Shown in pieces: positions 1 through 45,968 of a DNA stretch of 45,968 nucleotides. The notes below the pieces were generated by a model. It saw nothing but the letters and a program-made list of their open reading frames with translations. It was not told the origin of the DNA and made no database searches. Numbering within the stretch: position 1 is the first letter of the stretch; every line of letters starts with the position of its first letter. Source of the DNA: Dulcicalothrix desertica PCC 7102 (lineage in GTDB: Bacteria > Cyanobacteriota > Cyanobacteriia > Cyanobacteriales > Nostocaceae); the NCBI RefSeq assembly GCF_003991905.1, contig NZ_RSCL01000021.1, positions 1-45,968 on the forward strand. The letters run 5' to 3'. The position numbers and the translations under genes were made by a program.

Positions 1-51
1 TATTTTTACTCTTATTTTTCGCTGATTGTAGTTGATTGAACCTAGGAAAAC

Positions 52-763
52 CTAGGTTATTTGACAACAGTATTTAACCCCCTTAGACGAAGTTCCAAAC
101 CATCCAGCATCAAGATTAATGTTGCTATCGAAGACGCTATACTCCTGTTGCGGTTGAGAAAGTTTTAGTTTTGTTGCTCTTAATTCAGCAAGCAAAGTAT
201 TAAAACGCAACCGAGCAGTATGTAAACCTACACCATACATTCGCATGGTGATAAATCTCTGTTGTTGCCCATGTTGCTGATACTTAAAAGCGTTCGCTGA
301 TAAATGCGCGTCGTGATGAAGGCATAATTGCGCTAACATCTCTATATCTGATGGCGCCAATATTACCTTGACATGAAACTCAAAGTAATTCGTTGTAGGT
401 AATACCTGCGCTTGTCTATCTGAAACTGGAACATCTTGGTTATTTACCATCGCTTCTATTTTGACACGCGCGACCGCAAAACCCGAAGACTCAAATTCAC
501 GCGCAAGCTTATATGCTTCTTGCTTGACGCTAATCAATGTACCGCGATGATATGATGCCGTCATCAATTGAAGAGCGACAACACCAAATGGTAACTCGAT
601 AAGTACGCTTTTTACTCCTAAAGTTTTACATAAACAGCAAAACTTATCCTGTGCTGCTTCTGATGTCGCATCAACGGTTACATGTACTTCAAACGTTCCT
701 GTATATCTAGGTTGCTTTACCTAATAAAATGGTCGCTTTAATGCAAGATGGCGCCGTATCCAT
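52..763 (-). pseudogene. Frameshifted conserved cyanobacterial protein with two tandem homologous domains
   Basis: An open frame beginning at the ATG at 567 codes for 171 residues, but clearly coding sequence in the same frame continues upstream with no ATG, GTG or TTG. That upstream part contains TGTFEVHVTVDA, which mirrors NYFEFHVKV in the second half, so the protein looks like a duplicated alpha/beta domain ending in YSVFDSNINLDAGW. A good ATG lies at 761-763 in the neighbouring frame and reads MDTAPSCIKATILLGKAT before a TAG. Removing one C near 710-711 would join both pieces into one protein of about 236 residues. I recognise the family only as a conserved cyanobacterial protein of unknown function. 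It is either a recent pseudogene or a sequencing error. Confidence 0.6.
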
Positions 764-899
764 GTTTTAACTATCATATGTTGTAGGGTTTTAATCTGTA
801 TACTACAATTGTAGTATACGTCCTTTGTCTGCTGCAAGTGCTTAATATGAACTTTATTTTTAGTACTAGTCCTTCTACTATTACTCAAAAATAATTACT

Positions 900-1073
900 T
901 TGGAAATAGATTTTACTCAATCTGAAAATCTTTGGCAAAAAGTAATTGCTATGCACAAGGATAATCCACTTTTTGACGAGGTACTTTTTGAGATAGAGAC
1001 AGAACGCTATAAGCCTGATGTAGAAACGGAAGAATATTATAGGCGACTAGATGTAAAGGATGAGTTAAAGTGA
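900..1073 (+). CDS. Possible small protein, 57 residues, unknown
   Basis: A short frame opens with TTG and reads EIDFTQSENLWQKVIAMHKD before ending in RRLDVKDELK. The composition is soluble and charged, with regular helical spacing, as in many small cyanobacterial antitoxin-like proteins. There is no convincing ribosome binding site and no partner toxin next to it, so it may be the tail of a decayed gene. No function is assigned. Confidence 0.3.
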   Translation: MEIDFTQSENLWQKVIAMHKDNPLFDEVLFEIETERYKPDVETEEYYRRLDVKDELK

Positions 1074-1217
1074 CTTCTACCTGGGCATGACATCTGACCA
1101 TTCTCTTTACTTATTTCTTTGGAATGATGTTTGTAAGTAATGAGTATGATATTGATAATTTTAATAACTAGGGGCTTATTAATAAAAATAAATATCTAAA
1201 ATTTTATTGTCTTGTGT

Positions 1218-1282
1218 CTTGTGGGGTGGGCATCCTTGCCCGCCCTCTGTAATAAAACGGGCAGGGATGCCCATTCCACAAG
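1218..1282. repeat. Interspersed hairpin repeat, GGGCATCC family, copy 1
   Basis: The arms 1218-1242 and 1258-1282 are inverted copies of about 25 bases with three mismatches (core CTTGTGG..GGGCATCC..TGCCCG). The same core recurs at 7815, 36676 and 38471. This copy is a complete two-arm hairpin and its right arm runs into the 16 bp tandem array that follows. Confidence 0.75.
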
Positions 1283-1384
1283 ATATTTATTCCACAAGAT
1301 ATTTATTCCACAAGATATTTATTCCACAAGATATTTATTCCACAAGATATTTATTCCACAAGATATTTGTTCCACAAGTTATTT
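1273..1384. repeat. Tandem repeat, seven 16 bp units
   Basis: The unit ATTCCACAAGATATTT is repeated six times exactly (1273 to 1368), followed by one divergent unit (1369-1384). The array ends 22 bases before the start codon of the kinase-NACHT gene, so it lies in that gene's leader or promoter. The first half of the unit derives from the arm of the adjacent hairpin repeat. Copy number is likely to vary between strains. Confidence 0.9.
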
Positions 1385-1406
1385 AATTCTGGAGTGTGTA
1401 TGGGAA

Positions 1407-4079
1407 ATGAAATCTATATTGTTGAACAATCGATATCAAATTATACGCGCGTTAGGAAAGGGTGGGTTTGGCGAAACCTTTCTAGCGGAGGATACTTATT
1501 TGCCTTCGCGTCGTATTTGTGTTGTTAAGCGACTTCAACCAGTTACGAATAATCCTAAAGCTTATGATGTTATACAACAACGCTTTAATCGAGAAGCTGC
1601 TATTTTAGAACAGTTGGGTGAAGGTAACGAGCAAATACCTAAGCTGTATGCTTATTTTGCTGAGGAAGAATATTTTTATTTGGTTCAGGAGTGGGTAGAG
1701 GGTTTAACTTTAAGCCAAAAGTTACAGCATCAGCACCAAGGTGTGTTGAGTGAAACTTTTGTTACTCAGTTGTTGGTGAGTTTATTACCAGTATTAGATT
1801 ATATTCATAAACACGGTATTATTCACCGAGATATTAAACCTAGTAATATTATCTGGCGCCAAAAAGATAGTAAACCTGTTTTAATTGATTTTGGTATTGC
1901 TAAGGAAGTAATGAATACTGCGTTGAATGATGAAGGTGAACCTCGTAGTATTGTTGTGGGGACTCAGGGTTTTATGCCACCTGAGCAAGCAGCAGGTCAA
2001 CCTGTATATTCTAGTGATATTTATAGCTTAGGGATGACGGCAATTTTTCTACTTACTGGTAAACATCCTTATGATATACAGGAATGGCGCCAAGATGTTG
2101 ATATTAGTAATCATTTGGCAGCAGTTTTAACTAAAGCTACTAATTCGCATCCTAGTGAGCGTTATAATAATGCCAAAGCAATGTTGACAGACTTGCAACC
2201 TCAAGACTTTTTGGCGCCATCACCTAATAAAATAATTGATATAGCTGATATTGAAACGACTCCGCTTTCTGGATATAGTTCAAAAAGTCCAGCAGAACTA
2301 ATTTCATACAGCAGAGAAGAATACCGTCATCGACAAATATTACTCAATAAAGTCAAAAACTATTGGATAAAAGGCGTTTTAGAAACTTCTTTACATGGAG
2401 TCGTATTAATTGAATTGGGTTTAGAAAACCGCTTCGATGCTTTAGACCGTCCTTGGGGTATGCTATGGGAAACTCCTGAACTTGCTCGGCAACCTTTACC
2501 AAGTAATACTAAAATATTGAATTTATTTCAACAAATGGGCGCCGGGTGTTCGTTATTAATTTTAGGTGAACCCGGCGCCGGAAAAACAATTACACTTTTA
2601 GAATTAGCGCGCGATTTAATAGCGCAAGCTGAGTACGATATTTTGCAGCCAATTCCAGTAGTATTTAACCTTTCGGCTTGGGCAAATGAAAGGATACCAA
2701 TTGCTGAATGGTTAGTACAAGAACTTAATACTAAATATCAGGTTTCTAAAGAAATTGGTAGAGCTTGGGTTAAAAATCAACAGTTATTATTACTTTTAGA
2801 TGGGTTAGACGAAGTTGGCACCGAACTTCGAGATGCTTGTGTGACTGCGATTAATAAATTTAGCCAAGAATACGGTGAAACTCAAATTGTTGTTTGTAGT
2901 CGCATCAAAGATTATGAAGCGTTACCCCATCGCTTGCGCTTTCAAGGTGCAGTCTTTATACAACCACTAACTTTAGAACAAATACACCAATATTTACATA
3001 ACGCTGGTTTACCTCTCCAAGCATTATATAAAACTCTGCAAGCTGACATGATAATGCAAGAATTAGCCAAGTCTCCCTTGATGCTAAGTATTATGACTTT
3101 GGCTTATCAAGATTTATCGGTTACAGACTTACCACACATGAACTTGGAAGAACGGCGCCAGCATTTATTTGATAAGTATATTCAAAGAATGTTTTCTCGC
3201 AGAAGCATTAGTCATCAATATTCACAAAAACAAGCAACACACTCGCTAATTTGGCTAGCAAAAAAACTTAAAAAGCAATCACAGACAGTATTTTTCATTG
3301 AAAGAATGCAACCCAACTGGTTAGGGAAGTGGCAACCTCTTTATATAAGTGGTCTTGTACTAGTTTTTCTATTTATCGCTACACCTGTAGGAATGCTAAT
3401 TTTACCTATTCAAAGAGTAGTACTTGTACTCATATTTACAAAACTGTTTTTTTGGAAAATTTTTGGCTTTGGCAAAATTCATCCTGCTGAAAATCTTAAT
3501 TGGTCTTGGAAAAACGTGAGAAAGCATTTAGCTGTAGGACTCATATTAAGTCCCATTTTTGGTGTGATGCTAAAACTAACTGCGGAGCTAATAAGTACAC
3601 CATCTAACTTATATGCTTTAATTACGCAAATCAATGAAGAAAAATGGTTGCAAGGTGCAGTATTTGGATTAAGTTTAGGAATAATTTTTGTACTAACTCG
3701 TGGATTAACAAGTCCCAGTATCCAAACATTGACGTATCCTAATCAGGGAATTTGGCAGTCAGCAAAAAATGCAATTATTTTTGGTTTAATCGGATTAGGG
3801 TTACTGGGTTTTACTAGTATAGCATTACTGCAAGTACGAACTGCAATTTGGGGCGCCTTTGGATTATTGTTTGGAGTTGCCGCAGGTGGTGGTGAAGCTT
3901 GCATAAAACACTTTATATTACGCTGTATTTTATATTTTAACGGTCATATTCCTTGGAATTATGCGCGTTTTCTCGACTATGCTACAGAACGCATTTTTTT
4001 ACAAAAAGTTGGTGGTGGGTACATTTTTGTGCATCGCTCACTTCTAGAACATTTTGCTCAAATGAGTAAATCAATATAA
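1407..4079 (+). CDS. Serine/threonine protein kinase fused to a NACHT NTPase with C-terminal membrane segments
   Basis: The protein has 890 residues. An N-terminal Hanks-type kinase has a glycine loop (GKGGFGETF, from about 16), Lys41 in VVKRL, HRDIKPSN with the catalytic Asp142, DFG at 161 and a PPEQ activation-segment end. It therefore has all residues needed for activity. A linker leads to a NACHT domain with Walker A GEPGAGKT (387-394) and Walker B LLLLLDGLDE (Asp465). From about 645 to 845 come five or so hydrophobic membrane segments, then an ending (YARFLDYATERI, VHRSLLEHF) common in cyanobacterial NACHT proteins. I chose the ATG at 1407 because GGAG lies upstream and the kinase fold starts directly after it; in-frame starts further up translate only the 16 bp repeat. 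Its likely role is membrane-anchored signalling by phosphorylation coupled to NTP-driven oligomerisation. Substrate and trigger are unknown. Confidence 0.9.
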   Translation: MKSILLNNRYQIIRALGKGGFGETFLAEDTYLPSRRICVVKRLQPVTNNPKAYDVIQQRFNREAAILEQLGEGNEQIPKLYAYFAEEEYFYLVQEWVEGLTLSQKLQHQHQGVLSETFVTQLLVSLLPVLDYIHKHGIIHRDIKPSNIIWRQKDSKPVLIDFGIAKEVMNTALNDEGEPRSIVVGTQGFMPPEQAAGQPVYSSDIYSLGMTAIFLLTGKHPYDIQEWRQDVDISNHLAAVLTKATNSHPSERYNNAKAMLTDLQPQDFLAPSPNKIIDIADIETTPLSGYSSKSPAELISYSREEYRHRQILLNKVKNYWIKGVLETSLHGVVLIELGLENRFDALDRPWGMLWETPELARQPLPSNTKILNLFQQMGAGCSLLILGEPGAGKTITLLELARDLIAQAEYDILQPIPVVFNLSAWANERIPIAEWLVQELNTKYQVSKEIGRAWVKNQQLLLLLDGLDEVGTELRDACVTAINKFSQEYGETQIVVCSRIKDYEALPHRLRFQGAVFIQPLTLEQIHQYLHNAGLPLQALYKTLQADMIMQELAKSPLMLSIMTLAYQDLSVTDLPHMNLEERRQHLFDKYIQRMFSRRSISHQYSQKQATHSLIWLAKKLKKQSQTVFFIERMQPNWLGKWQPLYISGLVLVFLFIATPVGMLILPIQRVVLVLIFTKLFFWKIFGFGKIHPAENLNWSWKNVRKHLAVGLILSPIFGVMLKLTAELISTPSNLYALITQINEEKWLQGAVFGLSLGIIFVLTRGLTSPSIQTLTYPNQGIWQSAKNAIIFGLIGLGLLGFTSIALLQVRTAIWGAFGLLFGVAAGGGEACIKHFILRCILYFNGHIPWNYARFLDYATERIFLQKVGGGYIFVHRSLLEHFAQMSKSI

Positions 4080-4243
4080 CGTTAACACCTTTGTCTTCTG
4101 CCGCAAGTAGGACGACAAAGCTATTTCTTTCCCTTAAACTCAACGCTAGAGGTACTCGTGGCTAGAAAGTAAATGTTGTGGGCAATTCAAGACAATTCAT
4201 TTAATAAATGCTCAAACTGGCTAGCTACACAAGAAGGTCAGTT

Positions 4244-6202
4244 ATGAACAAATTACGCTTTCTAGTGCTAGAAGATAATCCCATTGATGTCAAACTTCTA
4301 GAATTGACCTTGAAAAAACTTAGTATTGAACACGATTTAGTACTAGTCGATACCTATGGTGCTTTTTTGTCAGCGATTGAAAGTGATTCTTTTGACCTAA
4401 TTCTTGCTGATTATTACTTAACTGATTTTAATGGGCTTGATGCTTTAAAAGTAGCGCGCACACGAATGCCAAATATACCGTTTATTCTAGTTTCTGGGAT
4501 GATATGCGAAGAAATGGCAATCGAAGCAATAAAACTCGGCGCCACTGACTATATATTTAAACAGCGTATAGGAAGATTAGTACCTTCTATTAATAGAGCT
4601 TTACACGAAGCGCAAGAAAGACGCGAACTTGAGCATACACAACAGGAACGTGACCGTTTTTTTATGCTCTCACTTGATTTATTATGTATTGCTGGACTTG
4701 ATGGATATTTAAAACGTGTTAATCCTGCTTTTGTAAATGCACTAGGTTACACCGAAGCGGAATTACTCGCTCAACCTTTTATCGAATTGATCCACCATGA
4801 TGACCGCGCACTAACGATTACCGAATATCATAAACTTATATCTGGTGGGGCGCCTACAAAAAGTCTTGAGAATCGTTATCGCTGTAAAGATGGTTCATAT
4901 AAATGGTTATCTTGGGGTGGAAATCCAATAATTGACGAAGGATTAATTTATTCTTCTGCCAGAGATATAACCGAACGCAAAATTGCCGAGCAAGAACGGG
5001 AGCAATTATTGCAGCGAGAAAAAGCAGCACGTGAAGAAGCTGAAAGAGCAAATCGTGTTAAAGATGAATTTTTAGCTGTATTATCGCACGAACTCAGAAC
5101 ACCACTAAATCCGATTCTTGGTTGGGTAAAACTTCTCAAGACTGGTAAATGTGATGCTACTCGTACTCAAAAAGCGCTTGATGTTATCGAACGTAACACT
5201 CAACTACAAACCCAATTAATCGAAGATTTACTTGATATTTCATGTATTTTACAAGGCAAGCTTACCCTTGAAACGGCGCCTGTGAATTTCAACAATGTAA
5301 TTTATTCAGCTATTGATACAGTGCGTTTAGCAGTTGATGCCAAATCAATAGACTTACAACTTGATTTACCTTCTTCTACCATACAGGTAATGGGCGATGC
5401 TACAAGATTACAGCAAGTAGTATGGAATTTATTAACAAATGCCGTAAAATTTACACCGCAGAATGGACAGATAAAAATTGGGTTATCCACACTAAACAGG
5501 AATCAAGAAGTTTGTTTTACAGTTAGTGATACAGGAAAAGGAATCAATCTAAAATTTTTACCTTACGTGTTTGAATATTTTTATCAAGAAGATAGTTCAA
5601 CAACACGCAAATTTGGAGGTTTAGGTTTAGGACTAGCAATTGCAAAGCAAATAGTCGAACTACACGGTGGAACCATTAGTGCTGATAGTTTAGGAGAAGG
5701 AAACGGCGCCACATTTACAGTAAAATTACCATTAAAGCAACAAATCACGAAAGAAGCATTTTTTGACTCAGTATCCTACGTTACAGGCTCAATTTTATCA
5801 GGTTTAAACATTCTCGTCGTCGATGATGAAATAGACTCACTCGAATACCTAGCCTTTACACTAGAACAAAACGGCGCCAAAGTCACATCCACATATCAAG
5901 CATCGCAAGCACTACAACTACTATCACAATCAAACTACGATTTATTAATAAGCGACATAGGAATGCCAGAAATGGACGGTTACGAACTAATACGTCAACT
6001 TCAAACATCCACACTCCAAAAAAACACTCCACCAAAAGCAATTGCCCTAACTGCCTACGCAGGAGAAGAAGACCAACATCAAGCGATAAAATCAGGTTTT
6101 CAAATGCATTTATCCAAACCCATAGAACCAGACACATTAATCAACGCCATAATCAAATTATACGATAATCAACCCAACAATCAAATCATACGATTACCGT
6201 AG
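4244..6202 (+). CDS. Hybrid sensor: receiver-PAS-histidine kinase-receiver
   Basis: The protein has 652 residues. An N-terminal receiver has its phospho-acceptor Asp56 in LADYYL. A PAS domain follows (about 135-250, ending in ARDITERK), then a short coiled coil and a HisKA dimerisation domain with His282 in LSHELRTPLNP. The ATPase domain shows N, G1 (DTGKG) and G2 (GGLGLGLAI) boxes, and a second receiver has Asp571 in ISDIGMPEMDG. No membrane segment is visible, so it is a cytoplasmic phosphorelay protein probably fed by another kinase through its first receiver. I chose the ATG at 4244 because AAGG lies 8-11 bases upstream; an in-frame ATG at 4208 is less likely. The signal is unknown. Confidence 0.92.
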   Translation: MNKLRFLVLEDNPIDVKLLELTLKKLSIEHDLVLVDTYGAFLSAIESDSFDLILADYYLTDFNGLDALKVARTRMPNIPFILVSGMICEEMAIEAIKLGATDYIFKQRIGRLVPSINRALHEAQERRELEHTQQERDRFFMLSLDLLCIAGLDGYLKRVNPAFVNALGYTEAELLAQPFIELIHHDDRALTITEYHKLISGGAPTKSLENRYRCKDGSYKWLSWGGNPIIDEGLIYSSARDITERKIAEQEREQLLQREKAAREEAERANRVKDEFLAVLSHELRTPLNPILGWVKLLKTGKCDATRTQKALDVIERNTQLQTQLIEDLLDISCILQGKLTLETAPVNFNNVIYSAIDTVRLAVDAKSIDLQLDLPSSTIQVMGDATRLQQVVWNLLTNAVKFTPQNGQIKIGLSTLNRNQEVCFTVSDTGKGINLKFLPYVFEYFYQEDSSTTRKFGGLGLGLAIAKQIVELHGGTISADSLGEGNGATFTVKLPLKQQITKEAFFDSVSYVTGSILSGLNILVVDDEIDSLEYLAFTLEQNGAKVTSTYQASQALQLLSQSNYDLLISDIGMPEMDGYELIRQLQTSTLQKNTPPKAIALTAYAGEEDQHQAIKSGFQMHLSKPIEPDTLINAIIKLYDNQPNNQIIRLP

Positions 6203-6255
6203 GGGCGGGTTAACCAATAACCCATAACGAAGCGTCAACCTAATAAACCCGCCCC
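6202..6255. repeat. Hairpin repeat GGGGCGGGTT / AACCCGCCCC
   Basis: A perfect 10 bp inverted repeat (6202-6211 with 6246-6255) starts in the stop codon of the hybrid kinase gene. A relative lies at 43317-43371. It could stop transcription of the kinase gene, but no T-run follows. Confidence 0.6.
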
Positions 6256-6309
6256 GTCTCCATCACATTTATAGTAACAATCCATAAATTCAATATAGAT
6301 AAAGTTTAA

Positions 6310-6420
6310 TTATATATCTTCTTGATTTTCATTATCTTTATTCTCAGCAGCACCTTGTTCCTATTCAGAAATAATGCTTTTAATTTCCGAAGCAGTAATA
6401 TTAACCTGTTGTGATTTTGG
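6310..6420 (-). pseudogene. C-terminal gene fragment with an internal amber codon, cut by a MITE-like element
   Basis: Read on the minus strand, this stretch gives a protein-like tail (QQVNITASEIKSIIS, then TAG at 6361-6363, then EQGAAENKDNENQEDI and TAA). The fragment stops at its 5' side exactly where the inverted-repeat element at 6419 begins. The amber codon is one base change from CAG. I do not recognise the parent gene. Confidence 0.45.
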
Positions 6421-6613
6421 CTCTTCCGTAATTAGCGTGCTAAATTACTTAAAAATAAGCTTGAAATTCTTACTAGGCTTTTATTACAGCCAATTTTTGA
6501 TTACAATACTGCATTCTAACTAAAATGTACGACTATAAGCGACTGTAAGGCTTGATTTTAAAGGAAAGTTATCGACTGTGATTAAAATTTAGCACGCTAA
6601 TTCCGGAAGAACC
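6419..6613. mobile_element. MITE-like element, 195 bp, with 28 bp terminal inverted repeats
   Basis: The terminal repeats 6419-6446 and 6586-6613 match at 26 of 28 positions (core AATTAGCGTGCTAAATT). The interior is non-coding and AT-rich. Size, long terminal repeats and lack of an ORF fit a miniature inverted-repeat transposable element mobilised by a transposase elsewhere. I see no clear target duplication. No matching full-length insertion sequence is present in this window. Confidence 0.65.
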
Positions 6614-6718
6614 GAAAAGATTGGTGTATGTAGAGTATAGAGTTTTGCTGCTTTTCAGTACGTAAAATCAATTTTGCCTGTGTAGTCATATAATATCCAT
6701 ACTAGCAACTAATCTTAT

Positions 6719-7438
6719 ATGTCTCAATTGATACACAAGGCTGCTGTCAGTGTCTTATTGTTTGCGCTGTCTGGACTAGTAAATTATAAACCAACTCAAG
6801 CAGAAACGGCGCCACCACAAAGCGCGCGCGTATCACAAGCAAATTCAATCAAATATCAAATATTCGATACCAACTCTCCAAACAAACGGTATGCTATAGC
6901 ATGGGGAATTCCGGGTAGAAAAAGTAATTCTCCAGAACTTGACGAAAAAGATGATTTTGAGAAAGTCGAAAACTATTTAGTTGATACCAAAACGAATAAA
7001 GTTATTACCAAGCTTAAATACTCTAAAACCTTCCCTAATCAAAATCATGGTGGAATAACAGCAGCATGGGCGCCTAATTCTAAATTAGTATTAGTTGTGC
7101 ATAACGGAAAATGGCAACCACGAAATGTGTCTTTGGTAAATACTAGTGGCGTTCAAGTTGGTATATTCGACCAGCTAGTAAAAGATACACGCACTTATTT
7201 AGCCAAAAATGACGGCGCCGCTTTTCAAAAAAATAAAGAAAAACTAATTTTCAGTTTAGATACTTCTTCCAAATCTTTCAAACTGACAAACAACAGATTT
7301 CAAATTCCTATAATTACCTATATCCCTAAAGCACTAAATGGGTATGAAGCCAATGTACTATTAACTTATCAAGTTGACACTAACGGTAATCCAAAATTAA
7401 ACCTAGTTAACGTCAAAAAAGTAACACCTAGTCCTTAA
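6719..7438 (+). CDS. Secreted protein of unknown function
   Basis: The 239-residue protein starts with a basic and hydrophobic signal peptide (VSVLLFALSGLV, likely cleaved after about residue 28, PTQAETAPP). The mature part has regular beta-rich segments such as YAIAWGIPG and AAWAPNSKLVLVVHNGKW, suggesting a propeller-like or beta-sandwich fold. I do not recognise a specific family. A TATAAT at 6689-6694 is a plausible -10 box, though no good -35 box accompanies it. Its last 11 bases overlap the end of the convergent porin remnant. Confidence 0.75.
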   Translation: MSQLIHKAAVSVLLFALSGLVNYKPTQAETAPPQSARVSQANSIKYQIFDTNSPNKRYAIAWGIPGRKSNSPELDEKDDFEKVENYLVDTKTNKVITKLKYSKTFPNQNHGGITAAWAPNSKLVLVVHNGKWQPRNVSLVNTSGVQVGIFDQLVKDTRTYLAKNDGAAFQKNKEKLIFSLDTSSKSFKLTNNRFQIPIITYIPKALNGYEANVLLTYQVDTNGNPKLNLVNVKKVTPSP

Positions 7439-7772
7439 CTCTATTATTAAGCTCTTGAAGTTCTTGATTTAATTTCTGTTGTCGCTGTACTAAATTTTCC
7501 AAATCCGACTTTGGCGCCAAACCATTTGTTTGATTTGGAATATTTTGTTCTACTTGATTTAAACAAGCAGCTAATGCAGCGGCAAACTCATAACGAGTCA
7601 TTGCCCTATCTCCTCGAAATGTGCCATCTGGATAACCGGAGAGACATCCTAGTTGAGGATTATTTTGATTATTGGTTTGTGCTAATAGCTTTGAGGAATT
7701 AAAACAAATATTAGTTATACATATACTAGCTGCACTTGTAAAATAAATAAGTCGTGAAAGTTTAAAAAGCAT
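7428..7772 (-). pseudogene. Truncated SLH-domain porin (N-terminal remnant)
   Basis: Residues 1-30 form a signal peptide. Then follow LGCLSGYPDGTFRGDRAMTR and YEFAAALAACLNQ, the second half of the S-layer homology domain found in cyanobacterial iron-uptake/OprB-type porins, and the start of the coiled coil (LENLVQRQQKLNQELQELNN). The frame then stops at residue 114, where this family normally continues into a beta-barrel of several hundred residues. The first SLH helix (normally DVQPTDWAFQAL-like) is also missing between signal peptide and GCLSGYP, so there are two deletions. It could still be secreted as a small SLH protein, but decay is more likely. Confidence 0.7.
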
Positions 7773-7814
7773 ATCTTTAGATATAAGCTAATGTGATTAT
7801 AATTTGTTTGAAAG

Positions 7815-7842
7815 GACGGGCAAGGATGCCCGTTCCACAAGA
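7815..7842. repeat. Interspersed repeat, GGGCATCC family, copy 2
   Basis: This is the complementary half of the same core as at 1218 (GGGCAAGGATGCCC, then CCACAAGAC). GGGCA and TGCCC give it a short internal hairpin. It lies between the porin remnant and the ndh operon terminator. Confidence 0.65.
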
Positions 7843-7886
7843 CAAACACTCTCTTCCTTTGTGTCTTTGTGGTAGAAAAAAATTAA

Positions 7887-7916
7887 ATTCCCGACAACTC
7901 TAACGAAGTCGGGAAT
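7887..7916 (-). terminator. Intrinsic terminator of the ndhCKJ operon
   Basis: A perfect 9 bp stem (ATTCCCGAC / GTCGGGAAT, loop 12) lies about 50 bases downstream of the ndhJ stop. On the minus strand it is followed by TTAATTTTTTTC, a good U-tract. Confidence 0.8.
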
Positions 7917-7929
7917 CTTATTTCTTATA

Positions 7930-7966
7930 CTCAGCACTCAATACTCAGCACTCAGCACTCAGCACT
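7930..7966. repeat. Heptamer tandem repeat CTCAGCA x 5
   Basis: Five 7-base units (the second is CTCAATA) lie directly after the ndhJ stop codon, between gene and terminator. Short tandem heptamers of this kind are typical of heterocystous cyanobacteria. Confidence 0.85.
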
Positions 7967-7968
7967 AA

Positions 7969-8493
7969 TTAATAAGCGTCTTGGAGTTCGTAAAAATCGG
8001 GTGAGATGTAATCTTTACGTAGGGGGAAACCAACCCAATCTTCGGGCATTAAAATGCGCTTTAAATTAGGATGTCCTTCGTAAACGATGCCGTACATATC
8101 GTAAGATTCGCGCTCTTGCCAGTCGGCAGTTCTCCAAATCCAGTACACAGATGCGACTCTAGGATTTTCGCGCGGCAAGAAAACTTTAATACGCACTTCT
8201 TCGGGTTTGTCAACATTATCAGCCATTTTTGCTAAATGGTACATGCTGACTAATTCCTGTCCGGGGCCCATATCAATGCCACATTGACATTGAAGATAGT
8301 TAAACCCATATGCATATAAAGCGGTTGCAGTTGGTAAAAGATAATCTGCTTCGATTTTAATTATCTCTACTCCAGCACTGTCAGGCGCCAATGACTCGTT
8401 ATCAAACCCATTTTCTGTGAGCCATTGAGCAACCTTACCAGCTTGTACTAAAGCTTTCTCGGATGCTACTACTGGTTGTGATTCATCAGCCAC
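7969..8493 (-). CDS. ndhJ: NAD(P)H-quinone oxidoreductase subunit J
   Basis: The 174-residue protein is the 30 kDa-type (NuoC) subunit of the peripheral arm of NDH-1 on the thylakoid membrane, which serves respiration and cyclic electron flow around photosystem I. Family signatures are [17 protein letters not shown] and [20 protein letters not shown] near the C-terminus. Full length is normal. Its start overlaps the end of ndhK by 8 bases, indicating translational coupling in the order ndhC-ndhK-ndhJ. Confidence 0.97.
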
Positions 8494-9238
8494 GGTCGGT
8501 TGCCTCCTTTTGTGTTTGTGATGTTAGCAACGCTGGTGGTACCGCCATACCCATACCTTCGGTTAATTCCTTCGGTGGTGTATAACGTGCTTCTGACTGA
8601 ATGTACTTGCCAGTGAGAATTTGTGGAACGGACTTCATGTTGTGAGTTGTGCTGTAGTAGCGGTGTGTTTGCTTGATTACAACACCACGTTCTTGCATTG
8701 AGTCGTTAGCAATCTTCTTACGTAGCTTAATAATCGCGTCGATAATAGCTTCTGGACGAGGAGGACACCCTGGTAAATATACGTCCACAGGAATTAATTT
8801 ATCTACTCCACGTACTGCACTGGGTGAGTCAACACTGAACATTCCACCTGTAATTGTACAGGCGCCCATTGCAATTACATACTTTGGTTCGGGCATTTGC
8901 TCGTACAAACGCACCAACTGAGGCGCCATCTTCATGGTGATGGTACCAGCAGTAATAATTAAATCAGCTTGACGTGGGCTAGAACGAGGAATAAGACCAA
9001 AACGGTCGAAGTCAAATCTCGAACCAATTAGAGCTGCAAATTCAATAAAGCAGCAAGCTGTTCCAAACAGCAAAGGCCATAGACTCGAAAGTCTTGCCCA
9101 GTTATATAAGTCGTCAACGGTTGTTAAGATAACATTTTCCGACAGGTCAGAGGTTACCGTCGTGCGCTGAATTGGGTTTAAGATACGCTCAGTTTGTTGA
9201 GTTGTTATCTCTTTTGCCGCATTAGCATCTAAGACCAT
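8486..9238 (-). CDS. ndhK: NAD(P)H-quinone oxidoreductase subunit K (iron-sulfur)
   Basis: The 250-residue protein is the PSST/NuoB-type subunit, which holds the N2-type [4Fe-4S] cluster next to the quinone site. The ligand region GTACCFIEF carries the paired cysteines, with further cysteines in [11 protein letters not shown] and [10 protein letters not shown]. The N-terminal 40 residues and the C-terminal tail are the usual variable cyanobacterial extensions. It overlaps ndhC by 10 bases upstream and ndhJ by 8 bases downstream. Confidence 0.97.
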
Positions 9239-9591
9239 TCCAAAGCTCCTTTACGCCATGCGTATACTAGGGCAACTACAAGAATCGCTATAAAAATAAG
9301 CGCTTCTATAAACGCTAACAACCCTAGACGGTGAAATGCTACCGCCCAAGGATACAAAAATACTGTCTCCACATCGAAGACCACGAAAACAAGCGCAAAC
9401 ATGTAGTAGCGGATGTTGAACTGAATCCAGGCGCCACCAATCGGTTCCATACCAGATTCGTAAGTTGTGCGTCGTTCGGGGTTGCGCCCACTGGGTCGCA
9501 AAAGCTTAGACGCACTGAGAGCTAGGGCTGGAACTAGGCTACAGACAAGCAGGAAGCCTAGAAGGTACTCGTAACCGCTAAGGACAAACAC
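9229..9591 (-). CDS. ndhC: NAD(P)H-quinone oxidoreductase subunit 3
   Basis: The 120-residue integral membrane subunit has three hydrophobic helices (about 8-25, 63-85 and 93-110). The loop with [17 protein letters not shown] and the acidic [14 protein letters not shown] segment are diagnostic of NuoA/NdhC. It is the first gene of the ndhCKJ operon. The promoter must lie in the 205 bp divergent region shared with rubA; I could not pick a clear -10/-35 pair there. Confidence 0.97.
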
Positions 9592-9796
9592 AATATATTT
9601 CTACCGTGAGAGAATGAAACGAACTTTGTTACCTTAATTTACATACATTATATCGTCTTAGCTTTTTTGAATCTGACAAAACATATAGTTAGGTAATTTG
9701 ATTCGTTTTTGGTTGTGATAGAAAAATCTAACACTTGTGTCATAATTTGTAACGTATATTTAAGATTCGCCTGTAAAATACCAGGCATCTGGGGCT

Positions 9797-10192
9797 ATGA
9801 GCGAACACGAAAATGAACCAGTAGTTGACACAACGCCAGACGTTGATGAAAGTGCTGAAAGTGCTGAAAGTGCTGAAACTACCGAGTTAGACCGCTACGA
9901 ATGTCGTTCCTGCGGTTACGTTTACGAACCTGAAAAAGGAGACGATAAACGTGATATCCCTCCTGGAAGACCTTTTGATGAACTACCTTTAATTTGGCGT
10001 TGTCCTGTTTGCGGCGCCAAGAAAGCAGCTTTTGTCAATATTGGCCCTGCGGGTAGTGCATCAGGTTTCAAAGAAAACCTTGGTTTTGGCTTAGGCGTGA
10101 ATACACTAACCCCAACGCAAAAGAACCTTCTGATTTTTGGTGGTCTAGCAGCAGCCTTTTTACTTTTTATGAGCCTGTATGGCTTGCAATAA
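9797..10192 (+). CDS. rubA: Membrane-anchored rubredoxin (RubA type)
   Basis: The 131-residue protein has an acidic N-terminus (three SAE repeats, about 18-26), a rubredoxin domain with iron ligands in CRSCGYVY and CPVCGAKK, and a C-terminal membrane helix (NLLIFGGLAAAFLLF). In cyanobacteria this protein supports assembly of photosystem II (and possibly photosystem I) at the thylakoid. The neighbours ycf48 and psbEFLJ, which share this PSII assembly role, support the call. A hairpin repeat separates it from ycf48. Confidence 0.93.
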   Translation: MSEHENEPVVDTTPDVDESAESAESAETTELDRYECRSCGYVYEPEKGDDKRDIPPGRPFDELPLIWRCPVCGAKKAAFVNIGPAGSASGFKENLGFGLGVNTLTPTQKNLLIFGGLAAAFLLFMSLYGLQ

Positions 10193-10197
10193 CACAT

Positions 10198-10225
10198 GTA
10201 GAGACGTGATTAATCATGTCTCTAC
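10198..10225. repeat. GTAGAGACG hairpin repeat, copy 1
   Basis: A nearly perfect inverted repeat (GTAGAGACGTGATT / AATCATGTCTCTAC) lies 5 bases after the rubA stop. Relatives lie at 11304, 12661 and 25034. It could attenuate transcription between rubA and ycf48. Confidence 0.7.
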
Positions 10226-10270
10226 GGACGTTTTAATTTGAACATTAACGAAATACATTCAAAAATACTA

Positions 10271-11299
10271 ATGCTTTTAATTGCTAGATTTTGGCGGCGA
10301 ATATTGACGACGGCTGTAGTGATTTTGATTTGCGTTGGTTGTAGCAGCGTTCCTAACACAGCATACAATCCTTGGTCGGTAATATCTGTGCCCACGGATG
10401 CAAAACTACTCGATGTCGGTTTTACCTCAGATAAACAACATGGTTTTATAGTAGGTAGTAATTCTGCTGTTTTAGAAACTAAAGATGGTGGTAACACTTG
10501 GAAAGAAGTTCCCCTTCAACTCGATAGCGAAAATTATCGTTTGACTTCCGTCAGCTTTTCTGGTAAAGAAGGCTGGATAGTTGGAGAGCCAGCTTTGATG
10601 CTACACACAACTGATGAAGGTCGCTCATGGTCGCAAATTCCCCTTAGTGAAAAATTACCAGGCGCCCCTGTTAGTGTTGTGGCATTAGGTGATAATAAAG
10701 CGGAAATGGCGACCAATGTAGGCGGTATTTATCAAACTTCAGATGGTGGTAAAAACTGGAAAGCTCAAGTTGCTGAAGCTGTTGGTTTTGTACGTAACAT
10801 GAAGCGTTCACCAGATGGCAAATACGTAGCAGTATCCGCGAAAGGTAATTTTTACTCAACTTGGGAACCTGGACTAAACGCATGGGTTCCTCACAACCGT
10901 AACAGTTCACGTCGCGTCGAAAACATGGGCTTTACCTCAGATGGAAAGATGTGGATGATAGCGCGTGGTGGTCAACTTCAATTTTCTGACCCAGAAAAAC
11001 CAGAAGAATGGCTCGAAGCTCAATATCCAGAATTTTCTACCAGTTGGGGTTTACTCGACATGGCATATCGTACACCCGATGAAATTTGGGTTACTGGTGG
11101 TAGCGGTAACTTGCTACGCAGTGCCGATGGTGGTAAAACCTGGGAAAAAGACCGTGATGTCGAACAAGTACCCGCTAACTTGTTTAAAGTCGTTTTCTTC
11201 TCACAAGACCAAGGGTTTGTACTAGGAGACCGTGGTGGTTACTTACTTAAGTATCAACCTGATATCGCATCTAACACCAAATTGGCGCCTGCCGCATAA
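10271..11299 (+). CDS. ycf48: Photosystem II assembly factor Ycf48 (HCF136)
   Basis: Ycf48 is a lumenal seven-bladed beta-propeller that binds newly made D1 and helps form the PSII reaction centre. The N-terminus has a signal peptide ending in a lipobox (ILICVGCSS), so the protein is lipid-anchored. Repeated blades show the family motif TxDGGxxW: TKDGGNTWKE, TTDEGRSWSQ, TSDGGKNWKA, SADGGKTWEK. I chose the ATG at 10271 because the signal peptide starts there; an in-frame TTG exists at 10238. The gene sits between rubA and psbEFLJ, the usual cyanobacterial arrangement. Confidence 0.96.
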   Translation: MLLIARFWRRILTTAVVILICVGCSSVPNTAYNPWSVISVPTDAKLLDVGFTSDKQHGFIVGSNSAVLETKDGGNTWKEVPLQLDSENYRLTSVSFSGKEGWIVGEPALMLHTTDEGRSWSQIPLSEKLPGAPVSVVALGDNKAEMATNVGGIYQTSDGGKNWKAQVAEAVGFVRNMKRSPDGKYVAVSAKGNFYSTWEPGLNAWVPHNRNSSRRVENMGFTSDGKMWMIARGGQLQFSDPEKPEEWLEAQYPEFSTSWGLLDMAYRTPDEIWVTGGSGNLLRSADGGKTWEKDRDVEQVPANLFKVVFFSQDQGFVLGDRGGYLLKYQPDIASNTKLAPAA

Positions 11300-11303
11300 T
11301 AAT

Positions 11304-11337
11304 GTAGAGACGCGAGGAACATCCATCGCGTCTCTAC
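11304..11337. repeat. GTAGAGACG hairpin repeat, copy 2
   Basis: The arms GTAGAGACGCG and CGCGTCTCTAC pair perfectly around a 12-base loop, just after the ycf48 stop. Confidence 0.75.
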
Positions 11338-11552
11338 GGGATGTAAATTTTTTTATGAGAAAAACGTTGCGACTTGTAACTCTTTCTAAACTTTGTAGGA
11401 TAATAAACAAGTAGGATATGCGCTACATGATGTCGCGCGCTGCTAGTTTAACTTTTACTTCGTCTCAAAATAGATGGGGTAATATCCGCTGCTAAATGTG
11501 AGAAACTCTTAGCAGAGGGTTTTAAATGTTTCAGATTCATGTAGGAGAGCCA

Positions 11553-11801
11553 ATGTCAGGTACCACTGGAGAGCGTCCGTTTTCGGACATAATAACCAGC
11601 GTTCGTTACTGGGTAATTCACAGCATCACCATTCCAGCACTGTTTATTGCTGGTTGGCTATTTGTTAGCACCGGACTCGCGTATGATGTTTTTGGTACTC
11701 CCCGTCCAGATGAGTACTTTACTCAATCGCGACCTGAAGTACCAATCGTTAACAACCGTTTTGAAGCAAAACAACAAGTAGAAAAATATATTGGCAAGTA
11801 G
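11553..11801 (+). CDS. psbE: Cytochrome b559 alpha subunit
   Basis: The 82-residue protein binds the haem of cytochrome b559 with PsbF in the PSII core. The haem-ligand histidine is in [11 protein letters not shown], followed by one membrane helix and a conserved lumenal tail ([17 protein letters not shown]). I placed the start at 11553, which gives the canonical [13 protein letters not shown]-terminus with AGGAG just upstream. An in-frame ATG at 11526 would add nine residues not known in the family. It is the first gene of psbEFLJ. Confidence 0.98.
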
Positions 11802-11810
11802 TATCAAACT

Positions 11811-11948
11811 ATGACTAGCGGTAATAACATAAACCAACCAATTCAGTATCCTATTTTTACGGTTCGCTGGCTGGCAGTTCACACTCTAGCTGTACCCACC
11901 GTTTTCTTTTTAGGTGCTATCGCATCAATGCAATTCATCCAACGATAG
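11811..11948 (+). CDS. psbF: Cytochrome b559 beta subunit
   Basis: The 45-residue protein begins [20 protein letters not shown] and ends MQFIQR. The histidine in [12 protein letters not shown] is the second axial haem ligand, next to a single membrane helix. Length and sequence are canonical. It starts 9 bases after psbE. Confidence 0.98.
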
Positions 11949-11984
11949 GATTCAACGATTAGAACTTAAGGATACAAGGATATT

Positions 11985-12104
11985 ATGGATCGTTCACCAA
12001 ATCCAAATAATCAACCCGTTGAGCTAAACCGAACTTCTTTATACCTCGGACTATTGCTCGTTTTCGTTTTGGGAATTCTATTCTCTAGTTACTTCTTTAA
12101 CTAA
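11985..12104 (+). CDS. psbL: Photosystem II protein L
   Basis: The 39-residue single-helix PSII subunit begins [20 protein letters not shown] and ends SSYFFN, both canonical. It is located near the QA side and the PSII dimer interface. It starts 36 bases after psbF with AAGGAT upstream. Confidence 0.98.
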
Positions 12105-12197
12105 GTAACTTTTGATTTTGTTTCCATCACTGGTGTATATAAATTTCCCAGTGATGATAATGTTAATTATTCTATTTTGTGAAGGGAGGAGAAAGTT

Positions 12198-12317
12198 GTG
12201 TCTGGAGGTGGGAGAATACCACTGTGGATTGTCGCTACAGTCGCAGGGTTAGGAGTAATTACTGTTGTAGGCATTTTCTTTTACGGCGCCTACGCTGGTC
12301 TTGGTTCTTCGATGTAA
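12198..12317 (+). CDS. psbJ: Photosystem II protein J
   Basis: The 39-residue PSII subunit ([16 protein letters not shown], ending [10 protein letters not shown]) has one membrane helix. The start codon is GTG at 12198, with a strong GGGAGG about 10 bases upstream. It is the last gene of the operon, 93 bases after psbL; the larger gap contains no other gene. Confidence 0.96.
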
Positions 12318-12346
12318 TCTAATAAGAACCGATTATATAAAAACAA

Positions 12347-12377
12347 AAACCACCTACTTGTTGAGAGTAGGTGGTTT
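12347..12377 (+). terminator. Terminator of the psbEFLJ operon
   Basis: A perfect 11 bp stem (AAACCACCTAC / GTAGGTGGTTT, loop 9) lies 30 bases after the psbJ stop. The stem ends in T residues but a long T-run is absent. Confidence 0.75.
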
Positions 12378-12660
12378 CAATTTGAATTGCTATGTTGGGG
12401 TACGAAGTTCCTCGACACCAACCTACGTGTGCTACATGTAACTATTCCTTAATGTCCCTAGCCATATCCTGGTTTTCTGCGTATAGCATTATAAAAACTA
12501 TAGTCATAGCAGGAAAGATAAGACATGTTAAGGGAACCAAGATAGCAGGCAAAAAAGATGCTGACATAGTAAATAGTCCTGTTAAACTAAACTACGAATT
12601 CCCTTAGAGCTTACTGCAATTCCAAGCAATTTTTTACAAATTCTCAAGATTTTTAACATA

Positions 12661-12731
12661 TGTAGAGATGCGATTAATCCCTTCGGGAAATCCTCCGGAT
12701 TACGAGACGCGAGGAACATCGCATCTCTACA
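12661..12731. repeat. GTAGAGATGCG hairpin repeat, copy 3
   Basis: The outer arms TGTAGAGATGCG and CGCATCTCTACA pair perfectly, and inside lie a second GAGACGCGAGGAACATC segment like copy 2 and a small CCTTCGGG hairpin. This looks like one repeat inserted in another. It may end transcription of the gene at 12733-15393. Between 12378 and 12660 I see no supported gene. Confidence 0.7.
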
Positions 12732-12732
12732 C

Positions 12733-15393
12733 CTAAATCCCTAATAGCTCATCAAACTGCAAAACTGGCAAGTCGGGTGGAACAACTGTACGTTGAACAC
12801 TCGCTTTATCGCTTTCCAACTGCGTTCTTATGTCTAATGATACGGCTTCTATACGTATTTCTACGCAGCCAAATGGAATATTTAATTCGGTTATTACTTC
12901 CATTCCTGACTCAAACGAATTTGGTAGCAAGTCTGTTAATATGTGTGGCCCTTCCAATAACCATCTTGTTTGACAGTCTTCTACCCATAATTTTATACAC
13001 GTATTCGGACGTATTTCTTTTAATAAGATTCTGACTCGAATCGTATTACCAGAAACTAACTCTTTGCCTGGTACATTTATTTGAGGTACTGGTAATATTT
13101 CAATGTCTTCAAGATTGAATGGTAAAGAAGATAACATTTCTGCTACTGATGCTTCTGGCGCCAAAGTTTCGTCTAAATCTAATTGAGTATTATCACCACC
13201 TTCTTCTATATCATCAACTACTATTTCCTGCGCTATCCAAGTAGATGCTGTTTTGATTTCTTCTGTTTTTTCTGGAACTTCCTGTACAGACTGTATACGT
13301 GTATCTGCCTCAATATATATTATGCTTTGTGTATATAAGGCGCCTTCTAAACGCTCTTGAGAGATATTACTATTTTCATCCTCCCTTTGGTTTTCTGTAC
13401 CGTTTTGTGTACTAATCAGATCGGACACATTTTGAGGCGCCATCGAAGCAGGATAATTTTGATACTCTAAATTAATATTTTCAGATGTAGAGTAACCTTG
13501 ACTTTGCATCCATTTTTTAATTAACGGAGATACATAAGGTCTATTTGCCATTTCAGCGTTATATGAAAAAGTCGATGTTCGTAATGGCTCCGAGTTTTGT
13601 TCTGTATAATTATGGTGTTGATTACTTACAGCGGCATTATCTGTAATAGCATGGTTCGTTGTTTCTGGAACATCAACATTTACCTCCATTGTGTCAGTCT
13701 TACTGTCTAGAGTCTCATGCTCTATATTTTCTAGCTCTATATTTCTCAGTTCAATATTTTCTAGCTCTATATTTTGTACTTCTAAATTATCTTGTTCAAG
13801 ACACTCTTCAACAAGGATGTTACTTGCTGAAGAGTCTTCAATGGGTAATTGTCTTTTTCTCAGAAACGGAAAAGTAGAACTAGCAATACTAGATGCTAAT
13901 GCACCATAACTAGAGGAGTCAGATAATCTCCATGTTTCTACTTCCTCGCGTTTTGGTTTGTAATCATCGACACGTAGAGGTAGAGCGCGTTTGGGAGATG
14001 GTTGTGTAACTAACGGAGTAAATTGTCCTTTGGCTGTTTTTGCCAAATTGAAAAGTTCTAAATCTATTGATACTGTCTTTTCAGGTTCTGGAGTTAGCTG
14101 TGGTTGTGCCACATCTAGCATATCAGGTTCGCTAGGTTTCGCAGTTGCGACAGAGGCTAATAACTCGCTAACATCTGCTGTAACAATAAAAGACTGGCTT
14201 GCTAGTAATATTGCATCTCCCACACTTGACAAGGCGCCATATAAATAAATATCCGCCAAAATTAACTTAGACTCACAACTAGCAGGAATTTCTACAGAGA
14301 AATCAAAACCAAAAGGTAATAGTCTTTCTCCTATTGATTTTTGTTGCTGTACTAAAACTTCTAACCCAAGAGGAGAACGTAACTCAACACGCAACTCTCC
14401 GGCGCCAACACTTTCAAAATCAGAGGTATCATCTTTATGTGATGAATCATCATCTCGTAACTTGACTCGTCCACGTATAGTTAAAGAACGTCCCCATTGC
14501 GCTACATAACTTTGTTCATCAAGACGCAAAACCAATGGTAACGGTTGTTCTAACTGCGAAGACTCAGAATTTTCTTCCTCCAATAAAGAATTGCTATTTG
14601 GAAGTGCTAGCTCAATTAAGTTTTGCAATATTTGTTCTGCTGTATCACCTCTCACCCATACCGGGTTAACAGGTTGGTCTACAATTGCTTCTATTTCGCT
14701 GTTACGAATTGACAAAGCAAGACTGTTTATACTTAAGCCAACAGGTTCATCAACAATTACATCTATATTATCTATATTCTCTATCTCATCCGTATTATCT
14801 ATCTCACCCGTGTCACCCGTATTATTTATCTCATCCGTATTATCTATCTCATCCGTATTATTTATCTCACCCGTATTATTTATCTCATCCGTATCATCCG
14901 TATCACCTGTATAATCCGTATAATCCGTGTTCGTATTTTCTACATCTACTCTTAGAAAACTAGGGGGAGCAGGAGGAATAGGAAGGTTAGATACAACGTA
15001 ACCCTCTGTATTATTATTACCAGGAGTAATTTCGGTTGTGGCAATGAGCGGCAAAACTTGTAAACGAAGATTATGCTGCCATGAGTTGCCAAACATATCA
15101 GACATTAAATCGCCTGAACAGCGAACTTCCCATACTCCAGGGGTAAAGTCGGTAAAAGGCATTACCGCTGCTAAACCTTCTGAGTTTGTACGACGTAATC
15201 GCTTATGAATTCGGCGCCTGGGTGGTATTTCGGAAGGAGATTGATAAATAACCCTAACTTCTACATCAGTATTTACACTGTCAGAACTGGCGACTATCCG
15301 ATATCGACCTTCAACGATTTCTGCATAAGCAGATTCTAAGGGCTGCCAAGCGCGCTCGCCCTGCTTTTGTATAAGAAATTGCCACTGTTCCAT
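12733..15393 (-). CDS. Large acidic protein with Ig-like segments and short repeats, unknown function
   Basis: The 886-residue protein has no signal peptide or membrane helix. Residues 1-125 (QWQFLIQKQGERAWQPLESA, then GVWEVRCSGDLMSD) and a C-terminal part (GNTIRVRILLKEIRPNTCIKLW) look like beta-sandwich domains that recur in cyanobacterial surface or scaffold proteins. A spacer at about 155-215 is built of NNTDEI/NNTGEI-type units. A second one at about 545-560 repeats NIELENIEL. Both are encoded by DNA tandem repeats, so length should vary between strains. Overall charge is strongly negative. No enzyme motif is visible. The start at 15393 gives MEQWQFLIQ; 256 bases without another gene lie upstream. 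Confidence 0.8.
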   Translation of the reverse strand: MEQWQFLIQKQGERAWQPLESAYAEIVEGRYRIVASSDSVNTDVEVRVIYQSPSEIPPRRRIHKRLRRTNSEGLAAVMPFTDFTPGVWEVRCSGDLMSDMFGNSWQHNLRLQVLPLIATTEITPGNNNTEGYVVSNLPIPPAPPSFLRVDVENTNTDYTDYTGDTDDTDEINNTGEINNTDEIDNTDEINNTGDTGEIDNTDEIENIDNIDVIVDEPVGLSINSLALSIRNSEIEAIVDQPVNPVWVRGDTAEQILQNLIELALPNSNSLLEEENSESSQLEQPLPLVLRLDEQSYVAQWGRSLTIRGRVKLRDDDSSHKDDTSDFESVGAGELRVELRSPLGLEVLVQQQKSIGERLLPFGFDFSVEIPASCESKLILADIYLYGALSSVGDAILLASQSFIVTADVSELLASVATAKPSEPDMLDVAQPQLTPEPEKTVSIDLELFNLAKTAKGQFTPLVTQPSPKRALPLRVDDYKPKREEVETWRLSDSSSYGALASSIASSTFPFLRKRQLPIEDSSASNILVEECLEQDNLEVQNIELENIELRNIELENIEHETLDSKTDTMEVNVDVPETTNHAITDNAAVSNQHHNYTEQNSEPLRTSTFSYNAEMANRPYVSPLIKKWMQSQGYSTSENINLEYQNYPASMAPQNVSDLISTQNGTENQREDENSNISQERLEGALYTQSIIYIEADTRIQSVQEVPEKTEEIKTASTWIAQEIVVDDIEEGGDNTQLDLDETLAPEASVAEMLSSLPFNLEDIEILPVPQINVPGKELVSGNTIRVRILLKEIRPNTCIKLWVEDCQTRWLLEGPHILTDLLPNSFESGMEVITELNIPFGCVEIRIEAVSLDIRTQLESDKASVQRTVVPPDLPVLQFDELLGI
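14770..14940. repeat. Coding tandem repeat, 9 and 18 bp units
   Basis: Units such as ATCTCATCCGTATT and TTATCTCACCCGT recur about ten times with small changes. They encode the NNTDEI/NNTGEI spacer of the acidic protein on the minus strand. Because the units are multiples of three, gain or loss keeps the frame. Confidence 0.8.
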
Positions 15394-15650
15394 CGTTTGT
15401 GATGTTAAAACCTAAAGCCAAGAGTAATAATTGCATTTCCTTGCTTGTCAGTTTACCTTGCTCTATTACTAATTGCATCACATATTCTGTTGTTTTTATT
15501 GAAACATCATGTTTTTACCCAAACAACGCAATATGCGCGGTATGGTAGGTTACATTTTTAGCTAAAAACAAAAAAAACGGGCAGAGACAAACTCAACCCA
15601 ACTTGACGTGATATCATCTTACCTATTTGAATTTGCTCTCTAAGTACAAT

Positions 15651-15905
15651 TTAAGCGTAACGATTTTGATAGTAAGCCAAGATTTGCTTGACTAGTTTAC
15701 TGTTTTCAACTGGTAAGTCAGGCGCCAAAAGAAGTTGTAAACATTCTACTTGGCTTTGGTTGTAGTCAAATGAAGAAGAAGATTGAGTAATTATTTCAAC
15801 TTCTATACCTTCAACTTGGCGTAGATGAGCCGCTATTTCGCGATACACCGCTAAAGGTAGTCCAGCAAATTCAACTTTTTCACACGTTACGTTGTGGATG
15901 TGCAT
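15651..15905 (-). CDS. Conserved small protein of unknown function
   Basis: The 84-residue soluble protein begins MHIHNVTCEKVEFAGLPLAV and ends KQILAYYQNRYA. It starts 2 bases after the stop of the upstream lipoprotein gene, so the two are almost certainly co-transcribed and translationally coupled. The pattern of predicted strand-helix-strand is compatible with a small alpha/beta fold. I recognise no named family. Confidence 0.75.
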   Translation of the reverse strand: MHIHNVTCEKVEFAGLPLAVYREIAAHLRQVEGIEVEIITQSSSSFDYNQSQVECLQLLLAPDLPVENSKLVKQILAYYQNRYA

Positions 15906-15907
15906 TT

Positions 15908-16804
15908 TTACGAAGCTCCGGTTGGAACAGTGTTTGGTGCTGGAGGTGCGCTGTCAGCAGATGCTGTTGTTGCTGGCGCCGCAGCTCCTTCTCCTACCAT
16001 TCTCGCAACTTCGATGCCAAATTGTTCAAAAATTACTACTGGCTCTGAGCCTTCGTTCATTTCAATTCGTTTTACCAATAGTCCACTAGAAAGTCTATCA
16101 CCAGCTTGAACATAGCGACTGGTTGGCTCATTCGGTACTTTGATAATGGCTTGAGGCTCGCTACCCACAAGCACTACACCTGTAACAGCAACTGCTCGCG
16201 CTAGTTCTGGTTGTGGTGTCGGTGGAAGTACTGATACTAGTGAAGGATTTGGAACTACCTGTGGCATTACTCTGGGTAAAACTGGCGTAAAACCACGAGT
16301 CATTGGGGGTGGCAGTTTCGCGATGACTCTACGATTCATTGGAAGTATACGCGGCTGAGTTCTTGCTGAAATTACCGAACTTCTACGTCTTATATTATTT
16401 TCAGACACACTCGAAACTCTTGCCGGCAATGTCGGTAACACAGGTACCACTCTTCTAAAGCTTGGCGCCGATGTTGTTGGCATAATTGGAATTGAAGGAG
16501 CAACAATTTGTGCAAATGGGTCAGGACGACCTCTAGTTATATCTATTGCTCTTTGAGTTGAGTTTGTCGGTTGAATTAAATTTGGTGTTGCCACAGTAGC
16601 TACTGTTGTTACCTGCGGTTTACCAGGTACAACTGGGTTACTGAACGGTTGAGCCAATTGTGTTGATGCTGGAACTGGAGTTGCGGCAGGAGTAGCAGCA
16701 GTTGTAGGAGTAGGAGCAGCTGCTTGTTCCCCTCCCTCTGATGAACACCCTGCGATTGTAAGAATTGCAATAGCTGCAACTGCAATTTTTGAATATCTGC
16801 CCAT
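15908..16804 (-). CDS. Proline/threonine-rich lipoprotein
   Basis: The 298-residue protein has a signal peptide with a clear lipobox (AILTIAGCSSEGG), so it is anchored by a lipid on Cys19. A long low-complexity Ala/Pro/Thr linker follows, then a C-terminal domain (about 205-270: VTGVVLVGSEPQAIIKVPNE, YVQAGDRLSSGLLVKRIEM) resembling the periplasmic PilP/type II secretion C-type beta-domain. That resemblance is inference. I chose the ATG at 16804; an in-frame ATG at 16846 would put 14 hydrophobic residues before the signal. It is the first gene of a two-gene operon with 15651-15905. Confidence 0.75.
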   Translation of the reverse strand: MGRYSKIAVAAIAILTIAGCSSEGGEQAAAPTPTTAATPAATPVPASTQLAQPFSNPVVPGKPQVTTVATVATPNLIQPTNSTQRAIDITRGRPDPFAQIVAPSIPIMPTTSAPSFRRVVPVLPTLPARVSSVSENNIRRRSSVISARTQPRILPMNRRVIAKLPPPMTRGFTPVLPRVMPQVVPNPSLVSVLPPTPQPELARAVAVTGVVLVGSEPQAIIKVPNEPTSRYVQAGDRLSSGLLVKRIEMNEGSEPVVIFEQFGIEVARMVGEGAAAPATTASADSAPPAPNTVPTGAS

Positions 16805-16852
16805 TAGTGTCAAAAGCCATTGGAAAAAAAATTTAATCGAAATCAACCAGAA

Positions 16853-16921
16853 ACAGAAACCTGGTTTCTACGTAAAATCTTTGTTGTTATTACAAGATAG
16901 AATAAGAAACCAGGTTTCTAA
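16853..16921. repeat. Pair of AGAAACCNGGTTTCT repeats
   Basis: Two 15-base self-complementary copies (AGAAACCTGGTTTCT near 16854 and AGAAACCAGGTTTCT near 16907) flank about 40 bases. A related, longer hairpin lies at 19382-19416. Confidence 0.7.
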
Positions 16922-17026
16922 GGTGAAATCTCATTCCGTTATAACCTAACTTTGAATAATTCAGTAGTCCTAAATGTCACTAATATATAAGTGATAATAC
17001 GTATTTTTATTGAAGAGCAAGGCGGG

Positions 17027-17073
17027 TTTACCTAGTATTTACTTAGCTCATACTTATTAAACTATTAGGTAAA
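17027..17073 (-). terminator. Possible terminator or stem-loop after sigF
   Basis: GTTTACCTA and TAGGTAAAC pair, with outer GGCGG/CCGCC arms giving a longer imperfect stem just downstream of the sigF stop. No strong U-tract follows on the minus strand, so termination is not certain. Confidence 0.45.
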
Positions 17074-17085
17074 CTTTCACCGCCT

Positions 17086-17895
17086 CTACTCTACACCCAT
17101 TAAGGTTTTCAGCGAATCTAGTCCTTTTTTGACTCGACGAGAAACCGTAACAACACTAATTCCCATGCGTTCTGCAACTTCTTTCTGCGTCAAATCGTGT
17201 AAAAACACAAATTCTAGAACTTCACGAGTCCGCTGTTCTAATTGAAGCAGTGCTTGTTGTAAACGGATTTGGTCTTCTTGTGCGAGTTGAAAACTGCGGT
17301 AGTTGCTATCGGGTACCAATTCCCCCAAGCTCGCGGCGCCTTCTTCACCGTCTTGTACTGGTACATCTAAACTTAAAGGCGCCCGATTTGCCCAAGCAAG
17401 CTTAATTTCTTGCCATTCTTCAGTCGAAATATCGAGTGCTGCTGCTACTTCAGCATCCGTTGGTTGGCGATTATACTTCTCACGTAATGAACGCGACACT
17501 CCTATTGCTTGCTGCTGAATAGCTAGCCAGCGACGGGGAATTCTAACCGTAACACCTTTGTCACGTAAATAGTGCTGAATTTCACCGCGAATATAAGGAA
17601 TTGCAAATGAACTAAAAGCATGACCTTTAGATATTTCAAACCTTTCAATCGCACGAATTAACCCTAAACAACCTACTTGGAGCAAATCCTCGTAGCTTTC
17701 TTGGCACTGATTAATCCAGTAGTGAGCTTCTCTTCTGACTAGTCCAAAGTTCAGTTTTACCAGTTGATTACGAATGTCAGCACTTTTGTCTCGCTGATAG
17801 GAGCGCAACAACTGCCAGACTTCTTGCTTCAGTTCGTTGGAGTTTGTTGTAACTAAGGTAGGCATTGGCACCGCGTTCATTATTTGGTTTATCAA
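17086..17895 (-). CDS. sigF: RNA polymerase sigma factor, group 3, SigF type
   Basis: The protein has up to 269 residues. Sigma region 2 is seen in LVKLNFGLVRREAHYWI and GCLGLIRAIERFEISKGHAF, region 3 in ITVRIPRRWLAIQ-like sequence, and region 4 ends in a helix-turn-helix (LTQKEVAERMGISVVTVSRR). The SigF group controls pilus and motility genes in several cyanobacteria, and in Nostoc it is tied to hormogonium gene expression. Start is uncertain: ATGs at 17895, 17877 and 17865 are in frame and none has a strong ribosome site; 17865 (MPTLVTTNSNELK) may be closest to the family. It follows psbO in the same direction, as I recall for Nostoc relatives. Confidence 0.92.
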   Translation of the reverse strand: MINQIMNAVPMPTLVTTNSNELKQEVWQLLRSYQRDKSADIRNQLVKLNFGLVRREAHYWINQCQESYEDLLQVGCLGLIRAIERFEISKGHAFSSFAIPYIRGEIQHYLRDKGVTVRIPRRWLAIQQQAIGVSRSLREKYNRQPTDAEVAAALDISTEEWQEIKLAWANRAPLSLDVPVQDGEEGAASLGELVPDSNYRSFQLAQEDQIRLQQALLQLEQRTREVLEFVFLHDLTQKEVAERMGISVVTVSRRVKKGLDSLKTLMGVE

Positions 17896-18238
17896 ACAAC
17901 ATCAAAACTTGTGTTGCACATTTATTAGTAGACTTCGACAGCTATAGATTGAAGAAGTACATAGCGCCAAGATATAAAATTTGTTACTGAAACAGGAACC
18001 GAGATAGTACTTAATTTGTGCTGTGGATGCCTGAGAAAAGCATCTGTATGTAAACCGATAATAATCAATAAACGTTTCTAATATTAAAAATTTTTTATCA
18101 AGAGAAATACTGAGTTTGTGAGAATTTGTTGATACCGACTTTAAGTTGAATTCACACAAATATATTATTTCTTCACAAAATAATTGAGTATTTATGCTCT
18201 CTTGTGCAACAGGCATACGAACTGTGTCCCCAAAACAA

Positions 18239-18300
18239 CAGGCGCCTGACCATAAAGCACAGGCGCCTGAAATAAAATCACAGGCTCTTGGATGCCTGTG
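18239..18300 (-). terminator. psbO terminator region built from CAGGCGCCTG repeats
   Basis: CACAGGC (18279) pairs with GCCTGTG (18294-18300) in a 7 bp stem with an 8-base loop, followed on the minus strand by ATTTTATTTC. Next to it lie two copies of the 10-base palindrome CAGGCGCCTG (18239-18248, 18260-18269). From 17896 to 18238 I see no supported gene; this is the sigF upstream region. Confidence 0.6.
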
Positions 18301-18319
18301 CCACAATACTATGAATTAT

Positions 18320-19150
18320 TTAAGCTTTTGGCTCAATGCGACCGTAGAATATGCCGCGAATCTTAACTTCTTTAGGGTCGCCAGAACCTAAATCGGTGTC
18401 AGAAGGCTGTATGCTCTCAAAGGTACCAGCAATTTCACCGCTATTGCTATTGATTTTTGCAACAGATAAAGAAACGTTTCCTTCGAGAACTTGCGCGCGC
18501 TTAACGTTTTCACGAGTTAGTTCTTCAGCATCTGAGCGTGCAGGTAATGCAACGGCGTTATCGTAACCACTAGCAACACCACGACCTTTAGGGTCAAGGA
18601 AGGTGGCGCCACGGTAAGAAGGAACGCGGAACGAACCTTCAAAGTCAGTGGAGGTGTTAATACTGGTCAAATTAGGCTGGGTTGTAGCAACTAATCCTTT
18701 TACTGTAAAAAGGAACGGAATGAGTTCGCCACCAGGTAATTTAACTGTGGTTGCTTGGAAATCAAACCCGTCTTTTTCTATAAAGGTCAAACTACCATCA
18801 GGATTCACGTTTACGTCACCCTGAATTTGGTCGAGTGATGAAGTTTTACGAGTCACTAGTTTACCTGTAATAAATTCAGCTTGTTGACGTTTATTAGTTG
18901 GTTCTTCTTTTACAAAGTAATTAGTCGGTTCCAAGCACAGTTCTTTGAGGACGTAAGACTGGCTCTTATCAATGGGAATAGAACCTCGACTAGTTTCGCT
19001 TAATTGGGGGCATTTATTTGCTAAACCAGTGCCTCGAATCTGTTCGTAGGTTAGAGTGCCTGTACTAGCAGACGCAGGACCATCACTACAAGCAGTTATA
19101 AAGCCTAAGCATAATGCTAAGAATGTAACTATTAAACCGCGATACCTCAT
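18320..19150 (-). CDS. psbO: Photosystem II manganese-stabilising protein
   Basis: The 276-residue lumenal extrinsic subunit shields the Mn4CaO5 cluster. The signal peptide (MRYRGLIVTFLALCLGFITA) is followed by the mature start LTYEQIRGTGLANKCPQL. The two disulfide cysteines (in NKCPQL and KELCLEP) are present, as are FKEEPTNKRQQAEF-like and SYRGATFLDPKGRG signatures. I chose the ATG at 19150; an in-frame ATG at 19168 adds six residues before the basic signal start. Full length and intact. Confidence 0.98.
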   Translation of the reverse strand: MRYRGLIVTFLALCLGFITACSDGPASASTGTLTYEQIRGTGLANKCPQLSETSRGSIPIDKSQSYVLKELCLEPTNYFVKEEPTNKRQQAEFITGKLVTRKTSSLDQIQGDVNVNPDGSLTFIEKDGFDFQATTVKLPGGELIPFLFTVKGLVATTQPNLTSINTSTDFEGSFRVPSYRGATFLDPKGRGVASGYDNAVALPARSDAEELTRENVKRAQVLEGNVSLSVAKINSNSGEIAGTFESIQPSDTDLGSGDPKEVKIRGIFYGRIEPKA

Positions 19151-19381
19151 TGTCAACCTCAATGTCAAAAATTAATAAACGTCTTGCAACACGGCGCCAG
19201 TTTTTCACCAGCGCTTTGCTACACGGCTAAAGAGAAAATATTAAATTCTCATTTGTTAAGGATTTTACAAAATTATGGCTGCACTTGGAAGTGTTTCATA
19301 CATTCGTTAATGTTTAATCGTAGAGAATCCTTACTGACTGGCGCCTTAAAGCCTGTTTACAAATCTTCATACTATGAGTTA

Positions 19382-19416
19382 AGAAACCGGGTAACTTCTA
19401 CGAAACCCGGTTTCTT
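19382..19416. repeat. AGAAACCGGGT hairpin repeat
   Basis: AGAAACCGGGT and ACCCGGTTTCT form a perfect 11 bp stem. The sequence is related to the pair at 16853. It lies in the non-coding stretch 19151-19522, where I see no other gene. Confidence 0.7.
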
Positions 19417-19522
19417 TGTTCAATCTTGTAATAAAAATAACGATTTTGCGTGGAAACGGGGTTTGTTTATGACGAATTTTTCTGTGGCAAGAAGCTAGAA
19501 CTCGGCTAAAGTGGATAACCAT

Positions 19523-19831
19523 ATGAGTACTAGTAATAATTTTGAGTCAGTAATGTTATCCTACAAACTTCAAGCTATTAATGTAGCGGTACACGATGCT
19601 GTAACGGTTTGTCAAGGGGATACTATCCAACTTTTGGCGTTACTACGTCAATTAGAATCTTTACACCGTGAAATCCGCGAGGGTCCTTTTCAAGCGAATT
19701 TACCAGAAAATCGTCAAGCGCTTTACGCTCTATTACGGGAAATCGAATCTGAGGGAGGTTGGCCCTATATCGAACGCATGAAGTTACAAGCTTTTCTCAA
19801 GTTCTTAGAACAGGAGGAAGAAGACAAATAA
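19523..19831 (+). CDS. Conserved cyanobacterial protein of unknown function
   Basis: The roughly 102-residue, largely helical soluble protein shows LLALLRQLESLHREIREGPF and NRQALYALLREIESEGGWPY. The ATG at 19523 gives MSTSNNFESVMLSYKLQ; another in-frame start lies 12 bases upstream. It is strongly charged with no cysteine cluster or membrane segment. I recognise it only as a conserved hypothetical protein of filamentous cyanobacteria that lies near psbO. Confidence 0.75.
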   Translation: MSTSNNFESVMLSYKLQAINVAVHDAVTVCQGDTIQLLALLRQLESLHREIREGPFQANLPENRQALYALLREIESEGGWPYIERMKLQAFLKFLEQEEEDK

Positions 19832-19840
19832 TGCCATTTT

Positions 19841-19909
19841 AGGTTTTAGATTTTGGATTTTAGATTTTAAATTCAATCCAAAATCCAAAATCCGTAATCT
19901 AAAATCTAC
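19841..19909. repeat. Imperfect inverted repeat of ATTTTGG/CCAAAAT heptamers
   Basis: TTTTAGATTTTGGATTTTAG on the left is mirrored by AATCCAAAATCCAAAATCC and AATCTAAAATCT on the right. It sits exactly between two convergent genes and could act as a bidirectional terminator. Similar heptamer hairpins are common in Nostocales. Confidence 0.7.
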
Positions 19910-22900
19910 TTGACACCTTCACAAAGATTACGGTCACGTGCATCAACGTTACGGTTGTACTTGAGATAATCTCCTACCCAGCTACATCCACGTTTTAATA
20001 AATCGTTTAAATCTAAATTCCACAAAATAATTGTTTTGTCTTCGCTTGCAGATGCGAGTGTTTGACCGTCTGGACTCCAAGCTGCGCTTAGTACTGGTGC
20101 ATTATGTCCATTAAAGGTTTTGATGAGTTTACCTTCACGACTCCATAGTTTTACTGTGCTATCCCAACCTGCTGCTGCTAAAACTTCTCCGTTGGGACTA
20201 AAGGTTACTGAGTTGACGCTATCGCTATAACCTCTAAGCAAGGTTTTGAGTAATTTACCATTCCAATCCCATAATTTGACTGTGTTATCCCAACCAGCTG
20301 ATGCGATTATTTTATCGGTAGGACTAAAGCTTGTGCCTAAAACCCAGCTATCGTGTGAGGTAAGGGTTTTTAATAATGTACCGTCTCGGCGCCAAAGTTT
20401 GACGGTTTTATCATCACTAGCTGAGGCAAGAATTTTTCCATCCGGACTCCAAGCGACATTATTTACCCAACCATTATGTCCAGATATCGTTTTGACGTTT
20501 TTGCCGTCACGGTTCCACAGTTTAATGGTTTTATCTTGACTCGCTGATGCTATAAATTCTCCATCCGGACTCCAAACTACGCTTCTAACTTTATCAAGAT
20601 GTCCCGTTAAAGTTTTAACTAATGACCCATTTAAATTCCAAATTTTAGCGGTTTTATCATGACTTCCAGTCACAACAAATTTTCCAACTGGGTCAAAACT
20701 GACGCTTTGAACTAAGTCTGAATGTCCAACTAAGGTTTTGTCGAGGCTTGTGCTAGAAATTCCATCCTTTTTATTATGTTTCCATAGCTTAACGGTGTTA
20801 TCTCGACTTGCCGATGCTAACATCTCACCGTTCCGACTCCAAACAACACTTGTAACTCCACCTTCATGGTTCTTTAGAACTGGTAATGAAGTTGATGCTA
20901 AATTCCATAACTTTATACTTTTGTCCCAACTGGCAGATGCGAGTGTTTTTCCGTCTGGGCTAAAAGCAATACTAGAAACAGCATCGTTGTGACCTTTAAA
21001 TGTTTCGACTAACCGACCGTCAATACTCCACATATTAATTGCATTATCATCTCCAGCAGATGCTAAATATTTACTGTTTGGACTAAAGCTCAGATTCCAA
21101 ACTGTGGCAGTGTGATTACGTAGTGTTTTTTCTAACCGATAATCAAATGGACGTTGTGCATTATTACCTACTTTACGCCAAAGCTGCACGGCGCCTGTAC
21201 GATTTCCTAATACTAAGTATTGACTATCTGGACTAAATGCTACGGATGTTACACCTATAGAATTTTCTGGCAGTGTTGTTACTAAACTTCCATCTCTGTT
21301 CCAAATTTTGACTGTTTTGTCTTGACTCGCAGAAGCTATTAATTGACCATTCGGGCTAAATGTTACCCAGTTAATTTCTGCTGTATGTCCACGTAAAATT
21401 CTTACTAACTCACCATTAGAACGCCAAATTTTGATTGTACTATCTGCGCTACCTGTCGCTATTAACTCACCGTCAGGGCTAAAGTTAACGCTGTAAATAC
21501 CTTGCGAATGTCCATCTAATGATTTATATGGTCGTGTTTCAAATTCGCCGTTTTCTTTTTGGCGCCACAGCTTTACAGTATTGTCTAAGCTGGCAGATGC
21601 TAATGTTTTCCCATCGGGACTAAAAGCAATACTAGTAACAGCAAAGTCATGTCCATCAAGAGTTTGAACTAGCGTACCATCTGGGCGCCAAATTTTGACC
21701 ATCCGGTCAGTACTACCCGAAGCAATTAATTTACCATCTGGACTATAAGTAACACCCCAAAGAACATCTGTATGCCCTTCCAGACGGTTGATTTCTTTAA
21801 CTCCATACACTGCTTGCTGTAATGCTGTGACTACACGCGAAGAAGTATCACCTTGAACTCCATTCGATTGTTTAAGTTTTCGCCAAGCTCGTAAACTCTC
21901 AATCAAAGCATCAAATTCCTTGGAAGAAGCAAACAAAGCTTCGCTTGCAGCAGTAATTGCACTTATTCGTAAGTTATCTTCGCTACGTTCGGCACGCACG
22001 CGATTTAGAACAGCCGCACGCTTTTGAAGGTCTGCTTGCCACCATAAACCACCAATTGAGGCAGTACAAAACAACAGTGCCACACCAGCCACTCTTGCTT
22101 CGCGTAAGCGTCTTTGAAGTACTAAAGTCAGTTGTTCTTGACTGAGTTTTTGAGCAACTTCAGCACGAGTTTTTTCAAATCTGACCTTTTCAAGTTCAGC
22201 AACAATGCCGTAGTTATTTTTTTGACGAATAGGCTCAACTAAATAATCATGAACAAGCTGGTAGCGGTCGCCAGATTCTTCACGCATTCGCAGTACTAAA
22301 CCACTGCCGACTAAAATATCGAGTATTAACTCCCAATCAGAATCTAAATTAAATAACGTCTCAGCACTTTTGGTTAACGCAACTGCAAGCTCAATTTTAG
22401 TTCTGAGTGGTCGCGTACCTTTTTCATCGGTTAGTTCAAATAATAATTTCCAAGTTAGCTGCTCGTTTTCTCGACCACAGTCTTTAATAACCTCCGTCAA
22501 CCAACGTTCTACTAACTTCGATGAACCACCAGATTCTTTATACTCTTCGAGAGTTTTAATTTTTTCGGCTTGAAGTTGGGCGCCAACTATTTGCAATTCA
22601 ATCGGGTGAACTTGCTCAACTTCTGTCGCTAAATCTTGAACTAACTGATTAATTAAATCATTACTTAGTTCATAGTGTGAGCGAGAAGTCAAAATATCAA
22701 TAACGCCAATAGCATCCTGAACTGAGAAATTCCCTAAATAATAACGAATGTCTTTATCTAATATATTTTTATTAATTACCCCTAAATCGTATGTGTTACG
22801 GTTGTTTTCGTTACACAGACGCTCAAACTCTAATAAATAATGTAAATAATCTTCACGAAGCGAAAAAATAATCTTGACAAAAGGAACATTTAGACACTGA

Positions 22901-24879
22901 CTAACAAATTTATAAAAATGAATTCTTTGACTTTGCTCACGAACAGCGAAAAAGAATTCTTCTAATTGGTCAAAAATTAAAACAACTGTATAATTACGTT
23001 CTGCTAATTCCCGTAGCTTGGCAAGTATTATCGACGTTGAAAATTTGATTGATACCGATAAATCTGTTTGCGCTAATGCTTGATTAATATTTCGACCTAA
23101 TACTGTAATCCAATCGCTATATACCGATAAAACAATTGGTATGGCAATGCGGTCGCCAATTACCTTTTCTGTTAAAGTTGGGACTAACCCAGCACGCAAC
23201 AGCGAACTCTTACCAACACCGCTTGGCCCATGAACAATAGTTAACTTACAGTCTGTACGCCCTAAACGTCCAATTAAATTATTAATATCTTTTTCTCTTC
23301 CAGATGCAGCAATTTCTTGTGCTACTTCTTCGGGTATATAAGAAATTCTTGATTGGTTAATTGAAGTACACGCGACCACATTCCCTGTCGAACCATTTAC
23401 TTTGTAACGTTGTGGTTGCAGCGTAGTGGCGCCAATAAATGCTCGCAATCCATACTGATGTTCTACTTGAACTTTTTCTTGCTTCAGGTTGAAAGCTTCA
23501 CTATAGTTATGACGCTCAAAAAAGTAGAGTGAACGTAATTCTTCAACTATCTCTAAATATAAAGATGGCTCATACTGTACCTCGCAAACAACCTTTGCCC
23601 ACTCCAAATTATTTATTGCCTCTTCCCACTCTCCTAAATGACGTTGTGCGCGTCCTAACAATAAAAGATACCAACTTTCTTGAGCGCGTGAGACATTTAC
23701 AGAAACTTCTGCAATAGTCCGGGCTGTATTCGCCAATTCATATGCTTGTAGCCAATTTGACCGTGAAGCCGCAACAACTGCTAAAAATCCATATGCTTGG
23801 GCTTCAGAAGCTTTATCGGGGTAGATGGCATATAGCTCTAATGCTTGAGAAGCATAAGTATGTAACTCATCCCATGCTTCTATATGCTTCAGCATTTGTA
23901 AGAGCGGAGGTATAAATTGAGCTACTTTATCTTGGCGCCCAATTGACTCAAATGTTGAAAGTGATTTTTTAAACCAGACAATTCCTTCAAGCCAGTAGCT
24001 GCGATTCAATGCCGGACGTAAATCTGCCATTCGCCCATAGCATAAGCCAAGGTGGAATAACACTATAGCCTTATAAACAGACTGTGAGAATGTGAAAGTG
24101 TGGTTTTCATCGTCCCAAAGAGCCAAAGAGTGCTGGTAATGAGATAGCGCTTCTTCAACTTGGTCATTAATATAAGCGTTATATCCTGAAACAAATTCTA
24201 AACAGCGGTTCAGTTCTGGTTCAAGTTGAATATTGTATATGCGGAGTAAGTCTTCGCGTGCGGTTTCGATTTCTTTTGAACTATCCAGGGATGAAACTTT
24301 ATCAAGGCTGTGGCTTTCATCCGTACTATTAAGAATATAATTAAATAAAAATTCAGTATTTTTACGGATTAAAGCTATTAACTCCTCCTTTGTCATTTCA
24401 AACTTAATCGTGGTTGCTGCCCAACTTTTAAAGTCAGGTGCAAGTCGTGACAATTGAGTAGCTACTTCATCTTTAAGCCATAACACCAAAGGAAAAGGAA
24501 AAGTATCAGCATAAATATCGCGTGCTTGGTTTAACCCAGTAAGTAAATCATCAATTTTGACAACCGATTCAAGCCCAAACACCATTAAAGCTTCGGGTAA
24601 AGCATCACCAGCAACAGCAGGAATATCTAAATATAAATCTGAAATTATTGTGTTGTGTAAATTTGCGGTTGTCAAAGCAGAAAGCTCTAGCTCACGTAAG
24701 TAAATGTCTTTAGTTAGTGTGCGTAAGTTTTCTAAAACTGATGTACGTAATTGTCCGTAGTTGCATCGGACTAATATTAGGGCAAATTGACCTTTAGAAA
24801 GCGCAACCGCTCGAATTAGACGTTGTAATGAACGATGATTCGCATTGGCGATTGCAGCCGTGAACTGCCACTCTGTCAT
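19906..24879 (-). CDS. TPR-STAND-type NTPase with a membrane helix and 14 WD40 repeats
   Basis: The 1657-residue protein has five regions. Residues 1-190 resemble a P-loop-like fold lacking Walker A (LQRLIRAVALSKGQFALILV, then ALMVFGLESV), seen at the front of other cyanobacterial TPR and WD40 proteins. About 220-480 are TPR-like helices (EEALSHYQHSLALW, EWEEAINNLEWAK). About 545-900 are a STAND-type NTPase with Walker A GPSGVGKSS (about 551) and Walker B VVLIFDQLEEFF (about 630). One hydrophobic helix follows at about 930 (ARVAGVALLFCTASIGGLWW). About 1030-1625 contain 14 WD40 repeats, enough for two seven-bladed propellers; repeat 5 lacks GH at its start. Such proteins usually sense a ligand with the propellers and oligomerise through the NTPase. 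The AAA ATPase gene lies 184 bases upstream on the same strand, so a common transcript is likely. Confidence 0.9.
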   Translation of the reverse strand: MTEWQFTAAIANANHRSLQRLIRAVALSKGQFALILVRCNYGQLRTSVLENLRTLTKDIYLRELELSALTTANLHNTIISDLYLDIPAVAGDALPEALMVFGLESVVKIDDLLTGLNQARDIYADTFPFPLVLWLKDEVATQLSRLAPDFKSWAATTIKFEMTKEELIALIRKNTEFLFNYILNSTDESHSLDKVSSLDSSKEIETAREDLLRIYNIQLEPELNRCLEFVSGYNAYINDQVEEALSHYQHSLALWDDENHTFTFSQSVYKAIVLFHLGLCYGRMADLRPALNRSYWLEGIVWFKKSLSTFESIGRQDKVAQFIPPLLQMLKHIEAWDELHTYASQALELYAIYPDKASEAQAYGFLAVVAASRSNWLQAYELANTARTIAEVSVNVSRAQESWYLLLLGRAQRHLGEWEEAINNLEWAKVVCEVQYEPSLYLEIVEELRSLYFFERHNYSEAFNLKQEKVQVEHQYGLRAFIGATTLQPQRYKVNGSTGNVVACTSINQSRISYIPEEVAQEIAASGREKDINNLIGRLGRTDCKLTIVHGPSGVGKSSLLRAGLVPTLTEKVIGDRIAIPIVLSVYSDWITVLGRNINQALAQTDLSVSIKFSTSIILAKLRELAERNYTVVLIFDQLEEFFFAVREQSQRIHFYKFVSQCLNVPFVKIIFSLREDYLHYLLEFERLCNENNRNTYDLGVINKNILDKDIRYYLGNFSVQDAIGVIDILTSRSHYELSNDLINQLVQDLATEVEQVHPIELQIVGAQLQAEKIKTLEEYKESGGSSKLVERWLTEVIKDCGRENEQLTWKLLFELTDEKGTRPLRTKIELAVALTKSAETLFNLDSDWELILDILVGSGLVLRMREESGDRYQLVHDYLVEPIRQKNNYGIVAELEKVRFEKTRAEVAQKLSQEQLTLVLQRRLREARVAGVALLFCTASIGGLWWQADLQKRAAVLNRVRAERSEDNLRISAITAASEALFASSKEFDALIESLRAWRKLKQSNGVQGDTSSRVVTALQQAVYGVKEINRLEGHTDVLWGVTYSPDGKLIASGSTDRMVKIWRPDGTLVQTLDGHDFAVTSIAFSPDGKTLASASLDNTVKLWRQKENGEFETRPYKSLDGHSQGIYSVNFSPDGELIATGSADSTIKIWRSNGELVRILRGHTAEINWVTFSPNGQLIASASQDKTVKIWNRDGSLVTTLPENSIGVTSVAFSPDSQYLVLGNRTGAVQLWRKVGNNAQRPFDYRLEKTLRNHTATVWNLSFSPNSKYLASAGDDNAINMWSIDGRLVETFKGHNDAVSSIAFSPDGKTLASASWDKSIKLWNLASTSLPVLKNHEGGVTSVVWSRNGEMLASASRDNTVKLWKHNKKDGISSTSLDKTLVGHSDLVQSVSFDPVGKFVVTGSHDKTAKIWNLNGSLVKTLTGHLDKVRSVVWSPDGEFIASASQDKTIKLWNRDGKNVKTISGHNGWVNNVAWSPDGKILASASDDKTVKLWRRDGTLLKTLTSHDSWVLGTSFSPTDKIIASAGWDNTVKLWDWNGKLLKTLLRGYSDSVNSVTFSPNGEVLAAAGWDSTVKLWSREGKLIKTFNGHNAPVLSAAWSPDGQTLASASEDKTIILWNLDLNDLLKRGCSWVGDYLKYNRNVDARDRNLCEGVK

Positions 24880-25032
24880 AAAACTAAAACCGGGCTAAAA
24901 AGAATTATGTTCACCAAAACGCGGAAACTAGATTTTGGCATTGTAGGCGTTGGAATGGATACTGTGTAATTACGGAGTCTTTAGAAGGCTTTCTCTTCCG
25001 AACGCATTAAATACAGTAAAAATACTTAGGAA

Positions 25033-25100
25033 TGTAGAGACCGAATATGTTCGGTCTCCTCCGCTACAATTCCAAAGACGCGACATGTCGCGTCTCTACA
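25033..25100. repeat. GTAGAGAC hairpin repeat, copy 4, overlapping a gene end
   Basis: TGTAGAGACCGAA pairs with TTCGGTCTC, and AGACGCGACATG pairs with CATGTCGCGTCT beside it; the outer TGTAGAGAC and GTCTCTACA also match. The right part encodes the last residues and stop of the AAA ATPase gene. Confidence 0.75.
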
Positions 25101-26428
25101 ATTTGTCTTTGCCACGCTTGTACTTTTTCGGTTTCAGCTAGTGCTGGACTGATACCAAACCAACGTCCTGTGGCATCGCGGTATTCAAAAACAAACATGC
25201 TTCGCAATAGTCTTTGATATTCAGATTCGCCTTTAAGGCTTTGCTGATTAACTACTTCGTAGAGTAATTCCCATTCTTCTTCGTTTATCGCTAGCAGTAA
25301 ATCGTCGCGATAATCTTTGATTACAGACTCTAAACAATCAGGTGAGAATGGAGGGTCTTGACGTTGTAAACAGCTATAAAGCAATCCTAAAAGATTACGA
25401 ATATGACCTCCACTCACACGGCACAACCTATCCAAAGTTTCAGGCGCCTCAAATAATTCTGTAACTAAGTTTTCACGAGCGTTCCAGGCAATTTCGGGGA
25501 ATGCTCGCGCTAACACAAGCTGACGTAATAAGGACATTCCTGGCTCGTAATCACTGCCTGAACGCTGTCTTACTAACACCATTGGCAGTACTTTTGGCGC
25601 CACCCCACCACCCAAACGGTTTTTCAGGGTTTCGTATTCGTTTGAGAAAATCAGCGCTAATGGAATTGTGTACACAACATGACATTTCAGGCGCCGCAGT
25701 TGTTCACCTCGGTCGATAAATAAATATTCGGGTTGCGAACGTCCCGATGGCATTGGTCGCATGTCAACTCGGTCTAAGTTATCAACTATTACAACCAATC
25801 CATTTTGACCTCGCATTTTAAGTTGCTCGTTAGCTCGGTCTAATAATTCGTCGTTGATTGCTTGCAATATGCTATTTGTACGAGGTTCAAGATATTGCCG
25901 CAATTGGGAGCGCATCTGTGGACTATCTTTTGTCTTGGCGCTAATTTTTGCAATTCCAATTGAAAATTCTGCTTCTGTGGAAATTTCTAGCGGAGTTTGC
26001 AAGAATTCACCGATTTCTTTGAACAGGTTGCTGAAGTATCCTGGTTTCGTTTTGATCCCAACTGCTTCTAAACTGGCGCCTACCTGACGGGCAATACTAA
26101 GCAATATATCGCTGACATCGATATCCGCCATGTCTAAATCTTGGCTTGATTCAAAATAAACTACATGAAAACCCGACATTTCCAGTTCAGTTTTCAACCG
26201 TTGTAACTCTGTTGATTTTCCACAGCCAATATGACCCGTAAATAGCTGACATGTTGGATCATCCGGAGAAATACGGACTATTGTACGTTGTAATTCCTCT
26301 ACTATTTTACAACCACGTACATCAGAAAAGTCTATGTAGTACCGTCTGTCAGTGGCATCACCCATAACCAGTGTTTTGCTAGGGTTACAGGCTTTAAAGA
26401 AACGCGATAAGTTTATTGTTGTTCTCAT
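25064..26428 (-). CDS. AAA/STAND-like P-loop ATPase
   Basis: The 454-residue cytoplasmic protein has Walker A GHIGCGKST (65-73) and Walker B LVVIVDNLDRV (211-221). An Arg/Lys-rich segment precedes a helical C-terminal half containing LDRLCRVSGGHIRNLLGLL, which resembles the sensor/winged-helix part of STAND and ORC-like ATPases. An N-terminal segment (MGDATDRRYYIDFSDVRG) precedes the P-loop. The final ten residues (about IVETRHVASLEL) are encoded by a GTAGAGACG hairpin repeat and are probably not native. The downstream partner is the TPR-WD40 NTPase. A fragment of a paralogue lies at 37903-38155. Function is unknown; an AAA switch acting with the WD40 protein is inference. Confidence 0.88.
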   Translation of the reverse strand: MRTTINLSRFFKACNPSKTLVMGDATDRRYYIDFSDVRGCKIVEELQRTIVRISPDDPTCQLFTGHIGCGKSTELQRLKTELEMSGFHVVYFESSQDLDMADIDVSDILLSIARQVGASLEAVGIKTKPGYFSNLFKEIGEFLQTPLEISTEAEFSIGIAKISAKTKDSPQMRSQLRQYLEPRTNSILQAINDELLDRANEQLKMRGQNGLVVIVDNLDRVDMRPMPSGRSQPEYLFIDRGEQLRRLKCHVVYTIPLALIFSNEYETLKNRLGGGVAPKVLPMVLVRQRSGSDYEPGMSLLRQLVLARAFPEIAWNARENLVTELFEAPETLDRLCRVSGGHIRNLLGLLYSCLQRQDPPFSPDCLESVIKDYRDDLLLAINEEEWELLYEVVNQQSLKGESEYQRLLRSMFVFEYRDATGRWFGISPALAETEKVQAWQRQIVETRHVASLEL

Positions 26429-26518
26429 GTAGATGCAATGTATAAGTATTTCTATTTACAGTACTTTTACGTATATATGCTCTAGGTAAGTGTTTTAACT
26501 TACGATTTTACGGAGGCA

Positions 26519-26638
26519 GTGGCGCCGTTTGTAGCAGAGCTATTATGTAAAATTCTTAGCCGCAATGAGGTTATCCCTGATAAAAAACAAGTGAATAATC
26601 ATTTTTACACTCGCCACCTCGGTTTTGACAACGTATAA
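26519..26638 (+). CDS. Small ORF or gene tail, 39 residues, unknown
   Basis: From a GTG at 26519 the frame reads VAPFVAELLCKILSRNEVIP and ends with HFYTRHLGFDNV. It stays open for a further 13 codons upstream, back to a TAG. Composition and helix pattern look protein-like, and it lies in the 643-base gap between the AAA ATPase and ftsQ, oriented towards ftsQ. It could be a small protein or the 3' end of a lost gene. The rest of the gap (26639-27071) contains the 26734 palindrome and presumably the ftsQ promoter. Confidence 0.3.
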   Translation: MAPFVAELLCKILSRNEVIPDKKQVNNHFYTRHLGFDNV

Positions 26639-26733
26639 ATCCAAAAATATTACTGACAGTGAGCGTGACTATACTTATAACACTTTGTCAACCATCCAGG
26701 AGTATATATTTAAGCGTTATATATTGCAATATT

Positions 26734-26755
26734 TTAATTAAGGCGCCTTAATTAA
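26734..26755. repeat. Perfect 22 bp palindrome centred on GGCGCC
   Basis: The half-site TTAATTAAGGC is followed by its exact reverse complement. It is the longest perfect palindrome I noticed here and lies in the region upstream of ftsQ. It could be an operator or simply an AT-rich context of the abundant GGCGCC motif. Confidence 0.8.
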
Positions 26756-27071
26756 TTATTCTTTCAAGAATATTTTTATGCATGAAGCGTGTTATTCTGT
26801 CAATACCTTGGATGTAGCTTATTTTCAGTATGATGGTTTACACCCCACGGTCAAAAAGCTACACTTAGTGCAAAATTAACGCTGCACACTTTAGGAAGGT
26901 ACGAGCAAGCGTATTAGGGTGGATATACTAAATAGCACGGGTATTCATTAAGAGTTTTGATGTGCCTATTTCAAAAGTTAAAGTCAATCTCGCGTGCTAA
27001 AATCGCGCGAAATAATCGTGGCTGACAATTGCCGATATGAATAGATTCGCTCATGTGTGGAAGGGGTTTGA

Positions 27072-27905
27072 ATGGCTGATACAGCATCAGTGTCTCGCAC
27101 AGATTTAGAAGGTAGACGAAAAAAACTAAGGAAGCAGCGACGCAAAAAGATTATTCAAACTGTCTGGCAAAGCTTTGCTCTTGTTTCTCTTACAGGTGGT
27201 TTGTTATGGGCAACTGTTCAACCAACCTGGTTAGTTAAAACTGAACAAGACGTTAAAGTTTCTGGTAACCAATTACTTTCTGCTGACAAAATTCAGTCGC
27301 TGTTGCCTTTGTCTTATCCGCAATCAGTATGGAAAATTGAGCCATCACATATTGCCCAATCGCTACAAAAGCAACCATTGATTGCACACGCTTCGGTGAC
27401 TCGTCGCTTGTTTCCACCAGGGTTAATTGTTGAAGTAATTGAACGAGTCCCTGTTGCCATCGTGCAAAAAACTCAAGCTTCGGACGAAAAAACTCCATTG
27501 TTGTTGCTTGATGCAACAGGTGTACTAATTAATGTTGATACAAAAAATTTGAAAACGCTTAAAGCAGGATTACCCAATCTTAAAGTAATTGGTTCTCCCG
27601 ACCAATACCGGGAGTTTTGGGGGATGCTTTACGAAGCGGTAAGCCAAAGTTCTGTCGAAATCACCAAAATTGATTGTCAAGATTTGACCAACGTGATTTT
27701 AACAACTGAAATTGGGCTTGTACATCTAGGCGCCTTGGGGCCTCAACTAACCGAGCAAATCAAAGTTCTTGCACAAATGCGACACCTGCCTGCAAAAATA
27801 AATACAAATAAAATACAGTATATAGACCTTACAAATCCTAATTTACCAACTATGCAACTTCAAAATAGTACAAAAGAATTGATTACTCCTCGTGCCAAAC
27901 GCTAA
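27072..27905 (+). CDS. ftsQ: Cell division protein FtsQ/DivIB
   Basis: The 277-residue bitopic membrane protein has a basic cytoplasmic tail (RRKKLRKQRRKKI, about 15-27), one membrane helix (about 32-50) and a periplasmic POTRA domain (VSGNQLLSADKIQSLLP, then HASVTRRLFPPGLIVEVIER) followed by the beta-domain. It links the Z-ring to the septal peptidoglycan machinery. ftsZ lies downstream on the same strand, separated by an unknown gene. Confidence 0.93.
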   Translation: MADTASVSRTDLEGRRKKLRKQRRKKIIQTVWQSFALVSLTGGLLWATVQPTWLVKTEQDVKVSGNQLLSADKIQSLLPLSYPQSVWKIEPSHIAQSLQKQPLIAHASVTRRLFPPGLIVEVIERVPVAIVQKTQASDEKTPLLLLDATGVLINVDTKNLKTLKAGLPNLKVIGSPDQYREFWGMLYEAVSQSSVEITKIDCQDLTNVILTTEIGLVHLGALGPQLTEQIKVLAQMRHLPAKINTNKIQYIDLTNPNLPTMQLQNSTKELITPRAKR

Positions 27906-27973
27906 AATTTAGAATCAAAAGTTGTTAAATTAAAATGCTTTACTCTTGTTGTAGCGAGCAGGACTTTTTATGA

Positions 27974-28645
27974 GTGAATATACTTGGCACAATTATTTTA
28001 CCAATGGAGTTGAAAACAGGTATTGTTGTTTTAACGCCCTGCAAGGAGAACCGATATAAACCTGTACAAGAAACAAGTTACTATTACCCTGTTGTTTTAT
28101 TTCACAACTGGTTCACACGCACTATAGATGTCAGACAGTTTGATGATAGTGTCTTTTGTGAAGGTACTCCTTGTACTGTCACATTGTTACAGCATCAACA
28201 GGCTTGTATTAAGTTTTGTATTGTTTTGTCAAAAGTATATGGGAGGCACCAACATGATATTTTACAGATAAAGGCTGATGTGTGGAATCATAATTTATTG
28301 TATTCCTTAGCAGTAAGGCTACTTGACTGTCAAAGTAGGACAAATGTATTTTTGAAGATTTTTGGTAAAAAGCTTATACATAAGCATATTAACGTAATAT
28401 ATGAAACTCATTTATACATATATATACGTGAAATTTTGGAATCAGCAGTGCATTATTTGTTGCTCCTTAACGATGTAGTAGGGAAGCCAGATAGCGATTT
28501 AAATATCATGTTGAATGAATTTTATTACGCTTGGTTTAGGCTTGAAAACATAATAAAGGGGTTTAAAATAATTGCGCTCAGTCTGGGTGTATTACATGAA
28601 AATCTTTTAAATCTACGCAAATACAGATTTTTTGTAATGGAGTGA
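27974..28645 (+). CDS. Unknown protein between ftsQ and ftsZ
   Basis: The frame codes for up to 223 residues from a GTG at 27974; an internal ATG at 28004 (MELKTGIVVLTPCKENRYK) is an alternative start. Composition is unusual: rich in Cys, His, Tyr, Ile and Leu, with few motifs (HNWFTRTIDVRQFDD, SAVHYLLLLNDVVGKPDSDL). There is no signal peptide. The uninterrupted 672 bases in AT-rich DNA argue that it is, or recently was, a gene. Composition unlike its neighbours and a position between two conserved division genes suggest an insertion. I do not recognise it. From 28646 to 29083 lies the ftsZ upstream region, with no other gene seen. Confidence 0.5.
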   Translation: MNILGTIILPMELKTGIVVLTPCKENRYKPVQETSYYYPVVLFHNWFTRTIDVRQFDDSVFCEGTPCTVTLLQHQQACIKFCIVLSKVYGRHQHDILQIKADVWNHNLLYSLAVRLLDCQSRTNVFLKIFGKKLIHKHINVIYETHLYIYIREILESAVHYLLLLNDVVGKPDSDLNIMLNEFYYAWFRLENIIKGFKIIALSLGVLHENLLNLRKYRFFVME

Positions 28646-29083
28646 AAAAACAACAGATGCAGATGTAAAATTAATGACATCTCAAAAATTACTTCTTTAA
28701 GATGCACAGGTCAGTAACAACGCCAAAATTATACGGAGCAGTAAAGGTAACATAGCAGTGAAGTAATTAGCGTCACTGTTAAAGTTATACATAACACTCA
28801 TAAGGTAAATACTAGGTATACTTCTTTAAAATTAGTTGTGCGATTGAGTGGGAGAAGTTAAGAGTAAAGCTCAGAAAATGCTAGTTTAATGCCAGCAGGT
28901 ATGGGTATATCCGACATTTATGTTGGAATTCTGACTTGAATCCGCTCATCAAAGCTTCTGTTGTAAAGGAAGTTATGACAAGAAAAAACAATGCTTATCC
29001 ATGATGGTTGGCTCACACTATAGTTGACTCATAGGTACACAACACCAACCGAATAGCCGTTTATCTACATGTACGCAAATCCA

Positions 29084-30403
29084 ATGACATTTGACAATAG
29101 CCAAGGGCTTACTTATAAAAACTCTCAATCTCCAGGACAGCCATCCTTGACTCTTACGGGGAACTCCAATAACCCTTTTAGCCATTCTGGGTTAACTTTT
29201 GGGTCATCGGACAACAAAAAAACCCCAGCAGAAGATAGTCGTATTGGCGATATCGTTCCTGGGCGCGTTGCCAACATCAAAGTGATTGGAGTTGGTGGTG
29301 GTGGTAGTAATGCTGTTAACCGCATGATTGCTTCGGATGTTTCTGGAGTAGAATTTTGGTCTATTAACACTGATGCTCAAGCTTTAACACTCGCATCCGC
29401 TCCTAGTCGTTTGCAAATTGGGCAGAAATTAACACGCGGTTTGGGGGCAGGTGGAAACCCAGCAATTGGTCAAAAAGCTGCTGAAGAGTCGCGCGACGAA
29501 ATTGCCACTGCTTTAGAAGGCGCCGACCTTGTTTTTATTACGGCTGGTATGGGAGGCGGAACGGGTACAGGTGCTGCTCCAATTGTGGCAGAGGTGGCAA
29601 AAGAAATGGGCGCCTTGACAGTAGGCGTTGTCACACGTCCATTTATATTTGAAGGGCGCCGTCGTATTAGTCAAGCCGAGCAAGGAATAGAAGGGCTAAA
29701 AAGTCGCGTTGATACCCTCATTATCATTCCCAATAACAAATTATTAGAAGTGATCCCCGAACAAACTCCAATGCAGGAAGCATTTCGCTATGCCGACGAC
29801 GTACTACGGCAAGGGGTGCAAGGAATTTCAGATATCATTACAATTCCTGGCTTAATTAACGTAGACTTTGCCGATGTGCGCGCAGTAATGGCAGATGCAG
29901 GTTCGGCGTTAATGGGGATTGGTATTGGTTCAGGCAAATCACGCGCTCGCGAAGCTGCCATTGCCGCAATTTCTTCGCCACTTTTAGAATGTTCGATTGA
30001 AGGGGCGAGAGGTGTTGTGTTTAACATTACGGGTGGTAGTGACTTAACACTACACGAAGTCAATGCTGCCGCCGAAACGATTTACGAAGTCGTAGATCCG
30101 AACGCGAATATTATTTTTGGTGCCGTAATTGACGACCGACTTCAAGGCGAAGTGCGATTGACTGTAATTGCAACTGGCTTTACTGGCGAAGTTCAGCAAA
30201 CACCTGCACAATCTGCCAGCGTAAACCCAAGAGGGGGGATACCAACACAACAAAGGCGCCCAATGCCAATGCAGCAACCACCTTTTACTCCACCTGCACA
30301 ACAACAGCAACAACAACAACAACAACCACAGCAACCACCTGAACCCAAAGAAAAACCTGGATTAGATATTCCAGACTTTTTACGCAAGCGCAATAAGAAT
30401 TAA
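29084..30403 (+). CDS. ftsZ: Cell division protein FtsZ
   Basis: FtsZ is the tubulin-like GTPase that forms the Z-ring. The N-terminal extension of about 55 residues is typical of heterocystous cyanobacteria. The GTP-binding signature [18 protein letters not shown] and the N-terminal [16 protein letters not shown] are intact. The C-terminal linker carries a polyglutamine run of about nine residues (CAA/CAG tract near 30300-30330), and the final peptide [11 protein letters not shown] is the binding site for partners such as SepF. I chose the ATG at 29084 (MTFDNSQ); an in-frame ATG at 29069 adds five residues. Confidence 0.97.
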
Positions 30404-30488
30404 TTATCTTTCCCCTACGAATGATGATTAATATTACTTAATTTCAAAACACTTAAAGTGACTGTGTTCCCCATACAATTCGTTGAAT

Positions 30489-30528
30489 GAACCTTTTAAG
30501 CTAATTATTAAAACCAGCTAAAAAGTTC
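30489..30528. terminator. Possible bidirectional terminator between ftsZ and gshB
   Basis: GAACCTTTTAAGCT and AGCTAAAAAGTTC form an imperfect stem between two convergent genes. T-rich bases follow on the plus strand. Confidence 0.45.
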
Positions 30529-30597
30529 TTATTTATACATGACCGGGCTGTGTAACAGTGCCGGATATTGTTGTCATTGCTAAAAAGCTATCTACCG

Positions 30598-31563
30598 TTA
30601 AGAGTTAAGAGTATCCAACCATTTAATTACTTGTTGACCGAGACGAGTACCCTCGAATCGGTCAATTTCGCGTATACCTGTTGGGCTGGTAACATTAACT
30701 TCAGTGAGATAGCCACCAATAACATCAATACCAACAAAAATTAAACCATCTACTAGTAATTTTGCAGCTAGTTGCTGGCAAATATCAAGTTCACGTGGTG
30801 TTATTTCAGTTTTAGCAACAGTACCACCAGCAGCCATATTATTGCGAAATTCTCCGGCTGTCGAAAGACGATTCAAGGCGCCTATCGGTTCACCGTTGAG
30901 TAATATAATTCGCTTATCTCCTTGCTTGGCTTCTGGTAAATACGTTTGCACCATTACAGGAACACGACCTTGAAGGGTACTAAGTTCAACAATCGAGTTG
31001 AAATTACGGTCTCCTGCTTGTAAAAATAAAATGCCTTCTCCTGCTTTGTTGCCCAAAGGTTTTAGTATAGCGGCGCCTTTAACTTCGACAAATTGGCGAA
31101 TTCGGGCTTTATCAGCGCTAACAATAGTTTCGGGTATTGCCTCAGTAAACTGTAAAGCATACATTTTTTCATTGGCTGCTCGTATGCCGTTAGGGCTATT
31201 AACCACTAAAGTTTTGCGAGGGTCAATATAATCAAGAATATAAGTTGCGTATAAATACGGAACATCCACAGGTGGGTCAGTCCGCATAAACACAGCATCC
31301 ATTGTGTCTAGGCAAACACTCAGACGTTCGCCTAGCTTATACCAAGCAGAAACAGCAACCCAGCGTCCTTCTACTAACTCAATCGGTGTAATTTCCACCC
31401 GTTCAAGAATGCCCCAAGCTTTGCTATCAACAACACTTAGTTGACTCGCTTGAGTTATCCATACTTCATGTCCTAACACACAAGCAGCTTCCATCAAAGC
31501 CACACTAGTATCGTGACAAGGGTCAAGCAAGTGGATAGGGTCAATAATAAAAGCTAATTTCAC
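30598..31563 (-). CDS. gshB: Glutathione synthetase
   Basis: The 321-residue enzyme joins gamma-glutamylcysteine and glycine using ATP. It starts MKLAFIIDPIHLLDPCHDTS and shows ATP-grasp features: VDVPYLYATYILDYI, KPLGNKAGEGILFLQ, the glycine-rich NNMAAGGTVAKTEIT loop, and the metal-binding GIDVIGGYLTEVNVTSPTGI. Full length is normal. The next gene upstream on the same strand is grxC, so glutathione synthesis and a glutathione-dependent redoxin are paired, 113 bases apart. Confidence 0.97.
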   Translation of the reverse strand: MKLAFIIDPIHLLDPCHDTSVALMEAACVLGHEVWITQASQLSVVDSKAWGILERVEITPIELVEGRWVAVSAWYKLGERLSVCLDTMDAVFMRTDPPVDVPYLYATYILDYIDPRKTLVVNSPNGIRAANEKMYALQFTEAIPETIVSADKARIRQFVEVKGAAILKPLGNKAGEGILFLQAGDRNFNSIVELSTLQGRVPVMVQTYLPEAKQGDKRIILLNGEPIGALNRLSTAGEFRNNMAAGGTVAKTEITPRELDICQQLAAKLLVDGLIFVGIDVIGGYLTEVNVTSPTGIREIDRFEGTRLGQQVIKWLDTLNS

Positions 31564-31640
31564 TTTTTTGTACGGCGGCGCCGGAAATATCTAAAGATGA
31601 CACACCTATTGATTATCCACCTAAAAGTACCCTGATGAGT

Positions 31641-31684
31641 TATAAGTTATGAGTTCTGATTCCTAACTCCTAACTCTTAACTTT
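31641..31684. repeat. TAACTCC/TAACTCT heptamer-type repeat
   Basis: Short copies of CTAACTC and related heptamers lie between gshB and grxC. The repeat ends at the grxC stop codon. It belongs to the tandem heptamer class common in these cyanobacteria. Confidence 0.55.
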
Positions 31685-31943
31685 CAACTTCTAATAACTC
31701 ATCTAACTTTCCTTTCGCATCGAGTGCGTGGATATCATCACAACCACCAACGTGAAGGTCATCAATAAAAATTTGTGGTAGAGAGCGTCTACCATTTGCA
31801 CGTTGGGCCATTTTACCTCGTGCTACCTCATCCCCATCAATAGCGTACTCAACAAAATCAACACCTTTGTCTTTTAACAAAGCTTTCGCACGAATGCAAA
31901 ACGGACAAGTTCTCCAAGTATAAATTTCAACTTTAGCAGTCAT
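31677..31943 (-). CDS. grxC: Glutaredoxin 3 (dithiol, CPFC)
   Basis: The 88-residue thioredoxin-fold protein has the active site WRTCPFCIRAKALL (Cys13 and Cys16 by count), the cis-proline RRSLPQIFID and the glutathione-binding GGCDDIHAL. It reduces protein disulfides and glutathione-mixed disulfides using glutathione, the product of the downstream gshB gene. Confidence 0.96.
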   Translation of the reverse strand: MTAKVEIYTWRTCPFCIRAKALLKDKGVDFVEYAIDGDEVARGKMAQRANGRRSLPQIFIDDLHVGGCDDIHALDAKGKLDELLEVES

Positions 31944-32047
31944 GGCGCTTTTACTTCAGTAACATTTCCTCATTTTAGAACGCTACCGCTGGTTATGCTA
32001 TAAGTTAAACTCTACACCCATGCACAATTATAACTGGTTACTAAAAG

Positions 32048-32077
32048 CCCACACCAATATTACACACGTGGTGTGGG
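32048..32077 (-). terminator. Terminator of the PEP-CTERM-like gene
   Basis: A perfect 9 bp stem (CCCACACCA / TGGTGTGGG, loop 12), 31 bases after the gene, is followed on the minus strand by CTTTTAG. Confidence 0.65.
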
Positions 32078-32107
32078 TAGTTTTTAGGTAGTTTACCCTT
32101 TAAATAT

Positions 32108-32887
32108 TTAAGATTGAGAGACAAGCTTGTTGTTTTTCTTTCTTAGTCCAAAAGCACTTATAGCTACAAAACCGATAGCTGCAATAGTTGCAGGTTCAGA
32201 AACTTTTCTTCTCACCTTGCCTCTACCTGTACCGCTAGCACCATTGAAAGTAACATTATTGCTACTTCCGTCAATGCTTTGATAGCGGACACCAAAATTG
32301 TCCAAATCTAAGCTGTTGATAATACCGTTAAAAGCCAAAATCGCAGTGAAGTTGCCGCTATTGCCATTAAAGACTCCGCCACTAGCTCCTCCCTGGCAGT
32401 TATTACCATTTGTAAAGCATACGTCAACGTTACCAAACTGGTTAGGGAATGAGCCACCTCTGTCGTTGGAAAAAAGTCCTCCACTTTGTACTCGTGTGCT
32501 TCCAGAAGTATTGGTATTTCCAACTCCGAGTAAATTGTAGTTGGTATCAAAACCTAAAGCAGAAGTTCTAGAGGTAATGCCACTGCCTGATGTATTGGAT
32601 AACTTAATATTAAATTTTGCCTCGGTTTTGGTATTGGCGCCAGTACCAACTGTGGAAAATCCTAGAAATTTAAAAGTTGCTAGTGATGAAAGTCCATTGA
32701 CATTTTGTGTATTAACATTCCCATCAAAGTAAACATCAAATACTTGATTTACATCGTTAGCATCAAGGGTAACTTTGGTGTCATTACTAGAAACTATAAA
32801 AGCGGATGCTGAGGGAGCAAAAGCCACTGAAGTTACTGCTACTGTAGCGAGTGCGGATAAAACAGTAATAGGTTGTTTGAACAACAT
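32108..32887 (-). CDS. Secreted protein with a PEP-CTERM-like sorting signal
   Basis: The 259-residue protein has an N-terminal signal peptide (PITVLSALATVAVTSVAF, cleavage near ASA at about 29) and a beta-rich Asn/Gly/Ser domain. The C-terminus has the three parts of a PEP-CTERM signal: VSEPATI, a hydrophobic helix (AAIGFVAISAFGL) and the basic RKKNNK. The PEP triplet reads SEP here, a variant seen in cyanobacteria. Such proteins are thought to be processed by an exosortase and released to the surface or matrix. No exosortase is in the window. Confidence 0.85.
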   Translation of the reverse strand: MLFKQPITVLSALATVAVTSVAFAPSASAFIVSSNDTKVTLDANDVNQVFDVYFDGNVNTQNVNGLSSLATFKFLGFSTVGTGANTKTEAKFNIKLSNTSGSGITSRTSALGFDTNYNLLGVGNTNTSGSTRVQSGGLFSNDRGGSFPNQFGNVDVCFTNGNNCQGGASGGVFNGNSGNFTAILAFNGIINSLDLDNFGVRYQSIDGSSNNVTFNGASGTGRGKVRRKVSEPATIAAIGFVAISAFGLRKKNNKLVSQS

Positions 32888-33178
32888 TGGTGTATTAAAA
32901 AAATTTTGAATGAGACTTTTACACTATAAGCAATCTGATTAAATATCGTCTATTGATTTGCGATATATTTATTGATGCTTCAATTTCAGCTTTAAAAAGA
33001 TGATTTAACAGTATAAATACTAGTAATAAGCAATATTTTTTTAACATCGAAAATTATATTGATTTTCTATATTTGAATAAAACTGTAAGTGAATATACTT
33101 GTTTTGATAAAAAAGAGTAGGGACACAACAATGCTATGCCCCAGCCTTAAGATGAACGTATACTTTGAGTTTAAGTAA

Positions 33179-33252
33179 TTACCGTGAAGAAACAGCGCAG
33201 TGAATAAGCTGTCCCAAGCGCTGACGGAGAATTTCTAAACCTGTTCCTTCAC
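33179..33252 (-). pseudogene. Duplicated fragment of the hflX 3' end
   Basis: The minus-strand frame GLEILRQRLGQLIHCAVSSR ends in TAA and matches the hflX C-terminus (GLETLRQRLGQLIHFAAHER), which ends about 200 bases away. Similarity fades beyond a preceding LGEGT. It is a decayed second copy of the gene end, from a tandem duplication or a lost paralogue. The rest of 32888-33321 holds nothing I can name and should include the promoter of the PEP-CTERM-like gene. Confidence 0.7.
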
Positions 33253-33321
33253 CCAACCTACGTATTTTCGTTTTTTCTCCAAAACCTACGCAGTATTGTA
33301 TCGGATATAAATTGTAAAAAG

Positions 33322-33353
33322 AAATCCCGGTAACTGTTATGAGACCGGGATTT
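33322..33353 (-). terminator. hflX terminator
   Basis: A perfect 10 bp stem (AAATCCCGGT / ACCGGGATTT, loop 12) lies 25 bases after the hflX stop and is followed on the minus strand by CTTTTTAC. Confidence 0.8.
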
Positions 33354-33377
33354 TAATATCTTATTTTCTTTATTGCT

Positions 33378-34922
33378 TTACCGCTCGTGTGCTGCGAAGT
33401 GAATTAGTTGTCCTAAACGCTGACGAAGAGTTTCTAAACCCAAACGATGGGTGGCAGAAATAAACACAGCCATTGGAAACTCTTCGCGCGCTATTTCAAG
33501 CGTATCGCTACTAACTTCATCTATTTTGTTAAACACAACCATTGCTGGCCCAGGCGTAACAGGCATTACAGCCAAAATATCCCGTACTGCACGAATGTGA
33601 CTCAACCACGCGGGATGCGATAAATCAACCAAATGTATTAAAGCATCGGCTTCAGTCACTTCTTCCAAAGTGGCGCGGAAGGCATCCATCAGTGCTTCTG
33701 GCAGTTCGTGTATAAATCCTACCGTATCTGTAACTAGAATTTCTTGCGGTAGAGAGTCTAAAGCATCGGGAACTACCAAACGACGAGTAGTTGGGTCGAG
33801 CGTTGCAAACAATTGGTCGGCCGTATATACTTCGGCGTTGGTCAACGTATTTAGCAGTGTAGATTTTCCTGCGTTCGTATATCCAACTAAAGCCACAGAG
33901 GGAACTTCTTGGTGTTGGCGCCGTTGACGCAAACGTTCACGATGTGCTTGTAATTGGTTGACTTCTTGTTGCAAACGAGAAATACGGCGGCTAATGGCAC
34001 GGCGTTCGGTTTCTAATTTAGTTTCACCAGGGCCTCGTGTACCAATACCACCCCCCAGTCGAGACATCGCTTGACCTCGACCTGTGAGGCGAGGCAACAT
34101 GTACTCTAACTGTGCCAACTCAACTTGTAATTTACCAGCACGTGACTGAGCGCGCTGTGCAAAAATATCTAATATGACTTCGGTGCGGTCAACGACGCGA
34201 ACACCAATTTGAGCTTCTAAGTTGCGAACCTGCGACGGTGTAAGGTCACGGTCGAAAACAACTAAATTTGCTCCTAAAGTTTGTGCTGTTAAGGCAATTT
34301 CTTGAACTTTACCTTCCCCGACGACAGTTTGGGGATGGGTACGGCTGCGTTTTTGCCACATAGTTTGCAAAACTTCGCCGCCTGCGGTATCAACCAACCG
34401 CCCTAATTCTTCGACAATATCTTTAAATTGTTGCGCGTTAACGTTGTCGGTCATGACACCAACAATTACAACGCGGTCATTGTCGCTATCAACATCAGTG
34501 GCAACATACTCTCGTCGAAATTCTTCTTCGAGTCCTTCTACCAATTCCAGAAAATCTTGATTTGATAGAACATCTAAACTCATTGCTGGCGAGACATTCC
34601 AACTTGGTGCTGGAAGTTTGTCTTTCTCATTTAATGAGGCGCCACTGTTAATTAAAACGGGGGTGTAAGAGGCTGTTAAATGTGCCAAATAAGCTTCTTT
34701 AACATATCCAGTTGCACCACCACCACGTTTGGTAAATCCAGTTCCAGTAATATTGAGTACAACCAGGGCATCAAGACGTTGCATAGCCATAGCTGTTAAA
34801 GCCGCTTCCGATGGTGGTTCTGGCTTTAAGTGGGTAGCTATACAACGGATACCGCAAAGTCGTTCTGCACCATAACGTGGCAACTCTAAAGGCGGAATCT
34901 GCGTTTGACGCGGAGTGCCCAC
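33378..34922 (-). CDS. hflX: GTPase HflX (ribosome-associated), start unresolved
   Basis: HflX is a ribosome-splitting, heat-responsive GTPase. The HflX-specific N-terminal domain includes QKRSRTHPQTVVGEGKVQEI-like sequence and the GGGIGTRGPGETKLE motif. The G domain shows G1 GYTNAGKST, G3 DTVGFIHELP and G4 NKID. The first accepted start codon is the GTG at 34922, but protein-like sequence typical of the family continues in frame upstream (IETIFGNLQGLKSSQLKQLQ, then VCAYVNRRGQVIRVGV) to a TAA at 35169-35171. No ATG, GTG or TTG occurs in those 82 codons. Either a rare start such as ATT (35153) or ATC (35120) is used, or the 5' end is damaged; an ATG at 35161 lies one frame off. The expected protein is about 580-590 residues. 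Confidence 0.9.
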   Translation of the reverse strand: MGTPRQTQIPPLELPRYGAERLCGIRCIATHLKPEPPSEAALTAMAMQRLDALVVLNITGTGFTKRGGGATGYVKEAYLAHLTASYTPVLINSGASLNEKDKLPAPSWNVSPAMSLDVLSNQDFLELVEGLEEEFRREYVATDVDSDNDRVVIVGVMTDNVNAQQFKDIVEELGRLVDTAGGEVLQTMWQKRSRTHPQTVVGEGKVQEIALTAQTLGANLVVFDRDLTPSQVRNLEAQIGVRVVDRTEVILDIFAQRAQSRAGKLQVELAQLEYMLPRLTGRGQAMSRLGGGIGTRGPGETKLETERRAISRRISRLQQEVNQLQAHRERLRQRRQHQEVPSVALVGYTNAGKSTLLNTLTNAEVYTADQLFATLDPTTRRLVVPDALDSLPQEILVTDTVGFIHELPEALMDAFRATLEEVTEADALIHLVDLSHPAWLSHIRAVRDILAVMPVTPGPAMVVFNKIDEVSSDTLEIAREEFPMAVFISATHRLGLETLRQRLGQLIHFAAHER

Positions 34923-35307
34923 CCCAACCCGGATAACTTGTCCGCGACGGTTAACGTAGGCACATACAGGGAAATTTATCTCAGTACTAATTGCTGCCAG
35001 ACGCTGGGAAAATTCGGGCGTTGTAACGGTATCGCCCGGTAAGCGCTGGTGGTACAGCCGCTGTAGTTGTTTGAGCTGGCTGCTTTTTAAACCTTGGAGA
35101 TTACCAAAGATAGTCTCGATAGGCGTTTTATACCAGTGAACTGGTCCTCGAATGCTTCCATGTCTATTTTACAACATCGCTTTTGTTGTCAAACTCCTAC
35201 TTTTGGTAGATGCATCTTCACAATTAATTTACAAAATTGCCAATCTATGTATAAATAGATGCTTTAAGATTAAGCCAAATTACTATTAAGTTTTATTTGA
35301 GGTCAAG

Positions 35308-36675
35308 ATGCGATTCTTATTTGGAGTACCTTTACTCATCAGTCTATCATTAGTAATGGCGCCAGGAATTACCATTGCGGCAGTAGTCGAATTGGTAGAA
35401 GAAGCACAAAGTGCCCAAAATGATTCAAATTACGACGAAGCAGAAAAATTATGGCGCCAAGTTATTAAACAGCAACCAAGAGACGCTTTAGCATACGCGC
35501 GCTTAGGTAGTGTACTATTCTCTCAAAATAGAATTGATGAAGGAATTGCCGCATACCAACAAGCTATCAAAATCAAGCCAAGTGCCAAAATTTACAATAA
35601 CTACGGTGATAACTTACGCTCAGAAGATAAACTAAATGAAGCAATGATAGCCTATCAAGAAGCTTTAAAACTAGATTCCAAAAGCGAAGTAGCACGTAGT
35701 GGTTTAGGTACAGTATATCTTAGACAAGAAAATTATACACAAGCAATAGCAGAATTTCGTCAGTTAGTTGCCCTAAAACCAGATTGGAATAACTATGAAT
35801 CATTAGGTGACGCTTTAACAGAAGCAGGAAAGCATGATGAAGCTAGAACAGCTTATCGACAAGCTATTAAATTAGAGCCAACATACTATTCGCTATATAA
35901 TAAAGTTGCTGAATCTTTTCAGAAGCAAGAAAAGATCAATGATGCAATACTAGCTTATCGTCAAGCAATAAATGTTGATTCGACTAATTTTTATGCATAC
36001 ACTGGTCTTGCAGAATTAATAAAGTTTCCAAAATCGATTACGATTTTAACGCAATACGCAAAACAAGAACCTAAAAATGAAGTGCCACTCCAAGCTTTAG
36101 GTTATATTTATAAGCAAAATCAAAAGTTAAACGAATCAGTATCCGCATACCGTCAAGCAATAAAAGTTAAACCATCAGCAGAAAACTATTCAAGCTTAGG
36201 TGAAGTACTAGTAGAGCAAAATAAACTAGAACAAGCAGTTACAGCGTATCGTCAAACTATTAAACTTGAACCACAAGATTACCGATATGGCGCCTTAGCA
36301 GAAGTTCTAATTAAGCAAAATAAATTGAACGAAGCACTAACATCTTGTCAAACAGTAATAGACCTTTATAAAGGTAAAGACACTTCTTATATAAACTACT
36401 ACACTTGTTCCGTAGCAGGTTTTGGTATTTATCAAAAGCAAGGATTAAAAAATGTCATGACAACCTTTCAACAGCTTACAAAAAAAATTCCTCCCAAAAA
36501 CATGGCAGAAATATATGTCAACTTAGGTTATCGTATTCAAAGTACTGATAATTTTATCAAAGAAGACGCAATAGCCATTTTTGAAGAAGCATTAAAATTC
36601 AACCCCAGAAACAAAGAAGCCCAAGAAAACCTTCAAGAACTTCAACAAACTCAACAAAGCAGCTTTATTCAATAG
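35308..36675 (+). CDS. Secreted TPR protein
   Basis: The 455-residue protein has a signal peptide (FLFGVPLLISLSLVMAPGI, cleavage near residue 24) followed by about ten tetratricopeptide repeats. Typical units are EAEKLWRQVIKQQPRDALAY, EAMIAYQEALKLDSKSEVAR and EARTAYRQAIKLEPTYYSLY. It is probably periplasmic and acts as a protein-interaction scaffold. A GAGGTCAAG about 8 bases upstream serves as ribosome site. Partner unknown. Confidence 0.88.
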   Translation: MRFLFGVPLLISLSLVMAPGITIAAVVELVEEAQSAQNDSNYDEAEKLWRQVIKQQPRDALAYARLGSVLFSQNRIDEGIAAYQQAIKIKPSAKIYNNYGDNLRSEDKLNEAMIAYQEALKLDSKSEVARSGLGTVYLRQENYTQAIAEFRQLVALKPDWNNYESLGDALTEAGKHDEARTAYRQAIKLEPTYYSLYNKVAESFQKQEKINDAILAYRQAINVDSTNFYAYTGLAELIKFPKSITILTQYAKQEPKNEVPLQALGYIYKQNQKLNESVSAYRQAIKVKPSAENYSSLGEVLVEQNKLEQAVTAYRQTIKLEPQDYRYGALAEVLIKQNKLNEALTSCQTVIDLYKGKDTSYINYYTCSVAGFGIYQKQGLKNVMTTFQQLTKKIPPKNMAEIYVNLGYRIQSTDNFIKEDAIAIFEEALKFNPRNKEAQENLQELQQTQQSSFIQ

Positions 36676-36730
36676 CACTCTTGTGGAATGGGCATCCTTG
36701 CCCGTTCTCATAAGACCCACCCCACAAGAC
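36676..36730. repeat. Interspersed hairpin repeat, GGGCATCC family, copy 3
   Basis: CTTGTGGAATGGGCATCCTT and TGCCCG are followed by CCCACCCCACAAG, the two arms of the repeat with a short middle. It begins right after the stop of the TPR gene and ends before the convergent gene, so it may serve both as terminator. Confidence 0.75.
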
Positions 36731-36741
36731 AAATTTAAAGA

Positions 36742-37467
36742 TTAATTGCTACTTGGCGCCACATTTGTTTGTGGTTCAGTAGAGGTCGCAGGTTTATTAG
36801 TATCGGGGAAAGAGTTTTCAGGAGTAGTAGTACTGCTACCATTTGTCTCGCTAGTACTTGTACTATTAGAGCTTGGCTTCGGCGCCGTATTTTGTGTTGA
36901 AGGACTAGGTTTTGTCGTACTTGGCTGAGGTGGAACAGTAATATTAATGTTTGGTGTAGTGTTAGTTTGTGCAGGCGCCTGTTGAGGAACAACAACTGGA
37001 ACTGGAACTGGAACTTCCTTAATGACTGGAACTTCCTTAGTGACTGGAACTGGAACTTCTTTGGTTCGCTCAATAATTTTGGTTTGACTTTGTTGAGTTA
37101 CTGTTGGAATTGGAGTAGGAGTAGTTGCTGGTGCTACAACAGGCGCCGTAGTAGAGGATGGTGTAACCGTTTCTGAAGCTGTATTATTTTGGTTGAAATA
37201 CCAGAAGGCGCCACCAATTAATCCTACCAACGCAAGTAAAAACCCTAATATTAATCCACGAGAAGTACTATCTTCGTCTTGTCGCGCTAGTCTTTCTTCT
37301 TGATAACCACGCTCTGTTGCTTGTCCGTGAACATACCCACTTTGGTAGTTGGAAGGTGTGGTGTTATTAACTGTCTCACTCGTTCGCTTAATATGAGTGT
37401 TTCCGTTACTATCCGTGTAACTTTCCTGTTGCTCGCGGTAGTTTTTGTTATCGTTTGAGTTATTCAT
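36742..37467 (-). CDS. Membrane-anchored Pro/Thr/Ser-rich protein
   Basis: The 241-residue protein has an N-terminal cytoplasmic region rich in polar residues (YREQQESYTDSNGNTHIKR), one membrane helix (GLILGFLLALVGLIGGAFWY, about 70-89) and an outside tail of low complexity. The tail includes KEVPVP repeats (about 138-160), PTPIPT and Ser/Thr/Pro stretches. It looks like a periplasmic spacer or wall-spanning anchor. No enzymatic domain is seen. Confidence 0.75.
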   Translation of the reverse strand: MNNSNDNKNYREQQESYTDSNGNTHIKRTSETVNNTTPSNYQSGYVHGQATERGYQEERLARQDEDSTSRGLILGFLLALVGLIGGAFWYFNQNNTASETVTPSSTTAPVVAPATTPTPIPTVTQQSQTKIIERTKEVPVPVTKEVPVIKEVPVPVPVVVPQQAPAQTNTTPNINITVPPQPSTTKPSPSTQNTAPKPSSNSTSTSETNGSSTTTPENSFPDTNKPATSTEPQTNVAPSSN

Positions 37468-37902
37468 AAGTTTTGCTTAAATAGTCACAAATACGCAGCT
37501 AGATAACGTGTTTTTTAAAACTCGCATCATTCTTGTTTCAGAATAACCCCTGCATTTCCCTAAACGTTTCTGTCTAAAGAGATGATATAAACATCTACCT
37601 GAAGGCTGATTAAGGCGCCTGGTATAATAAAATTGTAAAAATTAGATATATTTTCTATAAATAAGCAACTATTTCGATTTTATGTAGTAAAGACGCGCAC
37701 ATGTAACGTCGAGACCAGCGGTGGTATGTTTAATATGCTCAAGGTAAGTATAATTATCTTAATAAACAAATTTATTTACCAATTCAATCAGTTATAATTC
37801 CTCAATTTCAAGATGCTGCATTAGATTTGAGCAAAATTTTCCCTTAACCATTTCTGGAGAGGAAGTATTTAGAGAGCTACATGCTACAAATTTTTGACAT
37901 CT
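37468..37902. other. Intergenic region without a supported gene
   Basis: It contains a GGCGCC site at 37615 and a degenerate GTAGAGACG-type segment near 37686 (AAAGACGCG). I see no complete gene. It should carry the promoter of the minus-strand gene 36742-37467. Confidence 0.5.
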
Positions 37903-38155
37903 TTAATAAAGATAGCCTTCATCAAGTCCTACTTTATCATGATATACTTTCGCTAAAGCTTGCCATTCATTAGAAAAAACTGTATTACGGTAAGTATTTC
38001 GTAATTCGCTAATAGCACGCTGTACATCTCTCGTTTGAATAGGTAGCTTGTCAGTATATTTAATTGTCTCCTTCATTAATAATAGTAAATTTCTGACATG
38101 ACCGCCACTCATCAAACACAATCTGTCTAATGCCTCTGGCTGCTCGAATATAATC
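37903..38155 (-). pseudogene. C-terminal fragment of a paralogue of the AAA ATPase at 25064-26428
   Basis: The frame reads IIFEQPEALDRLCLMSGGHV then RNLLLLMKETIKYTDKLPIQ and ends in GLDEGYLY. This matches the LFEAPETLDRLCRVSGGHIR and RNLLGLL segment (about 335-360) of the intact AAA ATPase in the same window. The P-loop half is missing, and the break at about 38155 abuts a HigA-like fragment on the other strand. The region between the match and the stop resembles the helical C-terminus of the intact protein, so this piece kept its own end. Confidence 0.7.
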
Positions 38156-38177
38156 TACTATAGAACGATTTGAGTCT

Positions 38178-38354
38178 ATGCGATTTCTTCTACACATTAT
38201 GGAAGCTAGTGGAACTTCTCAAACTGATTTAGTCGGTCTTATTGGTTCAAGTGAGGTTGTGTCTCAGGTTGTAAATGGCGAACGTGCGATTGATGAATTA
38301 CAAGCTAAAGTGCTAGGTGAGTATTTTCAAGTGGCGCCAAGTTTGTTTATTTAA
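38178..38354 (+). pseudogene. HigA-type antitoxin C-terminal fragment
   Basis: The 58-residue frame reads MRFLLHIMEASGTSQTDLVG, SSEVVSQVVNGERAIDELQ and ends FQVAPSLFI. This is the Xre/Cro helix-turn-helix and tail of HigA-like antitoxins, in which the family reads L..LIGS..VVS.V.NG.R. The N-terminal part and any HigB toxin partner are missing; the upstream frame is closed 15 bases before this by a TAA. Confidence 0.6.
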
Positions 38355-38470
38355 TATATCACTTGTAAAATATTTCTCTTCTTTCTTTCCTTCCTTTGCG
38401 TCATGCAGCGTCCTTTGGGGTTCGTTACATAAGCATCATTTTTTACAAATCAATTAGGAATGCTATAGGA

Positions 38471-38498
38471 GGGCGGGCAAGGATGCCCACCCCACAAG
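38471..38498. repeat. Interspersed repeat, GGGCATCC family, copy 4
   Basis: The half-repeat GGGCGGGCAAGGATGCCC with CCCCACAAG ends 4 bases before the stop of the RTX-like fragment. Confidence 0.65.
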
Positions 38499-38501
38499 AA
38501 C

Positions 38502-39271
38502 CTAGATAATATTTACACTATTTAATTGTGTTGATTTCAAAGTTGCTGACAAATCACTACCTGCGCTAATTAAAGTGTCATCGCCACTAATAGAAACAGA
38601 TAGTAATGAGTTTGCAGCTAAAGTACTACCGCGACTAATTGAATCATCACCACTATACTCATATATAGTGACACTTTCTACCCCTGCATCGAGAATAAAG
38701 CGGGTACTACCACTACCCACATAAATAGTATCGTTACCAATGCCAGTAGATATGGTATTGTTGCCTTCACCTGCATAAATTACATCACTCCTGCACCTGT
38801 TTTAATAATATCGTTTCCGGCGCCTGCATAAATCAAATTATTACCGTTACCAGCAATTACTTGATTATTTCCTTCACCTGCGTAGATAGTTTTATTTCCT
38901 TTTCCGAGTCTAATAACATCATTACCTGCACCCGTAAATATTAAATCAATTCCGTTACCTGTAGTAATGCGGTTATTACCTTTACTTGCGTAAATAGTGT
39001 TATTGCCGTTCCCAAATGCAAAAACATCATTACCACTACCAGCATAAGCTAAATTATTACCGTTTGCAGCGATATAAAGATTGTCTCCTTCACTACCACA
39101 AAAGATATTATTTCCATCTCCTGCATCAAAACGGTCGTTACCAGCACCTGCATAAAATATATCGTTTCCGGCGCCACCATATAAAATATTATTGCTTTCA
39201 CCAGCATATATGATGTTATTACCAGCACCCGCATCAATTACATCATCTCCACTGTTACCAAATAAAGTATC
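38502..39271 (-). pseudogene. RTX-like calcium-binding repeat protein, 5'-truncated and frameshifted
   Basis: The minus strand encodes about 14 hemolysin-type nonapeptide repeats in degenerate form (GNSGDDVIDAGAGNNIIYAG, GAGNDIFYAGAGNDRF, GNGNNTIY). The frame starts without a start codon immediately after the stop of the antitoxin-like gene at 39277. Near 38788 one base is missing (GGA-GTG where GGA-AGT-GAT is expected), after which the original frame continues to TAG at 38502. The last part (SGSTRFILDAGVESVTIYEY) is the C-terminal cap. The parent would be a secreted calcium-binding protein; this copy cannot be translated as one protein. Confidence 0.75.
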
Positions 39272-39276
39272 ACTAG

Positions 39277-39546
39277 TTAGTCATATTCATTTTCCCAGTC
39301 TTCTACATCTAGGACAGAGAATTCCGTTAATTCTGGGTCATTTAAAAAATTTTCTGCCATAGCTGCTACGTATGGTGCAATTAATTTATGACGCTCTTCT
39401 AAGGGTAACTTGGCGATTTCCTGAAGCGACATTTTTGCTTGACTCGTCGGTTGCTCGACATCCTTGGTTTTCTGAACAAGGGACTGCACAAAATCTAATA
39501 CCTGTTGTTGTTTTTCGTTTGATAGATTTCGCAAGTTTTTTAACAC
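39277..39546 (-). CDS. Antitoxin-like small protein (DUF2281-like), start damaged
   Basis: The 89-residue protein has a helical N-terminus (LKNLRNLSNEKQQQVLDFVQ) typical of a cyanobacterial antitoxin-like family, and a C-terminus LPLEERHKLIAPYVAAMAEN that I recall from small proteins paired with toxins. The only usable start in frame is the GTG at 39546. Just upstream in this frame is IEQAV without ATG, whereas an ATG at 39565 lies one frame off. Removing one base from AATAATAG would give MNIEQAVLKNL, a more natural N-terminus. No toxin gene is adjacent; downstream lies the RTX-like fragment. Confidence 0.65.
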   Translation of the reverse strand: MLKNLRNLSNEKQQQVLDFVQSLVQKTKDVEQPTSQAKMSLQEIAKLPLEERHKLIAPYVAAMAENFLNDPELTEFSVLDVEDWENEYD

Positions 39547-39583
39547 TGCTTGTTCTATTATTCATTGTTTAGTTCATATAAAT

Positions 39584-40954
39584 TTATGTTTTCCCAATTA
39601 TAGATTGAAACCGTGCGTCATCTCTTATACTAGCAAAGGCAGCTTCACTTTTTGCCTTTCTTGGACACTCATAACGGTTAATCTTGACGGCTTTTTGTAG
39701 AGATTCTAGTGCTAGGTCTTTTTTATTTAATAAAGCTAGACAGCGAGCTTGGTTATAATATAGTTGATAATCATATGAGTAGTAAGACGGGTGTAGTTTC
39801 ATCACTTCATTAAAAGATGCTAAGGCTTCTTCTAATTTATTCATATTCATAAATAGAAGACCTAAACTATACCAACCGCTGTAATAATCAGATTTATATT
39901 TAATTGTCTGATGATAACAATATATAGCTTCTTCGTAACGCTGGAGTTTTTCTAATGCTGTACCTTTATAATACCAAGTTAAATAATCATCTTGTTTAAT
40001 ATCTGTGATTTGATTATAAATTTCTATTGCTTCTTCGTAACGTCCTGAGTTACTCAATTGATTACCAAGCGGGCGCCTTTGCAGTACAAAAGCTGTATCA
40101 CGACTCGTTTGTGCTTCGTCAAAGCGTTCTAATTTGTTAAGGGGATAACTACGATTTTGCCAAGCTACAAAATAATCTGGATTTTCTTCGATTGCTTTAT
40201 CATAAGAAGCTATGGCTTGTTCGTAACAACCCTGTTTTTCTAGAGCAAGACCTCGATTATTCCATGTATCGTAATATTCATGAAGTTCTAGAGATTTATC
40301 GTAACTGGCAACTGCATCTTGATAACTACCTAAGTCAAGATATATATTTCCTCGCAAATACCATACTTCGTAGTCGTTTGGCTGAATTTCTAAAGATTTA
40401 TTAATACTTTCAATTGCTTCTGTATATTTATGCAAACGCTGTAGAATATTTGCTCTAACTCGCCAAAGTTCTGCATCGTCATATACCAATTCTAAAGCTT
40501 TGTCATAGCAAGCAACTATTTTTTCGTCATTACCAAGTTGTTCCCATGCATCTGCGGCTTTTCGGTAATATACAACAGCTTTTTTGTTGAAATTTAATAA
40601 ATATAAAGCTTGTGCGGCTTTTTCACAGTTTTGTGCTGCTTCTTCGTAGCGGTTTAATTCCCAAAGTAAAGTATCTAACAATTCGTAAGCACAGTCTAAG
40701 TCAGGTTTTAGTTCCCATGCTTTACATAGACTGACTATGGCTTCTTCGTACTGTCCTAATTCTTCTAAAGCTAAACCTCTTTGGTACCAAACATCATAAT
40801 TGTTTGGCTGAATTTGTAGTACTTGGTCAAATGCCACTATTGCTGCGTCGTAGTCTTCTGATTCCATTAACCCTAAGCCACGATTTAACCAACCCAAATA
40901 ATGATCTCCGTAGCTTGCGGATTGCTGCTCGTGTTCGTTAGAATTTGACGACAT
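39584..40954 (-). CDS. TPR protein
   Basis: The 456-residue soluble protein is built almost entirely of tetratricopeptide repeats (about 11), for example YDAAIVAFDQVLQIQPNNYD, YQDAVASYDKSLELHEYYDT and YEQAIASYDKAIEENPDYFV. Its C-terminus ESLQKAVKINRYECPRKAKS followed by FASIRDDARFQSIIG is a cap shared with the gene at 41073-41741. No signal peptide. It likely mediates protein interactions. Confidence 0.88.
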   Translation of the reverse strand: MSSNSNEHEQQSASYGDHYLGWLNRGLGLMESEDYDAAIVAFDQVLQIQPNNYDVWYQRGLALEELGQYEEAIVSLCKAWELKPDLDCAYELLDTLLWELNRYEEAAQNCEKAAQALYLLNFNKKAVVYYRKAADAWEQLGNDEKIVACYDKALELVYDDAELWRVRANILQRLHKYTEAIESINKSLEIQPNDYEVWYLRGNIYLDLGSYQDAVASYDKSLELHEYYDTWNNRGLALEKQGCYEQAIASYDKAIEENPDYFVAWQNRSYPLNKLERFDEAQTSRDTAFVLQRRPLGNQLSNSGRYEEAIEIYNQITDIKQDDYLTWYYKGTALEKLQRYEEAIYCYHQTIKYKSDYYSGWYSLGLLFMNMNKLEEALASFNEVMKLHPSYYSYDYQLYYNQARCLALLNKKDLALESLQKAVKINRYECPRKAKSEAAFASIRDDARFQSIIGKT

Positions 40955-41072
40955 TGTGTAATGTGGTAGCTTTGACGGTCAATTCCAATTCTAACTAATA
41001 GTAGGACAGGCGGGCACCTATCCTACGAATCGACGGCGCATATACTATAAGGAACGGCGCCTATTTCCTATT

Positions 41073-41741
41073 TTAGGGGTTGATTAATTTCTGAAAACGA
41101 GCCTGGTCGCGAATTTCATCAAATTCAGCTTCAGTTTTGGCGCTTTGACGATATTGGTTTGGACTAAGTTCAATTGCTTGCTGCAAACAATCAATAGCGA
41201 GTTCAACATCACCTACTACTGCATGACAGCAAGCTTTGTTATACCACGTTGAGTCATCATGTGGCTTAAATTTTAATGATTGGTCATAAGATGCTATGGC
41301 TGCTTGCAAGTCTCCCATTTCGTAAAGTAGCCAACCACGACTATACCAGGTGTTCTCATCATCAGGGTTGAGTTTCAATACGATGTCATAGCAAGCAAGC
41401 GCATCTTCATAACGTTCTAATTTTTCTAGTACGTTACCGCGATTGTACCAAGCGAAATCATCCAAATAGTTGATTCGCAAAGCATTTTCAAAACACGTTA
41501 ACGCTTCAGAGTAGTCTTCAAGCTTATCGCAAAGCACTGCACCTAGACCTATCCAGGCATCTTTATAGTCTGATTTGATTTTTAACGCTTGTCTATAAGC
41601 TTTTACAGCATCTTCATACTGTCCCAAATCATCTAGTGCTTCAGCATGGCAACACCATAATATGTGGTTGTCGGTTTGCGCTGGCAATACCTTAGTATCA
41701 TAAGCCAACATATCAAAATGTTCTTCACCAGCATTAAGCAT
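41073..41741 (-). CDS. TPR protein
   Basis: The 222-residue protein has about five TPR units (YEDAVKAYRQALKIKSDYKD, YEDALACYDIVLKLNPDDEN, LQAAIASYDQSLKFKPHDDS). It ends with the same cap as the downstream paralogue (AEFDEIRDQARFQKLI). The 118-base gap to that gene contains a hairpin (GTAGGA...TCCTAC), so the two may be separate transcripts. Role unknown. Confidence 0.85.
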   Translation of the reverse strand: MLNAGEEHFDMLAYDTKVLPAQTDNHILWCCHAEALDDLGQYEDAVKAYRQALKIKSDYKDAWIGLGAVLCDKLEDYSEALTCFENALRINYLDDFAWYNRGNVLEKLERYEDALACYDIVLKLNPDDENTWYSRGWLLYEMGDLQAAIASYDQSLKFKPHDDSTWYNKACCHAVVGDVELAIDCLQQAIELSPNQYRQSAKTEAEFDEIRDQARFQKLINP

Positions 41742-41842
41742 ATTTCTCGCCCTAGGTTCAAATTTGTTGTTGTTTTATAAGTTTTTTCAGCGAAAATACA
41801 CCTACTTCCACGAGCAGGCTTATACATAATTTTTTATACATT

Positions 41843-41871
41843 AAGGCTTATTCTGTTATTGTATAAGCCTT
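41843..41871. terminator. Perfect stem-loop between a micro-ORF and the TPR gene
   Basis: AAGGCTTAT and ATAAGCCTT form a 9 bp stem with an 11-base loop, 7 bases downstream (minus strand) of the micro-ORF at 41878-41916. Confidence 0.55.
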
Positions 41872-41877
41872 ACCTAC

Positions 41878-41916
41878 TTAAAGCCTCGCGTTTTTAAAGA
41901 TACCTTTAGATTTCAT
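41878..41916 (-). CDS. Micro-ORF of 12 codons with a strong ribosome binding site
   Basis: MKSKGIFKNARL is followed by TAA. The ATG is preceded by AAAGGAGAGG with a spacing of about 8 bases, one of the best Shine-Dalgarno sequences in the window. A stem-loop follows. It could be a leader peptide or a small basic peptide, or chance. The rest of 41917-42324 shows nothing I can name. Confidence 0.3.
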   Translation of the reverse strand: MKSKGIFKNARL

Positions 41917-42324
41917 TTTTAACACCTCTCCTTTGAAAGATAAATAACTTGTCTTAGGACTGTTATGGGTATACCCATGACTCTTCTATAGGAGTATCGC
42001 TTTTTGACAGGCGCCACTTGTGCCTGCCAACACAGCCTACGGGTCGGTAATTCACATTTGGCATCTTTACGAGATAAAAACTCGATGCTCAGAATGACAA
42101 ACTAATATTGTTAACTTCAATTGACAAAAGAGTACTTCCGGAATTTTTGATTTTTTTTACTGCCAATATAAACAAACCCTGATATTATGTTGCCAATGCA
42201 GCATCACTGTCTGTATTTTTTTTAACAACTAGCAAATAACATATGTATTATTAATGACTTTGCATAAATTCTTACCAGTAAACGGTAATTAATTACAACT
42301 ATTTTTATAAATATTTTATAAAGA

Positions 42325-43305
42325 TTAAATACTTAGAGTGTCTCTACATTTTGCAACTGCCGTCTGTAAATGTGGGTTTAACCAGGCATCAAACTGCGGG
42401 TAAATGGGTAATCGTGGTTTCAGGCGCCAGTTTGTAGGCTGTAATATTCGTTCTAAGTCATTTTTTTGTAAATGTGGGTAATCTGGGTTTACTTCGTCTT
42501 TTGGTCCAATTCCACCTAAATCTCTTGCACCTGCTTCGACACAAGCAATTAACCACTGGGAGTCTTGAACTAAATTGGGAGGAATTTGGATAGTAACATC
42601 AGCAGGCAAAATTTTGCGTGCTTGGGAAATTACATATGGTAGCTGACGGGGATTAAAAGACGGTGCATTAAAGCTTTGCTCTTTTCCAGGGCTATGAGGT
42701 TGTAAAATAACTTCTTGGATATGGTGGTAGTCCAAATGAATTTGAGCAATTGCTTCTAATGTCTCCCACCAATCTTGTTCGGTCTCACCAATTCCCAGTA
42801 GCAAACCCGTTGTAAAAGGTATTTTTAACTCTCCTGCCCATTGTAATTGTTGCAGTCTTTTAGATGGCACTTTACTCGGCGCCTGCTTATGGACAGTTTT
42901 TAAAAGTTCAGGGGTTAGCTGTTCTAACATTAATCCCATTGAAACGTTGACTTGTTTAAGCTTCTGCATTTCGTCAAAGCTTAATGGTCCCACATTCGTG
43001 TGTGGCAAAAAGCCCATACTAAGTGCTAACTCACATAGCTCGTATATCCGCTCAAACCAAGCCTGGCGCCGTGCCGACTGAGGATGAACTTCACCACTAA
43101 GTATCAATATTTCACATACAACTTGAGTATGAACTTGCGCTTTCAATCTTTTAAATATGCTCCCAGCTTCACTTAAACTCATCCAAGCACTTTTGCCAGG
43201 TTCCGCACGAAAGTTACAATAACTACATCTATTAAAGCACTCATAAGTAGGAACTATTGTATAAGCAGGACTATAAGTAATAATAGAGCTAAACATAAAA
43301 CTCAT
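42325..43305 (-). CDS. cofG: FO synthase subunit 1 (7,8-didemethyl-8-hydroxy-5-deazariboflavin synthase)
   Basis: The 326-residue radical SAM enzyme binds its [4Fe-4S] cluster through the CxxxCxxC motif in TYECFNRCSYCNFRA. Family signatures include LILSGEVHP, HTNVGPLSFDEM, SMGLMLEQLTPEL, TGLLLGIGETEQDW and GARDLGGIGPKDEVNPDYPH. With CofH it makes the deazaflavin FO, used in cyanobacteria mainly as antenna chromophore of DNA photolyase. cofH is not in this window, so the two are unlinked here. An internal ATG three codons downstream is an alternative start. Confidence 0.95.
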   Translation of the reverse strand: MSFMFSSIITYSPAYTIVPTYECFNRCSYCNFRAEPGKSAWMSLSEAGSIFKRLKAQVHTQVVCEILILSGEVHPQSARRQAWFERIYELCELALSMGFLPHTNVGPLSFDEMQKLKQVNVSMGLMLEQLTPELLKTVHKQAPSKVPSKRLQQLQWAGELKIPFTTGLLLGIGETEQDWWETLEAIAQIHLDYHHIQEVILQPHSPGKEQSFNAPSFNPRQLPYVISQARKILPADVTIQIPPNLVQDSQWLIACVEAGARDLGGIGPKDEVNPDYPHLQKNDLERILQPTNWRLKPRLPIYPQFDAWLNPHLQTAVAKCRDTLSI

Positions 43306-43316
43306 AAATCATGTAC

Positions 43317-43371
43317 GGGCGGGTTAACCCATATCCTAATTGGTAAAATAAAATTTTAGTTAAACCCGCCC
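43317..43371. repeat. Hairpin repeat GGGCGGGTTAA / TTAAACCCGCCC
   Basis: This is a relative of the element at 6202-6255. It lies in the 69-base gap between cofG and the PAS-LuxR gene. CTTTTT follows on the plus strand, where there is no gene to terminate. Confidence 0.6.
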
Positions 43372-43374
43372 TTT

Positions 43375-43998
43375 TTAAGATTCCAACCACACCATATCCT
43401 GCTGTTTCGCATAAATACTTTTAAGATGCTTTTTGACTGTATTAATTGTAATGTAAAGTCGCGCCGCAATTTCCTTATACGAAAGATTAGCTTTACGCAG
43501 TAACCAAACTTGAGTCTCACGCTCTGTCAAACCATATTTCTTTGCATCTCGTATCGCAATACTCTGATTTGACTCATGGCAATCTTCTAGAGTAACAATC
43601 ATATATTCGTTCTTGTTATCATCCATCTCTAACCAGCGCGCGCGGATTCGCACTTTTGTTGAGTTTTTATCGACCTCAAGCTCCATAAATATATTACTGT
43701 CAGGGAAAAGCTCGCGACTTTCAATTAATGACTCACAAACATTCCAAATTTCTTCAGGAATTATTTGTTCTAAGTATAAACCTGTAAGCTTGTTACATAT
43801 ATTACGAGCATATTCATTTGCATGTAGTAATTTCATATCGGGTGTCAGTATTATTATCCCATCTACAAAACCTTCTATTACAGCTTGCAATAGATATATT
43901 TCTTCGCTTTTCCGTATATTCTTCATCGAGTCATTATCAAAAATATAACTTTTGGTAGATGCGTTGATATAATTATTTTGCGTGTTAAATTGAACCAT
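43375..43998 (-). CDS. PAS-domain LuxR-type transcription regulator
   Basis: The 207-residue protein has an N-terminal PAS-like sensor domain (LLQAVIEGFVDGIIILTPDM, HANEYARNICNKL; about 33-140) and a C-terminal LuxR/NarL helix-turn-helix (YGLTERETQVWLLRKANLSY, KEIAARLYITINTVKKHLKS). No receiver Asp pattern is visible, so the PAS domain probably binds a small ligand or cofactor directly. An ATG at residue 25 (MKNIRKSEE) is an alternative start. Targets unknown. Confidence 0.87.
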   Translation of the reverse strand: MVQFNTQNNYINASTKSYIFDNDSMKNIRKSEEIYLLQAVIEGFVDGIIILTPDMKLLHANEYARNICNKLTGLYLEQIIPEEIWNVCESLIESRELFPDSNIFMELEVDKNSTKVRIRARWLEMDDNKNEYMIVTLEDCHESNQSIAIRDAKKYGLTERETQVWLLRKANLSYKEIAARLYITINTVKKHLKSIYAKQQDMVWLES

Positions 43999-44200
43999 TG
44001 TATAATTCCTTATTAACGATTAAGCAGCATTGTCAAATAAGAGTACCTGTAGGCACAATGACGACGCGGTAATGTCTACAACTACCCTGAACAAAATCAA
44101 CGTGCATCTAATCTTGCGGAATTAAGGTGAATTAAGGTGAAGTTTTTAAGTACGGTGTGCAAGGGTTTTTTCCCTCAAATTAACTTATCTACCAATTCCA

Positions 44201-45226
44201 ATGGATGCTTACAATCTCAACGAATACTTTCCAATATCTGAACAGCATAAATATGTTTCCCAGCTACAGGGACGAGTCGGTTTGACACGTCGTCGGGCTG
44301 AGTACTTTGTCAAGTTATGGGCATATTTGTTCCTCAAACAGCAGCACGAATTAAACAGGCGCCTAGAATTACCTTTAACAGACCTTGATTTACCATCAGG
44401 ATTTGTGCAATGTACACATCGCGAAGCACAATCCATATTTTACGGAGACTCCGATCAAGGTAGCGATAGGGCTGCGGGTATGATGATTGATAAGTTTGTT
44501 GGTTTGGGATTAATCGAGAAGAAATTTGATGGCAACAATATATGTATTCGCGTTAAATCCTTATTACCACGTAATAGCTTAATTGATACTAATACAATTG
44601 AATTATTTCCTGATTCCTTCAATCCGCGAGTCGATGCTATACCTGTAGCGACTTTTTTATCACGTTACTACAACTGGATTGATAATAAAAATGTCGTTGT
44701 TCCGCAGCGAATAGCCAGAATTTTACGTGAATGGGCAGTACTATATCCAGCTTCCATGCGTGTATTGCGGCGCCGTGATACTCAAAACGCCGTAGGATTT
44801 TATATTTTGTACCCAGTAGCCAGAGAATCTGAAGACAATTTTTTCATGTCGCCGCGCAAAAGTCTATATTTAGGTATTGATATTGAAGTAGACCCCATCA
44901 AAATGGCGGCGCCTCAAGACCCAGACTGTAACGCTATACAAGTACGAGCATGGCAAATTGATTTTCCTTACAAAACTAAACATAATATAGAGATGCTTCT
45001 CATCGATGCTCAAAACACCTTAATTAAGATGCAAGCCGACTATCCCAACATGTGCGACATCTACACAATACCCTTGCATCCCGCAGACCAGCAACTAGGA
45101 TACGCATTGGGATTTCAGAACATCAGTCAAGACCAACAAGCATCACTACACTGGATATACATAGCACTCGACAGATTTTTAGCGCTCAACATCCCCCAAC
45201 AACTCTCAAATCTCAACTTTACTTAA
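44201..45226 (+). CDS. Conserved cyanobacterial protein, possible winged helix plus GNAT-like domain
   Basis: The 341-residue protein starts MDAYNLNEYFPISEQHKYVS. Residues 25-125 (VGLTRRRAEYFVKLWAYLFL, then AAGMMIDKFVGLGLIEKKFD) look like a winged helix. A later part (FYILYPVARE, KSLYLGIDIEVD, then QQLGYALGFQ) suggests an acetyltransferase-like beta-alpha fold. Both assignments are pattern-based and uncertain. It has no signal peptide or membrane segment. An upstream direct repeat (GAATTAAGGT twice, near 44125) may be regulatory. Confidence 0.7.
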   Translation: MDAYNLNEYFPISEQHKYVSQLQGRVGLTRRRAEYFVKLWAYLFLKQQHELNRRLELPLTDLDLPSGFVQCTHREAQSIFYGDSDQGSDRAAGMMIDKFVGLGLIEKKFDGNNICIRVKSLLPRNSLIDTNTIELFPDSFNPRVDAIPVATFLSRYYNWIDNKNVVVPQRIARILREWAVLYPASMRVLRRRDTQNAVGFYILYPVARESEDNFFMSPRKSLYLGIDIEVDPIKMAAPQDPDCNAIQVRAWQIDFPYKTKHNIEMLLIDAQNTLIKMQADYPNMCDIYTIPLHPADQQLGYALGFQNISQDQQASLHWIYIALDRFLALNIPQQLSNLNFT

Positions 45227-45457
45227 ACCAGTTATAAGCAGTTTTTAATATAAACAGTGAGCAAACACTTCTATATATGCTTTACACTACTTAACAATCA
45301 ACGTAAATTCGAGCTTTCAGGCGCCTTAATGGCATCAAAATAAGTATGCCAAAAGTATGAGACTTCGCGGAATTACTTAAAAAAGCTAGAAAAATTTCAG
45401 ATGAAATCCTTACCAAACAAGCATTTTAGCTAAAATATGTATAAATTCTTAAGATGC

Positions 45458-45486
45458 TTTACAAATAGAAACATATACATTAAGAT
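45458..45486 (+). promoter_or_regulatory. Possible psbA promoter
   Basis: TTTACA (45458-45463) is followed after 17 bases by TAAGAT (45481-45486), which matches the -10 consensus at four of six positions. It lies about 60 bases before the psbA start. From 45227 to 45457 I see no gene. Confidence 0.35.
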
Positions 45487-45546
45487 AATTTACATCGGGT
45501 AAATAAATCTACCTGATACATACATAAATCAAGCAATCATAAAGAC

Positions 45547-45968
45547 ATGACCGCAACCTTACAACGTCGCGAAAGCGCAAACGTATGGGAACAGTTCTGC
45601 CGTTGGGTCGCAAGCACCGAAAACCGTCTCTACATCGGTTGGTTCGGCGTATTGATGATTCCTACCTTGTTGGCAGCAACTACCTGTTTCATCATCGCAT
45701 TCGTAGCAGCACCTCCCGTTGACATCGACGGTATCCGCGAACCAGTAGCTGGTTCTTTAATGTACGGAAACAACATCATCTCTGGTGCAGTTGTTCCTTC
45801 TTCTAACGCTATCGGTTTACACTTCTACCCAATCTGGGAAGCAGCTTCCTTAGATGAGTGGTTGTACAACGGTGGTCCTTACCAGTTGGTAGTATTCCAC
45901 TTCCTGATTGGCGTATTCTGCTACATGGGTCGTGAGTGGGAACTTTCTTACCGCTTAGGTATGCGTCC
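45547..45968 (+). CDS. psbA: Photosystem II D1 protein (partial, runs off the window)
   Basis: The first 140 residues of D1 are present, beginning [20 protein letters not shown]. Membrane helix A ([20 protein letters not shown]), the lumenal loop with [20 protein letters not shown] and the start of helix B ([18 protein letters not shown]) match D1 throughout. Residue 130 is Glu, the form associated with high-light D1 isoforms in cyanobacteria with several psbA genes; low-light D1:1 has Gln. The remaining 220 or so residues lie outside the window. The segment seen here contains no GGCGCC. Confidence 0.98.

Follow-up and report, generated by a model that had tools for sequence, protein, structure and literature searches.

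What do two ATPase genes do next to ftsQ in a cyanobacterial genome, and did they arrive there recently? The window analysed here, i.e., the whole 45,968-nucleotide stretch at positions 1 to 45,968 of contig NZ_RSCL01000021.1 of Dulcicalothrix desertica PCC 7102, harbors two such genes in the neighborhood of psbO, a 106-aa gene and a gene that we take to be ftsQ (Table 1). The larger protein and its N-terminal domain of about 190 aa are referred to with the working labels BIG and NDOM, respectively, and the smaller protein as the AAA. The initial annotation viewed the pair as a module, perhaps an islet inserted among housekeeping genes.

Table 1. Features of the window, in order of position.
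Feature	Position	Strand	Evidence
Conserved 106-aa gene flanking the pair opposite ftsQ; next to ftsQ in loci without the pair	19511..19831	+	
BIG gene, 1657 aa, NDOM-TPR-nSTAND1-TM-WD40	19906..24879	-	Open frame; domain matches
C-terminal tail of BIG with two cysteines, GC.W..DY...C	19909..19989	-	Seen in the window copy
14 WD40 repeats, BIG residues ~1030-1623	20011..21792	-	14 WD40 stretches
Predicted membrane helix, BIG residues ~928-946	22042..22098	-	Best 19-residue mean hydropathy 1.51
nSTAND1 NTPase domain of BIG	22234..23301	-	PF20703, 105.6 bits (cut-off 27.1); placed identically in a further analysis
TPR region, BIG residues ~200-490	23410..24282	-	TPR_12, E 5.9e-11
NDOM, BIG residues ~1-190	24310..24879	-	Conserved across an alignment of 65 members
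AAA ATPase gene, 454 aa	25064..26428	-	Open frame; orthologues and paralogues
ftsQ (presumed), divergent conserved neighbor	27072..27905	+	
Second, more distant AAA gene, decayed fragment	about 37906..38163	-	E 4.9e-8; 60 bits

As initially annotated, both genes run in the same direction with 184 bp between the stop of the AAA gene and the start of the BIG gene, and the intact Walker A and B motifs ascribed to the two P-loop proteins can be read in each of them. They are TGHIGCGKST and LVVIVDNLDR in the AAA, where they are kept in five paralogues of the same genome, and GPSGVGKSS and LIFDQLEE in BIG, the nSTAND1 motifs being invariant in four copies of that genome, which comprises three further full AAA and BIG pairs. 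The AAA displays weak matches to AAA_22, KAP and ATPase_2, of which only KAP passes the cut-off, and has no relative of solved structure up to E 0.01; NCBIfam holds no family that fits the window pair. The Apaf-1-like build proposed for the larger protein (an NTPase plus two propellers), as well as its TPR region, agrees well with the domain matches: the PF20703 score above the curated cut-off, combined with the Walker motifs, makes BIG a STAND protein of the nSTAND1 group.

The membrane helix that had also been noticed is predicted, and is stronger in most relatives (101 of 131 reach a hydropathy of 1.6), but its hydrophobicity is only moderate in the window copy. The 131-protein set takes in three proteins devoid of WD40 repeats (L080, L093 and L154), which should not count and which shape its low-hydropathy group. 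On visual inspection, the helix is missing from only about four of the copies with WD40 repeats (L010, L082, L099 and L112). In the strong-helix group, the N-terminal side of the helix is the more positive one (+3.1 vs. +1.0), which we count in favor of the explanation preferred below. This bias is absent in the window copy (+2 and +3), and L082 keeps the two-cysteine tail in spite of lacking the helix; we count both observations against the explanation that we prefer below. The scarcity of cysteines in the propellers proved a weak marker of topology (hydropathy vs. cysteine number, overall rho 0.04).

Concerning the age of the locus, of the 77 genomes with both genes listed, 50 have a member of the pair divergent from ftsQ, and these cover 11 families; a divergent ftsQ neighbor also occurs in 58 of 80 named loci, these being the loci nearest to the query. 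In the AAA tree, the ftsQ-linked genes cluster (6 label changes, as compared to a mean of 28.9 after shuffling). Because of this synteny and this clustering, the reading as a recent inserted islet is rejected; on the same comparative grounds, the window copy is vertically inherited and has long occupied a fixed place next to the cell-division genes. The initial annotation had named the presence of the same pair at the same place in all Nostocales as an observation that would refute its reading. This presence is largely verified, with orthologues of the window copy in 87 of 135 Nostocaceae genomes, but not wholly, the pair being missing between conserved flanks in three of the eight Nostocaceae ftsQ loci looked at, which is best read as loss. 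A literature search on gene order around ftsQ, psbO or sigF returned nothing useful.

The module itself, for which a survey of co-occurrence across cyanobacteria had been suggested, is supported by three kinds of sequence comparison. Among 195 genomes of the same order as the window genome, 117 possess both AAA and NDOM, 65 possess neither and only 13 possess a single partner (AAA in eight, NDOM in five). NDOM lies immediately downstream in 70 of the 86 distinct AAA genes examined. Furthermore, AAA and NDOM distances are correlated (r 0.745, 64 pairs; shuffled maximum 0.147). AAA distances are also correlated with those of nSTAND1 (r 0.635), a result that linkage by itself would produce and that we count against the explanation preferred below. 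The pairing is nevertheless loose, many BIG genes having no AAA nearby. We sampled 40 regions each from the 79 AAA and the 79 NDOM matches with no listed partner, the AAA regions at random and the NDOM regions starting with nine hand-picked cases: BIG stood without an AAA match in 15 of the 40 NDOM regions, and NDOM was missing from nine of the 40 AAA regions, some of which are contig ends, as well as from L337.

NDOM, whose conserved residues include R120, W134 and D149, has no Pfam match in the window BIG and no credible relative among solved structures (best E 0.12). An early idea, that NDOM is either a degenerate P-loop or else an inactive version of a STAND domain, is for now set aside, because two rounds of profile comparison with AAA, nSTAND1 and NTPase profiles found nothing. 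Beyond BIG, NDOM occurs standalone, on NACHT proteins, on TPR proteins and doubled. Short standalone NDOMs follow an AAA in some loci; NDOM-TPR proteins follow a distant AAA in four loci; an NDOM-NACHT protein (NDOM E 9e-6) does so in the window's own genome; and two AAA genes precede one protein with two NDOMs. Since the AAA accompanies NDOM in these different contexts, we regard NDOM as the constant part beside the AAA. Like effector-associated domains, which have copies on core components and other copies in the genome, NDOM is found both in BIG and as standalone genes; among the loci examined it was never fused to an effector domain, the sole TIR found being on an AAA partner.

From the architecture and adjacency of the pair, the AAA-NDOM association across contexts, the vertical inheritance and the strong constraint described below, we infer how AAA-NDOM binding, membrane topology, oligomerization, ligand and output could fit together. 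Our preferred explanation, to which we give a little less than an even chance, is that AAA and BIG constitute one signaling complex, a membrane-anchored NLR-like STAND receptor acting via an AAA-NDOM interface. The WD40 propellers would be the sensing surface, probably on the non-cytoplasmic side, the nSTAND1 NTPase the switch, and the TPR-NDOM head the cytoplasmic output face, with the AAA as the dedicated partner of NDOM. Once activated and oligomerized, BIG would present its NDOMs, which would load or arrange the AAA, and the AAA would then relay the signal. The copy at the ftsQ locus would most likely serve as standing surveillance of the envelope or of stress, and the other copies, duplicated or transferred, may do different, perhaps conflict-related, jobs.

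Apaf-1/NLR-type STAND proteins operate by a switch-and-oligomerize logic. BIG resembles Apaf-1 in that its NTPase is followed by two seven-bladed WD40 propellers at the C-terminus, and differs from it in that the NTPase is of the nSTAND1 type (NB-ARC scores 16.7 bits, below the cut-off of 23.5; E 0.0045), is preceded by TPRs, and comes with NDOM instead of CARD, with a membrane helix and with a separate AAA partner. As a cyanobacterial WD-repeat protein, BIG can also be likened, by description alone, to Hat of Synechocystis PCC 6803 (presumably Sll0163). The nSTAND2 two-gene operon (Kaur et al. 2021, PMC8195603), in which one STAND module is described as active and the other as eroded, similarly consists of two adjacent genes, each with an NTPase, one protein having a constant head and variable modules, and is enriched in bacteria of multicellular habit, a theme of that paper. 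In contrast, the nSTAND2 domain that marks both proteins of such systems was not found here (no PF20702 match for the AAA or the BIG pieces among the matches listed, which number at most 25 for full-length BIG), NDOM has no similarity to NTPase profiles detectable by profile comparison, and the window pair has no GT4 or HEPN domain. In the MoxR-vWA ternary system (2020, PMC7159879), the partner of a STAND-like or adaptor-bearing protein is likewise a separate AAA-class ATPase, but the window AAA belongs to a different AAA family, and neither a vWA partner nor a MoxR-type AAA was found in the window proteins among the matches listed, the neighbors being those named above.

An anti-invader (phage) NLR-like system, in which WD40/TPR would recognize an invader product, STAND would oligomerize and AAA would trigger death or dormancy, is a somewhat unlikely alternative. 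It is in line with the prediction that nSTAND1 and NACHT proteins are cores of conflict systems (PMC8195603), with the fusion of one AAA paralogue elsewhere to a TIR domain (E 1.2e-31), with the several paralogous pairs per genome and with the standalone NDOM, which recalls effector-associated domains. However, the orthologue at ftsQ is single-copy and vertically inherited, no recognized output or effector domain appeared among the domain profile matches of either window protein, and PADLOC-DB 2.0.0 returned no full-length match to a system protein, only repeats (HEAT-ARM_XIII over the WD40, TPR) and weak P-loop matches. Furthermore, the AAA is constrained (pN/pS 0.116) like ftsZ (0.113) and sigF (0.114), and the WD40 part of BIG (0.218) does not exceed the rest of BIG, so that a fast-evolving WD40 receptor is not seen and an arms-race sensor is disfavored at this locus. 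For the wider family, a conflict role is still conceivable because of the AAA-TIR fusion.

The conserved divergent position by ftsQ, already mentioned, could also reflect a role of the pair in regulating cell division or septal growth, for which it would be kept beside ftsQ-ftsZ; we regard this as very improbable. Indeed, the psbO side of the locus is likewise kept in Nostocales, further AAA copies sit outside the ftsQ locus, and among 60 hand-chosen ftsQ loci (a divergent AAA was listed for 32 and not for 28) nearly all of the 28 truly have none; position alone is thus weak evidence for a division role. Independent action of the two proteins, adjacent for historical reasons, with the AAA working by itself and BIG as a receptor of its own, e.g., in Hat-like carbon control, seems decidedly unlikely. 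Solitary AAA and solitary BIG do occur, the open frames at the ftsQ locus can be as much as 2278 bp apart, and Hat, a conjectural counterpart of BIG, reportedly controls the transport of inorganic carbon (PMC4057619). Against such independence stand the association of the AAA with NDOM in several contexts, including the two AAA genes with two NDOMs, and its better correlation with NDOM than with nSTAND1.

Besides the signaling complex that we prefer, we also entertain a broader and rather unlikely proposal. AAA-NDOM might be an undescribed cyanobacterial class of two-part NTPase switch, where a dedicated AAA docks, by way of a new domain, onto receptors that are interchangeable (membrane STAND-WD40, NACHT, TPR or NDOM alone). 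The copy beside ftsQ-ftsZ might be the ancestral form, an envelope sensor that faces outward and is coupled to growth or division; conflict-type copies such as AAA-TIR would then have arisen from it. Held at one place beside division genes across many cyanobacterial families, and carrying a conserved domain outside Pfam, the pair provides a handle on bacterial NLR-like proteins that are not obviously immune receptors, with a defined couple (AAA and NDOM), conserved residues as targets for mutation and naturally pair-less strains for comparison.

Finally, the remnant of a paralogous AAA gene noticed 12 kb away is real, the match at E 4.9e-8 extending over 37936-38163 (Table 1); in G077 and G414, distant AAA genes at a distance similar to that of this decayed fragment are intact.

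Both genes of the two-gene ATPase module described in the initial annotation were confirmed in the window. The smaller gene, AAA, encodes a P-loop ATPase with weak matches to AAA_22, KAP and ATPase_2, of which KAP alone was above the cut-off. In the larger, BIG, TPR and nSTAND1 precede a hydrophobic helix, which is followed by 14 WD40 stretches; residues 1 to ~190 of BIG (NDOM) matched no Pfam family. The 11.4-Mb source genome contains three further full pairs, each with AAA followed by NDOM-TPR-nSTAND1, with WD40 repeats on contigs C34 and C13 and none on C11. A literature search covering open-licence papers found no description of the AAA-BIG pair. Closest among published ideas is the nSTAND2 two-gene operon, in which one STAND module is inactive (PMC8195603); the window pair has no nSTAND2. 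Comparison literature included a survey of prokaryotic WD40 proteins (PMC5587647), PMC6113231 and PMC4057619.

The co-occurrence of homologues of both genes, which had been suggested as a check, was found across the order: AAA (E 1e-30 or better) occurred in 125 and NDOM (E 1e-3 or better) in 122 of 195 genomes and, both tables combined, 117 genomes had both, eight had AAA alone, five had NDOM alone and 65 lacked both (Fisher p 2e-36, inflated by relatedness). Gene positions were counted on the best 150 matches per search. A listed NDOM lay directly downstream of 71 of the best 150 AAA matches, and a random 40 of the other 79 gave 31 with NDOM downstream and nine without. Conversely, 40 of the other 79 NDOM (a sample begun with nine hand-picked cases) had AAA upstream in 19, one of them cut by a contig end, the remaining 21 being 15 BIG, five standalone NDOM and one at a contig end. 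In the pooled loci, NDOM follows 70 of 86 distinct AAA (66 BIG, four short). From these sampled and pooled counts, AAA nearly always brings NDOM, and BIG brings AAA less strictly. Over 64 pairs, AAA and NDOM divergences were correlated (r 0.745; shuffled maximum 0.147), more so than those of AAA and nSTAND1 (0.635). NDOM is the constant partner of AAA. In family f2, a solitary AAA at two loci (L116 in genome G056, L124 in G033) directly precedes a gene whose sequence resembles shikimate dehydrogenase.

NDOM also occurs in other contexts. A short NDOM protein follows AAA at loci L100, L103, L123, L132, L318, L319, L328 and L329; an NDOM-TPR array follows a distant AAA at L330-L333; and at L013, on contig C3 of the source genome, a weak NDOM (E 9e-6) stands before NACHT and after a distant AAA. 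At locus L334, a protein with two NDOMs is preceded by two AAA genes, of which the second carries a fused TIR domain (E 1.2e-31) and ~110 further residues without Pfam match. Among the ten loci retrieved for this question, AAA was upstream of NDOM in all except L337. Many genomes, including the source genome, have a standalone NDOM gene (L310, L311-L329; ~160-205 aa) besides BIG genes, and its neighbourhood in several Nostocales features shared gene families. Within the phylum, 58 of 244 sampled genomes had NDOM: seven of the same class outside the order, one of another class (weak), the others within the order.

Features and their coordinates
Feature	Location	Remark
AAA gene fragment	window, 37906-38163	probably the remnant of a gene from a second AAA family that is more distant
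Standalone NDOM gene	L310, G000:C7:371114-371569	source genome
Double AAA + double-NDOM locus	L334:3364-10667 (G077:C20)	
Intact distant-family AAA	G077, C33:86570-87856	~290 bits; ~11 kb from ftsQ
AAA fused behind NTPase-TPR part	L011:9199-12030 (G000:C38)	one 943-aa protein

The pair had been described as inserted among housekeeping genes, a view that the following observations contradict. Of the best 150 AAA matches, 50 lie no more than 4 kb from ftsQ in divergent orientation; they come from 50 of the 77 genomes with both genes among the matches listed, spanning 11 family codes. A quick tree built from 86 AAA required six changes of the ftsQ label, versus a shuffled mean of 28.9, and its ftsQ-linked copies group largely by family. 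Among the 80 named loci, which are those nearest to the query and include Fischerella, Nostoc, Calothrix, Mastigocoleus and Richelia intracellularis HH01, ftsQ was divergent from AAA in 58, and NDOM lay at most 3 kb downstream in 75 and at 3.6 kb in one more. The 41 Nostocales among them had NDOM in 41, ftsQ in 40 (the remaining contig starts before it) and psbO in 36 (the other five loci end before it). The order psbO, 106-aa gene, BIG, AAA, ftsQ, ftsZ was observed in five of eight Nostocaceae loci, the window included; in the other three (G035, G191, G058), the 106-aa gene adjoins ftsQ and the pair is absent. Sixty ftsQ loci chosen by hand, 32 with and 28 without a listed AAA, so that the counts are not a rate, had a full-length or near-full AAA in 33, a fragment in one and none in 26. 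Finally, 135 Nostocaceae genomes gave 88 AAA matches of at least 78% identity in 87 genomes, the genome with two being 38% contaminated, and below these identity drops to 68% or less. From synteny, tree and identity gap, the ftsQ locus of the pair is old: the copy there is a single-copy orthologue in one inherited place, lost in several lines, and copies elsewhere arose by duplication or transfer. At ftsQ, the spacing between the open frames of AAA and NDOM ranges from +4 to +2278 bp; elsewhere they overlap in 27 of 39 pairs.

Constraint was assessed over the 41 Nostocales loci as median identity to the window copy and as pN/pS, whose values are comparative only since synonymous sites are near saturation. 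AAA (82.5%, n 40; 0.116) is similar to ftsZ (85.4%; 0.113) and sigF (81.6%, n 21; 0.114), and tighter than psbO (76.4%; 0.194) and ftsQ (55.0%; 0.331). BIG domains show 60-68% and 0.22-0.27, WD40 being lowest (0.218), and the short tail 0.29. The ftsQ copy behaves like a housekeeping gene, and its rates do not look like those of a receptor that tracks changing ligands.

On the simplest reading, BIG would act as a STAND receptor and its NDOM head would cooperate with AAA as a dedicated ATPase; the binding, oligomerisation, ligand and output of the pair are inferred. PMC8195603, PMC7159879 and PMC10907252 place nSTAND1 and NACHT proteins in predicted conflict systems; in view of this and of the AAA-TIR fusion, the family may have a defence role. 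A strong helix was found in 101 of 131 proteins (three without WD40), with its N-side more positive (+3.1 vs +1.0), a bias that would place the WD40 propellers outside the cytoplasm; around the helix of the window copy it is absent (+2, +3). Cysteines in the C-terminal part number one at the median, not counting a two-cysteine tail (present in 120/131), and make up ~1.2% of the N-terminal part. Because L082, which lacks the helix, also has this tail, the topology evidence is suggestive only.

Intact AAA of the distant family were found in G077 (table) and, at a similar distance measured from AAA, in G414. Of 33 nSTAND1 matches across the source genome, ten are strong (E 1.8e-94 or better); these ten lie in 1324-1656-aa frames, none of which belongs to an NDOM pair. 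The L011 fusion adjoins another STAND-like gene, and G484, G474, G147 and G173 have long frames of a similar kind.
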